Source: Tomitella fengzijianii (lineage in GTDB: Bacteria; Actinomycetota; Actinomycetes; Mycobacteriales; Mycobacteriaceae). From it: a stretch of DNA of 64,000 bases. The notes beneath the pieces were generated by a model. The model saw nothing but the letters and a program-made list of their open reading frames with translations. It searched no databases and was not told the DNA's origin. A program made the position numbers and the translations under genes. This document shows positions 1-64,000 of the stretch, one piece after another (position 1 is the stretch's first letter; every line of letters begins with the position of its first letter). The stretch spans positions 3,655,501 to 3,719,500 of the forward strand of contig NZ_CP041765.1 in NCBI RefSeq assembly GCF_007559025.1, in the 5' to 3' direction.

Positions 1-1077
1 CGCGCGCTGCCGCTCGGAGATGAGCGGGCCGCAGATGGTCCCCGGGTCCGCGGGATCCCCGGGCGCCAGCCCGCCCATCACGTCGGCGGTGGCAGTGACC
101 GCCTCCTCCAGCCGCGCACGCGGCACCAGCAGCCGGGTGGTCAAGGCGCAGCCCTGCCCGGCATGGGTCGAGACGGTGAAAGCCGCGGTGGCGCAGGCGG
201 ACGCCAACGCCCCGGCGTCCAGGTCGTCGAGCACGATGAACGCCGACTTGCCGCCGAGTTCCAGGAAGACCTTCTTGAGGCTCTCCGAGGCCGCGGCCAT
301 CACCGCGCGGCCGGTGTCGGTGGAGCCGGTGAATGACACCAGGTCCACGCGCGGGTCGGTCGCGAGCTGTGCACCGAGCGCATGGTCCGACGAGGTGACG
401 ACGTTGAACACTCCGGCGGGGAATCCCGCCTCCTCCGCGGCGATCTTCGCGACCAGGGCTGCGCACCACGGGGTGTCCGGTGCGGGTTTGAGCACCACCG
501 TGTTGCCCGCGGCCAGCGCCGGGCCGACCTTGGCGAGGTTGATCTGGTGCGGGAAGTTCCACGGGGTGACTGCGCCCACCACACCCACCGGCTCGCGGAG
601 CAGGGCCCGGCGGGTGAGGATTCCCATCGGGCGCGCCGTGCCGAGCTCCGTCTCCCATTGGTAGCTCTCCGCGAGGTCGGCGAAGTATCCGAGGTCCGAG
701 ACCGGACCCTCCAGCTGGGGCCCGGTGGTGAAGAACGCCGGTGCGCCGGCCTCGGCGATCGTCACCTCGCGCAGTTCCTCGATGTGACTCTGCAGGCGGT
801 CCCGCAGTGCCCGGAGGCACCGGGCCCGCAGGACGTGGTCCCGCGCCCAGTCGGTCGTATCGAATGCTCGGCGCGCCGCCGCGATTGCAGCATCCATGTC
901 CTCGGGCCCGGCGTCTGCGGCCAGGCCCAGCGGCATGCCGGTGCTCGGGTCGACGGTGGCGAAGGTTTTCCCCGACGAGGCGTCGACCAGTTCGCCATCG
1001 ATGAGCAGCTTGGTGTTCTCTGCGGGTCCAGGCCTGATCAGGCTTTCCGCCGGGTCCTGAGTACGGGTCCGGGTCAT
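1..1077 (-). CDS. NAD(P)-dependent aldehyde dehydrogenase, C-terminus cut by window edge
   Basis: This enzyme family oxidises aldehydes to carboxylic acids with NAD(P)+. The first 359 residues are in the window; the family is usually about 490 long, so roughly 130 residues lie outside. Visible motifs are the Rossmann segment with VTPWNFP, the FTGST loop, the LELGGKSA segment with the general-base Glu, and the GQGC motif with the nucleophile at about Cys310. The ATG at 1077 gives the normal N-terminus. It diverges from the P450 cluster, as aldA (Rv0768) does beside cyp123/cyp51 in M. tuberculosis, so it may oxidise an aldehyde made by those P450s (inference). Confidence 0.93.
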   Translation of the reverse strand, partial: MTRTRTQDPAESLIRPGPAENTKLLIDGELVDASSGKTFATVDPSTGMPLGLAADAGPEDMDAAIAAARRAFDTTDWARDHVLRARCLRALRDRLQSHIEELREVTIAEAGAPAFFTTGPQLEGPVSDLGYFADLAESYQWETELGTARPMGILTRRALLREPVGVVGAVTPWNFPHQINLAKVGPALAAGNTVVLKPAPDTPWCAALVAKIAAEEAGFPAGVFNVVTSSDHALGAQLATDPRVDLVSFTGSTDTGRAVMAAASESLKKVFLELGGKSAFIVLDDLDAGALASACATAAFTVSTHAGQGCALTTRLLVPRARLEEAVTATADVMGGLAPGDPADPGTICGPLISERQRA

Positions 1078-1124
1078 CGGTCACCGACCTTCCAGGTTCG
1101 GCCGTCTTCAGAAGAAGGCGGGCT

Positions 1125-1167
1125 AGACAGCTGTCTGGACTATAGTTCGACAGTGTGATCCACGCAA
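1125..1167 (-). promoter_or_regulatory. Promoter of the aldehyde dehydrogenase with palindromic operator
   Basis: On the minus strand TTGCGT (1162-1167) and TATAGT (1139-1144) are separated by exactly 17 bp. The perfect palindrome AGACAGCTGTCT (1125-1136) follows the -10 box at the expected transcription start. The core GACA-N2-TGTC recurs at 1197-1206 and at 20450-20459. The TetR gene at 2531, or its paralogue at 18609, is the obvious candidate binder (inference). Confidence 0.55.
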
Positions 1168-1189
1168 TACGGAACGCGTGATCGAACAA

Positions 1190-1206
1190 TACTCTGGACA
1201 ATTGTC
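1190..1206 (+). promoter_or_regulatory. Probable -10 box and operator for the P450 operon
   Basis: TACTCT (1190-1195) fits an actinobacterial -10 box. It is followed at once by the palindrome GACAATTGTC (1197-1206), the same arrangement as on the opposite strand at 1125-1144. No good -35 is visible. Another palindrome, GTGTCGACAC, lies at 1214-1223. Confidence 0.42.
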
Positions 1207-1295
1207 TGGTCATGTGTCGACACGGGGCGATTTCACCGCTACGGTGATCCCCACCACACACGGATGGCAGTCGATCCCGACATGCGAGGTACGCG

Positions 1296-2534
1296 ATGAC
1301 GACCACTGACGACGCTCCGACACCGGTCACGCTCCACGACCCGGACGTGTACGTGGAGGGCGTCCCCCATGAGTTCTTCTCCTGGCTGAGGCCGGCCGAG
1401 CCGGTCTACTGGCAGCCGGAGGAGGAAGGCTCCGGCTATTGGGCCGTGACCCGCCACGCGGACGTCATCTCCGTGTCGCGTGATCCGGAGACCTTCTCCA
1501 GCGCGCTCGGCACCTCCCAGCTCCAGGACTTCGACGAGGAGACGCGGCAGAAGCAGGCCGCCATGCTCCTCAACCTGGATCCGCCGGAGCACACCCGCCA
1601 ACGGCTGCTGGTCAGCCGGGGATTCACCCCTCGGGTGATCGCCCGGCTGGAATCAGACATCCGCCGGATCAGCGAGGACCTGGTCGACGCCGCGGTCGCC
1701 GAGGGTGAGGTGGACTTCGTCGAGGCGATCGCCGCGCCGCTCCCCCTCGCAGTCATCGCGGCGCTGCTCGGCGTCCCCCGGGAGGACACCGGCCGCCTCT
1801 ACGACTGGTCCAACCGCATGATCGGTTTCGAGGACCCGGACTTCCACACCACCGAGGCCGACGGGGAGATGGCCGCGGCCGAGATCTTCCTCTACGCCAA
1901 CGAACTCGCCGCGCAGCGGCGCGCGAACCCCCGCGACGACATCATCACCGCGCTGGTTCAGCCCGACGAGGACGGGCACATGCTCTCCGAGGTGGAGTTC
2001 AACATGTTCTTCGTACTGCTGGTGATCGCAGGCAACGAGACCACCCGCAACTCCGCCACCGGCGGCATGCTCGCACTGATTGACCACCCCGGGCAGTGGG
2101 ACCGGCTGCGCGCGGATCCGTCCCTGGCTCCGACCGCCGTCGACGAAGTCCTGCGCTGGATCACGCCGGTCATGGACTTCCGCCGCACCGCCACCCGCGA
2201 CTGCATGATCGGCGATCAGCCCGTCGCGGCCGGCGACAAGGTCGTGATGTTCTACGCCAGCGCCAACCGGGACGAGGCGGTGTTCGACGACCCGTTCGCG
2301 TTCGACATCACCCGGACGCAGAACGCCCAGCTGGCATTCGGCGGCGGCGGAGCGCACTACTGCCTGGGCACCCATCTGGCACGCCTCGAGCTGCGGGTGC
2401 TGTTCGAAACACTCGCCGCCCGCGTCGAGCTTGTGGAACGGACCGGCCCCGCACGGCGTCTGCGCTCGAACTTCATCAACGGCATAAAGGAGATGCGCGT
2501 GCGGTTGCATCCGGCCTGGGGAGCGCCGTCGTGA
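1296..2534 (+). CDS. Cytochrome P450, CYP124/CYP188-like
   Basis: A 412-residue soluble bacterial P450 mono-oxygenase. It has the I-helix AGNETT (residues 245-250), the K-helix ExxR (Glu284-Arg287), and the haem loop FGGGGAHYCLG with the axial thiolate at Cys356. The FGGGGAH loop and the C-terminal FINGIKEMRV resemble CYP124, which hydroxylates methyl-branched lipid and sterol side chains. The subfamily is my inference, and the substrate is unknown. It starts the rightward operon after a 218-bp divergent control region and its stop overlaps the GTG start of the TetR gene. Electrons probably come from the ferredoxin at 6702. Confidence 0.93.
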   Translation: MTTTDDAPTPVTLHDPDVYVEGVPHEFFSWLRPAEPVYWQPEEEGSGYWAVTRHADVISVSRDPETFSSALGTSQLQDFDEETRQKQAAMLLNLDPPEHTRQRLLVSRGFTPRVIARLESDIRRISEDLVDAAVAEGEVDFVEAIAAPLPLAVIAALLGVPREDTGRLYDWSNRMIGFEDPDFHTTEADGEMAAAEIFLYANELAAQRRANPRDDIITALVQPDEDGHMLSEVEFNMFFVLLVIAGNETTRNSATGGMLALIDHPGQWDRLRADPSLAPTAVDEVLRWITPVMDFRRTATRDCMIGDQPVAAGDKVVMFYASANRDEAVFDDPFAFDITRTQNAQLAFGGGGAHYCLGTHLARLELRVLFETLAARVELVERTGPARRLRSNFINGIKEMRVRLHPAWGAPS

Positions 2535-3217
2535 GTGTGGACGGATGCACGGCCGGGGCACCCGGCGGAGTGCCCGCGTTCGAACCGACGCGGCGGCACC
2601 TCAGCGCGCAGCAGGCCGCGACAGTCGAGTCGCTGACGCAGGCCGCGGTGACCGTGTTGCGCGGCAAGGGCTACTCCGGCCTGACCATCCGGCTCGTGGC
2701 CGCCGATGCGGGCGTGGCGCCGGCCACCGCGTACACCTACTTCTCTTCGAAGAACCACCTGATGGCGGAGGCGTTCTGGCGGCGCCTTGCCGCGCTGCCG
2801 GAAACCTCTCCGGAGCGCACGTCTCCGCAGGGCTCGTCCCGGCTCGAGCGTGTCGCGTCGGTGATGCGCGGTGTCGCCCTGCTGGTCTCGGACGAGCCCG
2901 AGCTGTCATCCGCGGTCACCGCAGCGCTTCTGGGCGACGACCCGGAGGTGCGCCACCTGCGCATCCGCATCGGCATGAACATCCGCCGGCGGCTGTCGCT
3001 CGCCCTCCGATTCGACGAATCGGCGGACTCGCGCACAGCGGACGGCGCCCAGGATCCGGGCGGAGCGACGGACGAAGACGTCCTCGAGGCGCTCGAGACG
3101 GTCTGGGCCGGCGGCCTCGTGCGCGCGGGAATGGGGCACCAGACCTACCACGAGATCGCCGACAGGCTGGAGACCTTCGCCGGCCTGATCCTGAGCAGTG
3201 AACGAGAGGGGAAGTGA
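2531..3217 (+). CDS. TetR-family regulator (copy 1)
   Basis: A 228-residue TetR-type repressor. The N-terminal helix-turn-helix lies around residues 30-75 and ends with the family-typical ATAYTYFSSK segment; the rest is a helical ligand-binding domain. The GTG start shares GTGA with the preceding P450 stop, and the next P450 starts 4 nt after its stop, so it is cotranscribed. It is closely similar to the TetR at 18609: both contain VAPATAYTYFSSK, FWRRLAALP and LLGDDPEV. It occupies the position of Rv0767c in M. tuberculosis. The GACA-N2-TGTC palindromes are candidate sites; the ligand may be a sterol or fatty acyl compound (inference). Confidence 0.88.
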   Translation: MSVDGCTAGAPGGVPAFEPTRRHLSAQQAATVESLTQAAVTVLRGKGYSGLTIRLVAADAGVAPATAYTYFSSKNHLMAEAFWRRLAALPETSPERTSPQGSSRLERVASVMRGVALLVSDEPELSSAVTAALLGDDPEVRHLRIRIGMNIRRRLSLALRFDESADSRTADGAQDPGGATDEDVLEALETVWAGGLVRAGMGHQTYHEIADRLETFAGLILSSEREGK

Positions 3218-3221
3218 CACC

Positions 3222-4460
3222 ATGACGGTACGGCCGATCGCGGGCGGCGGCTCCGCCGCCGAGGTTCCGGCGCGGGACCGGGTCTTCGACCCGTACGACT
3301 ACGACTTCCACGAGGACCCGTACGCCACCTACCGGTGGTTGCGGGACGAGGCCCCGGTGTACCACAACCCGGACATCGGCTTCTGGGCCTTGTCGCGGCA
3401 CGCGGACGTGCGCGCCGGGTTCCTCGACGCCGGGCGCCTGTCGAGCGCCAACGGGGTGGCCCTCGACCCGGCGGCCTACGGACCGCACGCGCACAAGACG
3501 ATGTCGTTCCTGGCGTTGGACGACCCCCGCCATATCCGCATGCGCTCGCTCGTGTCGCGCGGGTTCAACCCACGGCGGATCGCGCCGATGCGGCGGAGGA
3601 TCACCGAGATCACCCACCAGCACCTCGATCCGGCGCTGGAGAAGGGCGAGTTCGACTACATCGCCGAATTCGCCGGCCGCATACCGATGGACGTGATCTC
3701 GGAGCTGATGGGCGTGCCCGACGAGGACCGGGTGGAGATCCGCAGGCTCGCGGACCTCGTGGTGCACCGCGAGGACGGCGTGCAGGACGTGCCGCAGGCG
3801 GCGATGGAGGCCGCCCTCGAGCTGATCGCCTACTACACCGATCTGCTGGCCGAACGACGGCGCGCCCCCACCGAAGATCTGACCTCCGCACTCGCCGAGA
3901 CCGTCGTCGACGGCGACCGCCTCACCGACGAGGAGATCATCGGGTTCCTGTTCCTCATGGTCGTCGCCGGCAACGAGACGACGACCAAGCTGCTCGGCAA
4001 CGCCGTCTACTGGGCGCACCGGTTCCCCGACGAACTCGCCAAGCCCTTGGCGGACCGCGCGATGGTCCAGCCGTGGATCGAGGAGACACTCCGGTACGAC
4101 ACCTCCACCCAGATGCTGGCGCGCACCACCATCGACGAGACCGAGTATCACGGGATCACGGTGCCCTCCGGGGAGAAGGTCCTGCTGCTCGTCGGTTCCG
4201 CCAACCGCGACGATCGGGTCTTCGAGGATCCGGACACCTACCGCATCGGACGCGACAGCTCCGGCGGCCTCCTCAGTTTCGGCGTCGGGACCCACTACTG
4301 CCTGGGGGCGCACCTCGCCCGTCTGGAGGCCGACATCGCCCTCACCGAGCTGCTCGACGCTGTGCGGTCCCTCGAGATCGACGAGGCCGCGTCGGAACGC
4401 GTGCACTCCACGAACGTGCGCGGGTTCGCCACCATGCCGATGCGTGTCACGCGCCGCTGA
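3222..4460 (+). CDS. cyp123: Cytochrome P450, CYP123-type
   Basis: A 412-residue P450 with I-helix AGNETT starting at residue 249, ExxR at Glu288-Arg291 and haem loop FGVGTHYCLG with Cys360. The symbol rests mainly on position: SDR, cyp51 and ferredoxin follow in the order Rv0766c (cyp123)-Rv0765c-Rv0764c-Rv0763c of M. tuberculosis. The ATG at 3222 was chosen because a GAGAGGGGAAG ribosome site precedes it; a GTG 24 nt upstream lies inside the TetR gene. Substrate unknown. Confidence 0.88.
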   Translation: MTVRPIAGGGSAAEVPARDRVFDPYDYDFHEDPYATYRWLRDEAPVYHNPDIGFWALSRHADVRAGFLDAGRLSSANGVALDPAAYGPHAHKTMSFLALDDPRHIRMRSLVSRGFNPRRIAPMRRRITEITHQHLDPALEKGEFDYIAEFAGRIPMDVISELMGVPDEDRVEIRRLADLVVHREDGVQDVPQAAMEAALELIAYYTDLLAERRRAPTEDLTSALAETVVDGDRLTDEEIIGFLFLMVVAGNETTTKLLGNAVYWAHRFPDELAKPLADRAMVQPWIEETLRYDTSTQMLARTTIDETEYHGITVPSGEKVLLLVGSANRDDRVFEDPDTYRIGRDSSGGLLSFGVGTHYCLGAHLARLEADIALTELLDAVRSLEIDEAASERVHSTNVRGFATMPMRVTRR

Positions 4461-4489
4461 CGCCGCCCCCTCCCGAAAGGCCATGAACG

Positions 4490-5284
4490 ATGCCACGATT
4501 CGACCCGCACCCCCAACGGCGGCCGGCGCTCATCAGCGGCGCGTCCTCCGGGATCGGCACCGCGACCGCGCGGGCGCTCGCAGCGCTCGGCCACCCGGTC
4601 ATGCTCGGCGCCCGGCGCGACGACGAGTGCGCCCGCATCGCGGAGAAGATCCGCGACGAAGGCGGCGAGGCCTTCGCGGCCCGGCTCGACGTCACCGATA
4701 CGCAGTCGGTGGACGAGTTCGTCGCTCGGGGCGAGGAGGCGTTGGGCCCCACGGAGATCGTCGTCTCCGGTGCCGGGGATCTGCGGGTCGGCCGCATCCA
4801 CGAGATGGACCCCGCGGTGTTCGCCGCGCAGCTCGACGTGCACCTGAGCGGCGCGCAGCGGCTCGTCGCCAGGGTCGTGCCCCATATGGTCCGCCGACGA
4901 CGCGGGGACGTGGTGCTGATCGGCTCCGACGTCGTGGCCGCGCCGCGTCCGCGCTCCGGTGCGTACAACGCCGCCAAGGCGGGGGTGGAGGCGATGGGCC
5001 ATCAGATGCGGATGGAGCTGGAGGGCACGGGGGTCCGCTCGTCGATAGTGCGACCCGGCCCCACGCAGACGTCGATGGGCATGGACATGAGCGCCGAGGA
5101 CGCCGGCCCCCTTCTCGAGGACTGGATGCGGTGGGGATTCGCCCGCCACCCCTACTTTCTGCGCGCCTCGGACATCGCCGCGGCGGTCACCACGTGCGTC
5201 ACCTCGCCGCGCGGCGCCCACGTGACGCTGATGGAGGTCCAGCCCGAGGCGCCCCTGCACGAGCAGACCACGAAGGAGAACTGA
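4490..5284 (+). CDS. Short-chain dehydrogenase/reductase
   Basis: A 264-residue classical SDR that oxidises an alcohol or reduces a ketone with NAD(P)(H). The cofactor motif SGASSGIG is at residues 16-23 and the catalytic triad is Ser146-Tyr159-Lys163 (YNAAK). It corresponds in position to Rv0765c, between cyp123 and cyp51. Its stop is 1 nt before the cyp51 start, so the two are translationally linked. A role in oxidising a P450-generated hydroxyl is plausible but inferred. Confidence 0.9.
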   Translation: MPRFDPHPQRRPALISGASSGIGTATARALAALGHPVMLGARRDDECARIAEKIRDEGGEAFAARLDVTDTQSVDEFVARGEEALGPTEIVVSGAGDLRVGRIHEMDPAVFAAQLDVHLSGAQRLVARVVPHMVRRRRGDVVLIGSDVVAAPRPRSGAYNAAKAGVEAMGHQMRMELEGTGVRSSIVRPGPTQTSMGMDMSAEDAGPLLEDWMRWGFARHPYFLRASDIAAAVTTCVTSPRGAHVTLMEVQPEAPLHEQTTKEN

Positions 5285-5285
5285 C

Positions 5286-6644
5286 ATGACCACGCAGATC
5301 ACCTCCCCTCCCCGGGTATCCGGGGAACAGGATGAGAACGGGCACCTCGAGGAGTTGCGCACCGACCCCATCGGCCTGATGCGACGGGTGCGGCGGGAGT
5401 GCGGCGACGTCGGCGTGTTCCGCCTCGCCGGGCGGGACGTCGTCCTGCTCTCCGGGGCGGAGGCGAACGAGTTCTTCTTCATGTCCTCGGACAACGACCT
5501 CGATCAGGGTGCGGCCTACCCGTTCATGAAGCCGATCTTCGGCGAAGGCGTCGTCTTCGACGCCAGTCCCGAGCGCCGGCGCGAGATGCTGCGCAACCAG
5601 TCGCTGCGCGGCGAGCACATGAAAGGCCACGCCGCCACAATCGCCGCCGAGGTGCAGCGGATGGTGGCCGGCTGGGGCGACGAGGGCGAGATCGACCTGC
5701 TCGATTTCTTCGCCGAGCTCACCATCTACACCTCGTCGGCATGCCTGATCGGGAAGAAGTTCCGCGAAGAGCTCGACGGCCGGTTCGCCCACCTCTACCA
5801 CGATCTGGAGAAGGGCACCGACGCCATCGCCTTCGTCGATCCGCACGCCGACATCGACAGCTTCCGCCGCCGCGACGCGGCCCGGGCGGGCCTGGTCGAG
5901 CTGGTCCAGGAGTCGATGCACCGTCGCATCGCGGACCCCCCGGCCTCCGACGCCGAGCGCGACCTGCTCGACGTGCTCGTCTCCATCCGCGATGACGACG
6001 GGGAACCCCGCTTCTCCGCCGACGAAGTGACCGGCATGTTCATCTCGATGATGTTCGCCGGCCACCATACGACCTCCGGCACCGCCGCCTGGACGCTGAT
6101 CGAACTGCTCCGCCACCCGGAACTGCTGGCGCGGGTGGACGCCGAGCTCGACGAGCTTTATGCGGACGGGTCCGAGGTGAGTTTCGGCGCGCTGCGCCAG
6201 ATCCCGCTGCTGGAGTCGACGATCAAGGAGACCCTGCGTCTGCACCCGCCGCTGATCCTGCTGTTGCGTGTGGCAAACGGGGACTTCGACGTGTGCGGCT
6301 ACGGGATCTCGGAGGGGGACCTGGTGGGCGCCACCCCGGCGGTCTCGAACCGGATCCCGGAGGACTTCCCCGACCCGGACGCCTTCGACCCCGGCCGTTA
6401 CGTCTCGCCGCGGCAGGAGGATCTGGCGAACCGGTGGTCCTGGATCCCGTTCGGCGCCGGGCGGCACCGCTGCGTCGGCGCGCAGTTCGCCACGCTGCAG
6501 CTCAAGGCGATCTTCTCGGTACTTCTGCAGGGCTTCGAGTTCGAGATGTCCCAGCCGTCGGAGTCCTATCGCAATGATCATTCGAAGATGGTCGTCCAGC
6601 TGGAGCAGCCGTGCCGCGTGCGCTACCGGCGCAGGCAGCGCTGA
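5286..6644 (+). CDS. cyp51: Sterol 14-alpha-demethylase CYP51
   Basis: A 452-residue P450 that I recognise as CYP51. It shares long stretches with the M. tuberculosis enzyme, including HLEELRTDPIGLM, GEGVVFDASPERR, LTIYTSSACLIGKKF and the substrate-helix MFAGHHTTSG. The haem loop is FGAGRHRCVG with Cys396, and the C-terminus SYRNDHSKMVVQ is family-specific. CYP51 removes the 14-alpha methyl of sterols such as lanosterol in three oxidations. Bacteria with it usually do not make sterols themselves, so the natural role is unclear. The ferredoxin follows 57 nt downstream, and Mce import genes follow on the same strand. Confidence 0.97.
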   Translation: MTTQITSPPRVSGEQDENGHLEELRTDPIGLMRRVRRECGDVGVFRLAGRDVVLLSGAEANEFFFMSSDNDLDQGAAYPFMKPIFGEGVVFDASPERRREMLRNQSLRGEHMKGHAATIAAEVQRMVAGWGDEGEIDLLDFFAELTIYTSSACLIGKKFREELDGRFAHLYHDLEKGTDAIAFVDPHADIDSFRRRDAARAGLVELVQESMHRRIADPPASDAERDLLDVLVSIRDDDGEPRFSADEVTGMFISMMFAGHHTTSGTAAWTLIELLRHPELLARVDAELDELYADGSEVSFGALRQIPLLESTIKETLRLHPPLILLLRVANGDFDVCGYGISEGDLVGATPAVSNRIPEDFPDPDAFDPGRYVSPRQEDLANRWSWIPFGAGRHRCVGAQFATLQLKAIFSVLLQGFEFEMSQPSESYRNDHSKMVVQLEQPCRVRYRRRQR

Positions 6645-6896
<252 letters not shown>

Positions 6897-6930
6897 CCCC
6901 CGTCCCCACATCCCCGACCGAGGAGTATCC

Positions 6931-7482
6931 GTGACCGCATTCATGCGAGATGAACTGGACGAGATGGTCCGCCGCTGGCTGGAGGCCAATAAGAAGTGCG
7001 AAGCCGAGGGAGACTGGCTGCCCCTGGCGGAGATGTACGCCGAGGACGCCACCTACGGGTGGAACTACGGGCCGGCCGAGGACTTCATGGCCGTGGGCCG
7101 CGATGAGATCCGTGAACTGGCCCTGGGCCAGGAGATGTCGGGCCTGGAAGGCTGGCGGTACCCGTACCAGTCCGTCCTGATCGACGAATCCACCGGCGAC
7201 GTGATGGGGATGTGGAAGCAGATCGCCAACGCACGCCGCCCCGACGGAAACCACTACGAGGTCCACGGGTTCGGCGGCAGCTGGTTCCGCTACGGGGGCG
7301 ACTGGCAATGGTCCTGGCAGCGGGACTTCTTCGACTTCGGCAACGTGTCGGCGCTCTTCATGGAGATGATCCAGGACGGTGCGCTCTCCGCCGGTATGCA
7401 CAAGCGGATCGAACGCGCCACCGCGGACAAGCGCCCCGCGGGGTGGTATCCGCTGGGCACGACTCCGGTCGCGTTGTGGTGA
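6931..7482 (+). CDS. NTF2/SnoaL-fold protein
   Basis: A 183-residue protein of the NTF2-like cone fold: an N-terminal helical part, then a Trp/Tyr-rich sheet with motifs such as AEDATYGWNYGP and GGDWQWSWQRDFFDF. This fold includes ketosteroid isomerase and many ligand-binding proteins, but I cannot pick out a convincing catalytic pair. The GTG at 6931 follows a GAGGAG ribosome site. It sits 34 nt after the ferredoxin, and its stop overlaps the next gene. A role in steroid or lipid handling is inferred from context only. Confidence 0.75.
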   Translation: MTAFMRDELDEMVRRWLEANKKCEAEGDWLPLAEMYAEDATYGWNYGPAEDFMAVGRDEIRELALGQEMSGLEGWRYPYQSVLIDESTGDVMGMWKQIANARRPDGNHYEVHGFGGSWFRYGGDWQWSWQRDFFDFGNVSALFMEMIQDGALSAGMHKRIERATADKRPAGWYPLGTTPVALW

Positions 7483-8789
7483 GCCGCCCGCTGAAGACGC
7501 CCGAGCGCGCCGGCGCGCCCGCCTGCACCGGCACGCTCGGCCGGCAGCGCCTGGCGTCGCTGGTACCCGAGCTGCTGCTGGCCGGCCACCTGATCGACCG
7601 CGCCGCGATGCCCCACGTCCTCGCCCGGCTCGGGCGGGAGGGGATGACCGCGGTGGCCATCGAGGAGTGGCTGGCGGCGAGCCCCGTGTACACGCGGCGC
7701 ATGCAGCAGGCGCTGGGATTCCCCGGCGCCGACGTGCCCACGGTCTTCAAGGGGATGCAGCTCGACATCGGCGCGCCGCCCCAGTTCATGGACTTCCGGT
7801 ACCAGGTGCACGACGCCCGCCACGGCGCCTTCCACCTCGACCACTGCGGCGCGCTGCTGGATGTGGAGCCGATGGGCCCGGACTACGTGACCGCCATGTG
7901 CCACGACATCGAGGACCCCACGTTCGACGGCACCGCGGCGGCGACCAACCCGCGGGCCCGCTGCCGCCCGGTCCACCGTCCGCCCCGCGCCCCCGCCGAC
8001 CGCACGCCGCACTGCGAGTGGACGGTCACCATCGACGAGGATGCGCCGCCCGCTCCGTACCCGCCGCAAGCTGCGGCGATGGACCGCACCGAGGCCGCGC
8101 GCGTTCCGCTCGACCGGATCGTCCCCGGCAGCGGCGGGCGCGACGACTATGCCGGGCCACTGCTCGCCGACCTCCGGTGGGACGAATGGTCCGGGCCGGC
8201 GCTGCACCGCATGGCCCAGGAGATCGCGCTGCAGGGCCACATGCTGGTGCTCGGGTCGGCGATGGCCTTGCGCAACAGGCTCGACGCCCGCGATGTGCAG
8301 GACATCCTCCTGCATCAGTGCACGGGGATCGCCGCGGTGACCTCCGACCGGCTCTGCACCGCGCTGGACCTGCCACGGAACAGCACAGGCCTCGCCGAGC
8401 TGCTCGCAATCCATCCCGCGCTCACCCCGTACCCGTACGTCGGCGCCCGCGTGGTGCCTGGGCCGGAGCCCGTGCTCGAGCTACCGCAGGACTCGCCGGC
8501 CGTGCGCGACGGGGCGTGGCCGGCGCTCCTGGCCACCCGCGCCGGGGCGCCCGCCCTGGACGCTCTGGTGCGCGGCGTCGACCCCCGGTTCAGCACGCAC
8601 ATCGTGTCCGGACCCGAGAAAGAAGGAGGCGCCGCAGGACGGAGAGTCGTGCGCATCGCGATCCGCACCGACGCGCGACCGCACCCCGAATCCGACGACG
8701 CGGCACTCACGCGGTTCAGCGGCGGAGCCGGCTTCGCCTTCGATGACGCGCGCCCGTCGCTCCCCTTGACCGTGGTGGGATCGGGGTGA
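7479..8789 (+). CDS. Conserved-looking protein of unknown function between P450 and yrbE genes
   Basis: A 436-residue protein I do not recognise with confidence. There is no signal peptide or membrane segment. A His/Cys-rich middle stretch (FHLDHCGALLD, then CHDIEDPTFDG and a Cys-x-Pro segment) could bind a metal or be catalytic, and faintly recalls L-2-amino-thiazoline-4-carboxylate hydrolase-type proteins (weak). The start GTG overlaps the NTF2 gene stop (GTGA), with another in-frame GTG just upstream at 7476. Its stop is 4 nt before yrbEA, so it belongs to the same transcript as the importer. Confidence 0.6.
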   Translation: MSRPLKTPERAGAPACTGTLGRQRLASLVPELLLAGHLIDRAAMPHVLARLGREGMTAVAIEEWLAASPVYTRRMQQALGFPGADVPTVFKGMQLDIGAPPQFMDFRYQVHDARHGAFHLDHCGALLDVEPMGPDYVTAMCHDIEDPTFDGTAAATNPRARCRPVHRPPRAPADRTPHCEWTVTIDEDAPPAPYPPQAAAMDRTEAARVPLDRIVPGSGGRDDYAGPLLADLRWDEWSGPALHRMAQEIALQGHMLVLGSAMALRNRLDARDVQDILLHQCTGIAAVTSDRLCTALDLPRNSTGLAELLAIHPALTPYPYVGARVVPGPEPVLELPQDSPAVRDGAWPALLATRAGAPALDALVRGVDPRFSTHIVSGPEKEGGAAGRRVVRIAIRTDARPHPESDDAALTRFSGGAGFAFDDARPSLPLTVVGSG

Positions 8790-8793
8790 CGCC

Positions 8794-9558
8794 GTGCAAC
8801 TGACCCGCTCCGCCCCCGTCCGCGCCGTCGGCGGCTTCTTCGCCCTGAGTCTGGACACCGTCTGGTCCACCTTCTCCCGCCCGGTTCAAGTGCGCGAGTT
8901 CTTCGACCAGGCCTGGTTCATCACCCGCGTCTCCGCGGTCCCCACGGTCCTGGTGGCGATGCCGTTCACAGTGCTCGTAACCTTCATCCTCAATATCCTG
9001 CTGCGCGAGATCGGCGCCGCCGACTTGTCGGGCGCCGGCGCGGCGCTGGGGACGATCACGCAGATCGGGCCCATGGTCACCGTGCTCATCGTCGCGGGCG
9101 CCGGCGCGACGGCCGTGTGCGCAGACTTGGGCGCCAGGACCATCCGCGAGGAGATCGACGCGATGTCGGTCCTGGGCATCGATCCGGTGCGCCGGCTCGT
9201 GGTGCCCCGGGTGTGGGCGTCGGTGTTCGTGGCCCTTCTGCTCAACGCCCTCGTCTGCCTCATCGGCATCGTCGGGGGATTCGCCTTCTCCGTGGGGCTG
9301 CAGGGCGTGAACCCGGGGGCGTTCACCAGCGGGATCACGCTGCTCACCGGCCTCGGCGACCTGATGGTGTCCGAGGTGAAGGCAGGCCTGTTCGGCATGC
9401 TGGCGGGCCTGGTCGCCTGCTACCGGGGCCTGTCCGTCCACGGCGGCCCCAAGAGCGTCGGCGACGCGGTCAACGAGACCGTCGTCTACGCGTTCATGGG
9501 GTTGTTCGTGATCAACGTGATCGTCACCGCCGTAGGCGTCAAGGCGACGGCGGGCTGA
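8794..9558 (+). CDS. yrbEA: YrbEA/MlaE-family permease of the Mce transporter
   Basis: A 254-residue integral membrane protein of the MlaE permease family with about five hydrophobic segments. It carries the family motif region REEIDAMSVLGIDPVRRLVVPR near residues 125-145, which contacts the ATPase. With YrbEB it forms the inner-membrane channel of a lipid importer. The GTG start is 4 nt after the upstream gene. The partner ATPase (MceG/MlaF type) is not encoded in the window and is probably shared from elsewhere, as in mycobacteria. Confidence 0.93.
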   Translation: MQLTRSAPVRAVGGFFALSLDTVWSTFSRPVQVREFFDQAWFITRVSAVPTVLVAMPFTVLVTFILNILLREIGAADLSGAGAALGTITQIGPMVTVLIVAGAGATAVCADLGARTIREEIDAMSVLGIDPVRRLVVPRVWASVFVALLLNALVCLIGIVGGFAFSVGLQGVNPGAFTSGITLLTGLGDLMVSEVKAGLFGMLAGLVACYRGLSVHGGPKSVGDAVNETVVYAFMGLFVINVIVTAVGVKATAG

Positions 9559-9561
9559 GTC

Positions 9562-10413
9562 ATGTCGATCGCCGCCACCGGGAAACTCGTCCGCACGCGC
9601 CGCGCCGCGGCGCGCGGCTCCGCGTCCTTCGACGAGTTCGGGGACAAAGCCCTGTTCTTCTGGGATGCGCTGCGGCACATCCCCACCGCGCTCCGGCTCC
9701 ACAAGAAGGAGACCGTGCGCCTGATCGCCGAGATCGGCATGGGTACCGGAAGCCTCGCCGTCATCGGCGGAACCGTCGTCATCGTCTCGTTCCTCACGCT
9801 CTTCGCCGGCGGCACCATCGCGATCCAGGGCTACAGCTCGCTCGGCAACATCGGCGTCGAGGCGCTCACGGGCTTCCTGTCCGCATTCATCAACGTGCGG
9901 GTGGGCGCGCCTGTGATCGCGGGGATCGGGCTGGCCGCGACCATCGGCGCCGGGTCCACGGCACAGCTGGGCGCGATGCGCGTGAGCGAGGAGATCGACG
10001 CCCTCGAATCGATGGCGATCCCGTCGATCCCATACCTGGTGAGCACGCGGCTCATCGCCGGGCTCGCCACCATCGTGCCGCTGTACTCACTGGCCGTCGT
10101 CGCCGCGTTCGCAGCGAGCCGTTTCACCACCGTGACCCTCAACGGCCAGTCCGCCGGCGTGTACGACCACTACTTCAACACCTTCCTGTCGCCCGCGGAC
10201 ATCGTCTGGTCGTTCGGCCAGGCGATCGCGATGGCCGTCGTCGTGATGCTGATCCACACGTACTTCGGTTACACCGCCTCCGGCGGCCCCGCGGGGGTGG
10301 GCCGCGCCGTCGGCCACGCGGTGCGGGCGTCTCTGGTGGCCGTCGTGAGCATCACGCTGCTGACGTCCCTCGCCATCTACGGCGCATCCGGCGACTTCCA
10401 CCTGTCGGGTTAG
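9562..10413 (+). CDS. yrbEB: YrbEB/MlaE-family permease of the Mce transporter
   Basis: A 283-residue MlaE-family permease, paralogous to the preceding gene and starting 3 nt after it. It has the conserved segment SEEIDALESMAIPSIPYLVSTR, a longer cytoplasmic N-terminus (about 50 residues), and five hydrophobic segments. It is expected to pair with YrbEA in the cell membrane as the permease of the Mce lipid/sterol importer. Confidence 0.93.
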   Translation: MSIAATGKLVRTRRAAARGSASFDEFGDKALFFWDALRHIPTALRLHKKETVRLIAEIGMGTGSLAVIGGTVVIVSFLTLFAGGTIAIQGYSSLGNIGVEALTGFLSAFINVRVGAPVIAGIGLAATIGAGSTAQLGAMRVSEEIDALESMAIPSIPYLVSTRLIAGLATIVPLYSLAVVAAFAASRFTTVTLNGQSAGVYDHYFNTFLSPADIVWSFGQAIAMAVVVMLIHTYFGYTASGGPAGVGRAVGHAVRASLVAVVSITLLTSLAIYGASGDFHLSG

Positions 10414-10423
10414 GGGATCCAGG

Positions 10424-11638
10424 ATGACGCTGAGACGCACACGGACCGCGCCGCGCCGGCGCGGGCCCCGCGCACGCCCGCGCAAGGCCGCCGCGACGGT
10501 GCTGGCCGCCGGGCTGTGCGCGATCGTCGTGGTGTGCCTCATGGCCTACGGCGAGCGGTTCACGCCCACGGCGCGGGTGACCGTCGTGGCCGACCGCGCG
10601 GGGCTGGTGCTCGACGTCGACGCCGACGCCACCTACCGGGGTGCCGAGGTGGGCCACGTCGCGCACATCGCGCGCACCGACGACGGGCACGTGCGCCTGG
10701 CTCTGGACCTCTACTCGGACCGCATCCGGAAGATCGACCGGAACGCGCGCGTCGAGATCGCGGCCACCACCGTTTTCGGCGCCAAGTACGTGCACTTCCT
10801 CCCACCGGAGCGGCCGTCCGGCGCCGCGCTCACAGAGGGTGACGTGGTGGACGCGCAGCACGTGACCGTCGAGATCAACACCGTGTTCGAGAACCTCACC
10901 GGCCTGCTGGAGGAGGTGGAGCCGCAGAAGATCAGCACCACGCTCGGCGCGCTGGCGGACGGGCTCCGCGGCCAGGGGACGCCCCTGGGCGAGGCCCTCG
11001 AATCCGCCGACCGCCTCGTCGGCCGGGTCAACGCGGAAGCGGGAGCGGCGCTGGCACAGGACATCGCGGATGCGCCGGAGGTCACCGGCGCCTACGCCGA
11101 CGCGGCGCCGGACCTCATGACGGCACTGAGGCAGGGGATCACGACCGCCGACACCGTCACAGGGCGCCAGGAGGCCATCGGGGCGGGACTGCGCTCGGCC
11201 ACGGCCATGTCGCGTTCCGGCACCCGGGTGCTCGACGACAACGCCGGACCGCTCGACCGCATGCTGCACCTGCTGGAACCCACCACCGGACTGCTCGCCG
11301 AGTACTCCCCCGAGTACACCTGCCTGCTCAAGGGCCTCGAGGTGACCCGTGAACGGGGCGAGCCCGCCTTCGGCACCACCAACCCCGGCATGTCGCTGGA
11401 TGTCGGGTTGGTGCCCGGCACGCCCATCTACCAGTACCCGCAGCACCTGCCGAAGGTGAACGCGAGCGCCGAACCCGGCTGCTACGGGCTGCCGGAACTG
11501 GCGCCGGGCGAACACGCTCCTTATCTGGTGACCGACACCGGGGTGAACCCGTATCCGCCGGAGCGCACCGAGCCGCGGCTCACCGGCCCCACCGTGCTCG
11601 AGTACCTGCTGGGCGCCCCCGAGATCGGAGGGCCGTGA
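10424..11638 (+). CDS. mceA: Mce family protein A (MlaD domain)
   Basis: A 404-residue Mce protein. A basic N-terminus is followed by one membrane anchor (about residues 25-43), an MCE/MlaD domain (about residues 48-125), a helical region, and a Pro-rich C-terminal part with conserved-type cysteines (EYTCLLKGLE, EPGCYGLP). Mce subunits form a hetero-hexameric tunnel across the periplasm that carries lipids or sterols to YrbE. It starts 10 nt after yrbEB. It is named by position as the first of six; which mycobacterial Mce system it matches cannot be told by eye. Confidence 0.92.
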   Translation: MTLRRTRTAPRRRGPRARPRKAAATVLAAGLCAIVVVCLMAYGERFTPTARVTVVADRAGLVLDVDADATYRGAEVGHVAHIARTDDGHVRLALDLYSDRIRKIDRNARVEIAATTVFGAKYVHFLPPERPSGAALTEGDVVDAQHVTVEINTVFENLTGLLEEVEPQKISTTLGALADGLRGQGTPLGEALESADRLVGRVNAEAGAALAQDIADAPEVTGAYADAAPDLMTALRQGITTADTVTGRQEAIGAGLRSATAMSRSGTRVLDDNAGPLDRMLHLLEPTTGLLAEYSPEYTCLLKGLEVTRERGEPAFGTTNPGMSLDVGLVPGTPIYQYPQHLPKVNASAEPGCYGLPELAPGEHAPYLVTDTGVNPYPPERTEPRLTGPTVLEYLLGAPEIGGP

Positions 11639-11639
11639 C

Positions 11640-12764
11640 ATGTCCGTGCCACCGAGCCTCCGGCCACGGCTGCCGCGCCCGTTCGGTCCCCGCTATACGG
11701 GCGCGCGGCGCCGGCGCGTCCCCGGCTCCGTCGTGAAGATGCTCGCCTTCGCGACCGTGATGCTGCTGATCCTCGGGTTCCTCGTACTGGTATTCGGTAG
11801 GTTCCGCACCGGCGAGCGCACCGGATACCAGGCCGTCTTCGCCGATTCCTCCGGCATGTCGGACGGCGCGCCGGTACGGGTCGCAGGCGTCCAGGTGGGC
11901 CGCGTCGAGAACCTGGTGCTGCGCGAGGACTCCACCGTCGCGGTCGCCTTCACCGTCGACGCCGAGCTGACGCTGCCCGCGGACTCGCGGGCGACGATCC
12001 GCTACGAGAACCTCGTCGGCGACAGGTATCTGGAGGTCCTCCCACCTCAGGGCACCGCGACGTCCGCGCCGATGGAGCCGACGGGAGCCGGCACGCTCGC
12101 CCCCGGCGCGGTGATCCCTGTCGCGCACACCTCCCCCGCCCTGGACCTCGACCTTCTGCTGGGTGGATTCCAGCCGCTGTTCCGCGCCCTGGACCCCGGT
12201 CAGGTCAACAGGCTCACGGCCGCGTTGATCGACACCTTCCAGGGGCGCGGACAGTCGCTGGCGTCGCTGGTGGGGAAGACCGGACGGTTCACGCAGACCC
12301 TGGCCGATTCCGACGCCGTCATCGGCCGCGTCATCGACAACCTCAACACCGTCCTCGACACCGTCGCGGACCGGGGCACCCAGTTCGACGACGTCATCAC
12401 CCGGCTCCAGGAACTGGTCAGCAGCCTCGCAGCGGAGCGTGATCCGTTGGGCGAGGCGGTCACCCGCATCGACGCGGCGGCGCAGGCGGCGGGAGGACTG
12501 CTCCACGATCTGCGGCCGCCGCTGGATTCCACCATCGACCAGCTGGGCCGCACCACGGCCCTGATCGAGCAGGACGAGGCGAACGTGTCCGACCTGCTGG
12601 CACGGCTCCCCGAGACGTATCAGTTGCTTTCGCGCACAGGATCATACGGCGATTTCTTCCAGTTCTACATGTGCGGGCTGGTGTTCCGGTTCACCGGCGC
12701 CGACGGCGAGATGTTCGAGTACCCGATGGTCCAGCAGTACGAGGGGAGGTGTGCGCCCAAGTGA
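11640..12764 (+). CDS. mceB: Mce family protein B
   Basis: A 374-residue Mce subunit. It has a basic N-terminus, a membrane anchor near residues 33-55, and an MCE domain with SDGAPVRVAGVQVGRVENL followed by ENLVGDRYLEV. A long helical segment with coiled-coil character follows, ending in a short Cys-containing tail. It starts 1 nt after mceA and its stop overlaps the mceC start (GTGA). It is the second of six Mce subunits expected in the periplasmic tunnel. Confidence 0.92.
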   Translation: MSVPPSLRPRLPRPFGPRYTGARRRRVPGSVVKMLAFATVMLLILGFLVLVFGRFRTGERTGYQAVFADSSGMSDGAPVRVAGVQVGRVENLVLREDSTVAVAFTVDAELTLPADSRATIRYENLVGDRYLEVLPPQGTATSAPMEPTGAGTLAPGAVIPVAHTSPALDLDLLLGGFQPLFRALDPGQVNRLTAALIDTFQGRGQSLASLVGKTGRFTQTLADSDAVIGRVIDNLNTVLDTVADRGTQFDDVITRLQELVSSLAAERDPLGEAVTRIDAAAQAAGGLLHDLRPPLDSTIDQLGRTTALIEQDEANVSDLLARLPETYQLLSRTGSYGDFFQFYMCGLVFRFTGADGEMFEYPMVQQYEGRCAPK

Positions 12765-13762
12765 AGCAGTTCCGGGAACGCGATCCCGCGCCGATCGCGG
12801 TCATCGGCGTGGTCCTCACGCTCATCGCCGTCGTGGCCGCGCTGCAGTACGACAGGCTCCCGCTGTTCGACGGCACCGACACCTACCAGGCCGACTTCGC
12901 CGAGGCCGGCGGGCTCGAGGTGGGCGACGACGTCAGCGTGTCCGGCATGGCCGTCGGCACGGTGGAGGGCATCCGACTGCGCGGGACCTCCGTGCGCGTC
13001 ACCTTCGGCGTGGACGACGGGGTGCGGCTGGGTCGCGACACCCGTGCGGCTATCACCACCGTGTCCGCGCTGGGCGACCGCGGCCTCGCGGTGACCCCCG
13101 ACGGCCCGGACTCACTGGGACCCGGCGGCGTCATCCCGCTCGACAACACGCGTTCGCCGTACTCGCTCACGGACGCGCTCGGGCAATTGTCGGACACGGT
13201 CGACGCCACCGACACGGCCCGGCTGGACGAGTCGTTGCGGACGCTGTCGGAAACCATGGCCGCCGTCGATCCGCGCATGGACCGGGCGCTGGACGGCGTG
13301 GCGCGCCTGTCGCAGACGGTGTCCTCGCGCGATGAGTCACTGCGCGCATTGCTGGACAGGGCGAACGAGGTGACCGCGATCCTGGAACACCGCAGCGATC
13401 AGATGGACGCGCTCCTGGTGGACGCCGATCTCATACTCGGAGAACTGCAGCGCCGCCGCGACGACATCGCCGGCCTGATCGCGAACGTGGACACGCTCTC
13501 CACGCAGCTGACCGGGCTCGTCGCCGACACCGAGGACTCGCTGAAGCCGACGCTGCAGAAGCTCGACTCGGTGCTCGACATGCTCAACGCCCGCCGCGAC
13601 GACATCGCCGCGGCCATCGAGAACCTGGGGCCGTACTCGCGCGCGCTCGGGGAAAGCGTCTCCAACGGGCCGTTCTTCCTCGCCTACGTGCAGAACGTGC
13701 TGCCCGAGGCCAACCTCGCGCCGCTGATCGATCTGCTGGTACCGCCGAACGGAGGTGACTGA
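12761..13762 (+). CDS. mceC: Mce family protein C
   Basis: A 333-residue Mce subunit, the shortest of the six. The membrane anchor is at about residues 10-28, the MCE domain follows (VGDDVSVSGMAVGTVEGI), and the remainder is helical with heptad-like Leu/Val spacing. The GTG at 12761 was chosen because it overlaps the mceB stop and is preceded by GAGGGGAGG. There is no extended C-terminal domain. Confidence 0.91.
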   Translation: MKQFRERDPAPIAVIGVVLTLIAVVAALQYDRLPLFDGTDTYQADFAEAGGLEVGDDVSVSGMAVGTVEGIRLRGTSVRVTFGVDDGVRLGRDTRAAITTVSALGDRGLAVTPDGPDSLGPGGVIPLDNTRSPYSLTDALGQLSDTVDATDTARLDESLRTLSETMAAVDPRMDRALDGVARLSQTVSSRDESLRALLDRANEVTAILEHRSDQMDALLVDADLILGELQRRRDDIAGLIANVDTLSTQLTGLVADTEDSLKPTLQKLDSVLDMLNARRDDIAAAIENLGPYSRALGESVSNGPFFLAYVQNVLPEANLAPLIDLLVPPNGGD

Positions 13763-13764
13763 GC

Positions 13765-15120
13765 ATGCCGCGCGCACATCGTTTCCGCGTTCTGCACCGC
13801 GCTGCCGGACGCGGTGGGCGCTACCGGGGGCTCGCCGTGATCGCCGTCGTCTGCGCGCTGCTCGCCCTGTCACTCGCGTACGTGCGGTCCGGCAGCGGAA
13901 GTACGGAGATCTCCGCGGAGTTCAACTCCGCGACAGGGATCTACGAGGGCGACGACGTCAAGGTCCTGGGCGTGCGCGTCGGCACGATCGACTCGATCGA
14001 CCCCGGTCCGTCGAGCGTGCGGATCACCATGCGGATCGACGACGACGTGACCGTGCCCGCCGACGCGGAGGCGTTGATCGTGTCGCAAAGCCTCGTGGCG
14101 GCGCGCTTCATCCAGCTCACTCCCCCGTACGACGGAGGTCCCCGCATGCGGGACGGCGACGCGATCCCCCTGCAACGCACCGGCGTACCCGTCGAGTGGG
14201 ACGACATCACGGCCTCGCTCGCCGAGTTGACCGATGTGCTGGGCCCTCCTGATCAGGGGCCGAGCAGCACCGACGCGGACGGGCACGGGGATCCGGGCTC
14301 CCTCCCGTCCATCATCACCCGCGCGGCCGGGATGGTCGACGGCCGCGGGGCGGCGTTCAAGACCGCGATGACGGAGCTGTCGCAGGCGCTGTCCACCCTC
14401 GCCCACGGGCGCGAGGACCTCTTCTCCATCGTCCGCAACCTGCAGGTGTTCGTCTCCGCGCTGCGGTCCAGCTCCGACCAGATCGCCTCGTTCAACCGCA
14501 ACCTCGCGGCGGTGACCGGCGTGCTCGACGACAACCGCGATCTCCTGGGCTCGGCGCTGTCGAGCTTGGACGGCGCCCTGGCCGACGTCCGCGGATTCCT
14601 CGACGAGAACGGCGAGCTGCTCACCCGGGATCTCGCGCAGATCGGAGACGTGACGCAGGTGCTCTCCACAAAGAGCGAGGAGCTGGCGGGCATCCTGCAC
14701 CAGGCGCCGACTCAGATGGCGAACTTCTACAACATCTACAAGCCTGCGCAGGGCTCGATGACCGGCGTGCTGTCGGTCCCCAACATGGCCAACCCGATCC
14801 AGTTCATCTGCGGATCGATCGCGGGCGCCGCCCGGTCGAACTCCGCCGAGGCGTCCCGACTGTGCGAGGAGTACCTGGGCCCCTTCCTGAGCACGCTGCG
14901 GATGAACTACCCCGACGTCCTGCTCAACCCCGTCACCGGCGTGTTCGCCGACCCCGGCCAGGTCGTCTACAGCGAACCGGGACTCGCGGAGTCCGTGCCG
15001 GAGCTCCGGGCGCCCACCGCGGACCCGGGTGCCGCACCGCCGGGGCAGCCCGCCGCCGGCGCACCGGGGCCGCACGCCTCCGCGATGCACGACCTGCTCC
15101 TGGGGGTGCTGCCGGGATGA
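13765..15120 (+). CDS. mceD: Mce family protein D
   Basis: A 451-residue Mce subunit with an N-terminal anchor (about residues 21-37), an MCE domain containing YEGDDVKVLGVRVGTID, a long helical stretch, and a Pro/Ala/Gly-rich C-terminal tail (residues 405-445) like those of MceD proteins. A GGAGGTGA ribosome site precedes the ATG, 2 nt after mceC. Its stop overlaps the mceE start (ATGA). Confidence 0.91.
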   Translation: MPRAHRFRVLHRAAGRGGRYRGLAVIAVVCALLALSLAYVRSGSGSTEISAEFNSATGIYEGDDVKVLGVRVGTIDSIDPGPSSVRITMRIDDDVTVPADAEALIVSQSLVAARFIQLTPPYDGGPRMRDGDAIPLQRTGVPVEWDDITASLAELTDVLGPPDQGPSSTDADGHGDPGSLPSIITRAAGMVDGRGAAFKTAMTELSQALSTLAHGREDLFSIVRNLQVFVSALRSSSDQIASFNRNLAAVTGVLDDNRDLLGSALSSLDGALADVRGFLDENGELLTRDLAQIGDVTQVLSTKSEELAGILHQAPTQMANFYNIYKPAQGSMTGVLSVPNMANPIQFICGSIAGAARSNSAEASRLCEEYLGPFLSTLRMNYPDVLLNPVTGVFADPGQVVYSEPGLAESVPELRAPTADPGAAPPGQPAAGAPGPHASAMHDLLLGVLPG

Positions 15121-16292
15121 GCGCACACCGCACCGTGGTCGGGACCGGCACCCCCGGGGGCCGCCGTCGTCTGCGCGCCGCAGCGGCGGTGCCGGCCGCC
15201 CTGCTGCTGGCCGTTCCGGCCGTCGCCGGGTGCGAGTGGAACGGCATCGAATCGATGCCGTTGCCGGGCGCCGCGGGGCACGGGGACGGCGCCTACACCG
15301 TCACCATCGAGATGCCCGACGTCACCACCATCACGCGCAACTCTCCGGTCATGGTCGACGATGCCGTCGTCGGTTCCATCACCGAACTCGCACTCCGCGG
15401 GTGGCACGCCGAGGTCACAGTGACGATCGACGGCGGCACCGAGCTGCCCGCCGACACGGTCGCCTCCGTCGGGCAGACCTCGCTGCTCGGCTCCAGCCAC
15501 ATCGAGCTGTCCACCCCTGCCGACGGCGCGGCGGCGGGGACGCTGGCGGACGGTGATGTCATCCCCCTCGAGCGCGCCGGCGCCTACCCGACCACCGAGC
15601 AGACCCTCTCCGCCTTGTCTCTCGTCCTCAACGGCGGGGGACTCGGGCAGGTGCGGGAGATCACCGGCGAGCTCAATGACACCCTCGACGGCCGGGCCGG
15701 CACCGTCGGCCATCTCGTGGGCGAGCTCGACACGCTGATGGGGACACTCGACGGGCAGCGCGAGCAGATCTCCTCCGCGCTCGACGGGCTCGACCGGCTC
15801 TCCGCGACGGTGGCAGGGCAGAACTCCGTACTCGACACGGCGCTGGTCAGCGCGGACGGTGCCGTGGACGCACTGGCGCAGCGGCGCACCGATCTGACGG
15901 CCGCGCTCACCGCGCTCGGCGAGTTCGGGGACACCGCGCGCCGGGTGATCGACGCCGGCGGACACGACCTCGTCGATTCCGTCGCCGACCTGACCCCGGT
16001 GCTCCGGCGGCTGGCCGACGCCGGAAAGGACCTGACCGGTTCGCTGTCCGTGCTCCTGACGTTCCCGTTCCCGATGAACATCCTCGACAACACCATCCGC
16101 GGCGACTATTCGAATCTGTTCATGACGCTGGACCTGACCGTGCCGCGGATCAAGAGCGACATGCTGCACGGTTCGCCGCTGGGCCGGCAGGCCGCTTCCG
16201 GTGAGGGCGCTCTGGGCAGCCCCGCCGGTCTCGGCGCGGACGCGGCCGACCCGTTGCTGGCGCCGCTGACGACGGAAGGGGGCACGCCATGA
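15117..16292 (+). CDS. mceE: Mce family lipoprotein E (LprK-like)
   Basis: A 391-residue Mce subunit exported as a lipoprotein. A twin-Arg-containing basic n-region and a hydrophobic stretch end in the lipobox VAGC (Cys near residue 40). The MCE domain and a helical region follow. The fifth Mce subunit is a lipoprotein in mycobacterial operons (LprK in mce1). It overlaps neighbours on both sides by 4 nt, which suggests translational coupling. Confidence 0.92.
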   Translation: MSAHRTVVGTGTPGGRRRLRAAAAVPAALLLAVPAVAGCEWNGIESMPLPGAAGHGDGAYTVTIEMPDVTTITRNSPVMVDDAVVGSITELALRGWHAEVTVTIDGGTELPADTVASVGQTSLLGSSHIELSTPADGAAAGTLADGDVIPLERAGAYPTTEQTLSALSLVLNGGGLGQVREITGELNDTLDGRAGTVGHLVGELDTLMGTLDGQREQISSALDGLDRLSATVAGQNSVLDTALVSADGAVDALAQRRTDLTAALTALGEFGDTARRVIDAGGHDLVDSVADLTPVLRRLADAGKDLTGSLSVLLTFPFPMNILDNTIRGDYSNLFMTLDLTVPRIKSDMLHGSPLGRQAASGEGALGSPAGLGADAADPLLAPLTTEGGTP

Positions 16293-17530
16293 TGCTCAGC
16301 AGGTTCGTGCGGTGGCAGCTGGCCGTGTTCGCGGTGCTCACCGTCGTCGGGCTCACCCTGATGTCAGTGCGGTTCCTGCGCGTTCCCGAGGCGCTGGGCG
16401 TCGGTCGCATCACCGTGACCGTCGAGCTGCCCGGCACAGGGGGACTGTACGAGCGCGCCAACGTCACCTACCGCGGCGTGACCGTCGGGCGGGTCCGGCA
16501 GGTGCGGTTGACCGACACCGGCGTGGAGGCGGTGATGACCCTGCCCGACGACGCGCGGATCCCGTCCGACGGGCTGGCGGTGAACGTGCACAGCATGTCG
16601 GCCATCGGCGAGCAGTACATCGACCTCGTCCCGGCCTCCACCGGAGCGCCGTACCTGCACGACGGTCAGGCGATCGGCCCGGACCGGGCGACGTTGCCGC
16701 AGGCGGTGGGACCGGTGCTCGACCAGGCCGACGCCCTGCTCGACGCCGTGCCGGACGGCGCACTGGACACGCTCGTCGACGAGACCTACACGGGGTTCGC
16801 CGGAGCCTCCGACGAGTTCAGCCGGCTCGTGCGCGCCACCCGGCAGTTCCTCGACACCGCGGGCCGCAACGCCGACGCCGCCGTGGGACTGCTCCGCGAC
16901 GCACAGCCGCTCCTCGACAGCCAGGTGCGTTCGGAGCAGTCCATCAGGGCGTGGGCGGAGGACCTCGCCGGGATCACCGGCCGGCTGGCGGAGTCGGATG
17001 CGCACGTGCGCTCGATCTTCGACCTGACCGCGCCCACGGCCGACGCCGCACGGACCGTCCTCGACGAAACCGCCCCCGCGCTGCCGACACTGCTGCGCAA
17101 TCTGAACGCCGGTGTCGCACTGGCGGACACCTACCACTCCGGCATCGAACAGCTGCTGGTGCTGTTCCCGCCGCTCACCGCTGCGATCCAGACGGTCGTC
17201 AACGGCAACCTGGAGGAACAGAAGGCCGTCGTGGACTTCCACATGCAATTCGGCGACCCGCCGGCCTGCCTCACCGGGTACCTTCCGCCCGGCGAATGGC
17301 GCATGCCCACGGCGACGGACACTCCGCCGACGCCGTCCGACCTCTACTGCAAGGTCCCCCAGGACGCCAGGATCGCCGTCCGCGGTGCGCGGAACCTGCC
17401 GTGCGCGGAGCACCCCGGCAAGCGCGCCCCCACCCCGGAGCTGTGCGACGATCCGCGCGGGTACGTGCCACAGGGCGACAACCCGCCCTTCCCGCCCGCG
17501 TCGGCACGCGGGAACGGAGGCGGCGGATGA
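16289..17530 (+). CDS. mceF: Mce family protein F
   Basis: A 413-residue Mce subunit with an N-terminal anchor (about residues 9-27), an MCE domain with YRGVTVGRVRQVRL and EQYIDLVP, a helical region, and a C-terminal part with paired cysteines typical of MceF (PPACLTGYLPP, DLYCKVP, LPCAEHPGK). It is the sixth and last Mce subunit. It overlaps mceE and the next gene by 4 nt each. A second in-frame ATG directly follows the first. Confidence 0.92.
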   Translation: MMLSRFVRWQLAVFAVLTVVGLTLMSVRFLRVPEALGVGRITVTVELPGTGGLYERANVTYRGVTVGRVRQVRLTDTGVEAVMTLPDDARIPSDGLAVNVHSMSAIGEQYIDLVPASTGAPYLHDGQAIGPDRATLPQAVGPVLDQADALLDAVPDGALDTLVDETYTGFAGASDEFSRLVRATRQFLDTAGRNADAAVGLLRDAQPLLDSQVRSEQSIRAWAEDLAGITGRLAESDAHVRSIFDLTAPTADAARTVLDETAPALPTLLRNLNAGVALADTYHSGIEQLLVLFPPLTAAIQTVVNGNLEEQKAVVDFHMQFGDPPACLTGYLPPGEWRMPTATDTPPTPSDLYCKVPQDARIAVRGARNLPCAEHPGKRAPTPELCDDPRGYVPQGDNPPFPPASARGNGGGG

Positions 17531-18039
17531 TCCGCCGCAGCGCACCCGCCCTCGCCGCCGTCCTGCTTCTCGCCGGTGCGCTTGCCGTCGGGGCCCTGCT
17601 CGTCCTGCAGGCCCGCTCCGACGATGCCCGGCACGACCGGACCGCCCGCGCCGTCGCGCTCGCAGCGGAAGCGGTAACCAGGCTCACCACGGTCTCGCCG
17701 GAGTCGGCCGAGGACGACACGGCACGCGTGCTGGCGCTCGCCGGTGGAGACTTCCGCGACAGGTTCGCCGTGCGCTCCGGGCCCTACACCAAGGCCGTGC
17801 GGGCGGCCGGGGCGTCGGCCACCGGCACCGTCGTGGCCGCCGGCGCCGAATCCGGTACGGCGTCCTCCGCCCCGGGGGAGCCCGGTGACATCACGGTGCT
17901 CGTCGCCGCCGGGCAGGAGGTGTCCTCCGCAGAGGCGGACGGGCCCCCGGTCACCGAGTCGCTGACCTTCCGGTTCCGGGTGACCGTCGCCGACGGTCCC
18001 GACGGCCCCGTGGTGTCGGAGCTGGAGTTCGTGCGATGA
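17527..18039 (+). CDS. Mce-associated membrane protein 1
   Basis: A 170-residue protein with one N-terminal membrane anchor (about residues 8-30) and an extracytoplasmic domain whose pattern (DDTARVLALAGGDFRDRF, then a beta-rich half) matches Mas-type proteins encoded after mce operons. Such proteins are thought to stabilise Mce complexes. It overlaps mceF and the following gene by 4 nt, so all are coexpressed. Confidence 0.8.
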   Translation: MIRRSAPALAAVLLLAGALAVGALLVLQARSDDARHDRTARAVALAAEAVTRLTTVSPESAEDDTARVLALAGGDFRDRFAVRSGPYTKAVRAAGASATGTVVAAGAESGTASSAPGEPGDITVLVAAGQEVSSAEADGPPVTESLTFRFRVTVADGPDGPVVSELEFVR

Positions 18040-18509
18040 GGGCGGCGACGCGTTCGCTCCTGGCCGCCGCACTGCTGGTGCTGCTCTGCGGCGCTGTACT
18101 GCAGCACCATCACGTCCGGGCCGACGAGGAGCGCGCCGCTGCGGCGGGGGCCGTCGCGGCAGCGGAAGCGCAGGCCACCGCGCTGCTCTCCTACCGCCCC
18201 GAGACCGCCTCCCGCACCCTGCACGCCGCCGAGGCCGCGCTGGCGCCGGGCCCCTTCCACAACCGGTACGCCGACATGATCGAGCAGCGCACGATCCCGG
18301 CCGCGAAGAACGAGCGGATCGGCACGTCGGCCGAGATCGCGGGTTCGGCCTGGCTGTCCGGCGATGACGAGCGCGCCCGCGTACTCCTGTTCGTGAACCA
18401 GACGAGCCGCTCGGGCGACGATCCCCCTGAATCGGCAGGCAGCCGCATCGAGGTGACGGTCACCCGCGCCGACGGCGATTGGCGGATCGTCGAGTTCCGG
18501 CCGATCTGA
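18036..18509 (+). CDS. Mce-associated membrane protein 2
   Basis: A 157-residue paralogue of the preceding gene. It has a membrane anchor at about residues 5-24, then an Ala-rich helix, then a domain ending in the typical RADGDWRIVEFRPI. It is the last gene of the tightly packed run that began at 3222. A gap of 99 bp follows before the TetR gene. Confidence 0.8.
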   Translation: MRAATRSLLAAALLVLLCGAVLQHHHVRADEERAAAAGAVAAAEAQATALLSYRPETASRTLHAAEAALAPGPFHNRYADMIEQRTIPAAKNERIGTSAEIAGSAWLSGDDERARVLLFVNQTSRSGDDPPESAGSRIEVTVTRADGDWRIVEFRPI

Positions 18510-18608
18510 CCTGCGGCCGGGGCCGGACGATGGACCCGGCAGCCCGCGGCCCGGAGCCCGCGGCTCTCGGATACTGCCGGCGCGCGATGTGCAGTAGCGT
18601 CTGGTCAC

Positions 18609-19265
18609 ATGTCCGCGTACGAGTTCGAGTCCACACGCCGCCGGTTGACCGCCCACCAGGCGGAGACCGTCGCCGGTCTCACCGAAGCGGCCGTCGTGGT
18701 GTTGCGGGAACGCGGATACGCGGGCCTGACCGTCCGCCTCGTCGCCGCCGAGGCCGGCGTCGCGCCCGCCACGGCCTACACCTACTTCTCCTCCAAGAGC
18801 CACCTTCTGGCCGAGGTCTTCTGGCGCCGGCTCGCCGCGCTCCCGCACCGGTACGGTCGCGGCGACACCGCTCGGGGCGACTCCGCTGACGGCGACGCCG
18901 GCCGCGCGGACCCCCACCAGGACGGCCGGTCTTCCCGGTCCGACCGGGTCGCGACGGCGATGCGCGACGTGGCGTTGCTGGCGGCCGACGAGCCGGAGTT
19001 CGCGGCCGGCGTGACCGCCTCGCTGCTCGGGGACGACCCGGAGGTCGCTCACCTGCGCATCCGGATCGCGCTGAACATCCGCGCGCGGATCGCACGCGCC
19101 CTGGCCCCGGATGCCGAGGACCCCGTCGCCGCCGCGGACCCGGAGGTGCTCGAGACCCTCGAGGTGATCTGGGCGGGCGCCCTGCTGCGCGCGGGCATGG
19201 GGCATCAGTCGTACGCGAGCATCGCCGAGCGGCTCGAGGCGTACGTCCGCCACGTGGTCGAGTAG
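18609..19265 (+). CDS. TetR-family regulator (copy 2)
   Basis: A 218-residue TetR repressor, paralogous to the one at 2531. The DNA-binding half is nearly the same; the clearest difference is a Gly/Asp-rich insertion around residues 78-110. It stands at the far end of the P450-Mce run, so the two copies bracket the cluster. TAGCGT (18595-18600) lies 8 nt before the ATG with no ribosome site, which suggests its own, nearly leaderless promoter. Because the recognition helices are alike, both proteins may bind GACA-N2-TGTC sites (inference). Confidence 0.87.
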   Translation: MSAYEFESTRRRLTAHQAETVAGLTEAAVVVLRERGYAGLTVRLVAAEAGVAPATAYTYFSSKSHLLAEVFWRRLAALPHRYGRGDTARGDSADGDAGRADPHQDGRSSRSDRVATAMRDVALLAADEPEFAAGVTASLLGDDPEVAHLRIRIALNIRARIARALAPDAEDPVAAADPEVLETLEVIWAGALLRAGMGHQSYASIAERLEAYVRHVVE

Positions 19266-19461
19266 GCGACCGGTCCGCGTGATCGGACCGTGAGCGCCCG
19301 CAACGATCCGGAACCGCTGCCCCAGAGCGCAATTCACCACGTTGCGTTATCTGATCGTGATAATCGGCGCGGAAAAGATACGTCATTTGGCGGATTCTTT
19401 TTACTCCCGTGCGGTCTAACGTCGTATCCGCATCGACTCTTCGAACGATCCGGAGCAGACC
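19266..19461 (+). promoter_or_regulatory. AT-rich control region before the beta-propeller gene
   Basis: This 196-bp gap contains a stretch (about 19340-19430) clearly poorer in GC than its surroundings. It includes a short inverted repeat TTATC-N7-GATAA (19347-19363). I could not identify a convincing -35/-10 pair. The function is unknown. Confidence 0.3.
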
Positions 19462-20349
19462 ATGAGCGCACCCACCACCGTCACGGCTTCCGCCGTCGCC
19501 GCACCCGCAACGCGCACCGGCCACCCCGAGATCCACGTCGCCGACTTCACCGGTGCAGGCATCATCACCGCCCGCGCCGTCGCCGGCGGCGCGGGTCCGG
19601 CCGACGCCGACGGGGCGTCCTCCACCGATCACGCCCCGCACCTCACCCGCACGCCCGCAGCCGGACAGCCGTTGTCGGTGGCCGCCGCCGGGGACTTCGT
19701 CTACTTCACCACCTGGAGCTCCCCGCTGGGGGACGGCACCGTGCAGAGGGTGCCGCGCCGCGGCGGCCCGGCGGAGACGGTCGCCGACGGGCTGCACTGC
19801 CCCGTCGGCGTGGCCGCGGACGCGCACACCCTTTTCGTCACGACGTTCTACGGGGCGCTGCACGTCTTCCCCCGCGGGGGGACGCCCTTCCGGATCGACC
19901 TGAGCGCACACCTCGAAAACCCCAACGGCATCGTCCTGCAGGGGACGACGCTGTACGTGGTAGACTGGACGGCCGGCGCGGTGGCCGCGATCGACACCGG
20001 CGAGCTCGGCGGCCCCGGTTCGACGCCCGCCGTCCGCACCGTCCTTCGCCCGGGCAGCCTGACCCGACCCGGGCACATCGCCGCGGGCGACGGCGTCCTG
20101 TACGTCACCCAGACCGGCAGCGCCAGGGGGCTCGACGGCACCATCGAGCGCATCGACCTGCGGACCGAATCGCCCCGCACCGAGACGCTCGCGGGCCGCC
20201 TCGCCTACCCGACCGGGATCACGCTGCACGACGGCACGCTCTACGTATCGACCGTCGACTCCCGCTCGGTCGTGGCGCTCGACGTCGACGACCCCCGTCC
20301 TGTGCAGGTCGTCTCCGGACTCGAAACACCCTGGGGGCTGGCCATCTGA
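19462..20349 (+). CDS. Beta-propeller protein, SMP-30/gluconolactonase or NHL-like
   Basis: A 295-residue protein built of repeated strands of the type VAAAGDFVYFTT, GVAADAHTLFVTT, IVLQGTTLYVVD, IAAGDGVLYVT and ITLHDGTLYVST, about every 40-45 residues. This indicates a six-bladed propeller. There is no signal peptide. Propellers of this kind include lactonases and strictosidine-synthase-like hydrolases as well as plain binding proteins. The ATG at 19462 has a CGGAGC ribosome site. The cluster context allows a lactone or steroid substrate but does not prove it. Confidence 0.75.
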   Translation: MSAPTTVTASAVAAPATRTGHPEIHVADFTGAGIITARAVAGGAGPADADGASSTDHAPHLTRTPAAGQPLSVAAAGDFVYFTTWSSPLGDGTVQRVPRRGGPAETVADGLHCPVGVAADAHTLFVTTFYGALHVFPRGGTPFRIDLSAHLENPNGIVLQGTTLYVVDWTAGAVAAIDTGELGGPGSTPAVRTVLRPGSLTRPGHIAAGDGVLYVTQTGSARGLDGTIERIDLRTESPRTETLAGRLAYPTGITLHDGTLYVSTVDSRSVVALDVDDPRPVQVVSGLETPWGLAI

Positions 20350-20442
20350 CCAGGGGAACCGCTTCGGCGCCGGCGACTCCGCGGAACCGGCGCCGGGGCG
20401 CGCGGCCCGAAGGCCGAGGCATGCGCAGGCCCGGGCACTCCA

Positions 20443-20495
20443 TTGTCCGGACACGTGTCCGACGTCTAGGATCACACCGCATAGAACACGTTCCA
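20443..20495 (+). promoter_or_regulatory. Promoter with nested TetR-type palindrome and KstR-type box
   Basis: TTGTCC (20443-20448) and TAGGAT (20467-20472) are 18 bp apart. The palindrome GGACACGTGTCC (20449-20460), with the GACA-N2-TGTC core, lies exactly between them. Downstream, near the expected transcription start, TAGAACACGTTCCA (20482-20495) matches the KstR consensus TNNAACNNGTTNNA known from mycobacterial cholesterol catabolism. Control by two repressors is the simplest reading. Confidence 0.6.
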
Positions 20496-20558
20496 TCGCA
20501 GAGGTGATCGGACCGGCGGCCACTCCGGGCCCGGCCTGCGACGCGCCGAAGGAGCCCC

Positions 20559-22010
20559 ATGAGCAACCCCAGCACCACACCCGTCCCGGCGCAGGCCGTC
20601 GACGGGTACTCCGACGAGGTCGACGTCCTGGTGATCGGCTTCGGCATCGCCGGCGGTTCCGCCGCGGTGGGCGCGGCCGAGCGGGGCGCCCGAGTGCTGG
20701 TGCTCGAACGCGCGGCGGAGGCCGGCGGCACCACCGCGATGGCCGGCGGCCACTTCTATCTGGGCGGCGGCACCGCGGTGCAGAAGGAGACCGGCCACGA
20801 CGACTCGCCCGAGGAGATGGCCAAGTACCTCATGGCCGTCTCACGCGAGCCCGACGAAGCCAAGATCCGCGCCTACTGCGACGGCAGCGTGGCCCACTTC
20901 GACTGGATCGAGTCTCTGGGCCTGAAGTTCGAGCGCAGCTACTACCCCGAGAAGGCCGTCATCCAGCCGGGAACACAGGGTCTGATGTTCACCGGCAACG
21001 AGAAGGTGTGGCCGTTCAAGGACGAGGCCGTGCCGGCCCCGCGCGGCCACAAGGTCCCCCAACCGGGCGACACCGGCGGCGCCAGAATGGCCGTCGACGT
21101 GCTGCTGCGCCGCGCCGAGGAGCTCGGAGTCCAGATCCGCTACGAGACCGGCGCCAGCGCGCTCGTGACCGACGGCGACCGCGTCGTCGGCGCCGCATGG
21201 AAGCGCTTCGGTGAGACCGGGGCGATCAAGGCGAAGTCCGTGGTGATCGCCGCCGGCGGGTTCGTGATGAACAAAGAGATGGTGGACGCCCACGTCCCGC
21301 AGCTGGCCAAGAAGCCGTTCACCCTGGGCAGCACCTACGACGACGGCCTGGGCATCAAGCTGGGCGAATCGGCGGGCGGCGCCACCGAACACATGGACCA
21401 GGCCTTCATCACCGCACCCGTGTACCCCCCGTCGGGCCTGCTGACGGGCCTCATCGTCAACGCCGAGGGCCGGCGGTTCGTCGCAGAGGACTCGTACCAC
21501 TCGCGCACCTCCGGCTACGTCATGGACCAGCCGGGGCAGCGGGCGTACCTCATCGTCGACGAAGCCCACATGGAGCGCCCCGAGTTCCCCCTGTGCCCCT
21601 TCATCGACGGCTGGGAGACGGTCGCGGAGATGGCGGACGCGCTGGGCATCCCCGCGGACGCATTGACCTCCACTCTGGACCGATACAACGCGGGCGCCGC
21701 ACGCGGCGAGGACCCCGACTTCCACAAGTCGCCCGAGTGGCTCGCACCCCAGGACCACGGACCCTGGGCGGCGTTCGACATGACCCTCGGCAAGGCGCTG
21801 TACGCGGGTTTCACGCTGGGCGGGCTGCGCACGTCGGTCGACGCGCAGGTGCTCCGCGCCGACGGCACCGTGGTCGACGGGCTCTACGCCGCGGGCGCCT
21901 GCGCGTCGAACATCGCCCAGGACGGCAAGGGCTACGCCAGCGGCACCCAGCTGGGCGAGGGGTCGTTCTTCGGCCGGCGCGCGGGCCACCACGCCGCGGC
22001 CCGGCCCTGA
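20559..22010 (+). CDS. FAD-dependent dehydrogenase, 3-ketosteroid dehydrogenase/fumarate reductase family
   Basis: A 483-residue flavoprotein with the dinucleotide motif GFGIAGG (Gly27, Gly29, Gly32), the following acidic loop LVLERA, and a second FAD segment near the C-terminus (DGLYAAGACASN, then GKGYASGTQLGEGSFFGRRAG). This is the fumarate reductase/KstD-type fold that introduces or reduces double bonds next to a carbonyl. The closeness of a KstR-type box, a DUF35 gene and a thiolase gene supports a steroid substrate. Exact 3-ketosteroid delta-1 activity is not assured. A GAAGGAG ribosome site precedes the ATG. Confidence 0.85.
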   Translation: MSNPSTTPVPAQAVDGYSDEVDVLVIGFGIAGGSAAVGAAERGARVLVLERAAEAGGTTAMAGGHFYLGGGTAVQKETGHDDSPEEMAKYLMAVSREPDEAKIRAYCDGSVAHFDWIESLGLKFERSYYPEKAVIQPGTQGLMFTGNEKVWPFKDEAVPAPRGHKVPQPGDTGGARMAVDVLLRRAEELGVQIRYETGASALVTDGDRVVGAAWKRFGETGAIKAKSVVIAAGGFVMNKEMVDAHVPQLAKKPFTLGSTYDDGLGIKLGESAGGATEHMDQAFITAPVYPPSGLLTGLIVNAEGRRFVAEDSYHSRTSGYVMDQPGQRAYLIVDEAHMERPEFPLCPFIDGWETVAEMADALGIPADALTSTLDRYNAGAARGEDPDFHKSPEWLAPQDHGPWAAFDMTLGKALYAGFTLGGLRTSVDAQVLRADGTVVDGLYAAGACASNIAQDGKGYASGTQLGEGSFFGRRAGHHAAARP

Positions 22011-22175
22011 CCGCCGGCGGCGCCTGAACCCGGCCGACGCCGGACGCCGACTGCCGCAGATCGGGATGCGCGCGTGACCGCCCGCGCACGGCCGTGAGAA
22101 CCTGAATCCTTGAGCCCCCGCGCGCCGCGTCGCCGCGGACGACCGGGCGCCGTCCCCCGACGAGTGAGGTTGTCA

Positions 22176-22631
22176 ATGACCGAGACCGCCATTCCGGCTG
22201 TCGAGGGCTGGTTCACCACCGGCCCCGAGCCCGCGCTGGTGGGCACCAAGTGCACCGCGTGCGGCAACATCTCCTTCCCGCGTGAGACCACGTTCTGCAA
22301 GAACCCGGCATGCCCCGGCGAGACCTTCGACGACGTCGAGCTCTCGCGCCGCGGCACCGTGTGGTCCTACACCGACGCGCAGTACCAGCCGCCCGAGCCG
22401 TTCATCCCCGCCACGGATCCGTACGTGCCGTTCGCCCTGGCCGCCGTCGAGCTGCCCGAGGGCCTCGTCGTGATCGGCCAGGTGGCGGACGGCTACGGCG
22501 TGGACGACCTCACGGTGGGCGCCGAGGTCGAGCTCGTCGTCGAGCCCCTCTACACCGACGACGAGGGAGTCAGGACCATCTGGCGGTGGAAGCCGGCCGG
22601 TTCGGCGAGCACGAAGGAGCAGCAGGCATGA
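22176..22631 (+). CDS. DUF35 OB-fold protein with rubredoxin-like zinc ribbon
   Basis: A 151-residue protein. An N-terminal zinc ribbon (CTACG and CKNPAC, four cysteines) is followed by an OB-fold (about residues 60-135), which is the DUF35 architecture. Such proteins pair with SCP-x-type thiolases or aldolases; in steroid-degrading actinobacteria a DUF35 domain is needed by the Ltp2 aldolase. Rv3521 next to ltp4/ltp3 is a comparable gene. Its stop overlaps the thiolase start (ATGA), in line with a 1:1 complex. An earlier in-frame start at 22110 lacks a ribosome site. Confidence 0.88.
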   Translation: MTETAIPAVEGWFTTGPEPALVGTKCTACGNISFPRETTFCKNPACPGETFDDVELSRRGTVWSYTDAQYQPPEPFIPATDPYVPFALAAVELPEGLVVIGQVADGYGVDDLTVGAEVELVVEPLYTDDEGVRTIWRWKPAGSASTKEQQA

Positions 22632-23818
22632 GCAAGCACGATGTGGCCGTCGCGGGCGTCGGCATGCACGCGTGGGGCAAGTGGGGCCGCCCCTTCGTCG
22701 AGTACGGCGTGGCGGCCGCGCGGGACGCGCTCAAGGATTCCGGCATCGACTGGAACGACGTCGACTTCATCGTCGGCGGCGAGACCGTCCGCAACGGCTA
22801 CGGCGGATACGTCGCCGGCGCCACGTTCGCCAGCGCCCTCGGCTGGAACGGCGCGCGCGTGGCCACCTCGTACGCGGCGTGCGCCACCGGCGCCCAGGCG
22901 CTCGACACCGCCCGTACCCGCATCCTCGCCGGGCTGAGCGAGGTGGCGCTGGTCGTCGGCGCGGACACCACGCCCAAGGGCTTCCTCAAGCCCAACGCCG
23001 GCGAACGCTGGGACGACCCGGACTGGCTGCGGTTCCGGCTCATGGGGATGACCAACCCGGCCTACTTCGCGCTCAACGCCCGCAGGCGCATCGACCTGTA
23101 CGGGGCCACGCAGGAGGACTTCGCCGCCGTGAAGGTGAAGAACGCCAAGCACGGGCTCAGCAACCCCAACGCGCGGTACCGCAAGGAGTTCTCCGTCGCC
23201 GACGTCATGGCCTCGCCCGTCGTCGCCGACCCGCTGCACCTAATGGACATCTGCGCCACCTCCGACGGCGGGGCCGCAGTGGTGCTGACGTCGGTGGAGT
23301 ACGCGCAGCGCCACGGGCTCACCGGGCCGCGCATCAACGCCATCTCCACGGTCACGCCCACCTTCCCGCAGACGCAGCTGGACATGCCGTACTTCTCCTC
23401 GGAGTCCACCGCCGCCGCGCCGGCCCCGCAGTACACGCACAAGGAAGCGCTGGCCCGCGCCGCCTACGAGGAGGCCGGCATCAGCCCCGAAGACGTCGAC
23501 GTCGCCGAGGTGTACGACCTGTCGACGGCCCTCGAGCTGGACTGGATCGAGGACCTGGGCCTCGTCGAACGCGGCACGGCCGAGCAGCTGGTACGCACGG
23601 GCGACACGTCCGTCGGCGGCAGGCTGCCCGTGAACCCGTCGGGCGGGCTGGCCTGCTTCGGCGAGGCCGTCCCCGCCCAGGCGCTCGCCCAGGTGTGCGA
23701 GCTGACCTGGCAGCTGCGCGGCCAGGCCGAGGGCCGCCAGGTGGAGGGCGCCCGCGTGGGCATCACCGCCAACCAGGGGCTGTTCGGCCACGGATCCTCG
23801 GTGATCCTCAGCGCGTAG
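22628..23818 (+). CDS. Thiolase-fold lipid-transfer protein (Ltp/SCP-x type), probable retro-aldolase
   Basis: A 396-residue thiolase-fold protein. The N-terminal half has YAACATGAQAL with Cys85. Two canonical thiolase residues are altered: the His of the HDxF motif is replaced by Tyr296 (AEVYDLS), and the usual GHPxGATG loop reads GEAVPA. In the Ltp2 steroid aldolase a tyrosine is catalytic at this position, so carbon-carbon cleavage of a steroid side chain is more likely than CoA-dependent thiolysis (inference). It forms a translationally coupled pair with the DUF35 gene. Confidence 0.85.
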   Translation: MSKHDVAVAGVGMHAWGKWGRPFVEYGVAAARDALKDSGIDWNDVDFIVGGETVRNGYGGYVAGATFASALGWNGARVATSYAACATGAQALDTARTRILAGLSEVALVVGADTTPKGFLKPNAGERWDDPDWLRFRLMGMTNPAYFALNARRRIDLYGATQEDFAAVKVKNAKHGLSNPNARYRKEFSVADVMASPVVADPLHLMDICATSDGGAAVVLTSVEYAQRHGLTGPRINAISTVTPTFPQTQLDMPYFSSESTAAAPAPQYTHKEALARAAYEEAGISPEDVDVAEVYDLSTALELDWIEDLGLVERGTAEQLVRTGDTSVGGRLPVNPSGGLACFGEAVPAQALAQVCELTWQLRGQAEGRQVEGARVGITANQGLFGHGSSVILSA

Positions 23819-23833
23819 CCCCCGCCGCACGGC

Positions 23834-23887
23834 CAATGAGCGCGTGCCCACGGTTTCCCGTACGGAACCGTGGGCACGCGCTCATTG
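23834..23887. terminator. Long perfect hairpin between convergent genes
   Basis: Two perfect 22-bp arms (23834-23855 and 23866-23887) flank a 10-nt loop that itself contains CCGTACGG. It lies between the stop codons of the thiolase (plus) and the ABC permease (minus), so it probably terminates both transcripts. There is no T-tract. The arms are longer than a terminator needs. Confidence 0.65.
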
Positions 23888-23910
23888 TGGGTAGGCCCGG
23901 CGGAGGCCTC

Positions 23911-24780
23911 TCACGCCTCCACGTTGCGCATCATCCGGTACCCCGCCCCGAACAACAGCACGCCGAGCACCGCGGGAACGGCCAGCAGGAGCACCGCGAC
24001 CGGCGTGTCGACAAAGAAGCGGCCGACGGCCGGCCAGCCGCGCTGCCAGGTGATCAGCAGCGCCGCCACGGCCGCCACCAGCGCCAGGATCAGCGCCGCG
24101 GTGAACATCCCGTTGGCCCGCCACTTGAGGTAGACCACCCCGGCGAACACGCCGAGGGCGGCGAACGCCATGGTCACGAGCACCATCGAGAAGAACACGA
24201 GCGCCGGGCTGTCGGTGATCCGGTACACGACCGAGAGCACTTCCAGGTGGACGGTATAGCCGTCCGTGGCCCGCTCGATCTGCGCGAAGATCAGCACCAG
24301 CACGCCGTTGACGACCCCGGTGCACAGCGACGTCAGCGCCGTACCCAGGTAGAAGTCGCGGCGGGTGACGCCGAGCCCCATCGCGAACGGGAAGTGCTGG
24401 GTGGTGATCGACGCGAACATGGCGACCGAGAAGAAGAACAGCGTCGACCCGACTCCGTTGAACCCCTCGTCCGGGATCTCCACGCCCTGTGAACGGACGA
24501 TGGCGAGGATCGCGGCATGCGCCCACGTCACCACGAGGACGATCGCCCACGGCATGGCGAACAGCATCCACTGCCTGCTGTTCATGCGGGTCACCGCGAG
24601 CGCCCGCGAGAACGCGACGTTGCGCAATCCCGCCGCCGCCTCCTGCCGGCCTATCGCCGCTTCTTGTGCGTTCATCATCTGCTGCCCCGTCCCGTGGGCG
24701 TTCGCCCCGTCGTCCGGCCGTGTTCCCGCTGTCCTGGTCCCGGCTGTCCTGGTTCCCGCTGTACTGGTCCCGGTGTTCAT
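23911..24780 (-). CDS. ABC transporter permease (GntR-linked system)
   Basis: A 289-residue membrane protein with a hydrophilic N-terminal extension of about 60 residues and six hydrophobic segments. The first is near WMLFAMPWAIVLVVTW and the last is close to the C-terminus. It overlaps the ATPase gene by 4 nt (ATGA) and is third in a gntR-ATPase-permease operon, like YtrA-type exporters of Gram-positive bacteria. Substrate unknown. The N-terminus carries a short amino-acid repeat listed separately. Confidence 0.82.
   Translation of the reverse strand: MNTGTSTAGTRTAGTRTAGTRPDDGANAHGTGQQMMNAQEAAIGRQEAAAGLRNVAFSRALAVTRMNSRQWMLFAMPWAIVLVVTWAHAAILAIVRSQGVEIPDEGFNGVGSTLFFFSVAMFASITTQHFPFAMGLGVTRRDFYLGTALTSLCTGVVNGVLVLIFAQIERATDGYTVHLEVLSVVYRITDSPALVFFSMVLVTMAFAALGVFAGVVYLKWRANGMFTAALILALVAAVAALLITWQRGWPAVGRFFVDTPVAVLLLAVPAVLGVLLFGAGYRMMRNVEA
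24722..24780 (-). repeat. 15-bp tandem repeat inside the permease gene
   Basis: There are three full 15-bp units and one partial unit (24722-24736, 24737-24751, 24752-24766, 24767-24780), differing at one to three positions. They encode the start of the permease as repeats of Thr-Ala-Gly-Thr-Arg. Because the unit is a multiple of three, copy number can change without a frameshift. Confidence 0.75.
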
Positions 24781-25661
24781 GACGCCTGCCGTCCTTCCGT
24801 CCCGGTGGCGCCGATCATCAACTGCTGCAGCGACGCCGGTGCGATGTCCACTCCCCGCTCCCGCGCCCGGGCCAGGTCGTCGTCGGTGAAGTCGCCCTGC
24901 AGCGTGACGCGCGCCTGCGTGCCCAGGGTTTCGCGCCGCAGCTCCGTGCGCCCCGCGGCGAGGTCGTCGATGTGCGCGGTCCCGCCCGTCGCCACCACCG
25001 CTCTGCGTCGCAGGTTCTCGGCGCAGTCGTCGATGAGCACGCGGCCCCCGTCGATGAGCACCACGTGCTCGAGAAGGTTGGCGACCTCGTCCACCAGGTG
25101 CGTCGAGAGCACGATGGTGCGCGGGTGGGCGGCGTAGTCGGCCAGCAGCTCGTCGTAGAACATCTGGCGGGCGACCACGTCGAGGCCCAGGTACGGCTCG
25201 TCGAACAGCGTCACCGGCGCCCGCGACGCCAGCCCGATGATGATGCCGAGCATCGAGTGCATCCCGCGCGACAGCTTCTTCACGCGCCGGCCAGTGGGCA
25301 GATCGAACTTGCCCAGCAGGTCGTCGGCGAAGCCCTGGTCCCACTGCGGAAGCAGATCCGCGGCGGAGGCCAGCACGTGCTTGACCTTGAACTCATCGGG
25401 GTAGCGCTGGCTCTCCTTCACGAAGCACATCGACGACATGGCGTCGCGGTCCTCGAACGGCGCACGACCGAAGACGTCGACGCTGCCCGAGGACGGCTTC
25501 GCATGGCCGGTGATGATCTGCATCGCGGTGGTCTTGCCGGCGCCGTTGCGGCCGAGCACGCCGCAGATGGTGTTCTCCTGGATGGCGAACGAGACGCCGT
25601 CCAGCGCGGTGACGTCGCGGTAGGTCTTGCCCAGACCCGCCACGCTGATCGCTGTGGTCAT
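24777..25661 (-). CDS. ABC transporter ATP-binding protein (GntR-linked system)
   Basis: A 294-residue ATPase with Walker A GRNGAGKTT (residues 38-46), signature LSRGM, Walker B VTLFDEP and the switch histidine in LSTHL. A C-terminal extension of about 75 residues follows the nucleotide-binding domain, as in drug- or peptide-exporter ATPases. It lies between gntR and the permease with 4-nt overlaps on both sides, so all three are cotranscribed and under the GntR repressor. Confidence 0.93.
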   Translation of the reverse strand: MTTAISVAGLGKTYRDVTALDGVSFAIQENTICGVLGRNGAGKTTAMQIITGHAKPSSGSVDVFGRAPFEDRDAMSSMCFVKESQRYPDEFKVKHVLASAADLLPQWDQGFADDLLGKFDLPTGRRVKKLSRGMHSMLGIIIGLASRAPVTLFDEPYLGLDVVARQMFYDELLADYAAHPRTIVLSTHLVDEVANLLEHVVLIDGGRVLIDDCAENLRRRAVVATGGTAHIDDLAAGRTELRRETLGTQARVTLQGDFTDDDLARARERGVDIAPASLQQLMIGATGTEGRQAS

Positions 25662-26074
25662 GACTGCTCCTCAGTGGTTGCGGATTGGGCGGCGGCGAGG
25701 GCGTCGCGCGCGGTGTCGCCTTTTTCGAGCTGGGTGACGAGCCGGGCGATGTCGGCGGCGGAGATGCCGAGCTTGCGGGCCTCCTCCACGGCCGGCGCGA
25801 GGTAGCGGGCGACGAAGTCCTCCCGGCGGCGGAAGCGCAGCTTCTCGCGCGCCCCCGGGCTGACGAACATGCCGATGCCGCGCCGCTTGTACACCGTGCC
25901 GTCTGCGACGAGCGTGCCCAGGCCCTTCGCGGCGGTGGCCGGGTTGATGCGGTGGAACATGGCCAGCTCGTTGCTGGAGGGCACCTGCGCGTCCTCGTCC
26001 AGCGAGCCGTCGATGATCGAGTTCTCGATCTGCTCGGCGATCTGCTGGAAGATCGGCTTGTCCGACGTCAGCAT
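25658..26074 (-). CDS. GntR-family repressor, YtrA subfamily
   Basis: A 138-residue regulator with an N-terminal winged helix (QIAEQIENSIIDGSL, PSSNELAMFHRINPATA) and a short C-terminal helical tail rather than a large ligand domain. This is the YtrA subfamily that controls ABC exporters. The ATG at 26074 starts the family-typical IFQQIAEQIE region; an upstream in-frame start would add 18 residues without homology. It leads the operon with the ATPase and permease. A near-perfect operator overlaps its promoter at 26147-26170. Confidence 0.9.
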   Translation of the reverse strand: MLTSDKPIFQQIAEQIENSIIDGSLDEDAQVPSSNELAMFHRINPATAAKGLGTLVADGTVYKRRGIGMFVSPGAREKLRFRRREDFVARYLAPAVEEARKLGISAADIARLVTQLEKGDTARDALAAAQSATTEEQS

Positions 26075-26146
26075 GACCGCGCCCCCGTGCTCGCACCGCG
26101 GACCGGCCGGCGGTGCGCGACGGCGCACCCCCCGCTCCGGCCCTTT

Positions 26147-26196
26147 GGTTCGTTACTCATGTAATGAACCATAGCGCTACCGAACCGATGAGGCAA
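26147..26196 (-). promoter_or_regulatory. gntR operon promoter with GntR operator
   Basis: On the minus strand TTGCCT (26191-26196) and TATGGT (26168-26173) are 17 bp apart. The inverted repeat with arms GGTTCGTTAC and GTAATGAACC (26147-26170, 4-bp spacer, one arm mismatch) begins at the -10 box and covers the transcription start. The position fits autorepression by the YtrA-type regulator. Confidence 0.65.
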
Positions 26197-26210
26197 GGGT
26201 TGCGACGCGA

Positions 26211-26253
26211 AGCGGCCCCGCGGACCACGGCTGACGTGGTCGACGGGGCCGCT
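26211..26253. terminator. Strong hairpin between the two ABC operons
   Basis: AGCGGCCCCG (26211-26220) pairs with CGGGGCCGCT (26244-26253), and an inner GACCACG pairs with CGTGGTC. It lies downstream of the permease ending at 26294 and upstream of the gntR promoter, so it probably ends the upstream minus-strand transcript. There is no T-tract. Confidence 0.5.
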
Positions 26254-26293
26254 GGGAGATGCCGCCCGGTCTGCGCCGGGCGTGCCTCCGCTG

Positions 26294-27106
26294 CTACTTC
26301 ACCTCGGAGCGCATGATCGCCCGCACCCCGATGGCCAGCGGGATCACCAGCCAGATCACGCCGGACACCCCCAGCGTCGCCCAATCTCCGGCCGGGCCCG
26401 ACTCGTACATCCGGTTGAGCGAGTAGTTGAAGTCCACCCACGGCTGCAGGTCCGCGAACCACTCCTGCGCGCCGGCGAGCGCACCGAACACCCCGGGGAC
26501 CACGAACGAGTACACGAAGTACCCGACGATGGCGGCCGGCGAGTTGCGGATGAGCACGCCCAGCATGAAGCCGACCATCAGGCCCAGCACGTTGATGATC
26601 ACGATGCGCGCCACATCGACGGCGGACACGTCCCACGTCATGCCCGCGCCGCGGATGAGCGACCCGATCACGTTGCCGAGCGCGCCGATGCCCAGCGCCA
26701 GCAGCATCGACACCGCGCCGACGACCACCGAGGTGATGGCCTTGGCCCCGATGACGCGCCCACGGTCCGGCACCAGGGTAAAGGTGGTCAGCCCCGTGCG
26801 CTGGCTCCACTCGCTGGTCACCGACAGGATGGCCATGACCGGTAGCAGCACTGCCATGGGCACGCCGATGGCCGTGGCGAATGCGCCGTAGTTGATCTCG
26901 TCGGCGTCGATGAACGCGATCACCGCGATCGTCGCCACCAGGGCGAGCACCCCGATGCTGGCCATCAGCCAGAAGCCGGAGCGGGTGTCGAACATCTTGC
27001 GCGCCTCGACCCTGACGAGGCGGCTCATCGGGACCGTCGGCGCGCTGCCGTCGATGGTGATGGCGGGTGCCCCGGCGGCGCCCACGGTGCCTGCGGTGGT
27101 GCTCAT
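26294..27106 (-). CDS. ABC-2 type transporter permease
   Basis: A 270-residue membrane protein. A cytoplasmic N-terminus contains VEARKMFDTRSGFWL, a typical ABC-2 permease entry, and six hydrophobic segments follow. It overlaps the ATPase gene by 4 nt and is the second gene of that operon. The family exports drugs, lipids or polysaccharide; the substrate here is unknown. Confidence 0.85.
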   Translation of the reverse strand: MSTTAGTVGAAGAPAITIDGSAPTVPMSRLVRVEARKMFDTRSGFWLMASIGVLALVATIAVIAFIDADEINYGAFATAIGVPMAVLLPVMAILSVTSEWSQRTGLTTFTLVPDRGRVIGAKAITSVVVGAVSMLLALGIGALGNVIGSLIRGAGMTWDVSAVDVARIVIINVLGLMVGFMLGVLIRNSPAAIVGYFVYSFVVPGVFGALAGAQEWFADLQPWVDFNYSLNRMYESGPAGDWATLGVSGVIWLVIPLAIGVRAIMRSEVK

Positions 27107-28038
27107 GCCTGTGCTCCTACTGTCTGGGCGGGCGCAGCGGCGGACGCGCTGCCCTCACGCTGCGATTCGTTGGTGAGCTGCAGGAACATCTCCTCGAGCC
27201 CGGCGGACTCGGCGGGGCGCAGCTCGATCAGCGGAATACCCGCCGCCGCGGCCACCTTGCCCACCTGCTCGGGCGCGGCCTCCGTGGTGAGGCCGCCGCC
27301 GGAGCGCGGCGTGGAGGTGATGCCCGCGGCACTGAGCGCCACCGACAGCGCGGTGTCGTCGCCGGCCCTGACCAGCGCCCCCGACGCCTGCAGCAGCTCA
27401 TCCTTGGTGCCCTGCGCGATGATCTTCCCCTGGCCGATGACGATGATCTCGTCGGCGATCACCTCGATCTCGTGCAGCAGGTGCGAGGAGAGCAGCACCG
27501 TGCCGCCCCTGTCCGCATATCCGCGCAGCAGGGTGCGCATCCAGTGGATGCCGGCCGGGTCGAGGCCGTTCGCCGGCTCGTCCAGGATGAGGATCTGGGG
27601 GTCGCCCAGCAGCGCGTTCGCGATGCCGAGTCGCTGGCGCATGCCCAGCGAGTAGTTGCGGACGCGGCGCTTGGACTCCTCGGGGGTGAGGCTCACCAGG
27701 TGCAGCATCTCGTCCACCCGCGACATGGGCAGGCCCATCGTCATGGCGCTGAGCGTGAGGATCTCGCGGCCGGTGCGCCCGGCGTGCTGCGCCGACGCGT
27801 CCAGCAGCACGCCCACCTGCGTCCCCGGGTTGGGCACGCGGCCGAACTCGACGCCCGACACCGTGGCCGAACCGCTGCCGGCCGGGGTGAGCCCGGCGAT
27901 GATGCGCATCGTCGTGGACTTGCCTGCGCCGTTCGGCCCCAGGAAGCCGGTGACCATGCCCGGCTTGCAGGTGAACGAGACGTCGTCGACGGCGGTGAAA
28001 GCCCCGTACGTCTTCGTAAGGTTCTCAACGGTGATCAT
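27103..28038 (-). CDS. ABC-2 exporter ATP-binding protein
   Basis: A 311-residue ATPase with Walker A GPNGAGKST (residues 32-40), signature SLGMRQRL, Walker B ILILDEP and switch LSSHLL. The C-terminal region (about residues 215-300) resembles the extension of daunorubicin/CcmA-like export ATPases. The ATG at 28038 begins MITVENLTKTYG, the expected domain start, although the frame is open further upstream. It diverges from the DMT gene at 28245. The 206-bp gap holds a GC-rich hairpin-like stretch at about 28118-28165 but no clear operator. Confidence 0.93.
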   Translation of the reverse strand: MITVENLTKTYGAFTAVDDVSFTCKPGMVTGFLGPNGAGKSTTMRIIAGLTPAGSGSATVSGVEFGRVPNPGTQVGVLLDASAQHAGRTGREILTLSAMTMGLPMSRVDEMLHLVSLTPEESKRRVRNYSLGMRQRLGIANALLGDPQILILDEPANGLDPAGIHWMRTLLRGYADRGGTVLLSSHLLHEIEVIADEIIVIGQGKIIAQGTKDELLQASGALVRAGDDTALSVALSAAGITSTPRSGGGLTTEAAPEQVGKVAAAAGIPLIELRPAESAGLEEMFLQLTNESQREGSASAAAPAQTVGAQA

Positions 28039-28244
28039 GGTGACCACTCTGCCGCCCGCGGGCGCCCGCGCACATCGGTCTACAGCCTGATTCTGTGCAG
28101 CCGAAAGTATGAGATCGCTCAGGGGGAAGTAGGGGATGTCCCCCGGGTTTCCCGGGCCTCGGGACGGCACGCGCGCCCGCGACGCGCAATAATCGACCAT
28201 GTCGGCGCCCACGCGCCGGCCCGACGCGGAGGGGAGGAGCAACG

Positions 28245-29372
28245 TTGCTCGTCTACGTGCTCGCGCTGCTCACCGCCGTCGCCAACGCGACGGCCTCGGT
28301 GCTGCAACGGGCGGCCAACCGCAAGCGCCCCGCCGACGAGCTTTTCCATCCGCGCCTGATCATCCGGGTACTGCGCGAGCCGCTCTGGTTCGCCGGCATC
28401 GCCGCGCTGATCATCAGCTTCTTCCTGCTGGCCGGGGCGCTGGGCAGCGGCCCAATCTCCATCGTCGAACCGCTGGTGGTCCTCACCCTGCCGCTGACCC
28501 TGGTGATCGCCGACCTCACCTTCGGGCGCCACACGCGGCCCGCCGAGTGGGGTGCCGCGGCGGCCATCACCGTGGGCCTGGTGGGGGTTCTGTTCTTCCT
28601 CGCCCCGGAGGCCGGCCCCGGGGAACCGATCCCCGCATCCACGTGGGCATGGGGCCTCGGCGCCGCGGCGGTGTGCATCGCGGTGCTCGTGGTGGTGGCC
28701 GCCCGCTCCGCCGTCGGTTCGATGGCCCGGCCCGCCCTGCTGGGAGTCGCCACCGGAGTCGGTTTCGGAACCAACGCGGCGCTGATCAAGGCGATGACGG
28801 CCGCATTCAACCACGGCGGCCTGCCGGAGCTGGTCACCACGTGGCAGACGTACGGGGTCATCGTCTGCGGCGCGCTGGCGTTCTTCCTTCTGCAGGCGGC
28901 CCTGGGTTCCGGCCCGCTCATCGCGGCGCAGCCCGGGCTCACGGGCGCCGAGCCGATCGTGTCTATCCTCTGGGGGACCATCGTCTTCGGGGAGCATGTG
29001 CGCGGCGGGTTGTTCTACATCGGCACCGGCATCTCGGCCGCGGTCATGGCCGCCGGCATCTTCGCGCTCACCATGGCGTTCACCGCGGCCGTCGAGCCGG
29101 AGGGCATCGCCGCGGCGATCTCCGACGACCGGACGGCGACGCGCCGCCTGCACTCCGCACCCGATCCGCACGGCGCCTTCGGGCTGTGCGACGACCTCTT
29201 CCGGGACGACGACCTGCTCCCGGACCACCAGCAGATCCCCGACGACGAACCCGCCCCGGACGATGAGCACGCACCCGCGGTCAGGCCCGTCGACGAGGCC
29301 GGGAACCGTCAGGTCCCGGGGAAGCGGCGCGGCGCGGGCAACCGGCACCGGCCGGAACTCGAACCGGACTGA
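28245..29372 (+). CDS. DMT-superfamily (EamA/NIPA-like) membrane protein, copy 1
   Basis: A 375-residue protein with about nine hydrophobic segments in the first 285 residues and a long charged, Asp/Pro-rich cytoplasmic tail. The TTG start at 28245 follows GGGGAGGAG and is confirmed by the tandem paralogue at 29391, which starts at the same point. Drug/metabolite transporters move small metabolites; NIPA-like members are linked to Mg2+. The substrate is unknown. The tail is absent from the paralogue. Confidence 0.82.
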   Translation: MLVYVLALLTAVANATASVLQRAANRKRPADELFHPRLIIRVLREPLWFAGIAALIISFFLLAGALGSGPISIVEPLVVLTLPLTLVIADLTFGRHTRPAEWGAAAAITVGLVGVLFFLAPEAGPGEPIPASTWAWGLGAAAVCIAVLVVVAARSAVGSMARPALLGVATGVGFGTNAALIKAMTAAFNHGGLPELVTTWQTYGVIVCGALAFFLLQAALGSGPLIAAQPGLTGAEPIVSILWGTIVFGEHVRGGLFYIGTGISAAVMAAGIFALTMAFTAAVEPEGIAAAISDDRTATRRLHSAPDPHGAFGLCDDLFRDDDLLPDHQQIPDDEPAPDDEHAPAVRPVDEAGNRQVPGKRRGAGNRHRPELEPD

Positions 29373-29390
29373 CCGCCCGGGCCCTGCGCA

Positions 29391-30251
29391 GTGCTGGTCT
29401 ACCTGCTCGCGATCCTCACCGCTGCGGTGAACGCCGCCGCGTCGGTCCTGCAGCGCGCCGCCAATCGCAAGCGTCCGCCCGACGAGCTCTTCCACCCGCG
29501 GTTGATCGTCCGCATCCTGCGCGAGCCGCTGTGGTTCGCGGGGCTCGCGGCGATGATCGCCAGCTTCGTGCTCATGGCGGCGGCCCTGGCCAGCGGGCCG
29601 ATCGTCGTAGTCGAACCGCTGCTCATGCTGGACCTGCCGTTCACCCTGGTCATCGCGCGGGTGTTCTTCGGCCGCCGCACCCGGGCGGACGAATGGCGGG
29701 CGGTCGCCGCGATCACCCTCGGCCTGGCAGCGCTCCTGTTGCTCCTGGCCCCGACGGGCGGCGACGCGGCGGACGTGCCGGGGCGCACGTGGATCATCGG
29801 GCTCGGGGCGTCGGCCGCCGTCGTGGTCGTCTTCGCGGCGCTGGGCGCCCGCGCGCCCGTCGGATCGCTCGCCCGGCCCGCGCTGCTGAGTTTGGCCGCC
29901 GGCACCGGCTTCGGCGTGACGACGGTGCTCACCAAGGCGTTCACCACGGAGATCGTCGACGGGGGCCTGGCCGGGGCGTTCACGACGTGGCCCGTCTACG
30001 GCCTGCTGGTGGCCGGCGCGATCGCGTTCTTCCTGCTGCAGGTCACGTTCGGCTCGGGCCCGCTGATCGCCGCCCAGCCGGGGCTGACGGGCACCGAGCC
30101 GGTGGTGGCGATGATCTGGGGCGTCGTCGTGTTCGGGGAGAACGTGCGCGGCGGGTGGTATGCCGTGCTCGCGGTGCCGGCGGTGGCGCTCATCGCGGTC
30201 GGGGTGGGGGTGCTGGCCCGCTCGTTCGCCGCCGCGGGTGCGCGTGACTGA
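29391..30251 (+). CDS. DMT-superfamily membrane protein, copy 2
   Basis: A 286-residue paralogue of the preceding gene, 18 nt downstream, with the same opening (LVY-LA-LTA, SVLQRAANRKRP, DELFHPRLI) and the same internal motif SGPLIAAQPGLTG. It has about nine hydrophobic segments and no acidic tail. A tandem duplication is evident. The two may work as a pair or have diverged in substrate (inference). Its stop directly abuts the convergent deacetylase stop. Confidence 0.85.
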   Translation: MLVYLLAILTAAVNAAASVLQRAANRKRPPDELFHPRLIVRILREPLWFAGLAAMIASFVLMAAALASGPIVVVEPLLMLDLPFTLVIARVFFGRRTRADEWRAVAAITLGLAALLLLLAPTGGDAADVPGRTWIIGLGASAAVVVVFAALGARAPVGSLARPALLSLAAGTGFGVTTVLTKAFTTEIVDGGLAGAFTTWPVYGLLVAGAIAFFLLQVTFGSGPLIAAQPGLTGTEPVVAMIWGVVVFGENVRGGWYAVLAVPAVALIAVGVGVLARSFAAAGARD

Positions 30252-30977
30252 TCAGGCCCCGGCCGCGTGTGCTCCGAGGGGTCCGACGCGCAGTCCCTGC
30301 GCGCGGCAGGCGCCGACGATGCGGGGCAGCGCGGCCAGCGTCGCCCGCCACGAGCCGGGCTGCGCGTAGGCGTCGGTGTCGTGCAGCAGGATCGTGGCGC
30401 CGCCGCGCAGGCCGGGTCCCACCACGCGCAGCACGTCGCCGGCGGTGACACCCGCCGTCCAGTCCTTCGCCCACACCGACCACAGCACCGGGGTCAGCCG
30501 GGCGCGCCGCGCGGCGAGCACCCCCTGCCCGGTCAGCACCCCGTAGGGCGGGCGGTACCAGCGCGGCGGGCGCCCCGTCACATCCGAGATCAGGTCGCGG
30601 GCCGCCCGCAGCTCGGCGCCGACGGGGCCGGGCCGCAGCAGCTGGTTGCGGTGGCACCACCCGTGGCAGGCGATCTCGTGCCCGCGCTGCGCGGCCTCCC
30701 GCGCCACCCGCGGATGCCTGCGCACCTGCTCGCCGACGCAGAAGAACGTGGCCCGCACGCCCAGTGCGTCCAGCGCGTCGAGGAAGTACGGGGTGGACGC
30801 CGAGTCGGGGCCGTCGTCGAAGGTCAGCGCCACGTGATCGGCGGCGCCGGGCCCGCACAGCGACGGCGCGATCGCCCTGCGCACCGGCGGCAGCCACGTG
30901 CCCGCGGGCAGGACGTGCGCGGCGGCCACGGCGCCGAGCACCCGTCCGGTGACCCGCGCTCCGGCCATGCGCCCCAT
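30252..30977 (-). CDS. Polysaccharide deacetylase (NodB domain)
   Basis: A 241-residue protein with an N-terminal hydrophobic stretch (possible signal or anchor) and a NodB domain: TFDDGPD (catalytic Asp pair), the metal-binding HGWCH motif, RPPYG and LHDTD. Members remove acetyl groups from peptidoglycan or other N-acetylated glycans in a metal-dependent way. It diverges from a glycosyltransferase gene 24 nt away with which it shares promoter bases, which suggests a common cell-envelope role. Confidence 0.92.
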   Translation of the reverse strand: MGRMAGARVTGRVLGAVAAAHVLPAGTWLPPVRRAIAPSLCGPGAADHVALTFDDGPDSASTPYFLDALDALGVRATFFCVGEQVRRHPRVAREAAQRGHEIACHGWCHRNQLLRPGPVGAELRAARDLISDVTGRPPRWYRPPYGVLTGQGVLAARRARLTPVLWSVWAKDWTAGVTAGDVLRVVGPGLRGGATILLHDTDAYAQPGSWRATLAALPRIVGACRAQGLRVGPLGAHAAGA

Positions 30978-30983
30978 GCCCGA

Positions 30984-30993
30984 AGCCTAGGCT
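30984..30993. promoter_or_regulatory. Overlapping bidirectional -10 boxes
   Basis: The palindrome AGCCTAGGCT provides TAGGCT on both strands: 30988-30993 for the plus gene (7 nt before ATG 31001) and 30984-30989 for the minus gene (6 nt before ATG 30977). The hexamers overlap by two bases. Both transcripts would start at or next to the start codon, and only one polymerase could occupy the site at a time. Confidence 0.5.
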
Positions 30994-31000
30994 CGAAAGC

Positions 31001-32104
31001 ATGCAGGGGCAGCGGATTCTGCTGGTCTCGGCGGGCATGGGCGCCGGGCACGACCAGTGCGCCCGCGAGCTGGCCCGCCGGTTCACCGAGCGCGGCGCTG
31101 AGGTCCGCGTCGTCGACCTGCTGGCCCTGCTTCCGCTGCGCCTGGGGTCCGCGCTGCGCGGGTTCTACGGCGGCATGCTCGCGCACGCGCCGTGGCTGTA
31201 CTCGGCGATCTACCGGGTGTTCATGGCGGACCACCGGGACGCGTCCGCCGGGCGCCGCGGAGTGTCGCGGTCGCGCCCGATGGCGATGCTCGGCGCCCGG
31301 GCGCTGGCGCCCGTCGTCGACGATTTCGCCCCCACCGCCGTCGTTTCGACGTTCCACCTGGCAGGCCAGGCCGTCGGCGAGCTCCGGCGATGCGACGGAC
31401 ACGACTATCCGTCGGTCGTCGTGATCACCGAGATGGTGGCGCACGCGATGTGGCTCGGCGGCGGCGCGGACCTGTACTGCTGCATCTCGGAGCCCATCGC
31501 GCGCCAGGTGCACGCGGCGACGGGGGCGGACGCGATCGGCCCCGGCCCCCTCATCGACCCGCGGTTCCGCCGACCGTCCGGCCGGGAAGCGGCTGCGGCG
31601 GAGCCGAACGCCCAGAGCGCGGTGCTGGTCTCCACCGGATCGTGGGGCATCGGCGACATCCTCGAGACGGTCGCCGCCCTGGCCGCCGTCCCCGGGATCC
31701 GGCCGGTCGCCCTGTGCGGGCGCAACGCGCGGCTGCACCGGCGGGTCGCCGCCCTTCCGGGCGCGACTGCGCTGGGCTGGCGCGACGACATGCCCGCGCT
31801 GCTCGCCGGCGCGGCCGTCGTCGTCGACAACGCGGGCGGGTCGATGTGCATGGAGGCCCTCGCCGCCGGCGTCCCCGTCGTCGAATACCGCCCCATCGCC
31901 GGCCACGGCGTGCCGGTGGCGCGCGCACTCGTCGAGCACGGGCTGGTCACGGGCGCCGACGACGCGGCCGCGCTGGTCCGGGCGGTCGACGCGCTGCGCC
32001 GGCCCGGCCCGCGGCGCTCCGCGCAGGTCGAGCGCGGCGCGGCGCTGTTCCGCGCCGACCCCGCCGCGGAGATCGCCCGGTGGCTGGCGCGCCGCGCGGG
32101 TTGA
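31001..32104 (+). CDS. Glycosyltransferase, MGDG synthase/MurG-like (GT28 type)
   Basis: A 367-residue protein with the MGDG-synthase N-terminal signature (SAGMGAGHDQCARELA) and a C-terminal nucleotide-sugar-binding half (VSTGSWGIGD, then DNAGGSMCMEALAAGVPVV). Enzymes of this type transfer a sugar to a diacylglycerol or lipid acceptor at the membrane face. The acceptor is unknown. It appears leaderless. It is paired divergently with a polysaccharide deacetylase, which is consistent with envelope glycolipid or glycan modification. Confidence 0.85.
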   Translation: MQGQRILLVSAGMGAGHDQCARELARRFTERGAEVRVVDLLALLPLRLGSALRGFYGGMLAHAPWLYSAIYRVFMADHRDASAGRRGVSRSRPMAMLGARALAPVVDDFAPTAVVSTFHLAGQAVGELRRCDGHDYPSVVVITEMVAHAMWLGGGADLYCCISEPIARQVHAATGADAIGPGPLIDPRFRRPSGREAAAAEPNAQSAVLVSTGSWGIGDILETVAALAAVPGIRPVALCGRNARLHRRVAALPGATALGWRDDMPALLAGAAVVVDNAGGSMCMEALAAGVPVVEYRPIAGHGVPVARALVEHGLVTGADDAAALVRAVDALRRPGPRRSAQVERGAALFRADPAAEIARWLARRAG

Positions 32105-32184
32105 ACACTCGGCAAGTCGACCACTGCGCAGGTCGAGCACAGTGCTCGCACCCCCGTCGGCCGCCGACCACCTACTCTTGCCTC

Positions 32185-33342
32185 GTGGACCCCGCCGACT
32201 ACCAGCCGCCGCTCACCGTGTGGGGGCACGTCTGGCGGACGCTGCTGGCACTGGCGATCTCCGCGCTCGCGTGGTCGCAACTGGCCGGCTGGCAGTGGGA
32301 GCACGCGCGCTGGTGGTTCTTCCTGGACCTGGGTCTGGGGCTCGGCCTGTTGATCCTCGGCTTCACCCGCCGCCGGTTCCCGGTCGCCGTCACCGCGGTG
32401 ACGGCGGTCCTGGCGGCGCCGTCCGCGTTCGCCGGCGGCGCGGCCACGCTCACGCTCGCGTCGCTGTCCACCCGCCGCCGGTGGCGCGAGATCCTGCCCA
32501 TCAGCGCGGTGTCGCTGGCATCGGGGATCGTCGTCGAATACGCCAACCCCACCACCGACGATGACTGGCGTGTCATCGTCCCGCTGTCCGCGGCGTTCGT
32601 CGGCATCACGGTGGCGTTCGGCCTCTTCATCGGCTCGCGCCGCGAACTGCTCGCCACGCTCCGCGAGCGCGCCGAGCGCGCCGAGACGGAGCAGTCGCTG
32701 CGGGTGCGGCAGGCCCAGATCGCCGAGCGCGCGCGGATCGCTCGCGAGATGCACGACGTCCTGGCCCACCGGATCTCCCTGCTCACCCTGCACGCGGGCG
32801 CGCTGGCCTACCGCGACGACCTCGACCCGCACGAGGTGCGCAAGGCGGCCGGGATCATCCAGGACACCTCCCACCAGGCGCTTGTCGAGCTGCGCGAGGT
32901 ACTCGGCGTGCTGCGCGAGGGCCCCGGCGACGCGCTGCCCGAGCTGCCGCAGCCCGACGCCGACGACCTGCCCGAGCTCATCGCGGAGGCGCGCGCCGCC
33001 GGGCTGCGCATCCGCTACGAGGACACGCACTGGCCCAGCGCCATCCCGATCGCGACCGGGCGCACGCTCTACCGGATCGCCCAGGAGGGGATCACCAACG
33101 CCCGCAAGCACGCGCGCGACACGCTCGTCACCGTCGTGCTCACCGGGTCCCCGCGCAGCGGACTGACACTGCGCGTGGACAACCCGCTGCGCGTCGGCAC
33201 CGATCCGCACCGGGCGCCCGAGTCGGGGCTGGGACTGGTGGGCATCGCCGAGCGCGTCGAGCTGGCCGGCGGACGCCTGACGCACCGCGTCGCCCCCGGA
33301 CGCCACTTCGTATTGGAGGCCTGGCTACCGTGGCCGTCATGA
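32185..33342 (+). CDS. Sensor histidine kinase, HisKA_3 (NarL/DesK-type partner)
   Basis: A 385-residue membrane kinase with four to five hydrophobic segments in residues 1-150, a short coiled coil, the HisKA_3 dimerisation domain (ERARIAREMHDVLAH, phospho-acceptor His190) and a C-terminal HATPase domain with NARKHA and GLGLVGI. The GTG at 32185 is preceded by TACTCT at 32173-32178, so the transcript may be leaderless. A perfect inverted repeat GAGCAC-A-GTGCTC lies upstream at 32135-32147. It partners with the overlapping response regulator. The signal is unknown. Confidence 0.9.
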   Translation: MDPADYQPPLTVWGHVWRTLLALAISALAWSQLAGWQWEHARWWFFLDLGLGLGLLILGFTRRRFPVAVTAVTAVLAAPSAFAGGAATLTLASLSTRRRWREILPISAVSLASGIVVEYANPTTDDDWRVIVPLSAAFVGITVAFGLFIGSRRELLATLRERAERAETEQSLRVRQAQIAERARIAREMHDVLAHRISLLTLHAGALAYRDDLDPHEVRKAAGIIQDTSHQALVELREVLGVLREGPGDALPELPQPDADDLPELIAEARAAGLRIRYEDTHWPSAIPIATGRTLYRIAQEGITNARKHARDTLVTVVLTGSPRSGLTLRVDNPLRVGTDPHRAPESGLGLVGIAERVELAGGRLTHRVAPGRHFVLEAWLPWPS

Positions 33343-34007
33343 CGATCCGCGTGCTCATCGCCGACGACGACGCCCTGGTGCGGGCCGGGCTCGCAATGAT
33401 CCTGGGCGGAGCGGCCGACGTGACCGTGGCCGGCGAGGCGGACGACGGCGCCCACGCCTGCCGGGTCATCGAGGAGTCCGCGGCCGGCGCCGAGCCGGTG
33501 GACGTGGTGCTGATGGACATCCGCATGCCGGTGCTCGACGGCATCTCCGCCACCGCGCGCATCGCGGCGATGTCGCGGCCGCCGAAGGTGATCGTGCTGA
33601 CCACCTTCGACGCCGACGACTACGTGGTGCGGGCCCTCGCGGCCGGCGCGCACGGGTTCCTGCTCAAGGACACCGCGCCGCCCGCCATCGTCGACGCGGT
33701 GCGCAAGGTGCACGCCGGCGAGCCGATGCTCTCGCCCACCGTCACCGCGCGGCTGATCCGGCAGGTCGCCGAGTCCGCCCCAGACGGCCGCGCACTGGCC
33801 GCCCGCAAACGCACGGCGGCGCTGACCGGCCGGGAGCGCGACGTCGCGATCGCCGTGGGGCACGGGCACTCCAACGCGGAGATCGCCGAGAACCTGCACA
33901 TGAGCCTGGCCACCGTGAAGGCGCACATCGCGCACTGTTTCGCCAAGCTGGAGGCCACCAACAGGGTGCAGGTGGCCATCACCATGCACGACGCGGAACT
34001 GCTGTAG
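33330..34007 (+). CDS. Response regulator, NarL/LuxR family
   Basis: A 225-residue regulator with a receiver domain (acidic IADDDA, phospho-acceptor Asp63 in LMDIRMP, Lys in FLLKD) and a C-terminal LuxR-type helix-turn-helix (LTGRERDVAIAVGHGHSNAEIA). The GTG at 33330 is placed 10 nt after GGAGG. An in-frame ATG at 33339 that shares ATGA with the kinase stop is an equally common arrangement. It is phosphorylated by the kinase at 32185; target genes are unknown. Confidence 0.93.
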   Translation: MAVMTIRVLIADDDALVRAGLAMILGGAADVTVAGEADDGAHACRVIEESAAGAEPVDVVLMDIRMPVLDGISATARIAAMSRPPKVIVLTTFDADDYVVRALAAGAHGFLLKDTAPPAIVDAVRKVHAGEPMLSPTVTARLIRQVAESAPDGRALAARKRTAALTGRERDVAIAVGHGHSNAEIAENLHMSLATVKAHIAHCFAKLEATNRVQVAITMHDAELL

Positions 34008-34010
34008 CGC

Positions 34011-34080
34011 GGCGGCGAGTTGGTGGTTCTCCGGTGCTAAAACCGCCGCGGGCCACCGAAAAACCACCAACTCGGCGGCC
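34011..34080. repeat. Palindromic intergenic repeat, copy 1
   Basis: This 70-bp element has outer arms GAGTTGGTGGTT and AACCACCAACTC, an inner CGGTG/CACCG pair, and a central CCGCCGCGG. It is nearly identical to the copy at 35163 and related to the copy at 39109. It ends 2 nt before the surE stop codon on the minus strand and follows the response-regulator stop, so it may terminate both genes. Confidence 0.8.
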
Positions 34081-34082
34081 GG

Positions 34083-35060
34083 TCAGGAGCCGAAGGACGA
34101 CCCCAGGCTGCCGGCGGGCACGGCAGGAGCGGTGGGCTCCGTCGACGGATCGCCGTTGAGGCCCGCGACGAGCTCCTTGACGGCCGCGGCATCGGCCTCG
34201 GGCGCCGTCCGGTTGGCCTCCAGCACGGTGAAGGTCACGTTGCCGGCCTTGAGCTCGGCCAGGTCCGATCCGGGCTCGGGCACCGCGTCGGACCGGCCCG
34301 GCCGCAGCTCGTAGGTGGTGTCGCCGGTCTTCTCGTAGCCGATCGCCGCCTGGGACACGTCCGACATCGGCGCGTACACATAGCCGTTCGGCTCCGTGGC
34401 TCCGTCGGCCAGCTTCGGGTAGTTGATGTTGAGCACGGTGCCCTCGGGGAACTGCGGGATACCGTCGGCCAGGATGCCGGTGACCAGGTTCGCGGTCTCG
34501 TCGAACGCGCCCGCGCCGTCGCGGCTGGTCGCCGTGCTCACCGCGATCGCCGGGATCCGGTACACGCCGGCCGCCACGACCGCCGCGCCCACCGTGCCCG
34601 AGTAGTTGGTGTCCGCACCGCTGTTGGTGCCCACGTTGGTGCCGGAGACGACGAGGTCCGGCGGGTTGTCCTTGAACACCTCGTTGAGCCCGAACATCAG
34701 CGAGCCCACGGGCGTCGCGCTCACCGCGTAGACGTCGGGGTCGTCGCTGGGGTGCGTGACCTCGATGCTGCCGGTGAACTCGAATCCGGCGCTCTGGCCG
34801 CTCTGGTTCTCGGCCGGGGCCACCATGGTCACGTCGTACCCGGCCTCCTTGAGCGCCTTGTACGTGGCCTGGATCCCGTCGGCGTTCCAGCCGTCGTCGT
34901 TGGTCAGCAGGATCCGCAGGGGACTCTGCTCGGCATCCGCGGCAAGGGAGGTGTCGATCTCGTAGGGCCCGGCCGCGGGTTCCGACGTCGCCGAGCAGCC
35001 GGCGGTGAGGGCCAGAGCCGACGTCGCCGCCAGGGCCGCGAGGATGTTCCGAGTACGCAA
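34083..35060 (-). CDS. SurE-like phosphatase, predicted lipoprotein
   Basis: A 325-residue protein of the SurE nucleotidase/acid phosphatase fold, with the metal-binding ILLTNDDG loop, a conserved Ser/Asn region (NQSGQSAG) and SGTNVGTNSGADT. It has an N-terminal signal ending in the lipobox LTAGC (Cys22), so it is anchored outside the membrane, whereas classical SurE is cytoplasmic. The TTG at 35060 follows GAAAGG and gives a normal signal peptide. It probably releases phosphate from nucleotides or other phosphomonoesters outside the cell (inference). It is flanked on both sides by copies of the same palindromic repeat. Confidence 0.85.
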   Translation of the reverse strand: MRTRNILAALAATSALALTAGCSATSEPAAGPYEIDTSLAADAEQSPLRILLTNDDGWNADGIQATYKALKEAGYDVTMVAPAENQSGQSAGFEFTGSIEVTHPSDDPDVYAVSATPVGSLMFGLNEVFKDNPPDLVVSGTNVGTNSGADTNYSGTVGAAVVAAGVYRIPAIAVSTATSRDGAGAFDETANLVTGILADGIPQFPEGTVLNINYPKLADGATEPNGYVYAPMSDVSQAAIGYEKTGDTTYELRPGRSDAVPEPGSDLAELKAGNVTFTVLEANRTAPEADAAAVKELVAGLNGDPSTEPTAPAVPAGSLGSSFGS

Positions 35061-35162
35061 TGCACGCCTTTCGTCACCAGTGATGTGTGACGCGGAACAT
35101 AGCAACCTGGACGAGTGTTTCGTTAGCGGATCTCGCTCCATGGAATTCGGCGGCCGCCCCCG

Positions 35163-35230
35163 CGCCGAGTTGGTGGTTCTCCGGTGCTAAAGCCGCCGCG
35201 GGCCACCGAAAAACCACCAACTCGGCGGCC
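35163..35230. repeat. Palindromic intergenic repeat, copy 2
   Basis: Almost identical in sequence to the element at 34011-34080 and in the same orientation. The arms CCGAGTTGGTGGTT and AACCACCAACTCGG are perfect here. It ends 2 nt before the stop codon of the amino-acid permease (minus strand), the same placement as copy 1 relative to surE. Confidence 0.8.
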
Positions 35231-35232
35231 GG

Positions 35233-36633
35233 TCACTCGGCCGACGCGTACCCGCCCCGCCGGTGCTGCACCGCCACGACGGCCAGCCCGGCCACCAGCC
35301 ACACCGCGCCCACCACCTGCGCGACGCCGTTGGCCTCCACCAGCACGACGAGGAGGATCGCCGAACCCAGCACGGGCGCCACCAGGTGCGAGACGACGCG
35401 GCGCGGGCCGCCCAGGCGCCGCACCCAGTAGTAGCCGATCACCGAGCCGTGCAGCAGCAGGAACGCGCACAGGGCGCCCACGCTCACCACCGAGACGAGG
35501 ATGTCCAGCCCGTCGTCCGCCGAGGCCGCCCACACCGCGATGACCACGTTGAACGCCGCCGCGATGAGCACCCCCACGGCCGGTACCCCGGTGTGCCCGT
35601 CCACCTTGGCCAGGAAGGCCGGCAGCCGCTTGGCGCGCCCCATGTCCATGAGGATGCGCGACGCCGCCGCCTGGCCGACCATCGCGGAGAACGCCGCGCC
35701 CGCCGCCTTGGACACCGCCAGGGCCGTGGACAGCCAGCCCGCGATCCTGTCGTCGACGAGGCGGTAGTAGGCGTCGCCCTGCAGGTCCGGGTTCGCCGCG
35801 AGGAACTGCGGGGTCTCGGTGGTGATCAGCGCGGCCACGTACGTCTGCGCGGCGAACAGCAGACCCGCCGTCACCAGGCAGATGACGAGTGCGCGGGCCA
35901 CCATGCGTGACGCCCCGATGGTCTCCTCGGCGAAGGTCGCGATGGCGTCGAATCCCAGGTAGGACAGCATCGCCACCGACACCGCGCCCAGCACCGCCGT
36001 CAGCGACAGCCCGCCCACGCCTGTGAGCGGCGAAAGCGGGTCGCGCACGGTGCCGTGCTCGGCGATCACCCGGACGCCGCCGGCCAGCACCATGGCCAGC
36101 ACGATGCACTCGGCGGCGACCACCAGCGTGGCCACGCGTGCGGCGATCCGCACGCCGGCCAGGTTCAGGCCCGTCGTGAGCACCACGGCCATCGCCGTCC
36201 AGCCCCACGTGGGCACCGCGGGCAGGAACGAGTGCATCGCGATGCCCGTGAACAGGTAGGCCACCGAGGGGATCAGCAGGTAGTCCAGCATCACCATCCA
36301 GCCGCCCATGAAGCCGGTGCGCGGCCCGATCCCGGCGCTCGCGTAGGCGAACACCGACCCCGCGCGCGGCACCCGGCGCGACATCAGCGCGTACGAGTAG
36401 GCGGTGAACGCCATCGCGACCGTCGCCACCAGGTACACCAGCGGCACCGCGCCGTGGCTCTGCGCGTCGAGCGGGCCGAAGATGCTGACGGCCGCGGCGG
36501 GCCCGATGAACACCAGCCCGTAGACGACCAGCTCGAAGAAGTTGATGCGCCGGCGCAGCGTCGGGGTGCCGCCGGACGGTGCGTCCTCCGGCGCTGCGGC
36601 GGGGCGTTCCGCGAGGCTGTCCTGTTCGGTCAT
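35233..36633 (-). CDS. APC-superfamily amino-acid permease
   Basis: A 466-residue transporter with about twelve membrane segments. The first helix region has the APC signature FFELVVYGLVFIGPAAAVSIFG, and helix 6 has the LSYLGFDAIATFAEET motif. It imports amino acids or amines by cation symport or exchange; specificity cannot be read. The ATG at 36633 (MTEQD) was chosen with an upstream GGAAGG; an in-frame GTG further upstream lacks a ribosome site. A cysteine-rich leader peptide 178 nt upstream suggests control by cysteine or sulfur supply. Confidence 0.9.
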   Translation of the reverse strand: MTEQDSLAERPAAAPEDAPSGGTPTLRRRINFFELVVYGLVFIGPAAAVSIFGPLDAQSHGAVPLVYLVATVAMAFTAYSYALMSRRVPRAGSVFAYASAGIGPRTGFMGGWMVMLDYLLIPSVAYLFTGIAMHSFLPAVPTWGWTAMAVVLTTGLNLAGVRIAARVATLVVAAECIVLAMVLAGGVRVIAEHGTVRDPLSPLTGVGGLSLTAVLGAVSVAMLSYLGFDAIATFAEETIGASRMVARALVICLVTAGLLFAAQTYVAALITTETPQFLAANPDLQGDAYYRLVDDRIAGWLSTALAVSKAAGAAFSAMVGQAAASRILMDMGRAKRLPAFLAKVDGHTGVPAVGVLIAAAFNVVIAVWAASADDGLDILVSVVSVGALCAFLLLHGSVIGYYWVRRLGGPRRVVSHLVAPVLGSAILLVVLVEANGVAQVVGAVWLVAGLAVVAVQHRRGGYASAE

Positions 36634-36810
36634 GGGGGTGTGCCGATCCTTCCGGGCCGGGCCCGAACGACCCGGAGAACTGTGGTGGTGCGAATGCACG
36701 GGGAAGCCGCGCTGCGCGACGACATGCGCGAGGGGACGGCGGGACCACGAGGAGGGGCGGGCGCCGCAGAGTCGACCGTCAGGCCGGCGGCTCGTGCGCG
36801 CTCGGCGGGG

Positions 36811-36897
36811 TCAGGCCGGACAGAGTGCGGAGGCCGACCGGCACTGGTCGATGTGGCGGCGGGAGACCAGCGCGACGCAGCAGTATCGGCTACTCAT
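36811..36897 (-). CDS. 28-residue cysteine-rich leader peptide (putative attenuator)
   Basis: A very short reading frame with a strong GGAGG ribosome site 7 nt before its ATG. It encodes a Cys-Cys pair at residues 6-7, then SRRHIDQCR (residues 12-20) and a final ALC. This matches the RRHIDLxR leader peptides found before sulfur-metabolism genes in actinobacteria, where polycysteine reading frames act as cysteine-responsive attenuators. It lies upstream of the amino-acid permease on the same strand. The rest of the 377-bp gap (36634-37010) shows no other clear gene. Confidence 0.75.
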   Translation of the reverse strand: MSSRYCCVALVSRRHIDQCRSASALCPA

Positions 36898-37010
36898 CCC
36901 GCTGCCTCCGTCCGCTTCGTGATCCGTGGGGCCACTGCGGGCCCCGGTGCGTGCGCGCGGTGTGCGCACCGCCCGACCTGCTCAGGATACGCACCGCGGC
37001 CACGCGCCCC

Positions 37011-39008
37011 TCACTCGGCGCGGGCGGACCTGCGCGCCACGTCGGGCTCCGTGGACGGTCCGGGCTCCCAGTGCGCGATCCACGGTCCCGTGCCCTCGCT
37101 CTGGTCGAGGATGCCGGCCTCCAGCCAGGTGTAGCGGTCGTCGAGCACCCCGCGTGCGAGGGCACGGTCGGACGCGTCGGTGTTGTGCCACAGCGCGTGC
37201 ATCAGGTGCTCGGCCCTGCCGGCGGCCTGGCGGCAGAACGCGTCGGCCAACTCGTGGGCGCCACCGCCCTGCACCGGGTCGTCCTGACGCTGCGCCTCGG
37301 CCCGCACGCACGCCGCGGACATGGCGAACAGCTCGGCGCCGATGTCGACGATCCGCCCCAGGAAGGCCTGCCGGTTCTCCATGCCCGCCTGCCAGCGCGC
37401 CATCCCGTAGAAGGTGTTGCGCGCGAGCTTGCGCGCCGATCGCTCGATGAAACGCAGGTGCCCGGCCAGCTCGCCGAACTCGGCGTACCCGCCGGGCACA
37501 TCGCCGCGGCCGGCCACCAGCGTGGGCAGCCACCGGGCATAGAATTCGCTGGCTCCGGCCGCGGCCTTCGCCTTGCCCTGCAGATCGGACTTCGGGTCGG
37601 CCAGCGCGCCCGCGGCGGAGAGGTGCGCGTCCACCGCCTCGCGGGCGATCAGCAGCCGCATGATCTCGCTGGAGCCCTCGAAGATGCGGTTGATGCGCAG
37701 GTCGCGCACCAGTTGCTCGACGGGCACCGCGCGCTCGCCGCGGTCGCGCAGCGACGACGCAGTCTCGTACCCGCGCCCGCCCCTGATCTGCAGGAGCATG
37801 TCCGCCAGCTCGCAGACCTGCTCGCTGGACCAGAGCTTGCCCAGCGCCGCCTCGATGCGGATGTCGTTGCGCCCCTCGTCGGCCATCTGCCCGGCCAACT
37901 CCACCACGGACTCGAGAGCGTACGTGGTGGCGGCGATGCGGGCGATCATCGTGGCGACGGCCTCGTGCTCGCCCACCGGCTTGCCCCATTGCACGCGCTC
38001 GCGCGACCATTCGCGCGCGATCTTCAGGCACCACTTGCCGCTGCCGGCCGCCATGGCGGGGATCGCGAGTCGGCCGGCGTTGAGGGTGGTCAGAGCGATC
38101 TTGAGCCCGTCGCCCTCGCGCCCGATGAGATTCTCGCGCGGCACCCGCACCTTGTGCAGCCGGGTGACGCCGTTCTCGATGCCGCGCAGGCCCATGAACC
38201 TGTTGCGGCGCTCGACGGTGATCCCCTCCGACGCCGCCTCGACGACGAACGCCGACACCCCGCCCCGGTGGTGCGCGCCGGACGCGTCGTCCCATTCCGG
38301 CACGCGCGCCATCACCACGAGCAGGTCCGCGATCACCCCGTTGGTGGTCCACAGCTTGACGCCGTCGAGCTCGTAGGCGGCGCCGTCGTCGACGGGGGTG
38401 GCCGTGGAGGCCAGACGCGCCGGGTCCGAGCCGACGTCCGGCTCGGTGAGCAGGAACGCCGACACCTCGCCGCGGGCGCAGCGGGGCAGGTACTCGTCCT
38501 TCTGCGCGTCGCTGCCGGCCAGCTTGAGCGGCTCGGGCACGCCGATGGACTGGTGCGCGGACAGCAGCGCGCCGATGCTCGGGTGCACCGAGGCCACCAG
38601 CGTCAGCACCCGGTTGTAGGCCACCTGCGACAGACCCATGCCGCCGTGTGCGCGGTCGATCTTGAGCCCGAATGCGCCCGCCTCCGCCAGCATGCGCACG
38701 TACTCGTCGGGGATCCGCGCCTCCGCCTCGATGCGCTGGCCGTCCATCTGCTCGCACACGCCGCGCAGCGTCCGCAGGTATTCGTCGGTGCGGGCGACGT
38801 CTTCCGCGGGCGGACGCGGGAACGGGTGCACCAGCTCCAGCGGGAACCGCCCCAGGAACATCTCCTTGGCGAACGACGGCTTGTCCCAGCCGCCCTCGCG
38901 CGCCTGCTCGGCGACCTCGCGCGCCTCCTCCGCGGTCACCGTCGGCCGCTTGTCGCCGTCGGTCGCACCTCCCGTATCCCCCGCCGCGCGTGCCGTGGTC
39001 CCGCTCAT
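37011..39008 (-). CDS. Acyl-CoA dehydrogenase, long form (FadE/VLCAD-like)
   Basis: A 665-residue flavoenzyme that makes the trans-2 double bond in acyl-CoA esters. The N-terminal and middle domains include LLTEPDVGSDPARL and the FAD-contacting KLWTTNG. The C-terminal helical domain has RINRIFEGSSEIMRLL, with the family's catalytic Glu in IFEG. An extra C-terminal domain of about 180 residues is like that of very-long-chain enzymes, so the length fits that group rather than the 380-residue type. A GAGGAGG ribosome site precedes the ATG at 39008. The electron acceptor would be ETF. Confidence 0.93.
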   Translation of the reverse strand: MSGTTARAAGDTGGATDGDKRPTVTAEEAREVAEQAREGGWDKPSFAKEMFLGRFPLELVHPFPRPPAEDVARTDEYLRTLRGVCEQMDGQRIEAEARIPDEYVRMLAEAGAFGLKIDRAHGGMGLSQVAYNRVLTLVASVHPSIGALLSAHQSIGVPEPLKLAGSDAQKDEYLPRCARGEVSAFLLTEPDVGSDPARLASTATPVDDGAAYELDGVKLWTTNGVIADLLVVMARVPEWDDASGAHHRGGVSAFVVEAASEGITVERRNRFMGLRGIENGVTRLHKVRVPRENLIGREGDGLKIALTTLNAGRLAIPAMAAGSGKWCLKIAREWSRERVQWGKPVGEHEAVATMIARIAATTYALESVVELAGQMADEGRNDIRIEAALGKLWSSEQVCELADMLLQIRGGRGYETASSLRDRGERAVPVEQLVRDLRINRIFEGSSEIMRLLIAREAVDAHLSAAGALADPKSDLQGKAKAAAGASEFYARWLPTLVAGRGDVPGGYAEFGELAGHLRFIERSARKLARNTFYGMARWQAGMENRQAFLGRIVDIGAELFAMSAACVRAEAQRQDDPVQGGGAHELADAFCRQAAGRAEHLMHALWHNTDASDRALARGVLDDRYTWLEAGILDQSEGTGPWIAHWEPGPSTEPDVARRSARAE

Positions 39009-39108
39009 CGCCAGCCTCCTCGCGTCAGTGCTCACCTCCGGTCTACCCGGTGCACGTCGCGTTCATGCGCGATTGCGGCCGCGCCGCCCCGCGCCCGGCC
39101 GTCCCTGC

Positions 39109-39172
39109 ACCGAGTTGGCGGTTCCCGGGTGCTCCACGGCGCTCGCGGCACCGGAAAACCACCAACTCGGCG
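39109..39172. repeat. Palindromic intergenic repeat, diverged copy 3
   Basis: Related to the elements at 34011 and 35163: the outer arms CCGAGTTGG and CCAACTCGG and the AAAACCACC segment are kept, while the centre differs. It ends 3 nt before the stop codon of the MFS exporter (minus strand), the same placement as the other copies. Confidence 0.7.
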
Positions 39173-39175
39173 CCC

Positions 39176-40588
39176 TCAGGCCTGGCGTTCCCGCGGCCGC
39201 CACACCGCCGCCAGCGCCAGGGTGACCACCGCCAGCCCCACCATCACCGGAACCATCACGCCCCAGTGCTCCTGCGTCGCCCCGGGCCCGAACACCACGC
39301 CGATCACCGCCGTCGCCGAGATGGCGCCCAGGTACCGCGAGGTCTGCAGGATGCCGGCCGCCACCCCGCTGTCCTCGGGCCGCGCCGAGGCGTACATGCC
39401 CTGGTTGGCGGCGATGCTGACGATGCAATATGGGATGCCGGTGAGCGCCAGGAGCACCGCGACGACGGCCCCGGCGATGGACAGCGTGAGCAGCCACAGC
39501 AGCCCGGCCGCCGCGACCAGCGACGCCGACCCCACCAGCATCACCGTCCGCACCCCCCACCGGTCGATGGCGCGCGCCGCGAACGGGGTGCCCACCACCG
39601 AGACGGCGGCCAGCGGCAGCATGAGCAGCCCGACGACCGCAGGGCTGTAGCCGCCGGACTGCTGCAGGAGTTCGGGGAGCCCGTAGAACGCGCAGTAGTA
39701 CACCCCGTTGAACACCGCGAACGCCGCGTACACGAGGATCAGGGGCCGGTTGCGGCCGAGCATCCGCAGGTCCAGGAACGGCGTGGGGCACCGCAGCTCA
39801 CGCCACCCGAACGCCGCCATCGACACCAGCGCGCCCGCCGCGAGCCACCAGGTGGCCCCCGGGATCGCGCCGAGCACCGCGGTGAGCGCGCACACCAGCA
39901 TGGCCGTGAACAGCACGATGCCGGGAACGTCGGATTCGATGACGATCGTCCGGAGCGGCTTGCGCTCGCGCGGCGGGTCGGCGGGCGTCAGCCACAGCAC
40001 CCCGGCCGCCGCGGCCAGCCCCAGCGGCACGTTGACGAAGAACAGCGCGGGCCAGCCGAACACGCCCACCAGCACCCCGCCGAGCACCGGCCCCACGGCC
40101 GCGCCCGCAGTGTTGGCCATCTGGATCATGCCCAGCGGCCGGGTGGAGCTCACCTGCGCCCGGGCCGTCAGCGCGCCCACCATGGCGACGGCACTGGGGT
40201 AGGCGGTGGCCGTGCCGAGCGCCATGAACACCCGCGCCACGCACACCAGCGCGAAGCTCGGCGCGAACGTCGCCAGGGCGCAGGTGACCACTACCAGCGC
40301 CATGCCGGTGATGAACAGCCGCTTGGCCCCGAAGCGGTCGGCGAAGCGCCCCATCACCGGCTGCATCGCCGCCGAGCACAGGTAGAACGAGGTGATCACC
40401 CAGGTGACGGTGGCTATGTCGAGGGCGAAGTGCCGCTGGAAGTCGACGAGGGCCACGGCGATCATCGACGAGTTGAGCGGGTTCAGCACCGTGCCCAGGC
40501 AGAGCGCGGCGACGCTGGGGCCGAGGCGCCGCGGGCCCGGGCTGCTCGTGCCGGGGCTGCCGGAACCCCTCCGGCCGGTTGTGTTCAC
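39176..40588 (-). CDS. MFS exporter, EmrB/QacA (DHA2) family
   Basis: A 470-residue permease with 13-14 hydrophobic segments. Motif A of the family is seen as GRFADRFGAKRLF, and the helix 5 motif as GPVLGGVLVG. Members export drugs or metabolites using the proton gradient. The GTG at 40588 is preceded by TATGCT with 9 nt between, so it may be close to leaderless; no ribosome site is visible. It diverges from lutA, but a functional link is not evident. Confidence 0.88.
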   Translation of the reverse strand: MNTTGRRGSGSPGTSSPGPRRLGPSVAALCLGTVLNPLNSSMIAVALVDFQRHFALDIATVTWVITSFYLCSAAMQPVMGRFADRFGAKRLFITGMALVVVTCALATFAPSFALVCVARVFMALGTATAYPSAVAMVGALTARAQVSSTRPLGMIQMANTAGAAVGPVLGGVLVGVFGWPALFFVNVPLGLAAAAGVLWLTPADPPRERKPLRTIVIESDVPGIVLFTAMLVCALTAVLGAIPGATWWLAAGALVSMAAFGWRELRCPTPFLDLRMLGRNRPLILVYAAFAVFNGVYYCAFYGLPELLQQSGGYSPAVVGLLMLPLAAVSVVGTPFAARAIDRWGVRTVMLVGSASLVAAAGLLWLLTLSIAGAVVAVLLALTGIPYCIVSIAANQGMYASARPEDSGVAAGILQTSRYLGAISATAVIGVVFGPGATQEHWGVMVPVMVGLAVVTLALAAVWRPRERQA

Positions 40589-40715
40589 GATCGCACCAGC
40601 ATAGGCGGGCCCTGGCCCGCACCTGCCGCGCCGCACCCGCATCCGTGAACCGCCCGCGCACTGCTCGCTGCTCTGCGACGCTGGAGGGCGGCACGCTCGC
40701 AACCTGGAGGCGCGG

Positions 40716-41510
40716 ATGCGGATCGCACTGTTCATCGCCTGCTTCAACGACGTGATGTATCCGCGGACGGGCAAGGCGATGGTGCGCCTTCTGCGCCGCC
40801 TGGGCCACGAGGTGGTGTTCCCGCGCGGGCAGACGTGCTGCGGTCAGATGCACTTCAACACCGGCTACCAGGACGACTGCATCCCGCTGGCCGAGCATTT
40901 CTGCGACGTGTTCGACGGCTACGACGTGGTGCTCGCCGCGTCGGGCTCGTGCGCGTCGATGGTCGAGGAGTACTACCCGACGCTGGCGGACCGGGCGGGC
41001 TCGCAGCGCCTGCACCGCCGGGTGGACTCCGTGGGCGCGCGCCTCTTCGAGCTGTCCGAGCTGCTGGTGGACGTGCTGGGCGTGACGGACACGGGCTCGT
41101 ACTTCCCGCACCGCGTCACCTACCACCCCACCTGTCACACGCTGCGGATGCTGCGCGTGGGCGACAAGCCCACGCAGCTTCTCCGCAACGTCGAGGGCAT
41201 CGAGCTGGCCGAGCTGCCGGAGGCCGAGGAGTGCTGCGGGTTCGGCGGCACGTTCGCGATCAAGAACGCCGACACGTCCACGGCGATGGGCTCGGACAAG
41301 GTGGCCAACGCGATGCGCACCGGCGCCGAGGTGCTCACCGCGGCCGACAACTCCTGCCTCATGCACATCGGCGGCATGCTCTCGCGCGGCCGTTCGCCCA
41401 TGCGCCCGCTGCACTACGCCGAGATCCTCGCCTCCACCCGCGAGGATCCGCTGGGCACCGGCGGCCCGGTGCGCGAGGTGGACCGGCCGACGCGGGAGTT
41501 CGCGCCGTGA
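40716..41510 (+). CDS. lutA: L-lactate utilisation protein LutA (LldE), CCG-domain
   Basis: A 264-residue protein with two CCG domains: TCCGQMHFNTGY (residues 40-52) and, after a HPTCHTLRM segment, ECCGFGGTFAIK. These cysteine motifs bind an unusual iron-sulfur centre. With LutB and LutC it oxidises L-lactate to pyruvate without the classical flavin dehydrogenase. GGAGG lies 5 nt before the ATG. Its stop overlaps the lutB start. Confidence 0.95.
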   Translation: MRIALFIACFNDVMYPRTGKAMVRLLRRLGHEVVFPRGQTCCGQMHFNTGYQDDCIPLAEHFCDVFDGYDVVLAASGSCASMVEEYYPTLADRAGSQRLHRRVDSVGARLFELSELLVDVLGVTDTGSYFPHRVTYHPTCHTLRMLRVGDKPTQLLRNVEGIELAELPEAEECCGFGGTFAIKNADTSTAMGSDKVANAMRTGAEVLTAADNSCLMHIGGMLSRGRSPMRPLHYAEILASTREDPLGTGGPVREVDRPTREFAP

Positions 41511-43087
41511 ATCCCGGTACCGCCGCCGGACGTTCCGCCACCAAACGCTCCGCCGCCGAAAGGACCGCCGCCGCCGGGGCCGTCGTGCCCCCGCAGCGCG
41601 AGCACCTGGGCATGCCGCCGTTTCCCGAGGCCGCGGCGCACGAGCTGCGCAACTCGCAGCAGCGCCACAACCTGCACAAGGCCACGCGCACCATCCGGGC
41701 CAAGCGGGACGCGCTGGTCGCCGAGCGCGACGACTGGGAGCAGCTGCGCCTGTCCGCCGAGGCGATCAAGAACGACACACTCGCCCACCTGGACGAGTAC
41801 CTGCTGCAGTTCGAGGAGGCCGCCACCGCCGCCGGGGCCATCGTGCACTGGGCGCCGGACGCGGAGAGCGCCAACCGCATCGTCGCCCGGCTGGCGGTGG
41901 ATGCCGGCGCAGACGAGGTGGTCAAGGCCAAGTCGATGACCACCGAGGAGATCGGCCTGGACCGGGCCCTGGCCGCCGCGGGCGTCGACGCCTACGAGAC
42001 CGACCTGGCGGCGCTGATCGTGCAGCTGGCAGGGGACGTCCCCTCGCACATCGTGGTGCCGGCGATCCACCGCAACCGCGCGGAGATCCGGCAGATCTTC
42101 GACAAGAACATGGGCGCGTTCGGCAGGCCCGCCCCCGACGGCATGACCGACGACCCGGCGTCGCTGGCCGCTGCCGCACGCGCCCACCTGCGCGAGAAGT
42201 TCCTGCGCGCGGGCGTCGCGGTGACGGGCGCGAACTTCGCGGTGGCCGAGACTGGCACGCTCATGCTCGTCGAGTCTGAGGGCAACGGGCGCATGTGCGT
42301 GACGATGCCGAAGACCCTGATCAGCGTGGTGGGGATCGAGAAGATCATCCCCACCTGGCGCGACACCGAGGTGTTCCTGCAGCTGCTGGCCCGCTCCGCC
42401 ACCGGCGAGCGGATGAATCCCTACACCTCGATGTGGACGGGGGTGCACCACGCCGAAGGCGTATCCGGGGAGCCCGTCGCCGACGGCCCCGAGCAGGTGC
42501 ACATCGTGCTGCTCGACGAGGGCCGCACCGACGTGCTCGCAGATCCCGCCGGGCGCTCCGCTCTGCGCTGCATCCGGTGCGCGGCCTGCCTCAACGTGTG
42601 CCCGGTGTACTCGCGGACCGGCGGGCACGCCTACGGCTCCGTGTATCCGGGGCCCATCGGGGCGGTGCTCACCCCGCAGTTGCGGGGGCTGCACAGCGAG
42701 CAGGACCGCAACCTGCCGTACGCGTCGTCGCTGTGCGGGGCGTGTTTCGACGCCTGCCCCGTGCGTATCCCCATCCCGCACCTGCTCACGCACCTGCGTT
42801 CGAAGGTGGTGGACGCGGAGCCGGCGTTCCCGCCGTCGCCGGAGCGGGTGGCGATGAAGGCCGCGTCGGCGATCTTCGAACGCCCCGCCGCGATGGGGCT
42901 CGGCGAACGCCTGGCGGGCCTGGCGCACAAGGTGATCCGCGGCGGACCCGACGCCAACGTCCCGTCCGTGCCGGGTCTCGCGGGCTGGTTCGGGTCCCGC
43001 GACGTGGCCGTGCCGCCGCCGGAGAGCTTCAGCAATTGGTGGTCCCGCACCGACGGCGGCACGCGCGACGGCGGGGACGTCCCATGA
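41507..43087 (+). CDS. lutB: L-lactate utilisation iron-sulfur protein LutB (LldF)
   Basis: A 526-residue protein. An N-terminal LUD domain is followed by two 4Fe-4S motifs, CIRCAACLNVCPVY and CGACFDACPV (about residues 355-430), and a C-terminal tail. It carries electrons from lactate oxidation. The GTG start shares GTGA with the lutA stop. The first 35 residues are Ala/Thr-rich, and the conserved region begins near HLGMPPFP, so a shorter start is possible. Confidence 0.94.
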   Translation: MNPGTAAGRSATKRSAAERTAAAGAVVPPQREHLGMPPFPEAAAHELRNSQQRHNLHKATRTIRAKRDALVAERDDWEQLRLSAEAIKNDTLAHLDEYLLQFEEAATAAGAIVHWAPDAESANRIVARLAVDAGADEVVKAKSMTTEEIGLDRALAAAGVDAYETDLAALIVQLAGDVPSHIVVPAIHRNRAEIRQIFDKNMGAFGRPAPDGMTDDPASLAAAARAHLREKFLRAGVAVTGANFAVAETGTLMLVESEGNGRMCVTMPKTLISVVGIEKIIPTWRDTEVFLQLLARSATGERMNPYTSMWTGVHHAEGVSGEPVADGPEQVHIVLLDEGRTDVLADPAGRSALRCIRCAACLNVCPVYSRTGGHAYGSVYPGPIGAVLTPQLRGLHSEQDRNLPYASSLCGACFDACPVRIPIPHLLTHLRSKVVDAEPAFPPSPERVAMKAASAIFERPAAMGLGERLAGLAHKVIRGGPDANVPSVPGLAGWFGSRDVAVPPPESFSNWWSRTDGGTRDGGDVP

Positions 43088-43788
43088 GCACCGACGGCGA
43101 GGCGCACGACGGCCGGGCGGTGATCCTGGGCCGCATCCGCCGTGCTCTGGGCCCGGGCCGCGCTGCGCCGCCCGTCTCCCGCGACCCTGTCCCCGACGCC
43201 CCCGTCCCCCGCGACTACGCCCCCGCATCGCCCGAGTCGGGGACGCCGGAGCTCCTCGCCCTGTTCGCCGAACGGATGGAGGGCACGCACGCGACGGTCC
43301 GCCGCACGCGGAGCGACGCGGTGGCCGCCGCCGTCGCCGCCGTCGCCGAGGACCGCGGGCTGCGCCGCGTCATCGCACCGCCGGGGCTCGATCCGGGGTG
43401 GCTGCCGCGGAACGCGATCGAGTGGATCGGCGACGATCCGCCGCTCACCACCGCGCAGGTCGAGGGGGCCGACGCCGTGCTCACCGCCGCGACGGTCGCG
43501 GCCGCCGACTCGGGCACGCTGGTGCTCGACGGCGGCCCCGGCCAGGGGCGGCGGGTGCTGTCTCTGCTGCCCGACGCGATGATCGTCGTGCTACGCGCCG
43601 GGCAGGTGGTGGCCGATCTTCCGGCCGCGGTCGCCCGCATGGACCCCACCCGCGCGCTCACCGTCGTCTCCGGCCCGTCGGCCACCGTGGACATCGAGCT
43701 GAGGCGGGTGGACGGGGTGCACGGCCCGCGCGAGCTCGACGTCCTCCTGGTGGACGACGCCAAATCCGACCTCAGCGCCCGCCGGTGA
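43084..43788 (+). CDS. lutC: L-lactate utilisation protein LutC (LldG)
   Basis: A 234-residue LUD-domain protein with GADAVLTAATVAAADSGTLVLDGGPGQGRR and SGPSATVDIELRRVDGVHGP, the conserved C-terminal core. It is the third component of lutABC, with 4-nt overlaps showing translational coupling. Its 3' end overlaps the convergent DUF6314 gene by 17 bp. No lutR-type regulator or lactate permease lies next to the operon. Confidence 0.93.
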   Translation: MSTDGEAHDGRAVILGRIRRALGPGRAAPPVSRDPVPDAPVPRDYAPASPESGTPELLALFAERMEGTHATVRRTRSDAVAAAVAAVAEDRGLRRVIAPPGLDPGWLPRNAIEWIGDDPPLTTAQVEGADAVLTAATVAAADSGTLVLDGGPGQGRRVLSLLPDAMIVVLRAGQVVADLPAAVARMDPTRALTVVSGPSATVDIELRRVDGVHGPRELDVLLVDDAKSDLSARR

Positions 43789-44206
43789 GCCGCGTGGTCA
43801 TCGTGTAGTCCTTCTCCGGCCCGGCCACGTCCCAGCGCACCGTCCACGCATCCGGCTCCGGCCGGTCCCCCACGTCGATCCGGCCGCTGTAGAGGTCGCG
43901 GCCGCACAGGTGCTGCACCTGCTCGCCGGTGGTCCACGGGTGGAAGTCGTGCCCGTCCTCGAACACGACGAACCAGCCGTCGCCGCGCGGCTCGACGAAC
44001 ATCGTCCGCGTCACCGGCAGGTCCTGGCCGTCCAGGTGCAGGGTGCCCTCCTCGTACCAGCGCACCCGCTCGCCGTCGGCGCTGAGCGTGATGGTCCCGT
44101 CCACCGTCTTCCTGTCCCCGGCGAAGCGGTCGTCGATGGTGCGCGAAAAGCCCCAGCGGCCCAGCAACGTGCGCGGATCCGGTTCCTCGTCGCCGTATCG
44201 GTCCAC
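43772..44206 (-). CDS. DUF6314 family protein
   Basis: A 144-residue protein with the pattern of DUF6314: LLGRWGFSRTIDDR at the start, then GTITLSADGERVRWYEEGTL and a C-terminal WDVAGPEKDYTMTTRL. A small lipocalin-like barrel is likely. Function unknown. The GTG at 44206 is preceded by TAGACT on the minus strand with 6 nt between, so it is probably leaderless. It overlaps the lutC 3' end convergently. Confidence 0.78.
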   Translation of the reverse strand: MDRYGDEEPDPRTLLGRWGFSRTIDDRFAGDRKTVDGTITLSADGERVRWYEEGTLHLDGQDLPVTRTMFVEPRGDGWFVVFEDGHDFHPWTTGEQVQHLCGRDLYSGRIDVGDRPEPDAWTVRWDVAGPEKDYTMTTRLTGGR

Positions 44207-44395
44207 GCACCCAGTCTAGGCGGCCGGGCACAGGCGGAGCCGCCGTGCCGGACATCACCGTGACGGGGCGCCGAGGGCCGCCACCGGCGGCCCGCACGGT
44301 GGCAGAATCGTCGGCGAAACCTGCGGCAACCGAGCGCGGGCCTCACCGCCACTCTCGGCCGCACGTCCGCGCGTCCCCGCTAGGAGTCCACCCGC

Positions 44396-45286
44396 ATGGC
44401 CGACGAATCCCCGCTCACCCTCGCCCCGCACGACACCGTGACCACGCCCGACGGCGTCGCCCTGGGGGCGTGGAGCCGCGGTGAGGGCCCCGCGGTGCTG
44501 CTCATCGGCGGGCTCGGCATGCCGTCGATGGTGTGGGAGATCTGCGGACTGGCGCCCGCGCTGGTCGACGCCGGTTTCCGCGTCATCCGCTACAACGCCC
44601 GCGGCCTGGCCCCGTCGACGGCCCCGGCCGCGCCGTATTCCATGGACGACATGGCGGTGGACGCGGTCGCCGTGCTCGACCACTACGGCATAGACCACGC
44701 CATCGTCGTCGGCTACTCGATGGGCTGCTACACCACGCAGATGCTGTTGCGCTCCCACCCCGAGCGGGTCTCGGCGGCCGTGCTGTTCGCCGGGCTCCAG
44801 CCCACCCCCGTCGGCGAGATCGTCGGCGAGATGGAGCTGGGCCTGATCGCCAAGTACGGCGAGGTTCCGCGCGAGGTGCTCGTATTCGAGCAGCTCATGA
44901 CCACGCTGCATCCCAGCCTGCTGCAGGAGCCGGCGGCCGTCGGCGGCTGGCGGGACGTCCTGGCGCACGGCGACGGCGGCTGGGCGGACCCGGAGGGGTT
45001 CCGCGGCCAGCTGACGGCCTCGCAGCAGTGGATCACCGCGCACGAGCCCAGGCCGGAGCACCTCGCCGCCATCTCGGTGCCCACGCTGGTGCTGGCGTTC
45101 GAGTTCGACCTGTTCTTCCCGCCCGGCCAGTGCGCGGCCACGGCCAGCCTGATCCCGGGCGCGAAGTTCGTGCAGATCGACGGGGCGGGCCACGGCGGGC
45201 TGTTCACCGGGCCCGGCGACAGCGCCAAGCGGATCACCAAGTTCTGCACGGCCCACCGCGAGCAGGCCGACGGGCGGGACCTCTGA
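44396..45286 (+). CDS. Alpha/beta-fold hydrolase
   Basis: A 296-residue hydrolase with oxyanion loop GGLGMPSMVW, nucleophile elbow GYSMG (Ser at about 104), a probable catalytic Asp in FEFDLFFP and a His in GAGHGG. There is no signal peptide. The family contains esterases, lactonases and C-C hydrolases; the substrate cannot be told. An AGGAG ribosome site precedes the ATG. The 189-bp upstream gap shows no strong motif. Confidence 0.88.
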   Translation: MADESPLTLAPHDTVTTPDGVALGAWSRGEGPAVLLIGGLGMPSMVWEICGLAPALVDAGFRVIRYNARGLAPSTAPAAPYSMDDMAVDAVAVLDHYGIDHAIVVGYSMGCYTTQMLLRSHPERVSAAVLFAGLQPTPVGEIVGEMELGLIAKYGEVPREVLVFEQLMTTLHPSLLQEPAAVGGWRDVLAHGDGGWADPEGFRGQLTASQQWITAHEPRPEHLAAISVPTLVLAFEFDLFFPPGQCAATASLIPGAKFVQIDGAGHGGLFTGPGDSAKRITKFCTAHREQADGRDL

Positions 45287-45320
45287 GCCTCGGCTCGGCT
45301 GATCGGCCCCCGCCGCCCCG

Positions 45321-46544
45321 TCACGTCGGCAGCGGCCGGCCGTCCCACTCGTTCTCGTACATGAACGCCTCGGGCACGTTGACGCGGTAGCGCAGCGCCT
45401 GGGCCAGGATGTTCCCCACCGCCAACGGCACGCCGAACGCGGGCCCCAGGTCGTCGCGTTGGACGATCACCTCGTCGGTGCGCCGGAAGTCACGCAGGAA
45501 TCCGCGCAGCGTGTTGCCCTCCAGCGACGACTTGCGCCAGCCGTACATTGCCATCCCCGGCCCGAGCATCTTCGCGACTCCGGGCCGCGGCCTGATCACC
45601 TCGTCGTTCTCCGCGAAGAAGGCGCGGTCCACCCGGTCCTCCGGCTCGAAGAGCATCACCCCGCTGGTGGCGCGCGGGTTGCACTCGATGGTGAACAGTC
45701 CGCGTTCGGGGTTGTCGATGAAGTCGAACCCCACCTGGCCGGTGAAGTTGAGCTCCTTGACCCGCTGGCGGATCCACTCGGCGATGCCCTCGTGTTCCAC
45801 CTGCTCGTAGCTCAGGCAGGAGTGCCCGTCGATCGCGTAGTGCACCGGGTAGAGCGCGTCGGCGTACACCTTGCCGTCGTAGCAGATCGAGTATGAGCAG
45901 TACTTGTCTCCGCTGAGCCACTCCTGCGCGATCCACGGGTTGGCCGGGTTGAAGCTCAGGTCGCGCGGCTTGTCGTCGGGGCGGACCTTGTGGATGTCCT
46001 GCGCGCCGCGGGAGAACACCTGCTTGAGAGCGAAGGTGAAGTCGAAGTCGAGGGCGTCGAGATCGTCCTGGCTGCGCACCAGCGCATAGCGCAGAGTGGG
46101 CACGCCGATCGAGTCCAGAAGCCGCTGGTACTCGTACTTGTTGTGCATGGCGTGCTCGAGCTCGAAGTCCGACAGCAGCAGCCTGCACGAGTCCGGGAAC
46201 AGGTCGGGGTACCGCATGATCACCTGCGCGAGGATGTCCGTCTCCTCGTGCACCGTGACGAGCAGGTCGATCTTCTGCGCGCGGACGATGCCCGCGATGG
46301 CGAACGCCCACTCGAGCGGCTCGTACTTGGGCCGCGGCGTGCGGTGCATCTTGACCACGCGGTTGGAGAATCGGCTCACCGCGAACGGGACTGCGTCCGC
46401 CACATGCACCTCGTGGCCCGCGGAGCCGAGGAGCCGGGCGATGGACAACGACAGGAAAGAGCGCCCGAAGGTGACCAGCACGCGCTTCGGCGACTCCGCC
46501 GACAATGCGGACGCCGCGGCGCTGGCGCGGTCGGATGCGGACAT
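45321..46544 (-). CDS. ATP-grasp carboxylate-amine ligase
   Basis: A 407-residue ATP-grasp protein. An N-terminal Rossmann-like part (VLVTFGRSFLSLSIARLLG) is followed by the ATP-grasp domain with a lysine-bearing ALKQVFSRG, the AQEWLSGDKYC segment, and metal-binding GFDFIDNP...IECNPRATSG. It joins a carboxylate to an amine or thiol via an acyl phosphate; the partner molecules are unknown. GGAGG is 4 nt before the ATG at 46544. No biosynthetic partner genes are adjacent. Confidence 0.85.
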   Translation of the reverse strand: MSASDRASAAASALSAESPKRVLVTFGRSFLSLSIARLLGSAGHEVHVADAVPFAVSRFSNRVVKMHRTPRPKYEPLEWAFAIAGIVRAQKIDLLVTVHEETDILAQVIMRYPDLFPDSCRLLLSDFELEHAMHNKYEYQRLLDSIGVPTLRYALVRSQDDLDALDFDFTFALKQVFSRGAQDIHKVRPDDKPRDLSFNPANPWIAQEWLSGDKYCSYSICYDGKVYADALYPVHYAIDGHSCLSYEQVEHEGIAEWIRQRVKELNFTGQVGFDFIDNPERGLFTIECNPRATSGVMLFEPEDRVDRAFFAENDEVIRPRPGVAKMLGPGMAMYGWRKSSLEGNTLRGFLRDFRRTDEVIVQRDDLGPAFGVPLAVGNILAQALRYRVNVPEAFMYENEWDGRPLPT

Positions 46545-47243
46545 GGGACCTCCGGTCTCTCGGGGTGCCGGGAGCACCCGCCTCGGGCGGACTCCGGCGA
46601 TCGTCCTCGGGCGCACTTCGACGATCGTCTTCTGCCGACTCGACTCTGCCACAGCACGCACCCGCGATCGTCGACTGAATCGCGGTGCGATGAAGAACAC
46701 CGTCGCACGGACATCGGGGCGCCGGACCCCGCACGGACGGGCGCGCTGTGAGTACCCGCCGCAGTTCGGACCACCGTCGGTCCACGATATCGGGTTCACC
46801 GCCCGCGGCGCCCGCCTCGCCGGCCCCCGGCCGCGCAACGGATGCGAGGAGCCCGCCGGAGAATGTCAACTGGCTGAAGGTCGCCTTGTTCCGTACACTT
46901 CCGACCCGGCCGGAATGTGTGCGTGACGGGCATTCCGGCGCTACCACGGTGCGGAACGGGCATGGACCAACGCGGTGATCCGCGGGACGATCGTCGCCGG
47001 AATGTACGGACCTCACCGGGTGTTGACACATAAGGTATGCGGGTAGGTGTGACTTGTCGCCGCTTATGACGGCAAGGTTGCACGCACCACCACGTTGAAG
47101 ACACGACACTTACGCACACGACACTTACGCACACGAGACTGACGCACGACGGAGAGCGACCGGCGACAACCTCCGCGCGGAATCCGGATCGACGGAAGCC
47201 GCCGGGGAGCCGCAGCGGATGACACGGGATCGGAGGTTGCCTG
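46545..47243. other. 699-bp non-coding region with repeated short motifs
   Basis: No convincing gene lies here. It holds the inverted repeat CCGGAATG-N13-CATTCCGG (46910-46938) plus a third CCGGAATG (46997-47004), two copies of the palindrome GACGATCGTC (46620-46629, 46986-46995), related GCGATCGTC at 46597 and 46664, a TTGACA at 47023-47028 without a clear -10, and a 15-bp tandem repeat (47101-47145). It presumably carries the promoters of the divergent ATP-grasp and DMT genes. Confidence 0.5.
47101..47145 (+). repeat. 15-bp tandem direct repeat upstream of the DMT gene
   Basis: ACACGACACTTACGC occurs twice in succession (47101-47115, 47116-47130) and a third time with two changes (47131-47145). 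It lies about 100 nt before the TTG start at 47244, in the probable leader or promoter. It may be a regulator array or simple slippage. Confidence 0.75.
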
Positions 47244-48497
47244 TTGTTCCTGATCGGCGTGTTCTTCGCCAGTGGCGCGGCGGTCGCCTACGGCGTGTCC
47301 ACGGTGCTGCGCGCGCTGGGGGCGCGCTCCGCGGCGATCGAGGAACGCAAGACCAAGACCCCCGGCACCGTCACCGAGCACGACGGCCCCACGCTGACTT
47401 CCACCGTGGAAACCTTCCGCAGCAGGGAGTTCGTGCTCGGCACCATCTTCCTGCTGGTGGGTTTCGCGGGTGGCGCTATCGCGGCGCGGTTCCTCCCGCT
47501 GTTCCTGTCGCAGACCATCGTGTCGGCGAACCTCATCGTCACGGCATTGCTCGGCGCGGTGATGCTGGAGAACAAGCTGCACACGCGCGACTGGGTCGCC
47601 ATGATGACGGTGATCGCGTCGCTGCTGATGCTCGCGTTGTCCGCCGACCATCACGCCGGCGGCGGTGAGCAGCGCAGCTTCCACTGGTACCTGTTCCTCG
47701 CGACGGCGATTCTCAGCGTCATCGGCTGCCTGGCCGCCTACAAGCTCGGCAGCCGCGGCGCCATCCTCGACGGGGCGCTGGCAGGCGTCATGTTCGGCAT
47801 CATCGCGGTCGGGGTGCGCGTGCTCGACGGTGTGAGCCCGTTCGATCCGCTGCGCATCATCACGGACCCGGCCGCGTGGACCATCGCGCTGGCCGGCGTC
47901 GTCGGTTTCTATGTGCAGACGGTGGCGCTGCAGGTGGGCCACGTCAACGGGGTCACCGCCGTGCTCGTGGTGGGGGAGACCGCCGCGCCCGGCATCATCG
48001 GCGTCGTGTTCCTCAACGACGACGCGAAGCCCGGCATGGCGATCGTCGCCTTCATCGGATTCATCGGCGCCGTGGTGGGCGCGGTACTGGTGGCGCTGTA
48101 CAGCTCCACCGAAGCCGACCACCTGGGCGAACTCGAACCGCCTTCCGGCGGCTGGAGCCTGCGGGGCCGCTTCACCAAGCGACGCCGGCTGGCCGAGTTC
48201 GCGCAGGCGATCACGGGCGAGATCCCGATTCTTCGGCGGTTCGAGGCCCAGCGTCCACCCGAACCCCAGCCGGACCCGCAGCCTGCAGTGGCCGACCCGG
48301 AACCCGCTTCGGCCGACCCCGAACCTCCGGTCGGCGAGGCGCCCGACGCGCAGTCCGCCCAGCCCACCGACGCGCAGCCGGAGCCCGACGCGGCCGAGGG
48401 CCGGTCCGGTGACGATCCCGAAAACGGTGGGCCCCGATCGGGGGGCGCCCACGACGCCGACAAGCCCGTCGAACCCCGCCGCAGCTCGCATCGCTGA
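47244..48497 (+). CDS. DMT-like multi-spanning membrane protein with Pro/Asp-rich tail
   Basis: A 417-residue protein with about ten hydrophobic segments in residues 1-290 and a C-terminal tail of about 100 residues rich in Pro, Asp and Glu. It resembles EamA/NIPA-like permeases and distantly the pair at 28245-30251, which open in a similar way. The TTG start is supported by GGAGG 7 nt upstream. Substrate unknown. The long untranslated region with tandem repeats upstream suggests regulation. Confidence 0.78.
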   Translation: MFLIGVFFASGAAVAYGVSTVLRALGARSAAIEERKTKTPGTVTEHDGPTLTSTVETFRSREFVLGTIFLLVGFAGGAIAARFLPLFLSQTIVSANLIVTALLGAVMLENKLHTRDWVAMMTVIASLLMLALSADHHAGGGEQRSFHWYLFLATAILSVIGCLAAYKLGSRGAILDGALAGVMFGIIAVGVRVLDGVSPFDPLRIITDPAAWTIALAGVVGFYVQTVALQVGHVNGVTAVLVVGETAAPGIIGVVFLNDDAKPGMAIVAFIGFIGAVVGAVLVALYSSTEADHLGELEPPSGGWSLRGRFTKRRRLAEFAQAITGEIPILRRFEAQRPPEPQPDPQPAVADPEPASADPEPPVGEAPDAQSAQPTDAQPEPDAAEGRSGDDPENGGPRSGGAHDADKPVEPRRSSHR

Positions 48498-48522
48498 GGC
48501 CGGCGGTCAGGCGGCTCGGCGG

Positions 48523-48975
48523 TCAGGCGGCGGGCCGGCGCCCGGGTGGTCGCGCCGTGCGCTGGATGGGGATCCCCTTCGGTTCGACGACCCGCCGTGG
48601 CGGCGCCTCCGGAACGCGCCCCATCGCCAAGCGGGGCACCGGCCGCTCGCGCCGCATCGCCGCCGGGCCGAACTCCGGGAACACCGCGGGCAGGTACGCC
48701 CCGTAGATGCCGCGCGGGTCGCCCCGTAGCACCGCTTCATGCTGGCGCATCGCACGCGACGCGAGCGCGGCCCTCTCCGCCTGTGCGCCGGCCTCCCGCG
48801 CACGACGCGCCTTCACCCGCCGGTCGATGAGCCAGTACACGAGCCACGACACCGCGACGACGCCCACCATGATCGAGATGGCCACGATGTACGTGATGAT
48901 GAAACCGACGACGGCCAGCGCCAGGAAGACGATAATCCAGCCCCCGCCGGAACCGTTCGCGCTGCGCCTGCTCAT
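48523..48975 (-). CDS. Small membrane protein of unknown function
   Basis: A 150-residue protein with two adjacent hydrophobic segments (about residues 12-52), followed by a basic helical region (DRRVKARRAREAGAQAERAALASRAMRQHE) and a Pro/Arg-rich tail. No known domain is recognised. The ATG at 48975 has GGAGG 6 nt upstream. Between it and the pepN stop lies a tandem array of Shine-Dalgarno-like repeats in its probable 5' untranslated region. Confidence 0.7.
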   Translation of the reverse strand: MSRRSANGSGGGWIIVFLALAVVGFIITYIVAISIMVGVVAVSWLVYWLIDRRVKARRAREAGAQAERAALASRAMRQHEAVLRGDPRGIYGAYLPAVFPEFGPAAMRRERPVPRLAMGRVPEAPPRRVVEPKGIPIQRTARPPGRRPAA

Positions 48976-49009
48976 CGCCGGACCTCCGATTGCCGTGTCG
49001 CCAGTGCCG

Positions 49010-49109
49010 CGGTGTCTCCTGCAGAACGGTGTCTCCTGCAAAACGGTGCCGCCTGCAAAACGGTGCCTCCTGCAGAACGGCGTCTCCTGCAGAAAGGTGT
49101 CCCCTGCAG
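49010..49109 (-). repeat. 17-bp tandem array with repeated Shine-Dalgarno-like core
   Basis: Five full units of 17 bp (49021-49037, 49038-49054, 49055-49071, 49072-49088, 49089-49105) are flanked by partial units. On the minus strand the consensus is AGGAGACACCGTTCTGC. Each unit begins with AGGAG or a near variant. It lies 35-135 nt upstream of the start codon of the small membrane protein, inside its likely leader. Confidence 0.85.
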
Positions 49110-49126
49110 CCCGCGTATTCAACACA

Positions 49127-49136
49127 GTGATATCAC
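49127..49136. promoter_or_regulatory. Perfect palindrome upstream of the tandem array
   Basis: GTGATATCAC is a perfect 10-bp palindrome between pepN and the tandem array, where the promoter of the small membrane protein is expected. It may be an operator; no regulator is adjacent. Confidence 0.3.
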
Positions 49137-49166
49137 CGGGGTACGACAACTCCGCCCGGCCGTCGG

Positions 49167-51680
49167 CTACCGCCCGATCCCCCGCACCCGGATGGCGCGC
49201 GCCAGGTGGTCGCCCTGCTCGATCACGAGCCTGCGCAGCGCGCCCGGGGCGTCGGGGTGCGCGGCGAGCCACCCTTCGACGGCGTCCGTCGTCTCCCCTG
49301 CCGGGAACAGGCCCAGCACGATGCGGCGGGCGATCTCGATGCTGCGCCCGCGCCACACCCCCGTCAGCCCCGCGAAGTAGGCGTCGTCGTACTCCGCGAT
49401 CAGGTCCCGCCGCCGGCCCGCACGGAACCCGGCGATGAGCGCGTCGACCTGGTCGTTGGTGAGCGACTCGTCTTCGAGGATCCGCCGGCGCGCGTCCCTC
49501 TTCACCGCGGGGTCGGGCCGCGCCGCCAGCGCACGCAGGTGGGCGGTGCGGCCGCCGGCGGTGTCGTCCGCGGCGAGTTCCGAGTCCAGGTCGGCGGGAC
49601 CCGCGTGCCCGGTCGCCGCGAGCGCCGTCCACAGCGACCAGCGCAGATCCGGATCCAGCCGCAGGCCTTCGGGGACCGGCGCGGAGCCGTCGAGAAGCGC
49701 CCGGATCCCGGCGGCGCGGCCGTCGGCCACGGACGCCGCGCCCGCGAGCGCGCGCGCCCACGGAAGGCCGCCGCCGGACTGCACCGCCGACCACGCCGTG
49801 TCCAGCCACTCGCCGCGGCGGCGCGCACGGTCGGCCTCCGGCACGTAGCGGTTCACGGCATCGTCCGCGTTGGCCAGGGCCGAGGCGAGCAGCGCGGTGT
49901 TCGTCTCGCCCGGGGCGTGCCGCGCGACGACGGCCAGATAGCGGGCGGGATCCAGCTCCCCGTCGCGCACCGCGTTCCACAGCGCCGCCCAGATCTGGCC
50001 GCGGGCCAGCGGGTCGGCGACACGGCTGAGCCCGGACTCGACGGTGCCCAGCGACCGCGCGTCGAGCCGCGTCTTGGCGTAGGTGAGGTCGTCGTCGTTG
50101 AGCACGATCAGCGGGGCCGCCGCGAGCGGGACCGGCGCGTGCTGCGGTGTGCCGGTCAGCTCGACGTCGGCCCGTTCGACGCGCACGAAGGCGTCGCCGT
50201 CATAGTCGTACCGGCCGGCGCCGAAGCGGTGCGGGCGCCCATCGGACTGCGCCGCCACCACTTCCCCGGACGGGCCGTCCTGCTCGAGGGTGAGCGTGGC
50301 GACCCCGGTGGTCTGCAGCCAGGCCCGCGCCCACGCGTCGAGGTCGCGGCCGGATGCGGAGGACAGCTCGGCCAGCAGGTCGGTCAGCGTCGTGTTGCCG
50401 TACGCGTGGGCGCGGAAGTAGCGGCGCGAACCCTCGAAGAACGCCTCGCGGCCCACATACGCGACGAGCTGCTTGAGCACCGCGGCGCCCTTGGCGTAGG
50501 TGATGCCGTCGAAGTTGAGCTTCGCCGCCTCCAGGTCGACGATGTCGGCGACGACGGGATGCGTGGTGGGCAGCTGATCCTGCCGGTACGCCCACGCCTT
50601 GCGCCGTTCCGCGAACGCCACCCACGCCTCGGTGAACTCCGTCGCCTCCGCGCAGGCGAGCGTGCCCATGTAGTCGGCGAACGACTCCTTGAGCCACAGG
50701 TCGTCCCACCAGCGCATCGTCACCAGGTCGCCGAACCACATGTGCGCCATCTCGTGCAGGATCGTCGTCGCCCGCGCCTCGTACTGGGCACGCGTCGCCT
50801 CCCCGCGGAAGACGTACTTCTCCGTGAAGGTGACGCAGCCGGGGTTCTCCATGGCCCCCAGGTTGTACTCGGGGACGAACACCTGGTCGTACTTGCCCCA
50901 CGGGTACGGGTAGCCGAACGCGTCGTGGAAAAAGTCGAGGCCCTGGCGCGTCACCTCGAGGATGGCGTCGGCGTCGAGGTGCTGCGCCAGCGACGCGCGG
51001 CAGAGAACGCCGAGCGGCACGGTGAGGTCGGCGCCGCCGGGGCCCGCGCCCACGCCACGCCATTCGCCGTCGACGCGGTGGTAGGGCCCGGCGACCACCG
51101 CGGTGATGTAGGTGGGGATCGGCAGGGTCGGTGCGAACCGCACGCGCACAGCGCCGGGGCCCGCCTGTTCCGTCGCGGCCGCCTCCCTGTTGGAGATCAC
51201 CTCCCATCCCTCGGGCGCGGTGACCTCGAAGGTGAACGGCGCCTTCATGTCCGGCTGCTCGAAGCAGGCGAACACGCGGCGGCAGTCGGCCGGCTCGTAC
51301 TGGGTGTACAGGTACGTTGCGCCGTCGACGGGGTCGACGAACCGGTGCAGTCCTTCGCCCGAGCGGCTGTAGCGGCCCGTCGCCTCGACGCGCACCGTGC
51401 TGCGCCCGCGCAGGTTCCGCAGCGCGACGCGCGCGCCGTCGTACTCCACCGGCACCGCGGCGCCGTCGACCCGCACGGCCTCGACCGACTCGCCGAGGAA
51501 GTCCAGCCACGTGTCCCCGTCCCCCTCGACCTCCACGGTCACCGTGCTGGGGAACCCGGTGGCGGCCGCGTCCGGTGCGCCGGTGACGTCGAGTTCGACG
51601 CGGTAGCCGTGGACGGTGACCTGCGCGGATCTTGCCGCAGTCTCGTCGCGGGTCAGGTTGGCCGTGGTCGGTTCGCTCAT
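49167..51680 (-). CDS. pepN: Aminopeptidase N (M1 zinc metallopeptidase)
   Basis: An 837-residue M1-family aminopeptidase. The exopeptidase motif GAMEN is followed by the zinc site HEMAHMWFGD (His309, Glu310, His313) and the third ligand Glu332 in WLKESFADY; a C-terminal ERAP1-like helical half completes it. It removes N-terminal residues from peptides in the cytoplasm. The ATG at 51680 gives the usual N-terminus, and an upstream extension of 34 residues is not conserved in character. Length and motifs match actinobacterial PepN. Confidence 0.96.
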   Translation of the reverse strand: MSEPTTANLTRDETAARSAQVTVHGYRVELDVTGAPDAAATGFPSTVTVEVEGDGDTWLDFLGESVEAVRVDGAAVPVEYDGARVALRNLRGRSTVRVEATGRYSRSGEGLHRFVDPVDGATYLYTQYEPADCRRVFACFEQPDMKAPFTFEVTAPEGWEVISNREAAATEQAGPGAVRVRFAPTLPIPTYITAVVAGPYHRVDGEWRGVGAGPGGADLTVPLGVLCRASLAQHLDADAILEVTRQGLDFFHDAFGYPYPWGKYDQVFVPEYNLGAMENPGCVTFTEKYVFRGEATRAQYEARATTILHEMAHMWFGDLVTMRWWDDLWLKESFADYMGTLACAEATEFTEAWVAFAERRKAWAYRQDQLPTTHPVVADIVDLEAAKLNFDGITYAKGAAVLKQLVAYVGREAFFEGSRRYFRAHAYGNTTLTDLLAELSSASGRDLDAWARAWLQTTGVATLTLEQDGPSGEVVAAQSDGRPHRFGAGRYDYDGDAFVRVERADVELTGTPQHAPVPLAAAPLIVLNDDDLTYAKTRLDARSLGTVESGLSRVADPLARGQIWAALWNAVRDGELDPARYLAVVARHAPGETNTALLASALANADDAVNRYVPEADRARRRGEWLDTAWSAVQSGGGLPWARALAGAASVADGRAAGIRALLDGSAPVPEGLRLDPDLRWSLWTALAATGHAGPADLDSELAADDTAGGRTAHLRALAARPDPAVKRDARRRILEDESLTNDQVDALIAGFRAGRRRDLIAEYDDAYFAGLTGVWRGRSIEIARRIVLGLFPAGETTDAVEGWLAAHPDAPGALRRLVIEQGDHLARAIRVRGIGR

Positions 51681-51720
51681 GCGCCCGATCCTGCCATCCG
51701 GCGGGGCGACAGCGGGGCCG

Positions 51721-52419
51721 TCACCGGGGAGCGTCCAAGACGACACCGAAGTCGTCGAACAGAGAGTCCTCGACAAGATCACGGGACCATCCCGGCCGGC
51801 CGAGTTCCCCGGTTTCGAGAAGCTCGATCGCCGGCGCGTTATCCCGCTCGATCAACAGCAGCGACCGCTCCTCCAACCCATTGCGACACCTGTATCGAAC
51901 GCCTTGAGCTTCTGTGGTAGCCACGAGAATTTCGGTACACGTGACACGGCTGTTGCCGTAGTCGCGCCACGTGCAGGCGGTCAACGAGGCATCCTGGTTG
52001 ACCGCGACCAGCCCTGCTTGCGTGTCGAGCACCGCGACAGCCACGTCTTCACGCAGCACCATCCGTGTCAGCGAGAGCTCCGACAGCGCTGCGGCCGAAA
52101 GGATTCCGGAAGGTGGGATGTCGGCCGAGCGGAGGATGCCTTCGGCGACCACCGCACCGACCGTCAGGCCCACGTAAAGGTATCCGCCGAGAAGTTCCCC
52201 GCCCGGGCACACGCTCGCGTCATGGACCGGGTCGAAGCGCCCTTGCTTCGGGATCCGCTCCTTCCGCATGTCGATCGCGGACGCATCGATCAAGGGTGCG
52301 AGGTTGGTGGAGTTGAAGCAATTCGGCGGGTGGATGTCGTCGGTGCGGTGGACACGCCACAGTCCGGTTCCGTCGACGACGATGTCGGTGACAGCGGGTG
52401 CGCCGTTGTAAGCCCGCAA
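51721..52419 (-). CDS. RES-domain protein (MbcT-type toxin-like)
   Basis: A 232-residue protein with RES-domain features: LWRVHR near the start, a GRFDP segment, and YLYVGLTVGAVVAEGIL, which matches the YxxxSxxxAxxE-type core. RES toxins such as MbcT degrade NAD+. The start is uncertain: TTG at 52419, 4 nt after the upstream gene's stop, is the only nearby in-frame candidate. It is coupled to the Xre/MbcA-type gene. GC content is visibly lower than in neighbours, which suggests acquisition. Toxicity is not shown by the sequence. Confidence 0.72.
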   Translation of the reverse strand: MRAYNGAPAVTDIVVDGTGLWRVHRTDDIHPPNCFNSTNLAPLIDASAIDMRKERIPKQGRFDPVHDASVCPGGELLGGYLYVGLTVGAVVAEGILRSADIPPSGILSAAALSELSLTRMVLREDVAVAVLDTQAGLVAVNQDASLTACTWRDYGNSRVTCTEILVATTEAQGVRYRCRNGLEERSLLLIERDNAPAIELLETGELGRPGWSRDLVEDSLFDDFGVVLDAPR

Positions 52420-52423
52420 CCGG

Positions 52424-53128
52424 TCACATACCCCGACGTACGTCGTCGAGGACGTTGTCGATCGCGACTTCAGTGAGGATCCCGGCTTCCAGGTCTTCGA
52501 GCGGGCTGCGGTCGTCGAGCACATCCGCGGGCGTGAGCCACCAGCTCGCCGCACCATACGGGTCGTTGGCGACGTCGAGGCGCCGATTGGCATGCGCGAC
52601 CAACGAGCGGACGCGTTGCTGTGCGCGGTCGAACTGGAAGTCCGGATAGCGGAAGTCCGGCCGCTTCCCCACCGGGAGCCCGATCAATTCACCTGCCTTC
52701 CGCCGCTTCTGCGCCACGCTCCGGGCCGGCGCACTGGTCGGCGCGAGGATGCGGGAAACCTCCTTCGAGTCGAGGACATCGAATGCGCTGAAGATCGACT
52801 CGCGCCCCTCCGCCCGGGCCTTCTCGCGCCGGTCGGCATCGTGTCCGGTCACGGTACCGATGAGGTCCTGGGCAAGCTCCAGTCGTTGCTGTTCGGACAG
52901 CGTGGCGACTCCCAGGTCCACGAAGACGGAAACCAGACCGTGGGTGCGACCGGCAGTGCGTCGCGTGTTGATCCGCCGATTGCGGTCCGTCGTGTTGATG
53001 GCGTCAGCATGCTGCGCAAACACTGACTCGACCATGGCATCGACAACTGCCTTGAGGTCATCAGCGACCGATCCGTCGTCAACAATTTCCTGCGCAGCAC
53101 CCTCTGCGGGAACAAGCTGTGCGGCCAT
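52424..53128 (-). CDS. Xre/MbcA-type antitoxin-like protein (toxin-binding C-terminus)
   Basis: A 234-residue protein. The C-terminal third has the toxin-binding pattern FRYPDFQFD, then NDPYGAASWWLTPADVLDDRSPLEDL, seen in antitoxin-like partners of RES proteins. The middle contains a probable DNA-binding helix region (SVAQKRRKAGELIGL). The long N-terminal part is helical. The ATG at 53128 follows AGGGG by 7 nt; an in-frame ATG at 53179 lies upstream of the probable promoter. It is translated just before the RES gene and should neutralise it and repress the pair (inference). Confidence 0.72.
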   Translation of the reverse strand: MAAQLVPAEGAAQEIVDDGSVADDLKAVVDAMVESVFAQHADAINTTDRNRRINTRRTAGRTHGLVSVFVDLGVATLSEQQRLELAQDLIGTVTGHDADRREKARAEGRESIFSAFDVLDSKEVSRILAPTSAPARSVAQKRRKAGELIGLPVGKRPDFRYPDFQFDRAQQRVRSLVAHANRRLDVANDPYGAASWWLTPADVLDDRSPLEDLEAGILTEVAIDNVLDDVRRGM

Positions 53129-53142
53129 GCCTCCACCCCTCA

Positions 53143-53175
53143 GGTACGAATCCAATGCAACGTACCTATCGTACC
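53143..53175 (-). promoter_or_regulatory. Candidate autoregulatory operator of the RES/Xre pair
   Basis: GGTACG (53143-53148) faces CGTACC at 53161-53166 and again at 53170-53175, making an inverted repeat with an extra half-site. On the minus strand TACGAT (53168-53173) could be the -10 box. The layout fits autorepression typical of toxin-antitoxin operons. Confidence 0.45.
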
Positions 53176-53321
53176 CCATGTGAGCTGGCCCGGCGCACGC
53201 TCCCGCCGGCCGGATCGCTTGGATTCCCGCCGCGGGTCACGCCGGACGCCCTGAAACCCTCGAACAGTTGGAGCAGATGTAGCGGACCTCTCCGGGGCCA
53301 CGTTTCGGATACGGTGACGCG

Positions 53322-53738
53322 ATGAGGACCCTCCAGGTCACGTCCGCCATCGCTGCGGCGTGCTCCGTGCTGATGTGGTGCTTCCTTCTCGTTCAGCCGG
53401 TCCTGCCGATGAACCCGTCTGCGGCCACCGACGCCGGATTCATCATCCTCGCCGGGGGCATGCTCATCGGGCTTCTCGCCGCATTCATCGGCCTCGTCGC
53501 CGGTGCCACGCTGGGCCCGCACCCCGCGTGGCGGATCCGCATCCTGACGGGCAGCCACGCATTGACGATCGTCCTGACCGGCGTCGTCGTCCTGTGGGCG
53601 TTCGTGTTCCCGCAGTCCGGATGGGAGTTGCTGGCCCTGCCCGGCGGAGTCATGATCGGCCAACTGCCCGCCATCTGCGTCCTCACCGCGTACCTGTGGA
53701 CTCGATCATCGCCACGCCAGGATCGACCAATCGGGTGA
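53322..53738 (+). CDS. Small four-helix membrane protein, unknown function
   Basis: A 138-residue protein with four hydrophobic segments (about residues 7-28, 38-62, 76-96 and 104-125) and short loops. I do not recognise the family. TACGGT at 53310-53315 lies 6 nt before the ATG, so the transcript may be leaderless. It follows the RES/Xre pair divergently and could be part of the same acquired segment, though this is only positional. Confidence 0.65.
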   Translation: MRTLQVTSAIAAACSVLMWCFLLVQPVLPMNPSAATDAGFIILAGGMLIGLLAAFIGLVAGATLGPHPAWRIRILTGSHALTIVLTGVVVLWAFVFPQSGWELLALPGGVMIGQLPAICVLTAYLWTRSSPRQDRPIG

Positions 53739-53807
53739 TTTCCGGTTCGCGGCAGCGCAATCGGCGAAACCGCCTTGGATGTCCGGCCCGGATGCAACGA
53801 TGACGTC

Positions 53808-54305
53808 ATGGAGGAATACTTCTGGGTGATGAAGGAGCAGGAGCTCGATCTCATGCGTGAGATCGAGCCCGCACGGCTCGCCGAGCTCGACGAGGACGCG
53901 CTGCTGGAGGTGCACCGCCGCGTACGGCGAGCCCGCAACAAGCATGTAAAGAACTACCGCCGCGCCGCGCGGGAGAACGTCTCGGAGATGGGCGGCCGCG
54001 GCGCCGCGGCGCCCAAGGGCGCCAAGAAGCGCCTGCGCGCCGAGGCGTTCGAGGAAGCGCTCGCGCTGGTTTCCGAGCGCGTCGCGGTCGTCGCGCACGA
54101 GGCCGCGGAGAAACTCAAGGCAGAGCGGCTCGCGAGGGCGCAGGAGAATCGGGGCTCCGGCCCCGATGCGCAGGCTGCCGCCGGCGGCAAGGTCGCCGAT
54201 ACGGGGCGCGCGCGGAAGCATGCGGGGACGACGGGCGGCGTCAAGCGGGACGCCTCGTCGCGATCGCAAGGCGCGCAGCGTCAGGCCAAGCGCGACAGCC
54301 GCTGA
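53808..54305 (+). CDS. Small basic helical protein, unknown function
   Basis: A 165-residue hydrophilic protein. An acidic N-terminal helix (EEYFWVMKEQELDLMREIEP) leads to an Arg/Lys-rich helical middle (HRRVRRARNKHVKNYRRAARE) and a Lys/Arg/Gly-rich disordered tail. The composition suggests nucleic-acid binding, but no family is recognised. The ATG at 53808 is the best start; no clear ribosome site precedes it. There are no membrane segments. Confidence 0.6.
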   Translation: MEEYFWVMKEQELDLMREIEPARLAELDEDALLEVHRRVRRARNKHVKNYRRAARENVSEMGGRGAAAPKGAKKRLRAEAFEEALALVSERVAVVAHEAAEKLKAERLARAQENRGSGPDAQAAAGGKVADTGRARKHAGTTGGVKRDASSRSQGAQRQAKRDSR

Positions 54306-54327
54306 CGCCGCCGCGGGCCGCGGCCGT

Positions 54328-55773
54328 TCACCCGAACATCCCCAGTGCCCGCCCCATCAGCCCGAACACGTAGTTCTGCTCGATCACGCCGATCGGCTCG
54401 TCGGACGCCATCTGGAACACCAGCACGTGCGAATCGCCGTCGTCGCCGGTGACCAGCCAGCTTCCGGCGAGCCGTCCGGGCGTGCTGCCGCCCTTGTAGG
54501 CGACGTACTCCAGCCCGTCGACGTCCTGCACGCCCGGGTTCTCGGCGAGGATGCCGCGGATCGGCGCCGCCGCATCGCTGCCGGCCGCCATCCGCTGCAG
54601 CGCCACATGGGCGTGGCACACGTCCTGCGCGGAGGCGTACCAGCCGATGTCGCCGGCGCCGAGCGGCGTCTGCATGAGCTGCTGCAGGTCCACGTCGTCG
54701 AGCGACCGGGTGTCCGCCTCGGCGAGCACCGCGCGGCGCTCCGCCTCGGTCGCGGACGCGTCGGGAAGGTCGGCGGCGTCGGCCCACCGTTGCCGCAGCG
54801 ACGGGTCCGGGCCCCAGCCGATGATGAACAGCTCCCGCGTCGTCGGGAACGGCGTCAGCGCCCCGGGGTTCTCGTCGCCCATCGCCCGCACCGCCGCCTC
54901 CACGCGGTCGCGCCCCACGGCGTGGATGAGCATGTCGGCCGCGGTGTTGTCGCTGATAGAGATCATCTTCTCGGCGGCCTCGCGCACCGTCACCGTCGAT
55001 CCGGACGGCCGATTCTGCAGCTCGCCCGACGGCAGGGACTTGACGTCGTCGGTGATCGTGAGCGTGTCGTCCCACCCGATCTCGCCGGCCGCCACCGCGT
55101 CGCCCAGCGCACCGAGCACGTAGAGCTTGAAGATCGAGCCAAGCGGCATCACCTCGTCGGCGCCCGACGAATACACCGCGCTGCACTGTCCGCCCGAGTC
55201 GGCCGCATCCAGGTCCGCATCGGCGGCGAGCAGCGACACCCGCGCGCCGATGGCGGCGGTGCCCGCGTCCACGTCCGCGAAGGTCGCCGCGTCCGGCACG
55301 TCGGGCAGCATCGTGATGCCGTCGATGAGGCCGACCGGGCCGACGTGCACGGTCAACGTGGCCGGCACCCCGCGCGCCGTCTCGAGGTGCGTCACCGCCG
55401 TCGGCCCGTCGTCCTCGGTGCCCGTCACAGTGAAGGGGCCACTCGCCTGCCAGGCCGTGAACGCCGAGGCCAAGGACTGCGGATAGAGCGCCGCGGTGAG
55501 CGAGGGCGCGGACATCGCCAGGGCCTCGACCGGGTCGACCGGCGCGTCGGAACCGATGATCTGCAGAACCCGGTCCGCGCGGTCGCGCGCCGGCTGCCAC
55601 TGCAGCGATCCCTGCGATGCGATCGACGCGTCGGGCGCGGCCGGCGCAGCCGCGGCGGGCAACGCCAGCCCCGTCGCGGTGAGCGCAATGGCCGTCACCG
55701 CTGCCGCCGCGCTTCTGACCGCCGTGTTCTTGACCGCCGTGTTCTTGACCGCCGAGCTTCTCAGAGTGGACAC
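54328..55773 (-). CDS. Secreted serine hydrolase with class A beta-lactamase fold
   Basis: A 481-residue exported protein. A GTG start is followed by a basic region containing a duplicated Val-Lys-Asn-Thr-Ala, then a hydrophobic Ala-rich signal. An N-terminal domain of about 140 residues resembles a Cpl-7/lumazine-type small domain only loosely. The C-terminal domain has SxxK (Ser213-Lys216 in GSIFK), SDN (ISISDNTAAD) and KGG in place of KTG. It may be a beta-lactamase or penicillin-binding esterase; substrate unknown. No transpeptidase partner is adjacent. Confidence 0.83.
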   Translation of the reverse strand: MSTLRSSAVKNTAVKNTAVRSAAAAVTAIALTATGLALPAAAAPAAPDASIASQGSLQWQPARDRADRVLQIIGSDAPVDPVEALAMSAPSLTAALYPQSLASAFTAWQASGPFTVTGTEDDGPTAVTHLETARGVPATLTVHVGPVGLIDGITMLPDVPDAATFADVDAGTAAIGARVSLLAADADLDAADSGGQCSAVYSSGADEVMPLGSIFKLYVLGALGDAVAAGEIGWDDTLTITDDVKSLPSGELQNRPSGSTVTVREAAEKMISISDNTAADMLIHAVGRDRVEAAVRAMGDENPGALTPFPTTRELFIIGWGPDPSLRQRWADAADLPDASATEAERRAVLAEADTRSLDDVDLQQLMQTPLGAGDIGWYASAQDVCHAHVALQRMAAGSDAAAPIRGILAENPGVQDVDGLEYVAYKGGSTPGRLAGSWLVTGDDGDSHVLVFQMASDEPIGVIEQNYVFGLMGRALGMFG

Positions 55774-55871
55774 GGGGCGCCACTCTATTGCACCGCCATC
55801 CGCCGCCCGCCCACGCCGTGCCGGCCCGCGTAGCATCGCCGGTGGGGCGGACACGGCACGGAGGTGGAGTT

Positions 55872-56690
55872 GTGACGACCAGCGAACACGCCGCGGCTGC
55901 GGCCGCCGACCACCCGGTCGCAGTACGGACCTCCCTCGACGCGGACACGGGGATCGGCCGCGTCGTCCTCGACAACCCCGCGCAGCGCAACGCCCTGTCC
56001 ACCGCGGTGATGCGCGCGGTCACCGCGGGCCTGAGCTCGTTCGCCGCCGACCCGGATGTGCGGGTAGTGGTGATCACCGCGACCGGGCCGGTGTTCTCCG
56101 CGGGCCACGACCTGTCCGAGATGATCGACCGCACCGTCGAGGACGAGCGCGTCGTCTTCGACGCCTGCACCGAGATGATGGAGACCGTGCAGCGGATCCC
56201 GCAGCCGGTGATCGCCTCCGTCCCCGGGCCGGCCGTGGCCGCGGGCTGCCAGCTGGTGGCGGCGTGCGACCTGGCGGTGGCGTCGTCGACGGCGGTGTTC
56301 GGCACCCCCGGCGTGCGCATCGGGCTGTTCTGCTCCACCCCGATGGTCGCGGTGACCCGCGCGGTGGGCCGCAAACGCGCCATGCAGATGCTGCTGACTG
56401 GCGAGACCATCGACGCGCACACCGCCGCCGACTGGGGGCTGATCAACACGGTGGTCGACCCCGACGAGCTCGACGCGGCGACGGCAGCCCTGGCGGCGAA
56501 GATCTCCGAGTCCAGCCCGCTCACCCTGCGCATCGGCAAGGAGGCGTTCTACCGCCAGATCGACCTGCCCCAGCACGAGGCGTACGAGCTGATGGGGGAG
56601 ACTATGGCGACGAACGCGGTCACCTGCGACGCGCAGGAGGGCATGAGCGCCTTCCTGGCCAAACGCACCCCGCAGTGGACCGGGCGCTGA
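55872..56690 (+). CDS. Crotonase-fold protein (ECHDC3-like) lacking both catalytic glutamates
   Basis: A 272-residue crotonase-superfamily protein with the oxyanion segment FSAGHDLSEM. The two glutamates of enoyl-CoA hydratase are missing: GGGxEL reads AAGCQL, and the second site reads TPGVRIG. The run GLFCSTP and AMQMLLTGETI recall ECHDC3-like proteins. Hydratase activity is therefore doubtful; hydrolase, isomerase or non-catalytic roles are open. The GTG start follows GGAGGTGG. Confidence 0.85.
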   Translation: MTTSEHAAAAAADHPVAVRTSLDADTGIGRVVLDNPAQRNALSTAVMRAVTAGLSSFAADPDVRVVVITATGPVFSAGHDLSEMIDRTVEDERVVFDACTEMMETVQRIPQPVIASVPGPAVAAGCQLVAACDLAVASSTAVFGTPGVRIGLFCSTPMVAVTRAVGRKRAMQMLLTGETIDAHTAADWGLINTVVDPDELDAATAALAAKISESSPLTLRIGKEAFYRQIDLPQHEAYELMGETMATNAVTCDAQEGMSAFLAKRTPQWTGR

Positions 56691-56764
56691 TCCGCCCACA
56701 GTGACCGCAACGCCCGCGTCGGCGCCGAGACCCGATGCCCGCGCCACCGTCGAAAGGCTCTGAC

Positions 56765-56902
56765 ATGTGCTATCCCGCCCCGTGTGCACGCTGCGGAAAG
56801 ACCACCTGGGACGGGTGCGGTGACCACGCGCACGAGGTCATGGCCACTGTCCCCGAGCCCCGCCGGTGCACCTGCGGGGCCGACCGCGCGCCGGCGTCGT
56901 AG
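56765..56902 (+). CDS. 45-residue CxxC zinc-ribbon-like protein
   Basis: A tiny protein with CARCGKTTWDGCG near the start, a His pair (DHAHEV), and RCTCG near the end; it has six cysteines in all. The spacing fits a single zinc site. An AAAGG ribosome site lies 7 nt before the ATG. Similar small Cys-rich proteins occur in actinobacteria, but I know no assigned function. Confidence 0.75.
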   Translation: MCYPAPCARCGKTTWDGCGDHAHEVMATVPEPRRCTCGADRAPAS

Positions 56903-56910
56903 GCTCGGTT

Positions 56911-56938
56911 CTCTTGCTGTGAGTCTCTTGCTGTGAGT
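56911..56938 (+). repeat. Perfect 14-bp tandem duplication
   Basis: CTCTTGCTGTGAGT occurs twice in a row just after the small CxxC gene. It probably arose by slippage. No function is evident. Confidence 0.8.
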
Positions 56939-56950
56939 CGGCGCCGCACA

Positions 56951-57017
56951 GTGCCGACCAAGCGTAATTCGCACATTTCCGGGCCGGAACCGGCATTTTC
57001 TTCTTGATCGGCGGGGC
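56951..57017 (+). repeat. 67-bp direct repeat, left copy (flanks map/XRE cassette)
   Basis: About four fifths of its positions match the copy at 58192-58258, in the same orientation, including CCAAGCG, CCGGCCGGAACC-like and CATTTTCT blocks and the end CGGCGGGGC. It lies between the 14-bp duplication and the map stop codon. The two copies enclose exactly the map and XRE genes. Confidence 0.7.
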
Positions 57018-57029
57018 TCAGACGCCGCC

Positions 57030-57800
57030 TCACTCCGCCCGGGCCGTCAGAACCAGCGGCTCGTCTTCGGTGACGGCGATGGTGTGCTCGCTGTGGGCGG
57101 TGCGTGAGCCGTCGGCCGAGCGGATGGTCCACCCGTCGGGGTCGTACACGATCCTGTCGGTGCCGCGGGCGAACCAGGGCTCGAGCGCCAGGGTGAGGCC
57201 CGGCCGCAAGACCATGCCGCGCCCGGCCCGCCCCCGGTTGGACACGTGCGGGTCCTCGTGCATGGTGCGCCCGAGCCCGTGCCCGCCGAACTCCGTGTTC
57301 ACCGGGTAGCCGTACTCGTCGGCGACGGCGCCGATGGCCGCGGAGACGTCGCCGAGCCGATTTCCGGCCTGCGCTGCAGCGATACCGGCGGCGAGCGCAT
57401 TCTCGGTGGCCTCGACGAGCCGCCGGTCCTCGGCGCGCGGCGTTCCGCCGATCACGCTGCGCGCCGAGTCCGCCACCCAGCCGCCGATCGAGACGGCGAT
57501 GTCCATGCTCAACAAGTCGCCGTCGCGCAGCGCGTAATCGTGCGGCAGACCGTGGAGCACAGCGTCGTTGACGGAAAGGCAGATGACGTTGCGGAACGGG
57601 CCGCGGCCGAACGACGGCGCGTAGTCCCAGTAGCAGGACTGCGCACCTCGTTCGGTGATCAGCGTGCGGGCACGGCGCTCCAGGTCCAGAAGGTTCACGC
57701 CCGCTTCCACGCGCGATTGCAGGTCGTCGAGCAGGCCCGCGATGAAGGAGCCGGTGACACGCATCGACTCGATCTCGCGGGCTGTCTTCAGTTCCACCAT
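57030..57800 (-). CDS. map: Methionine aminopeptidase type I, non-housekeeping copy
   Basis: A 256-residue type I methionine aminopeptidase, which removes the initiator Met from new proteins. All expected residues are present: His83, Asp100, Asp111, His174, Glu207 and Glu238. It lacks the N-terminal zinc-finger/SH3 extension. The ATG at 57800 was chosen because GGAGG lies 6 nt upstream. It is not in the usual secY-adk-map ribosomal cluster but diverges from an XRE regulator, so it is probably an extra, regulated copy. Confidence 0.93.
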   Translation of the reverse strand: MVELKTAREIESMRVTGSFIAGLLDDLQSRVEAGVNLLDLERRARTLITERGAQSCYWDYAPSFGRGPFRNVICLSVNDAVLHGLPHDYALRDGDLLSMDIAVSIGGWVADSARSVIGGTPRAEDRRLVEATENALAAGIAAAQAGNRLGDVSAAIGAVADEYGYPVNTEFGGHGLGRTMHEDPHVSNRGRAGRGMVLRPGLTLALEPWFARGTDRIVYDPDGWTIRSADGSRTAHSEHTIAVTEDEPLVLTARAE

Positions 57801-57822
57801 GTGCATCCTCCAAAGCCTCGCC

Positions 57823-57851
57823 ACCATAACGGTATATAAATACCAGACTAA
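57823..57851 (-). promoter_or_regulatory. map promoter with operator in the spacer
   Basis: On the minus strand TTAGTC (57846-57851) and TATGGT (57823-57828) are 17 bp apart. The inverted repeat GGTAT-ATAA-ATACC (57831-57844) lies within the spacer. The same GGTAT-N4-ATACC pattern recurs 31 bp away at 57862. Confidence 0.55.
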
Positions 57852-57861
57852 CTTCAGCGAC

Positions 57862-57889
57862 GGTATTTTCATACCGGTGGCGGTAGGAT
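57862..57889 (+). promoter_or_regulatory. XRE gene promoter with second operator
   Basis: GGTAT-TTTC-ATACC (57862-57875) is the second operator-like site. TAGGAT (57884-57889) lies 6 nt before the ATG at 57896 and fits a -10 box of a leaderless transcript. The two operators are 31 bp apart, close to three helical turns. Confidence 0.55.
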
Positions 57890-57895
57890 GTGCTC

Positions 57896-58162
57896 ATGGT
57901 GCGATCTCCCCTGACCCCGGAGCAGCGAGCGGCCGGCAAAAGGCTGGGCGCCCACCTGCGCGCAGCCCGCGGCGATCGTCGGCCGGACGAGGTGGCCCGT
58001 GCCGCAGCGATCTCACCGGAGACCCTCCGCAAGATCGAGACCGGCCGCCTGGCCACCCCGGCGTTCACGACCGTGGCCGCGCTCGCGTCGGTGCTGGGCA
58101 TTCCGCTGGACGAGCTCGCCGGCGTCGCGCTGCCGGCCCTTGGCCTGCAGCGCACCGGGTAG
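57896..58162 (+). CDS. XRE/Cro-type helix-turn-helix regulator
   Basis: An 88-residue protein that is almost entirely one HTH_3 domain: GKRLGAHLRAARGDRRPDEVARAA, ISPETLRKIETGR and a third-helix region ending LGIPLDEL. Such small proteins bind short inverted repeats as dimers. The two GGTAT-N4-ATACC sites in the divergent gap are its likely targets, controlling itself and map (inference). An earlier GTG two codons upstream is less likely given the -10 position. Confidence 0.88.
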   Translation: MVRSPLTPEQRAAGKRLGAHLRAARGDRRPDEVARAAAISPETLRKIETGRLATPAFTTVAALASVLGIPLDELAGVALPALGLQRTG

Positions 58163-58191
58163 CCGGAAGCGTAGCGATGCCGTACGGCGCA

Positions 58192-58258
58192 GCACCGGCC
58201 AAGCGGTTATTGCACACTCCCCGGCCGGAACCGACATTTTCTACTTGTTCGGCGGGGC
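58192..58258 (+). repeat. 67-bp direct repeat, right copy (flanks map/XRE cassette)
   Basis: This is the partner of the element at 56951-57017, in the same orientation, starting 29 nt after the XRE stop codon. The rest of the 263-bp gap to 58426 is GC-rich, with no gene that I can support. Confidence 0.7.
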
Positions 58259-58425
58259 AGGGCGAGAGTTCCGGCCCCGGCAGTCCGCGCCGCGCGCCGA
58301 TCATCCCTGCGCGCGCGCATTGCCCCGGCGTGTCGCGGCAACAGGCGCGCGGCGGTGGCGGGCGACCCATCACAAGCAGGCGGCCGGCACCCCGCGCACG
58401 GAGAACCCGGCCGGAACCCGGCCCG

Positions 58426-58839
58426 TCAGTTCTGCTGGTAGTACACGTGCGCCCCGGCCGGCGGCCGGTCGGCGGAGACGATGTCCTTGCCGAACGGGAA
58501 GCAGGTCACCGGGATCATCTTGATGTTGGCCAGCGCCAGCGGAATGCCGATGATGGTGATCGCCTGCACGAACGCGGTGGCGACGTGCCCGATGGCCATC
58601 CACAGCCCGGCGATGACGAACCAGATCACGTTCATCACCAGCGAGGGCGACCCCGCGTCGGGCTTGTCCACCACGGTGCGCCCGAACGGCCACAGCGCGA
58701 ACAGCCCCATGCGGAACGCGGCGATGCCGAACGGGATGGTGATGATCAGGACGCACAGCACGATGCCGATCACGAAGTAGCCGAGCGCCAGCCACAGCCC
58801 CCCGAACACCAGCCAGATCACGTTGAGCACCAGGCTCAT
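58426..58839 (-). CDS. YccF domain membrane protein
   Basis: A 137-residue protein with two copies of the YccF domain: LVLNVIWLVFGGLWLALGYF and VMNVIWFVIAGLWMAIGHV, each followed by an IIGIPLA-type second helix, giving four membrane segments. PFG motifs (LWPFGRTV, CFPFGKDI) close each half. Function unknown; the family is widespread in bacteria. The ATG at 58839 has GGAGG 8 nt upstream. Confidence 0.9.
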   Translation of the reverse strand: MSLVLNVIWLVFGGLWLALGYFVIGIVLCVLIITIPFGIAAFRMGLFALWPFGRTVVDKPDAGSPSLVMNVIWFVIAGLWMAIGHVATAFVQAITIIGIPLALANIKMIPVTCFPFGKDIVSADRPPAGAHVYYQQN

Positions 58840-58934
58840 CGCACTCACCTCCCGCGCATCCCGCCACGCCCCCGTCGACGCGCCGCCTCGGCCCCATCAT
58901 GCCGGAACCCGGGCGCCCGGTCGTGCACTTCCGC

Positions 58935-60245
58935 TCAGCGCAGCGGGTCGAACGCCGCAATGTCCTCGGGTGTGCGGCCGGTGTCGATGGCCTCGGCGAG
59001 CAGCATGCCCGTCGCCGGCCCCAGCGTCATGCCCCACATGCCGTGCCCGCCGGCGACGAACACCCGCCGCGAGCCCGTCGGCCCGATCAGCGGCAGGCCG
59101 TCGGCGGTGCAGGGGCGCGACCCCACCCACTCGTCCCGGCGAGCGTCCAGATCCACCCCCGTCAGCAGCGGCCGCACCGAATCGACGACCGCGGCGATCC
59201 GCCTCGGGTCCATGGGGGCGTCGTGCCGCCGGAACTCCATCATCCCGGCCACCCGCAGCCGGTCGCCCAGCGGAGTGCAGGCGACCCTCGACACCGGGAA
59301 GTAGAGGGGCCCCGGCGGAGTCCGGTCCACCGGCACGCTGAAGCTGTAGCCGCGCCCGGCCCGCACCTGTGCGCGCACGCCGAAGCGCCCCGCCATCGCG
59401 TTGAGTTCCGCCCCGTCGGCGAGCACCACCGCGTCGGCCTCGAAATCCACGGCGGCTCCTTCGGCGGATGCGCCGTCCACAACAGCACCGTCCACAGCAG
59501 CGCCGACCACGGCTGCGCGGCGCCCGCGGTCCCGGACGGCGTCCACCCTGACGCCGCCGCGCACCTCGCCGCCGCGCGCAGTGACCGCGTCCGCGAGCGC
59601 GGCGACGAACTTCGGCGGGTGCAGGTACCGCTGCCCGCGCAGCAGCAGCGTGGCCCGCACCTCGGGCGAGAGCATGGGCGCGCGCCATCGCGCCTCGTCG
59701 ATGGGCAGCTCGTCCACCTGCACCGGCTGGCCCGCATCCGTGATCTGCCGCGCCTCGTCGATCAGCGACTGCGGCCCGGAGGTGTCGGTGTATCCGACGA
59801 TGAACGGGTCGGCCTCGTGCAGGCAGCCGGCCATCGACTCGTCGTCGTGCACCATCTTGTCGAAGGCCTCGAGGGCGTGCCGGTTGATCCGCACCAGCGC
59901 CCCCATGGCCGCGCGCCACCTGCCAGGCGTGCTGTTGCGCGCGAACCGAGCGAGGAATCCGGCCAGGCCCGGATCGAGGGCGGCCGACGGCGGCACGTAC
60001 ACCGGCGACGACGGACGCAGCAGCTGACGGATGCCGTAGGCGAGGACTGCCGGTTCCGGCAGCGGGGTGCTGAGTGCTGGCGTGATCCATCCGGCGTTGC
60101 CCCAGGACGCGCCGGCCGCGGGCCCCGACACGTCGAACACCGTCACCTCGATGCCGCGTTCCTGCAGGTGCCACGCGGTGGACAGGCCCACCATCCCCGC
60201 GCCGACCACAGCCACGCTGCGCATCTCACCGTTCCGGACCGTCAT
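58935..60245 (-). CDS. D-amino-acid dehydrogenase-like FAD oxidoreductase (DadA family)
   Basis: A 436-residue flavoprotein of the DAO/DadA family, with FAD motif VAVVGAGMVGLSTAWHL (residues 11-27), the substrate-domain entry SWGNAGWI, and the C-terminal FAD segment GLPLIGPTGSRRVFVAGGHGMWGMTL. Members deaminate D-amino acids to keto acids and pass electrons to the respiratory chain. A low-complexity Ala/Val/Asp/Gly insertion occurs around residues 255-275. A GGAG ribosome site precedes the ATG. The substrate may differ within the family. Confidence 0.87.
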   Translation of the reverse strand: MTVRNGEMRSVAVVGAGMVGLSTAWHLQERGIEVTVFDVSGPAAGASWGNAGWITPALSTPLPEPAVLAYGIRQLLRPSSPVYVPPSAALDPGLAGFLARFARNSTPGRWRAAMGALVRINRHALEAFDKMVHDDESMAGCLHEADPFIVGYTDTSGPQSLIDEARQITDAGQPVQVDELPIDEARWRAPMLSPEVRATLLLRGQRYLHPPKFVAALADAVTARGGEVRGGVRVDAVRDRGRRAAVVGAAVDGAVVDGASAEGAAVDFEADAVVLADGAELNAMAGRFGVRAQVRAGRGYSFSVPVDRTPPGPLYFPVSRVACTPLGDRLRVAGMMEFRRHDAPMDPRRIAAVVDSVRPLLTGVDLDARRDEWVGSRPCTADGLPLIGPTGSRRVFVAGGHGMWGMTLGPATGMLLAEAIDTGRTPEDIAAFDPLR

Positions 60246-60346
60246 CGCCCGCTCCTTCCGACGTGCGGCGCCCCTCCCCCGATCATGGCCCTTCGGCCGC
60301 CGACCCGGCCACCGTCACCGGGGCGCGGGAGCGATCTGCACCCCGC

Positions 60347-60979
60347 TCATCCCTCGATCAGTTGTTGGATCGACCGACCGTAGTACCGGACGATGTCGGC
60401 ATCGGACGCGTCGGTGAGCCCCGGATCCTCCACCACGTGCATCGCGGTCATCAGCCCCGTCAGCTGCGCGGCCATCAGCCGGGCGCGCAGGTCCGCGTCC
60501 GCGCCGGACAGCCTGCCCGCCACCAGTCCCACGAACATCTCCTCCACCGATTCGGCCAGGTGGGCGCGCACTGTCGGCCTGTCGGAGGCGCGCAGCAATG
60601 CGGCGAAGACACCCGCCGAGTAGGACCGCGTCGCGTCCGGCCCGTTCACGACGAGGCCCCGCGTCCTGTCCAGGACGAAGGCGACGGCCCGTTCCCCCAG
60701 CCCGTCCAGTGGTCCCCCCATCAGATCGGCGAAGTCCACCGACATCGTCATGGTGCGCAGGAACAGCTTCTCCTTGGAGCCGAAGTAGCGGATGACCAGC
60801 GCGGGATCCACCCCCGCCTCGCCGGCGATCTCCCGTACGCCGGTGGCCGTGAAGCCCTTCTCGCTGAACAACCGCGCCGCCGCCTGCTGCACCGCGTTGC
60901 GATGACGCTCGGGGCCCACCGTCGGCGACCCGTCACCCTTCGCGGCCGCGCCTGCGTCGCCGCTGCCTGCCGGGCTCAT
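60347..60979 (-). CDS. TetR-family regulator next to ndh
   Basis: A 210-residue TetR protein with the helix-turn-helix at residues 25-65 (QQAAARLFSEKGFTATGVREIAGEAG, then ALVIRYFGSKEKLF) and a helical C-terminal domain. It is unrelated in detail to the pair at 2531 and 18609. The ATG at 60979 follows GGAGG. It diverges from the NADH dehydrogenase gene; the palindrome at 61060-61072 in the gap is a likely operator. Confidence 0.9.
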   Translation of the reverse strand: MSPAGSGDAGAAAKGDGSPTVGPERHRNAVQQAAARLFSEKGFTATGVREIAGEAGVDPALVIRYFGSKEKLFLRTMTMSVDFADLMGGPLDGLGERAVAFVLDRTRGLVVNGPDATRSYSAGVFAALLRASDRPTVRAHLAESVEEMFVGLVAGRLSGADADLRARLMAAQLTGLMTAMHVVEDPGLTDASDADIVRYYGRSIQQLIEG

Positions 60980-61059
60980 GCCCACCTCCGTGTCCTCGCG
61001 TGAACGTCGCGTCCGTCCCCAGTCAACCCCGGGCACGACGACAATGCACCCGCGCCTCG

Positions 61060-61072
61060 TCAACATTGTTGA
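61060..61072. promoter_or_regulatory. Palindromic operator between TetR and ndh
   Basis: TCAACA-T-TGTTGA is a perfect inverted repeat with a 1-nt centre, in the divergent gap. A TetR regulator directly adjacent is the natural candidate to bind it. Confidence 0.5.
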
Positions 61073-61120
61073 ATTAGCGTACAGGTCCCGATTCCGCCAC
61101 CGTCGACTAGTTTCGTGGCC

Positions 61121-62419
61121 ATGACATCACGCCCCCCTGGACCGGAAGACGGAGGACAGCAGGTGGTGCACCGCGAGGTGATCGTGGTGGGCGGCGGATT
61201 CGCGGGACTCGCGCTCGCCGAGCGTCTGGGCCGCGAGGACGTCGAGGTCCTGCTGATCGACCGCAACAACTATCACCAGTTCAAGCCGCTCAACTACCAG
61301 GTGGCCACGTCGCAGCTCGGCATCTCCGAGGTGGGCTACCCCCTGCGCGGGATCTTCCGCAGGCACAGTTCCGTGAAGGTGGCGGTGGACGAGGTGGTCG
61401 CCGTCGACCCCGGCGAGCGGTCGGTCACCCTCTCCGACGGCACCGTGTGCACCGCCCGCATCCTCGTGTTGGGCGTGGGCGTGGACGCGAACTTCTTCGG
61501 GGTCCCGGGCGCCGAGGAGCACAGCTACCCCATGTACACCCTCGAGGACGCGGAGCGGCTCAGCCGGCGGCTGATCGGCGAGCTCGATCGTGTCGATTCG
61601 CCCCTGGGGGTCACCGATGCGGTCGACGTCGTGATCGTGGGCGGCGGCCCGACGGGCGTCGAGCTGGCCGGTGCCATCGCCGAGAACCTCCGCGTGGTGA
61701 TCGGGCCGCGCTACGACGGCGGGATCACCGGCAAGGTGACGGTGCACCTCGTCGACCACGGCGACGCGCTGCTCAAGCCCTTCTCGGGTGCGTCCCACTC
61801 CTACGCGCGGCGCGAGCTGGAGCAGCTGGGCGTGCAGCTGCACTTCGGTACCTCAGTGACCCACGTGTCGGCGGACGGTGTGGAGCTCGGCGACGGCGGC
61901 CGCATCGACGCGGGCACCGTGGTGTGGGCGGGCGGGCAGCGCTCGCCGCGCCTGATCGCCGATTCGGCACTGCCCCTGGGCCATGGCGGGCGGATCAACG
62001 TCAACGACGACCTGACGGTGGCCGGGCACGACGGCGTCTACGCGCTGGGCGACATCGCGCTGATCCCCGACACCCACGGCGGCAATGGCGGCAAGCCCGC
62101 GTCGCTGCCGCAGCTGGGCTCGGTGGCGCAGCAGTCGGGGCAGCATGCCGCGCGCAACATTCTCGCGGACCTCGCGGGCCGCGACCGCACCGGATTCCGG
62201 TACCGCGACAAGGGGATCATGGCGATGATCGGCCGCGGGGCGGCGGTCGCGGAGATCGGGCGCAGCCGTCGGCAGATCCAGGGGCACGTCGCGTTCCTGG
62301 CGTGGCTGGGCGTGCACGTGATGCTGCTGCCCAGCGCGTGGCAGCGGGTCGCGGCGGTGACCTCGTGGGTCACCGACTACGGCACGTCGCTGCGGCCCCG
62401 GCGCATCAATCTGGGCTGA
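61121..62419 (+). CDS. ndh: Type II NADH dehydrogenase-like oxidoreductase
   Basis: A 432-residue two-dinucleotide-fold flavoprotein. FAD motif VIVVGGGFAGLALAERL (about residues 20-37), NADH motif VVIVGGGPTGVELAGAIAEN (about 170-190) and the second FAD site GVYALGDIALIPD (about 305-318) are clear. A C-terminal amphipathic part would attach it to the membrane. It oxidises NADH and reduces quinone without pumping protons. TAGTTT (61108-61113) lies 7 nt before the ATG, so it is probably leaderless. The divergent TetR probably controls it. Confidence 0.9.
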   Translation: MTSRPPGPEDGGQQVVHREVIVVGGGFAGLALAERLGREDVEVLLIDRNNYHQFKPLNYQVATSQLGISEVGYPLRGIFRRHSSVKVAVDEVVAVDPGERSVTLSDGTVCTARILVLGVGVDANFFGVPGAEEHSYPMYTLEDAERLSRRLIGELDRVDSPLGVTDAVDVVIVGGGPTGVELAGAIAENLRVVIGPRYDGGITGKVTVHLVDHGDALLKPFSGASHSYARRELEQLGVQLHFGTSVTHVSADGVELGDGGRIDAGTVVWAGGQRSPRLIADSALPLGHGGRINVNDDLTVAGHDGVYALGDIALIPDTHGGNGGKPASLPQLGSVAQQSGQHAARNILADLAGRDRTGFRYRDKGIMAMIGRGAAVAEIGRSRRQIQGHVAFLAWLGVHVMLLPSAWQRVAAVTSWVTDYGTSLRPRRINLG

Positions 62420-62474
62420 CGGCAGCGCAATAATCACTCCCGGCCCGCGGCGCTCTGTCCCGGGCCTGCGCCAC

Positions 62475-62978
62475 TCAATCCAGGGCAGCCCGTTCGGCGT
62501 TCGCCGTCACGCGGCGCAGCAGGTCCAGCAGGACGGCGCGCTCTTCGTCGTCGAGCCCCGCCAGGAGGCGCCGGTCGCGTTCGACGCGCGCGGGGAAGAC
62601 CTTCCGGACCAGTTCCCGGCCCGGGACGGTGATCCGCAGAAGCACCACCCGTTTGTCCTGATCCCACGTGTCGCGCTCCACGAGTCCCTTGCGCACCAGC
62701 GCGTCGACGTACTTGGTGGTGGCGGCGGGACTGACCATCGTGGTGGTCGTGACCTCGCCGGGCCGCAGCGGATGGTCGCTGCGCACCAGCGCGCCGAGCA
62801 CCTCGTACTCCCCGCGCGAGACCTCCGTGTGCGCCAGCTCGTGCTCGAGCGCGCGGAGGCTCAGCGTGCTGATGCGCGCGATGCGGACGATCACCTCGAC
62901 GGGAGCGAGGCCGACGTCCGGGAACGCGGAATCCCATTCGTCGACGATCCTGTCGACCAGGTCGCCGTCGGGTTGCAT
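62475..62978 (-). CDS. MarR-family regulator
   Basis: A 167-residue winged-helix repressor with the MarR pattern: GEYEVLGALVRSDHPLRPGEV, VSPAATTKYVDALVRKGLVERDTWDQDKRVVLLRIT, then a dimerising C-terminal helix. TAACCT on the minus strand is 6 nt before the ATG, which suggests a leaderless start. It diverges from the FUSC-type exporter gene, which it probably represses through the repeats at 63012-63032. Confidence 0.92.
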   Translation of the reverse strand: MQPDGDLVDRIVDEWDSAFPDVGLAPVEVIVRIARISTLSLRALEHELAHTEVSRGEYEVLGALVRSDHPLRPGEVTTTTMVSPAATTKYVDALVRKGLVERDTWDQDKRVVLLRITVPGRELVRKVFPARVERDRRLLAGLDDEERAVLLDLLRRVTANAERAALD

Positions 62979-63011
62979 ACGGACAGGTTAACGCATCGCA
63001 GCTCCAGTTAC

Positions 63012-63041
63012 TTTACTTGTGTTTTACTTGTGAACTATCAT
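63012..63041 (+). promoter_or_regulatory. Promoter of the FUSC exporter with 11-bp direct repeats
   Basis: TTTACTTGTG occurs at 63012-63021 and 63023-63032, one helical turn apart. TTTACT (63012-63017) and TATCAT (63036-63041) are separated by 18 bp, and the expected transcription start falls at the ATG (63050). A MarR dimer bound here would block the promoter. Confidence 0.5.
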
Positions 63042-63049
63042 GATCGGCG

Positions 63050-64000
63050 ATGCGCACTCCGACCCCCGCTCCCGGCCTCTCCGCCCCCGACCCCACCGCA
63101 CTCCGCAGCCACGTGCACCGCGCGCGCACTGCGGCCCGGCATTCCCGCGACCGGTCGACGTGGCGCCGCGCGTTCACCCTCAACCCCGCGTCCCCGAGCC
63201 TCGTCCCGGCGCTGCGGGTGGGCGTCGCCACCGCGCTCGTCCTCGTCGTCGGCGGCGCACTGGGGCACACGGAGCTGGCCGCCCTGGCCGGCCTGGGTGC
63301 CATCACCGCGGCTTTCGCCCGCGGAGAGCCGTACCGGCGGCGCGCGGGCAAGACGGCCGTGGCCGGGTCGACGATCATCGGGTCGATCCTGCTCGGCTCG
63401 GCCCTCACCGGCACACCCATGCTCCTGCAGATCGCGGTGCTGTCGGTTGCCGGCGGCGCGGGAGCCTGGCTGCTCGCGTCCTTGCGCATCATCGGGCCGG
63501 GCGCCGTCGTGATCGTGTTCGCGGGGTCGGCGGCCGCGATGACCGGCGACCTGCCCCGGGCCGCGCTGGCGACGGCGCTCGGCGTCGCGGTCGGCTGGTT
63601 GTGCGCGATGGCGCCGGTGACCCGGGCTCCCGAGCACGGCACCGACGAGGAACGCCGGTGGATCCGATCCGGCCTGACGCGGCTGGCCTCGGCCGAGTTC
63701 CTCGGCGCCGGGGCGCGGATCACCGTCGCCGCCCTCGTCGCCGGCCTGGTGGCCTTGGGGGTGGGCCTCGAGCATCCTCTGTGGGCATCGATGGGCGCCA
63801 CTGCGGCGCTGCAGTCCATCACCTTCGCCAGCACGGTGCAGCGCTCGATCCAGCGGCTCGTCGGCAACGTCACCGGCGCAGCGGTGGCGCTGGCCTTCAT
63901 CGCGGCGGGATTGGGGTTCTGGCCGACCGCCGCCGCCATCGTCGCCCTGCAGGTCCTCACCGAGCTGACGATCGCCCGCAACTACGCGGTGGCCACCACC
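63050..64000 (+). CDS. FUSC-family (aromatic acid exporter-like) membrane protein, 3' end outside window
   Basis: The first 317 residues are visible. A short cytoplasmic N-terminus is followed by one cluster of about five hydrophobic segments (residues 45-185), a cytoplasmic linker (APEHGTDEERRWIRSG), and the start of a second cluster with HPLWASMGATAALQSITFASTVQRSIQRLVGNVTGA, a typical FUSC-family stretch. Such proteins export aromatic acids or fusaric acid. It lies next to a MarR regulator, a common pairing. The transcript looks leaderless. Confidence 0.85.
   Translation, partial: MRTPTPAPGLSAPDPTALRSHVHRARTAARHSRDRSTWRRAFTLNPASPSLVPALRVGVATALVLVVGGALGHTELAALAGLGAITAAFARGEPYRRRAGKTAVAGSTIIGSILLGSALTGTPMLLQIAVLSVAGGAGAWLLASLRIIGPGAVVIVFAGSAAAMTGDLPRAALATALGVAVGWLCAMAPVTRAPEHGTDEERRWIRSGLTRLASAEFLGAGARITVAALVAGLVALGVGLEHPLWASMGATAALQSITFASTVQRSIQRLVGNVTGAAVALAFIAAGLGFWPTAAAIVALQVLTELTIARNYAVATT

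Follow-up and report, generated by a model that had tools for sequence, protein, structure and literature searches.

A conserved XRE regulator-methionine aminopeptidase gene pair as a candidate stand-by module for N-terminal processing in actinobacteria

Our analysis of a 64-kb stretch of Tomitella fengzijianii DNA (the whole of the sequence analyzed, hereafter the window) indicated that a methionine aminopeptidase (MetAP) gene, map, a divergent gene for a small XRE-type regulator, and the operators between them form a conserved module of actinobacteria. With a probability that we put at about 0.6, this module is an autorepressed stand-by MetAP that would be released when normal N-terminal processing fails. 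MetAP is pursued as an antibacterial target. According to two published accounts, the enzyme acts on 50-70% of new proteins (PMC3154147), and one of the two MetAPs of M. tuberculosis is essential (PMC6562599). If our reading is correct, many actinobacteria carry a dedicated, inducible spare MetAP, as would befit cells that expect the removal of N-terminal methionine to fail. The same reading predicts that tolerance to MetAP inhibitors includes a hidden layer, and it would make the operators a ready reporter for whether cells sense N-terminal processing. To our knowledge, no bacterial sensor of N-terminal processing is known.

RESULTS

The locus, its operators, and its predicted promoters

The map gene (57030-57800, minus strand) encodes a type I methionine aminopeptidase of 256 amino acids (aa), assigned by its fold and by matches to TIGR00500 (234.7 bits; curated cut-off, 171.35) and Peptidase_M24 (2e-38). 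The xre gene (57896-58162, plus strand) encodes a single-domain XRE/lambda-type repressor of 88 aa with the N-terminus MVRSPLTPEQ, recognized by HTH_31 (E 1.1e-10), a 2ofy profile, and Foldseek, with the HTH as the sole domain matched. These matches bear out the divergent arrangement described in the earlier note, which had taken the gene for a second map. Since the T. fengzijianii genome (4.01 Mb, 99.98% complete) has two other map genes, the products of which are 45% and 33% identical to the locus MetAP, the gene is in fact the third, and the case that it is the only map in the genome, which would have spoken against the proposal, does not apply.

Two perfect GGTAT-N4-ATACC sites, operator 1 (GGTATATAAATACC, 57831-57844) and operator 2 (GGTATTTTCATACC, 57862-57875), lie between the genes at a start-to-start distance of 31 bp, just as the earlier note had it. 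They were the only perfect sites in the window, and 100 shuffles contained none; sites with up to two mismatches (three in the window) were no more numerous than expected by chance (shuffle mean, 4.57). A search of the whole 4.01-Mb genome for perfect sites likewise returned these two and no others, and the reversed control pattern gave 0. Because both perfect sites of the genome sit at the xre-map locus, XRE looks dedicated to it, as far as such sites tell.

The sequence letters offer a predicted -10 element for each gene: TAGGAT (57884-57889, plus strand), 6 nt before the ATG of xre, and, for map, TAGTCT (57845-57850, minus strand), which abuts operator 1. A Shine-Dalgarno (SD) sequence of map, GGAGG, lies at 57807-57811 on the minus strand. 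Consensus scans for sigma-70 promoters and terminators found none. Relative to the predicted promoters, operator 1 spans the +1 of map and operator 2 overlaps both -35 regions, a layout for repression judging from the sequence, and one that agrees with the earlier claim that the sites stand in or next to the promoters. Both operators are conserved in relatives.

The predicted promoter of xre was shared almost throughout the 72 pairs used for promoter, residue, and distance comparisons (a duplicate, L051, was taken out). TANNNT ended 5-9 nt before the xre start in 71 of them (at 6 nt in 47 and at 7 nt in 24), whereas 500 shuffles gave 2.6 such pairs on average and never more than 8, and 14 of 19 further XREs had the motif at 6 or 7 nt. 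An SD-like motif preceded 66/72 map genes versus 8/72 xre genes. In M. tuberculosis, 73% of primary start sites have TANNNT as the -10 motif, centered 7-12 bp upstream (PMC3898074). The xre mRNA is predicted to be leaderless in the same 71 of 72 pairs, and the map mRNA would carry a ribosome-binding site. On the map side, the operator nearer to map is frequently preceded in relatives by TANNNT, at a distance of 0-7 nt.

Conservation of the pair and its operators

Relatives were searched for in 41 genomes, in which 30 MetAP loci were looked at. XRE was present at 20 of these, always divergent, and was missing at L024, L031, and L037-L044. Among contigs of GTDB genomes, at least 553 relatives were confirmed, and the best 80 of them were taken, a choice biased toward close relatives; XRE lay within 600 bp at 53 of these 80 loci and was divergent in all. 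The search for divergent xre-map pairs in other genomes proposed in the earlier note was therefore answered in both sets (20/30 loci, and 53/80 among the best 80 of at least 553), and the idea that the two genes act as a unit gained support, the more so as the neighbors were not shared. Among the 53 paired intergenic stretches from the best 80 of at least 553 relatives, 52 contained perfect operators (33 with two, 18 with one, and 1 with three) and 1 contained none; no perfect operator occurred elsewhere in these 53 loci.

Across the 72 pairs, 60 had at least one perfect operator and 12 lacked the consensus; some of the latter show variants by eye, such as GGGAT-N4-ATCCC. Where a single perfect site remained, it ended 0-38 nt before the map start (20/20 loci), and 7 of these loci had a one-off second site. 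Co-occurrence pointed in the same direction: MetAP at 200 bits or more was found with XRE in 20 of the 41 genomes, MetAP only in 2 (G026 and G034), XRE only in 1 (G015), and neither in 18 (Fisher p 1.7e-8, with the 200-bit line drawn post hoc). Distances between XREs and between MetAPs were correlated (Mantel r 0.763, against at most 0.262 in 2000 permutations), as expected for co-inheritance, a result that shared descent alone could also give. At locus L156, in the genome with XRE only (G015), an apparent remnant was observed, in which a short MetAP match lies next to a frame that resembles XRE but lacks the MVR start.

Two further classes of loci were found among the best 80 of at least 553 relatives. 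Operators at map with no adjacent XRE were present at 9/80 loci, and all nine genomes have one XRE elsewhere (E <= 1e-6). In two of them, both Williamsia, the distant XRE lies beside a second map encoding a ~47% identical MetAP; for the other seven, no map or perfect operator was found within flanks of 0.5-1.5 kb. No perfect operator was present at 18/80 loci of this best-80 set; XRE was absent (E <= 1e-6) from 12 of the 18 genomes and stood divergent beside a different MetAP in the other 6, 2 of which have perfect operators. The second XRE-MetAP pair of Williamsia (L127, L128) is diverged, and one repressor may serve both MetAPs there. In Amycolatopsis (L131, L129, L132), the xre promoter has no perfect operator and the distant map keeps its operators; to judge from these sequences, autoregulation may have been lost in this case.

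The pair was also found in plasmid records. In a record from Tsukamurella that was deposited as a plasmid, xre and map share a strand and the operator is still directly before map, and a Streptomyces plasmid carries the usual divergent pair. Overall, 332 plasmid records matched MetAP, 327 of them at <60% identity, and XRE was looked for in two. No match to XRE was found in 50,697 phage records (E <= 1e-3).

The enzyme

Seven residues, D100, D111, H174, E207, E238, H83, and H181, which we take to be the five metal ligands and two catalytic histidines, were identical in all 72 pairs, the 9 operator-only loci, and the 18 operator-less loci. The structural model (pLDDT 94.4) matched the top three solved MetAPs (3tb5, 3tav, and 3mr1) with Foldseek TM-scores of 0.93-0.95. 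With the seven conserved residues, a TIGR00500 score above the cut-off, and a MetAP fold, the protein has the marks of type I MetAP, and it is predicted from sequence and model to be an active enzyme of this type. Following E207-P208, residue 209 is tryptophan in 68/72 pairs, 9/9 operator-only loci, and 18/18 operator-less loci and methionine in the 45% identical paralogue, the one copy that served as the housekeeping reference for this comparison. The E. coli equivalent of this position, M206, lines the pocket for the second residue of the substrate. A literature search on MetAP pocket residues among open-licence papers found no paper. An operator-less relative was the only MetAP found in Serinibacter G052 (E <= 1e-20; 1 of 18 genomes), and for this reason the enzyme type can probably serve as a housekeeper. 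The operator-less MetAP group could form a single clade (p-AU 0.69). At residue 2, the partner MetAPs had I in 45 cases, V in 19, L in 7, and T in 1.

The repressor and its N-terminus

XRE matched the 2ofy profile at E 4.3e-38, and 2ofy was also its best structural match in Foldseek (TM-score, 0.82). HTH_31, the structure model, and Foldseek all assigned it an HTH fold, and no ligand or sensor domain was matched in it. Its N-terminus was nearly invariant over the 72 pairs: Val2 was found in 71 (codons GTG 19, GTT 21, and GTC 31), Arg3 in all 72 with six codons, and Pro5 and Leu6 in 71 each, with residue 4 being of 13 kinds. Because Val2 and Arg3 are fixed despite varied codons, the selection at this end acts on the protein. 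The MVR start recurred in 18 of the 19 additional XREs, with GTG as the start codon in one. In the model, which has five helices, residues 1-7 are extended before helix 1, and a DNA-contacting N-terminal arm would explain the invariant start.

Valine is among the bulkiest second residues accepted by MetAPs. This background leads to a tentative elaboration of our reading, which we regard as rather unlikely, in which XRE is its own sensor, being a substrate of the MetAP it controls, with the processing of its Met-Val-Arg arm as the signal. The Met-Val-Arg N-terminus would form a DNA-binding arm; since Val2 is near the limit of MetAP acceptance, XRE would be among the earliest proteins to escape processing as MetAP activity falls; an arm retaining (formyl-)Met would bind the operators poorly, so that the spare MetAP would be made and, by processing XRE, would close the loop. 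The near-invariant Val2 and Arg3, the extended N-terminus of the model, and the lack of a matched sensor domain speak for this elaboration. Against it, L080 has Asn2, an ATG that may be the real start directly precedes the start used in L180, L182, and L183, and XREs lacking a nearby map begin in the same way; the invariance would likewise be expected of an arm that merely touches DNA.

Neighborhoods and flanking repeats

Among stop-to-stop frames of 150 aa or more, just one gene family, in five Nocardia, recurred in five or more of the 53 paired loci. When five neighbors from the window were tested at paired loci, only enoyl-CoA hydratase matched, two at 28-30% identity. As no neighbors recur, the kept unit is, by this comparison, xre-operators-map alone, and because the pair recurs across actinobacteria in unrelated neighborhoods, an inducible backup for an essential step is suggested. 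Within the genus, the pair was present in 3/5 sampled genomes, one of the two genomes without it being only 81% complete. In a MetAP tree used for taxon scatter (a quick tree with 32 open forks and long branches), sequences named Mycobacterium stood in several separate places, and this scatter suggests transfer.

The earlier note had also seen the unit as enclosed by a 67-bp direct repeat, taken to suggest that it moves or can be lost as a unit. Two direct copies do flank the pair, copy A 3' of map (56946-57017) and copy B 3' of xre (58187-58258), and the same two copies lie at the same places around the pair in the congeners G003 and G004. However, the copies are 72 nt long, only 79% identical ungapped (82% gapped), and belong to a dispersed family of imperfect palindromes. 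A covariance model built from nine copies (five from T. fengzijianii and two each from G003 and G004) gave 34 matches in the genome at E <= 0.1 counting both strands, which amount to 21 places including copies A and B, as places often match on both strands; 17 of these places had E <= 0.001. For this count, 150 of 1524 first-look candidates were scored, and 5 of the 21 places are model-building copies that match by construction. The repeat is thus dispersed in the genome, the kind of finding that the earlier note had itself named as refuting its proposal, and this dispersal rules out the direct repeats as cassette ends.

Movement of the unit by recombination between the two 72-nt copies is consequently the least probable of the explanations considered here. 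The flanking direct copies in the window, G003, and G004 speak for such movement, but their divergence, palindromic nature, and 21 genomic places argue against it. No empty site was found in the congeners G001 and G002; in G002, whose neighborhood is not shared, the YccF neighbor has no pair, repeat, or DadA neighbor within 1.5 kb, and G001 (81% complete) gave no YccF match. When folded as single strands, neither copy stood out clearly from 200 shuffles (z -1.57, with 15/200 shuffles as good, and z +0.20, with 114/200 as good). Further observations on the repeats concern their distribution: members of this family, imperfect palindromes of ~64 nt (GCCGACCAAGC...GCTTGGTCGGC), lie at, for example, 3355738-3355801, 3356465-3356528, and 3031736-3031791 of the 3.95-Mb contig, and 17 of the 21 places fall within 3.03-3.92 Mb. 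A perfect 14-nt tandem duplication, TCTCTTGCTGTGAG (56910-56937), lies directly before copy A.

DISCUSSION

A stand-by enzyme and its rivals

The mechanism that we favor would operate as follows. XRE, presumably as a dimer, would bind GGTAT-N4-ATACC and repress map strongly and itself moderately, because operator 2 covers both -35 regions and operator 1 the start of map. Insufficient removal of methionine by the ordinary MetAPs, which we infer could stem from an inhibitor, metal shortage, or enzyme loss, would cause repression to fall, and the cell would then make an active type I enzyme whose pocket differs. The earlier note had proposed a backup role for a regulated extra MetAP with paired operators, and the operators, their conservation, and the tie between XRE and MetAP support that proposal at the level of sequence. 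Counted against a stand-by role are the absence of a ligand domain in XRE, the 12/72 pairs lacking a perfect operator consensus, the genomes G026 and G034 with MetAP but no XRE, and the seven of nine distant XREs with no perfect operator or map in their flanks; in addition, the pairs may do no more than hold the dose low and constant.

This last point leads to the strongest competitor, which we consider possible and clearly less probable than the stand-by reading. It holds that XRE senses nothing and keeps the third MetAP low by autorepression at a set-point, the enzyme serving a subset of substrates. An 88-aa XRE in which the HTH domain alone was matched, operators at both promoters, and the contrast of W209 in 68/72 pairs with methionine in the 45% paralogue are all consistent with this explanation, yet the scattered occurrence (3/5 genus genomes) and the unrelated neighborhoods better fit a conditional benefit. 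The distinct residue at W209 could equally belong to an extra MetAP that resists a natural MetAP inhibitor and is induced by it, a form of target replacement that we judge slightly less probable again. The appearance of a pair on a Streptomyces plasmid and a transfer-like distribution would suit a resistance gene; on the other hand, no biosynthetic or other gene family recurs beside the pair apart from the one shared by five Nocardia, and the relatives without operators, all 18 of which also carry W209, look like ordinary MetAPs. We also know of no inhibitor that selects the xre-map pair, which we count against this explanation. Precedents for it do exist, namely ClpC2 in mycobacteria (PMC10030653) and, among duplicated targets in producers of inhibitors, a fumagillin cluster listed with a MetAP as resistant target (PMC10320164).

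The earlier note had further considered a toxin-antitoxin or defense pair with MetAP as the effector, a role that our results make very improbable. A small XRE next to an enzyme has the outward form of such a pair, the XRE weakly matches HTH_VI (E 1.2e-4) and capH (E 3.9e-4) models, and leaderless transcripts predominate in the toxin-antitoxin gene pairs of M. tuberculosis (32/37; PMC3898074). Nevertheless, the MetAP had no match in PADLOC (0 families) that would mark it as an anti-phage effector, the XRE matches are weak, and XRE was absent from the phage records searched. In 7/9 operator-only genomes, the flanks of XRE (0.5-1.5 kb) hold no map, and in G052 the search found no MetAP besides an operator-less relative, which speaks against a toxin.

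Comparison with known systems

Compared with known type I MetAPs (M24A; MapA/MapB of mycobacteria), the locus enzyme shares the fold, the catalytic residues, and a TIGR00500 score above the cut-off. It differs from 3tb5 and 3tav in a stretch near residues 57-68 that is about six residues longer, and from the genome's own copies (45% and 33% identity) in having its own repressor and operators and, relative to the 45% copy, W209 for M. The XRE belongs to the same small family as 2ofy, an XRE-family regulator of Rhodococcus sp. with the N-terminus MVRVPLT, the solved structure of which was deposited as a 'putative' regulator and is named in a paper on folding. With the DNA-binding domain of lambda repressor it shares a five-helix model and an extended N-terminus, with a weak match from residue 3 (E 0.16); unlike lambda repressor, it has no second, C-terminal domain, being 88 aa in all. 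In the portions of the open-licence literature covered, no account of an xre-map pair was found.

The fumagillin producer, in which a MetAP is described as the resistant target of its cluster (PMC10320164), resembles the module in its duplicated MetAP, whereas that cluster is fungal and biosynthetic and no cluster genes recur at xre-map loci. By analogy, the nearest working counterpart appears to be ClpC2, an autorepressed partial paralogue of an antibiotic target that has repeated palindromic operators over the -35/-10, is predicted to be leaderless, and is released by a natural antibiotic (PMC10030653). ClpC2 combines sensor, repressor, and protective protein in one, whereas repressor and enzyme are separate in xre-map. 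Collectively, the module is best regarded, with the same better-than-even confidence as the reading above, as a widely conserved, autorepressed spare copy of an essential enzyme.
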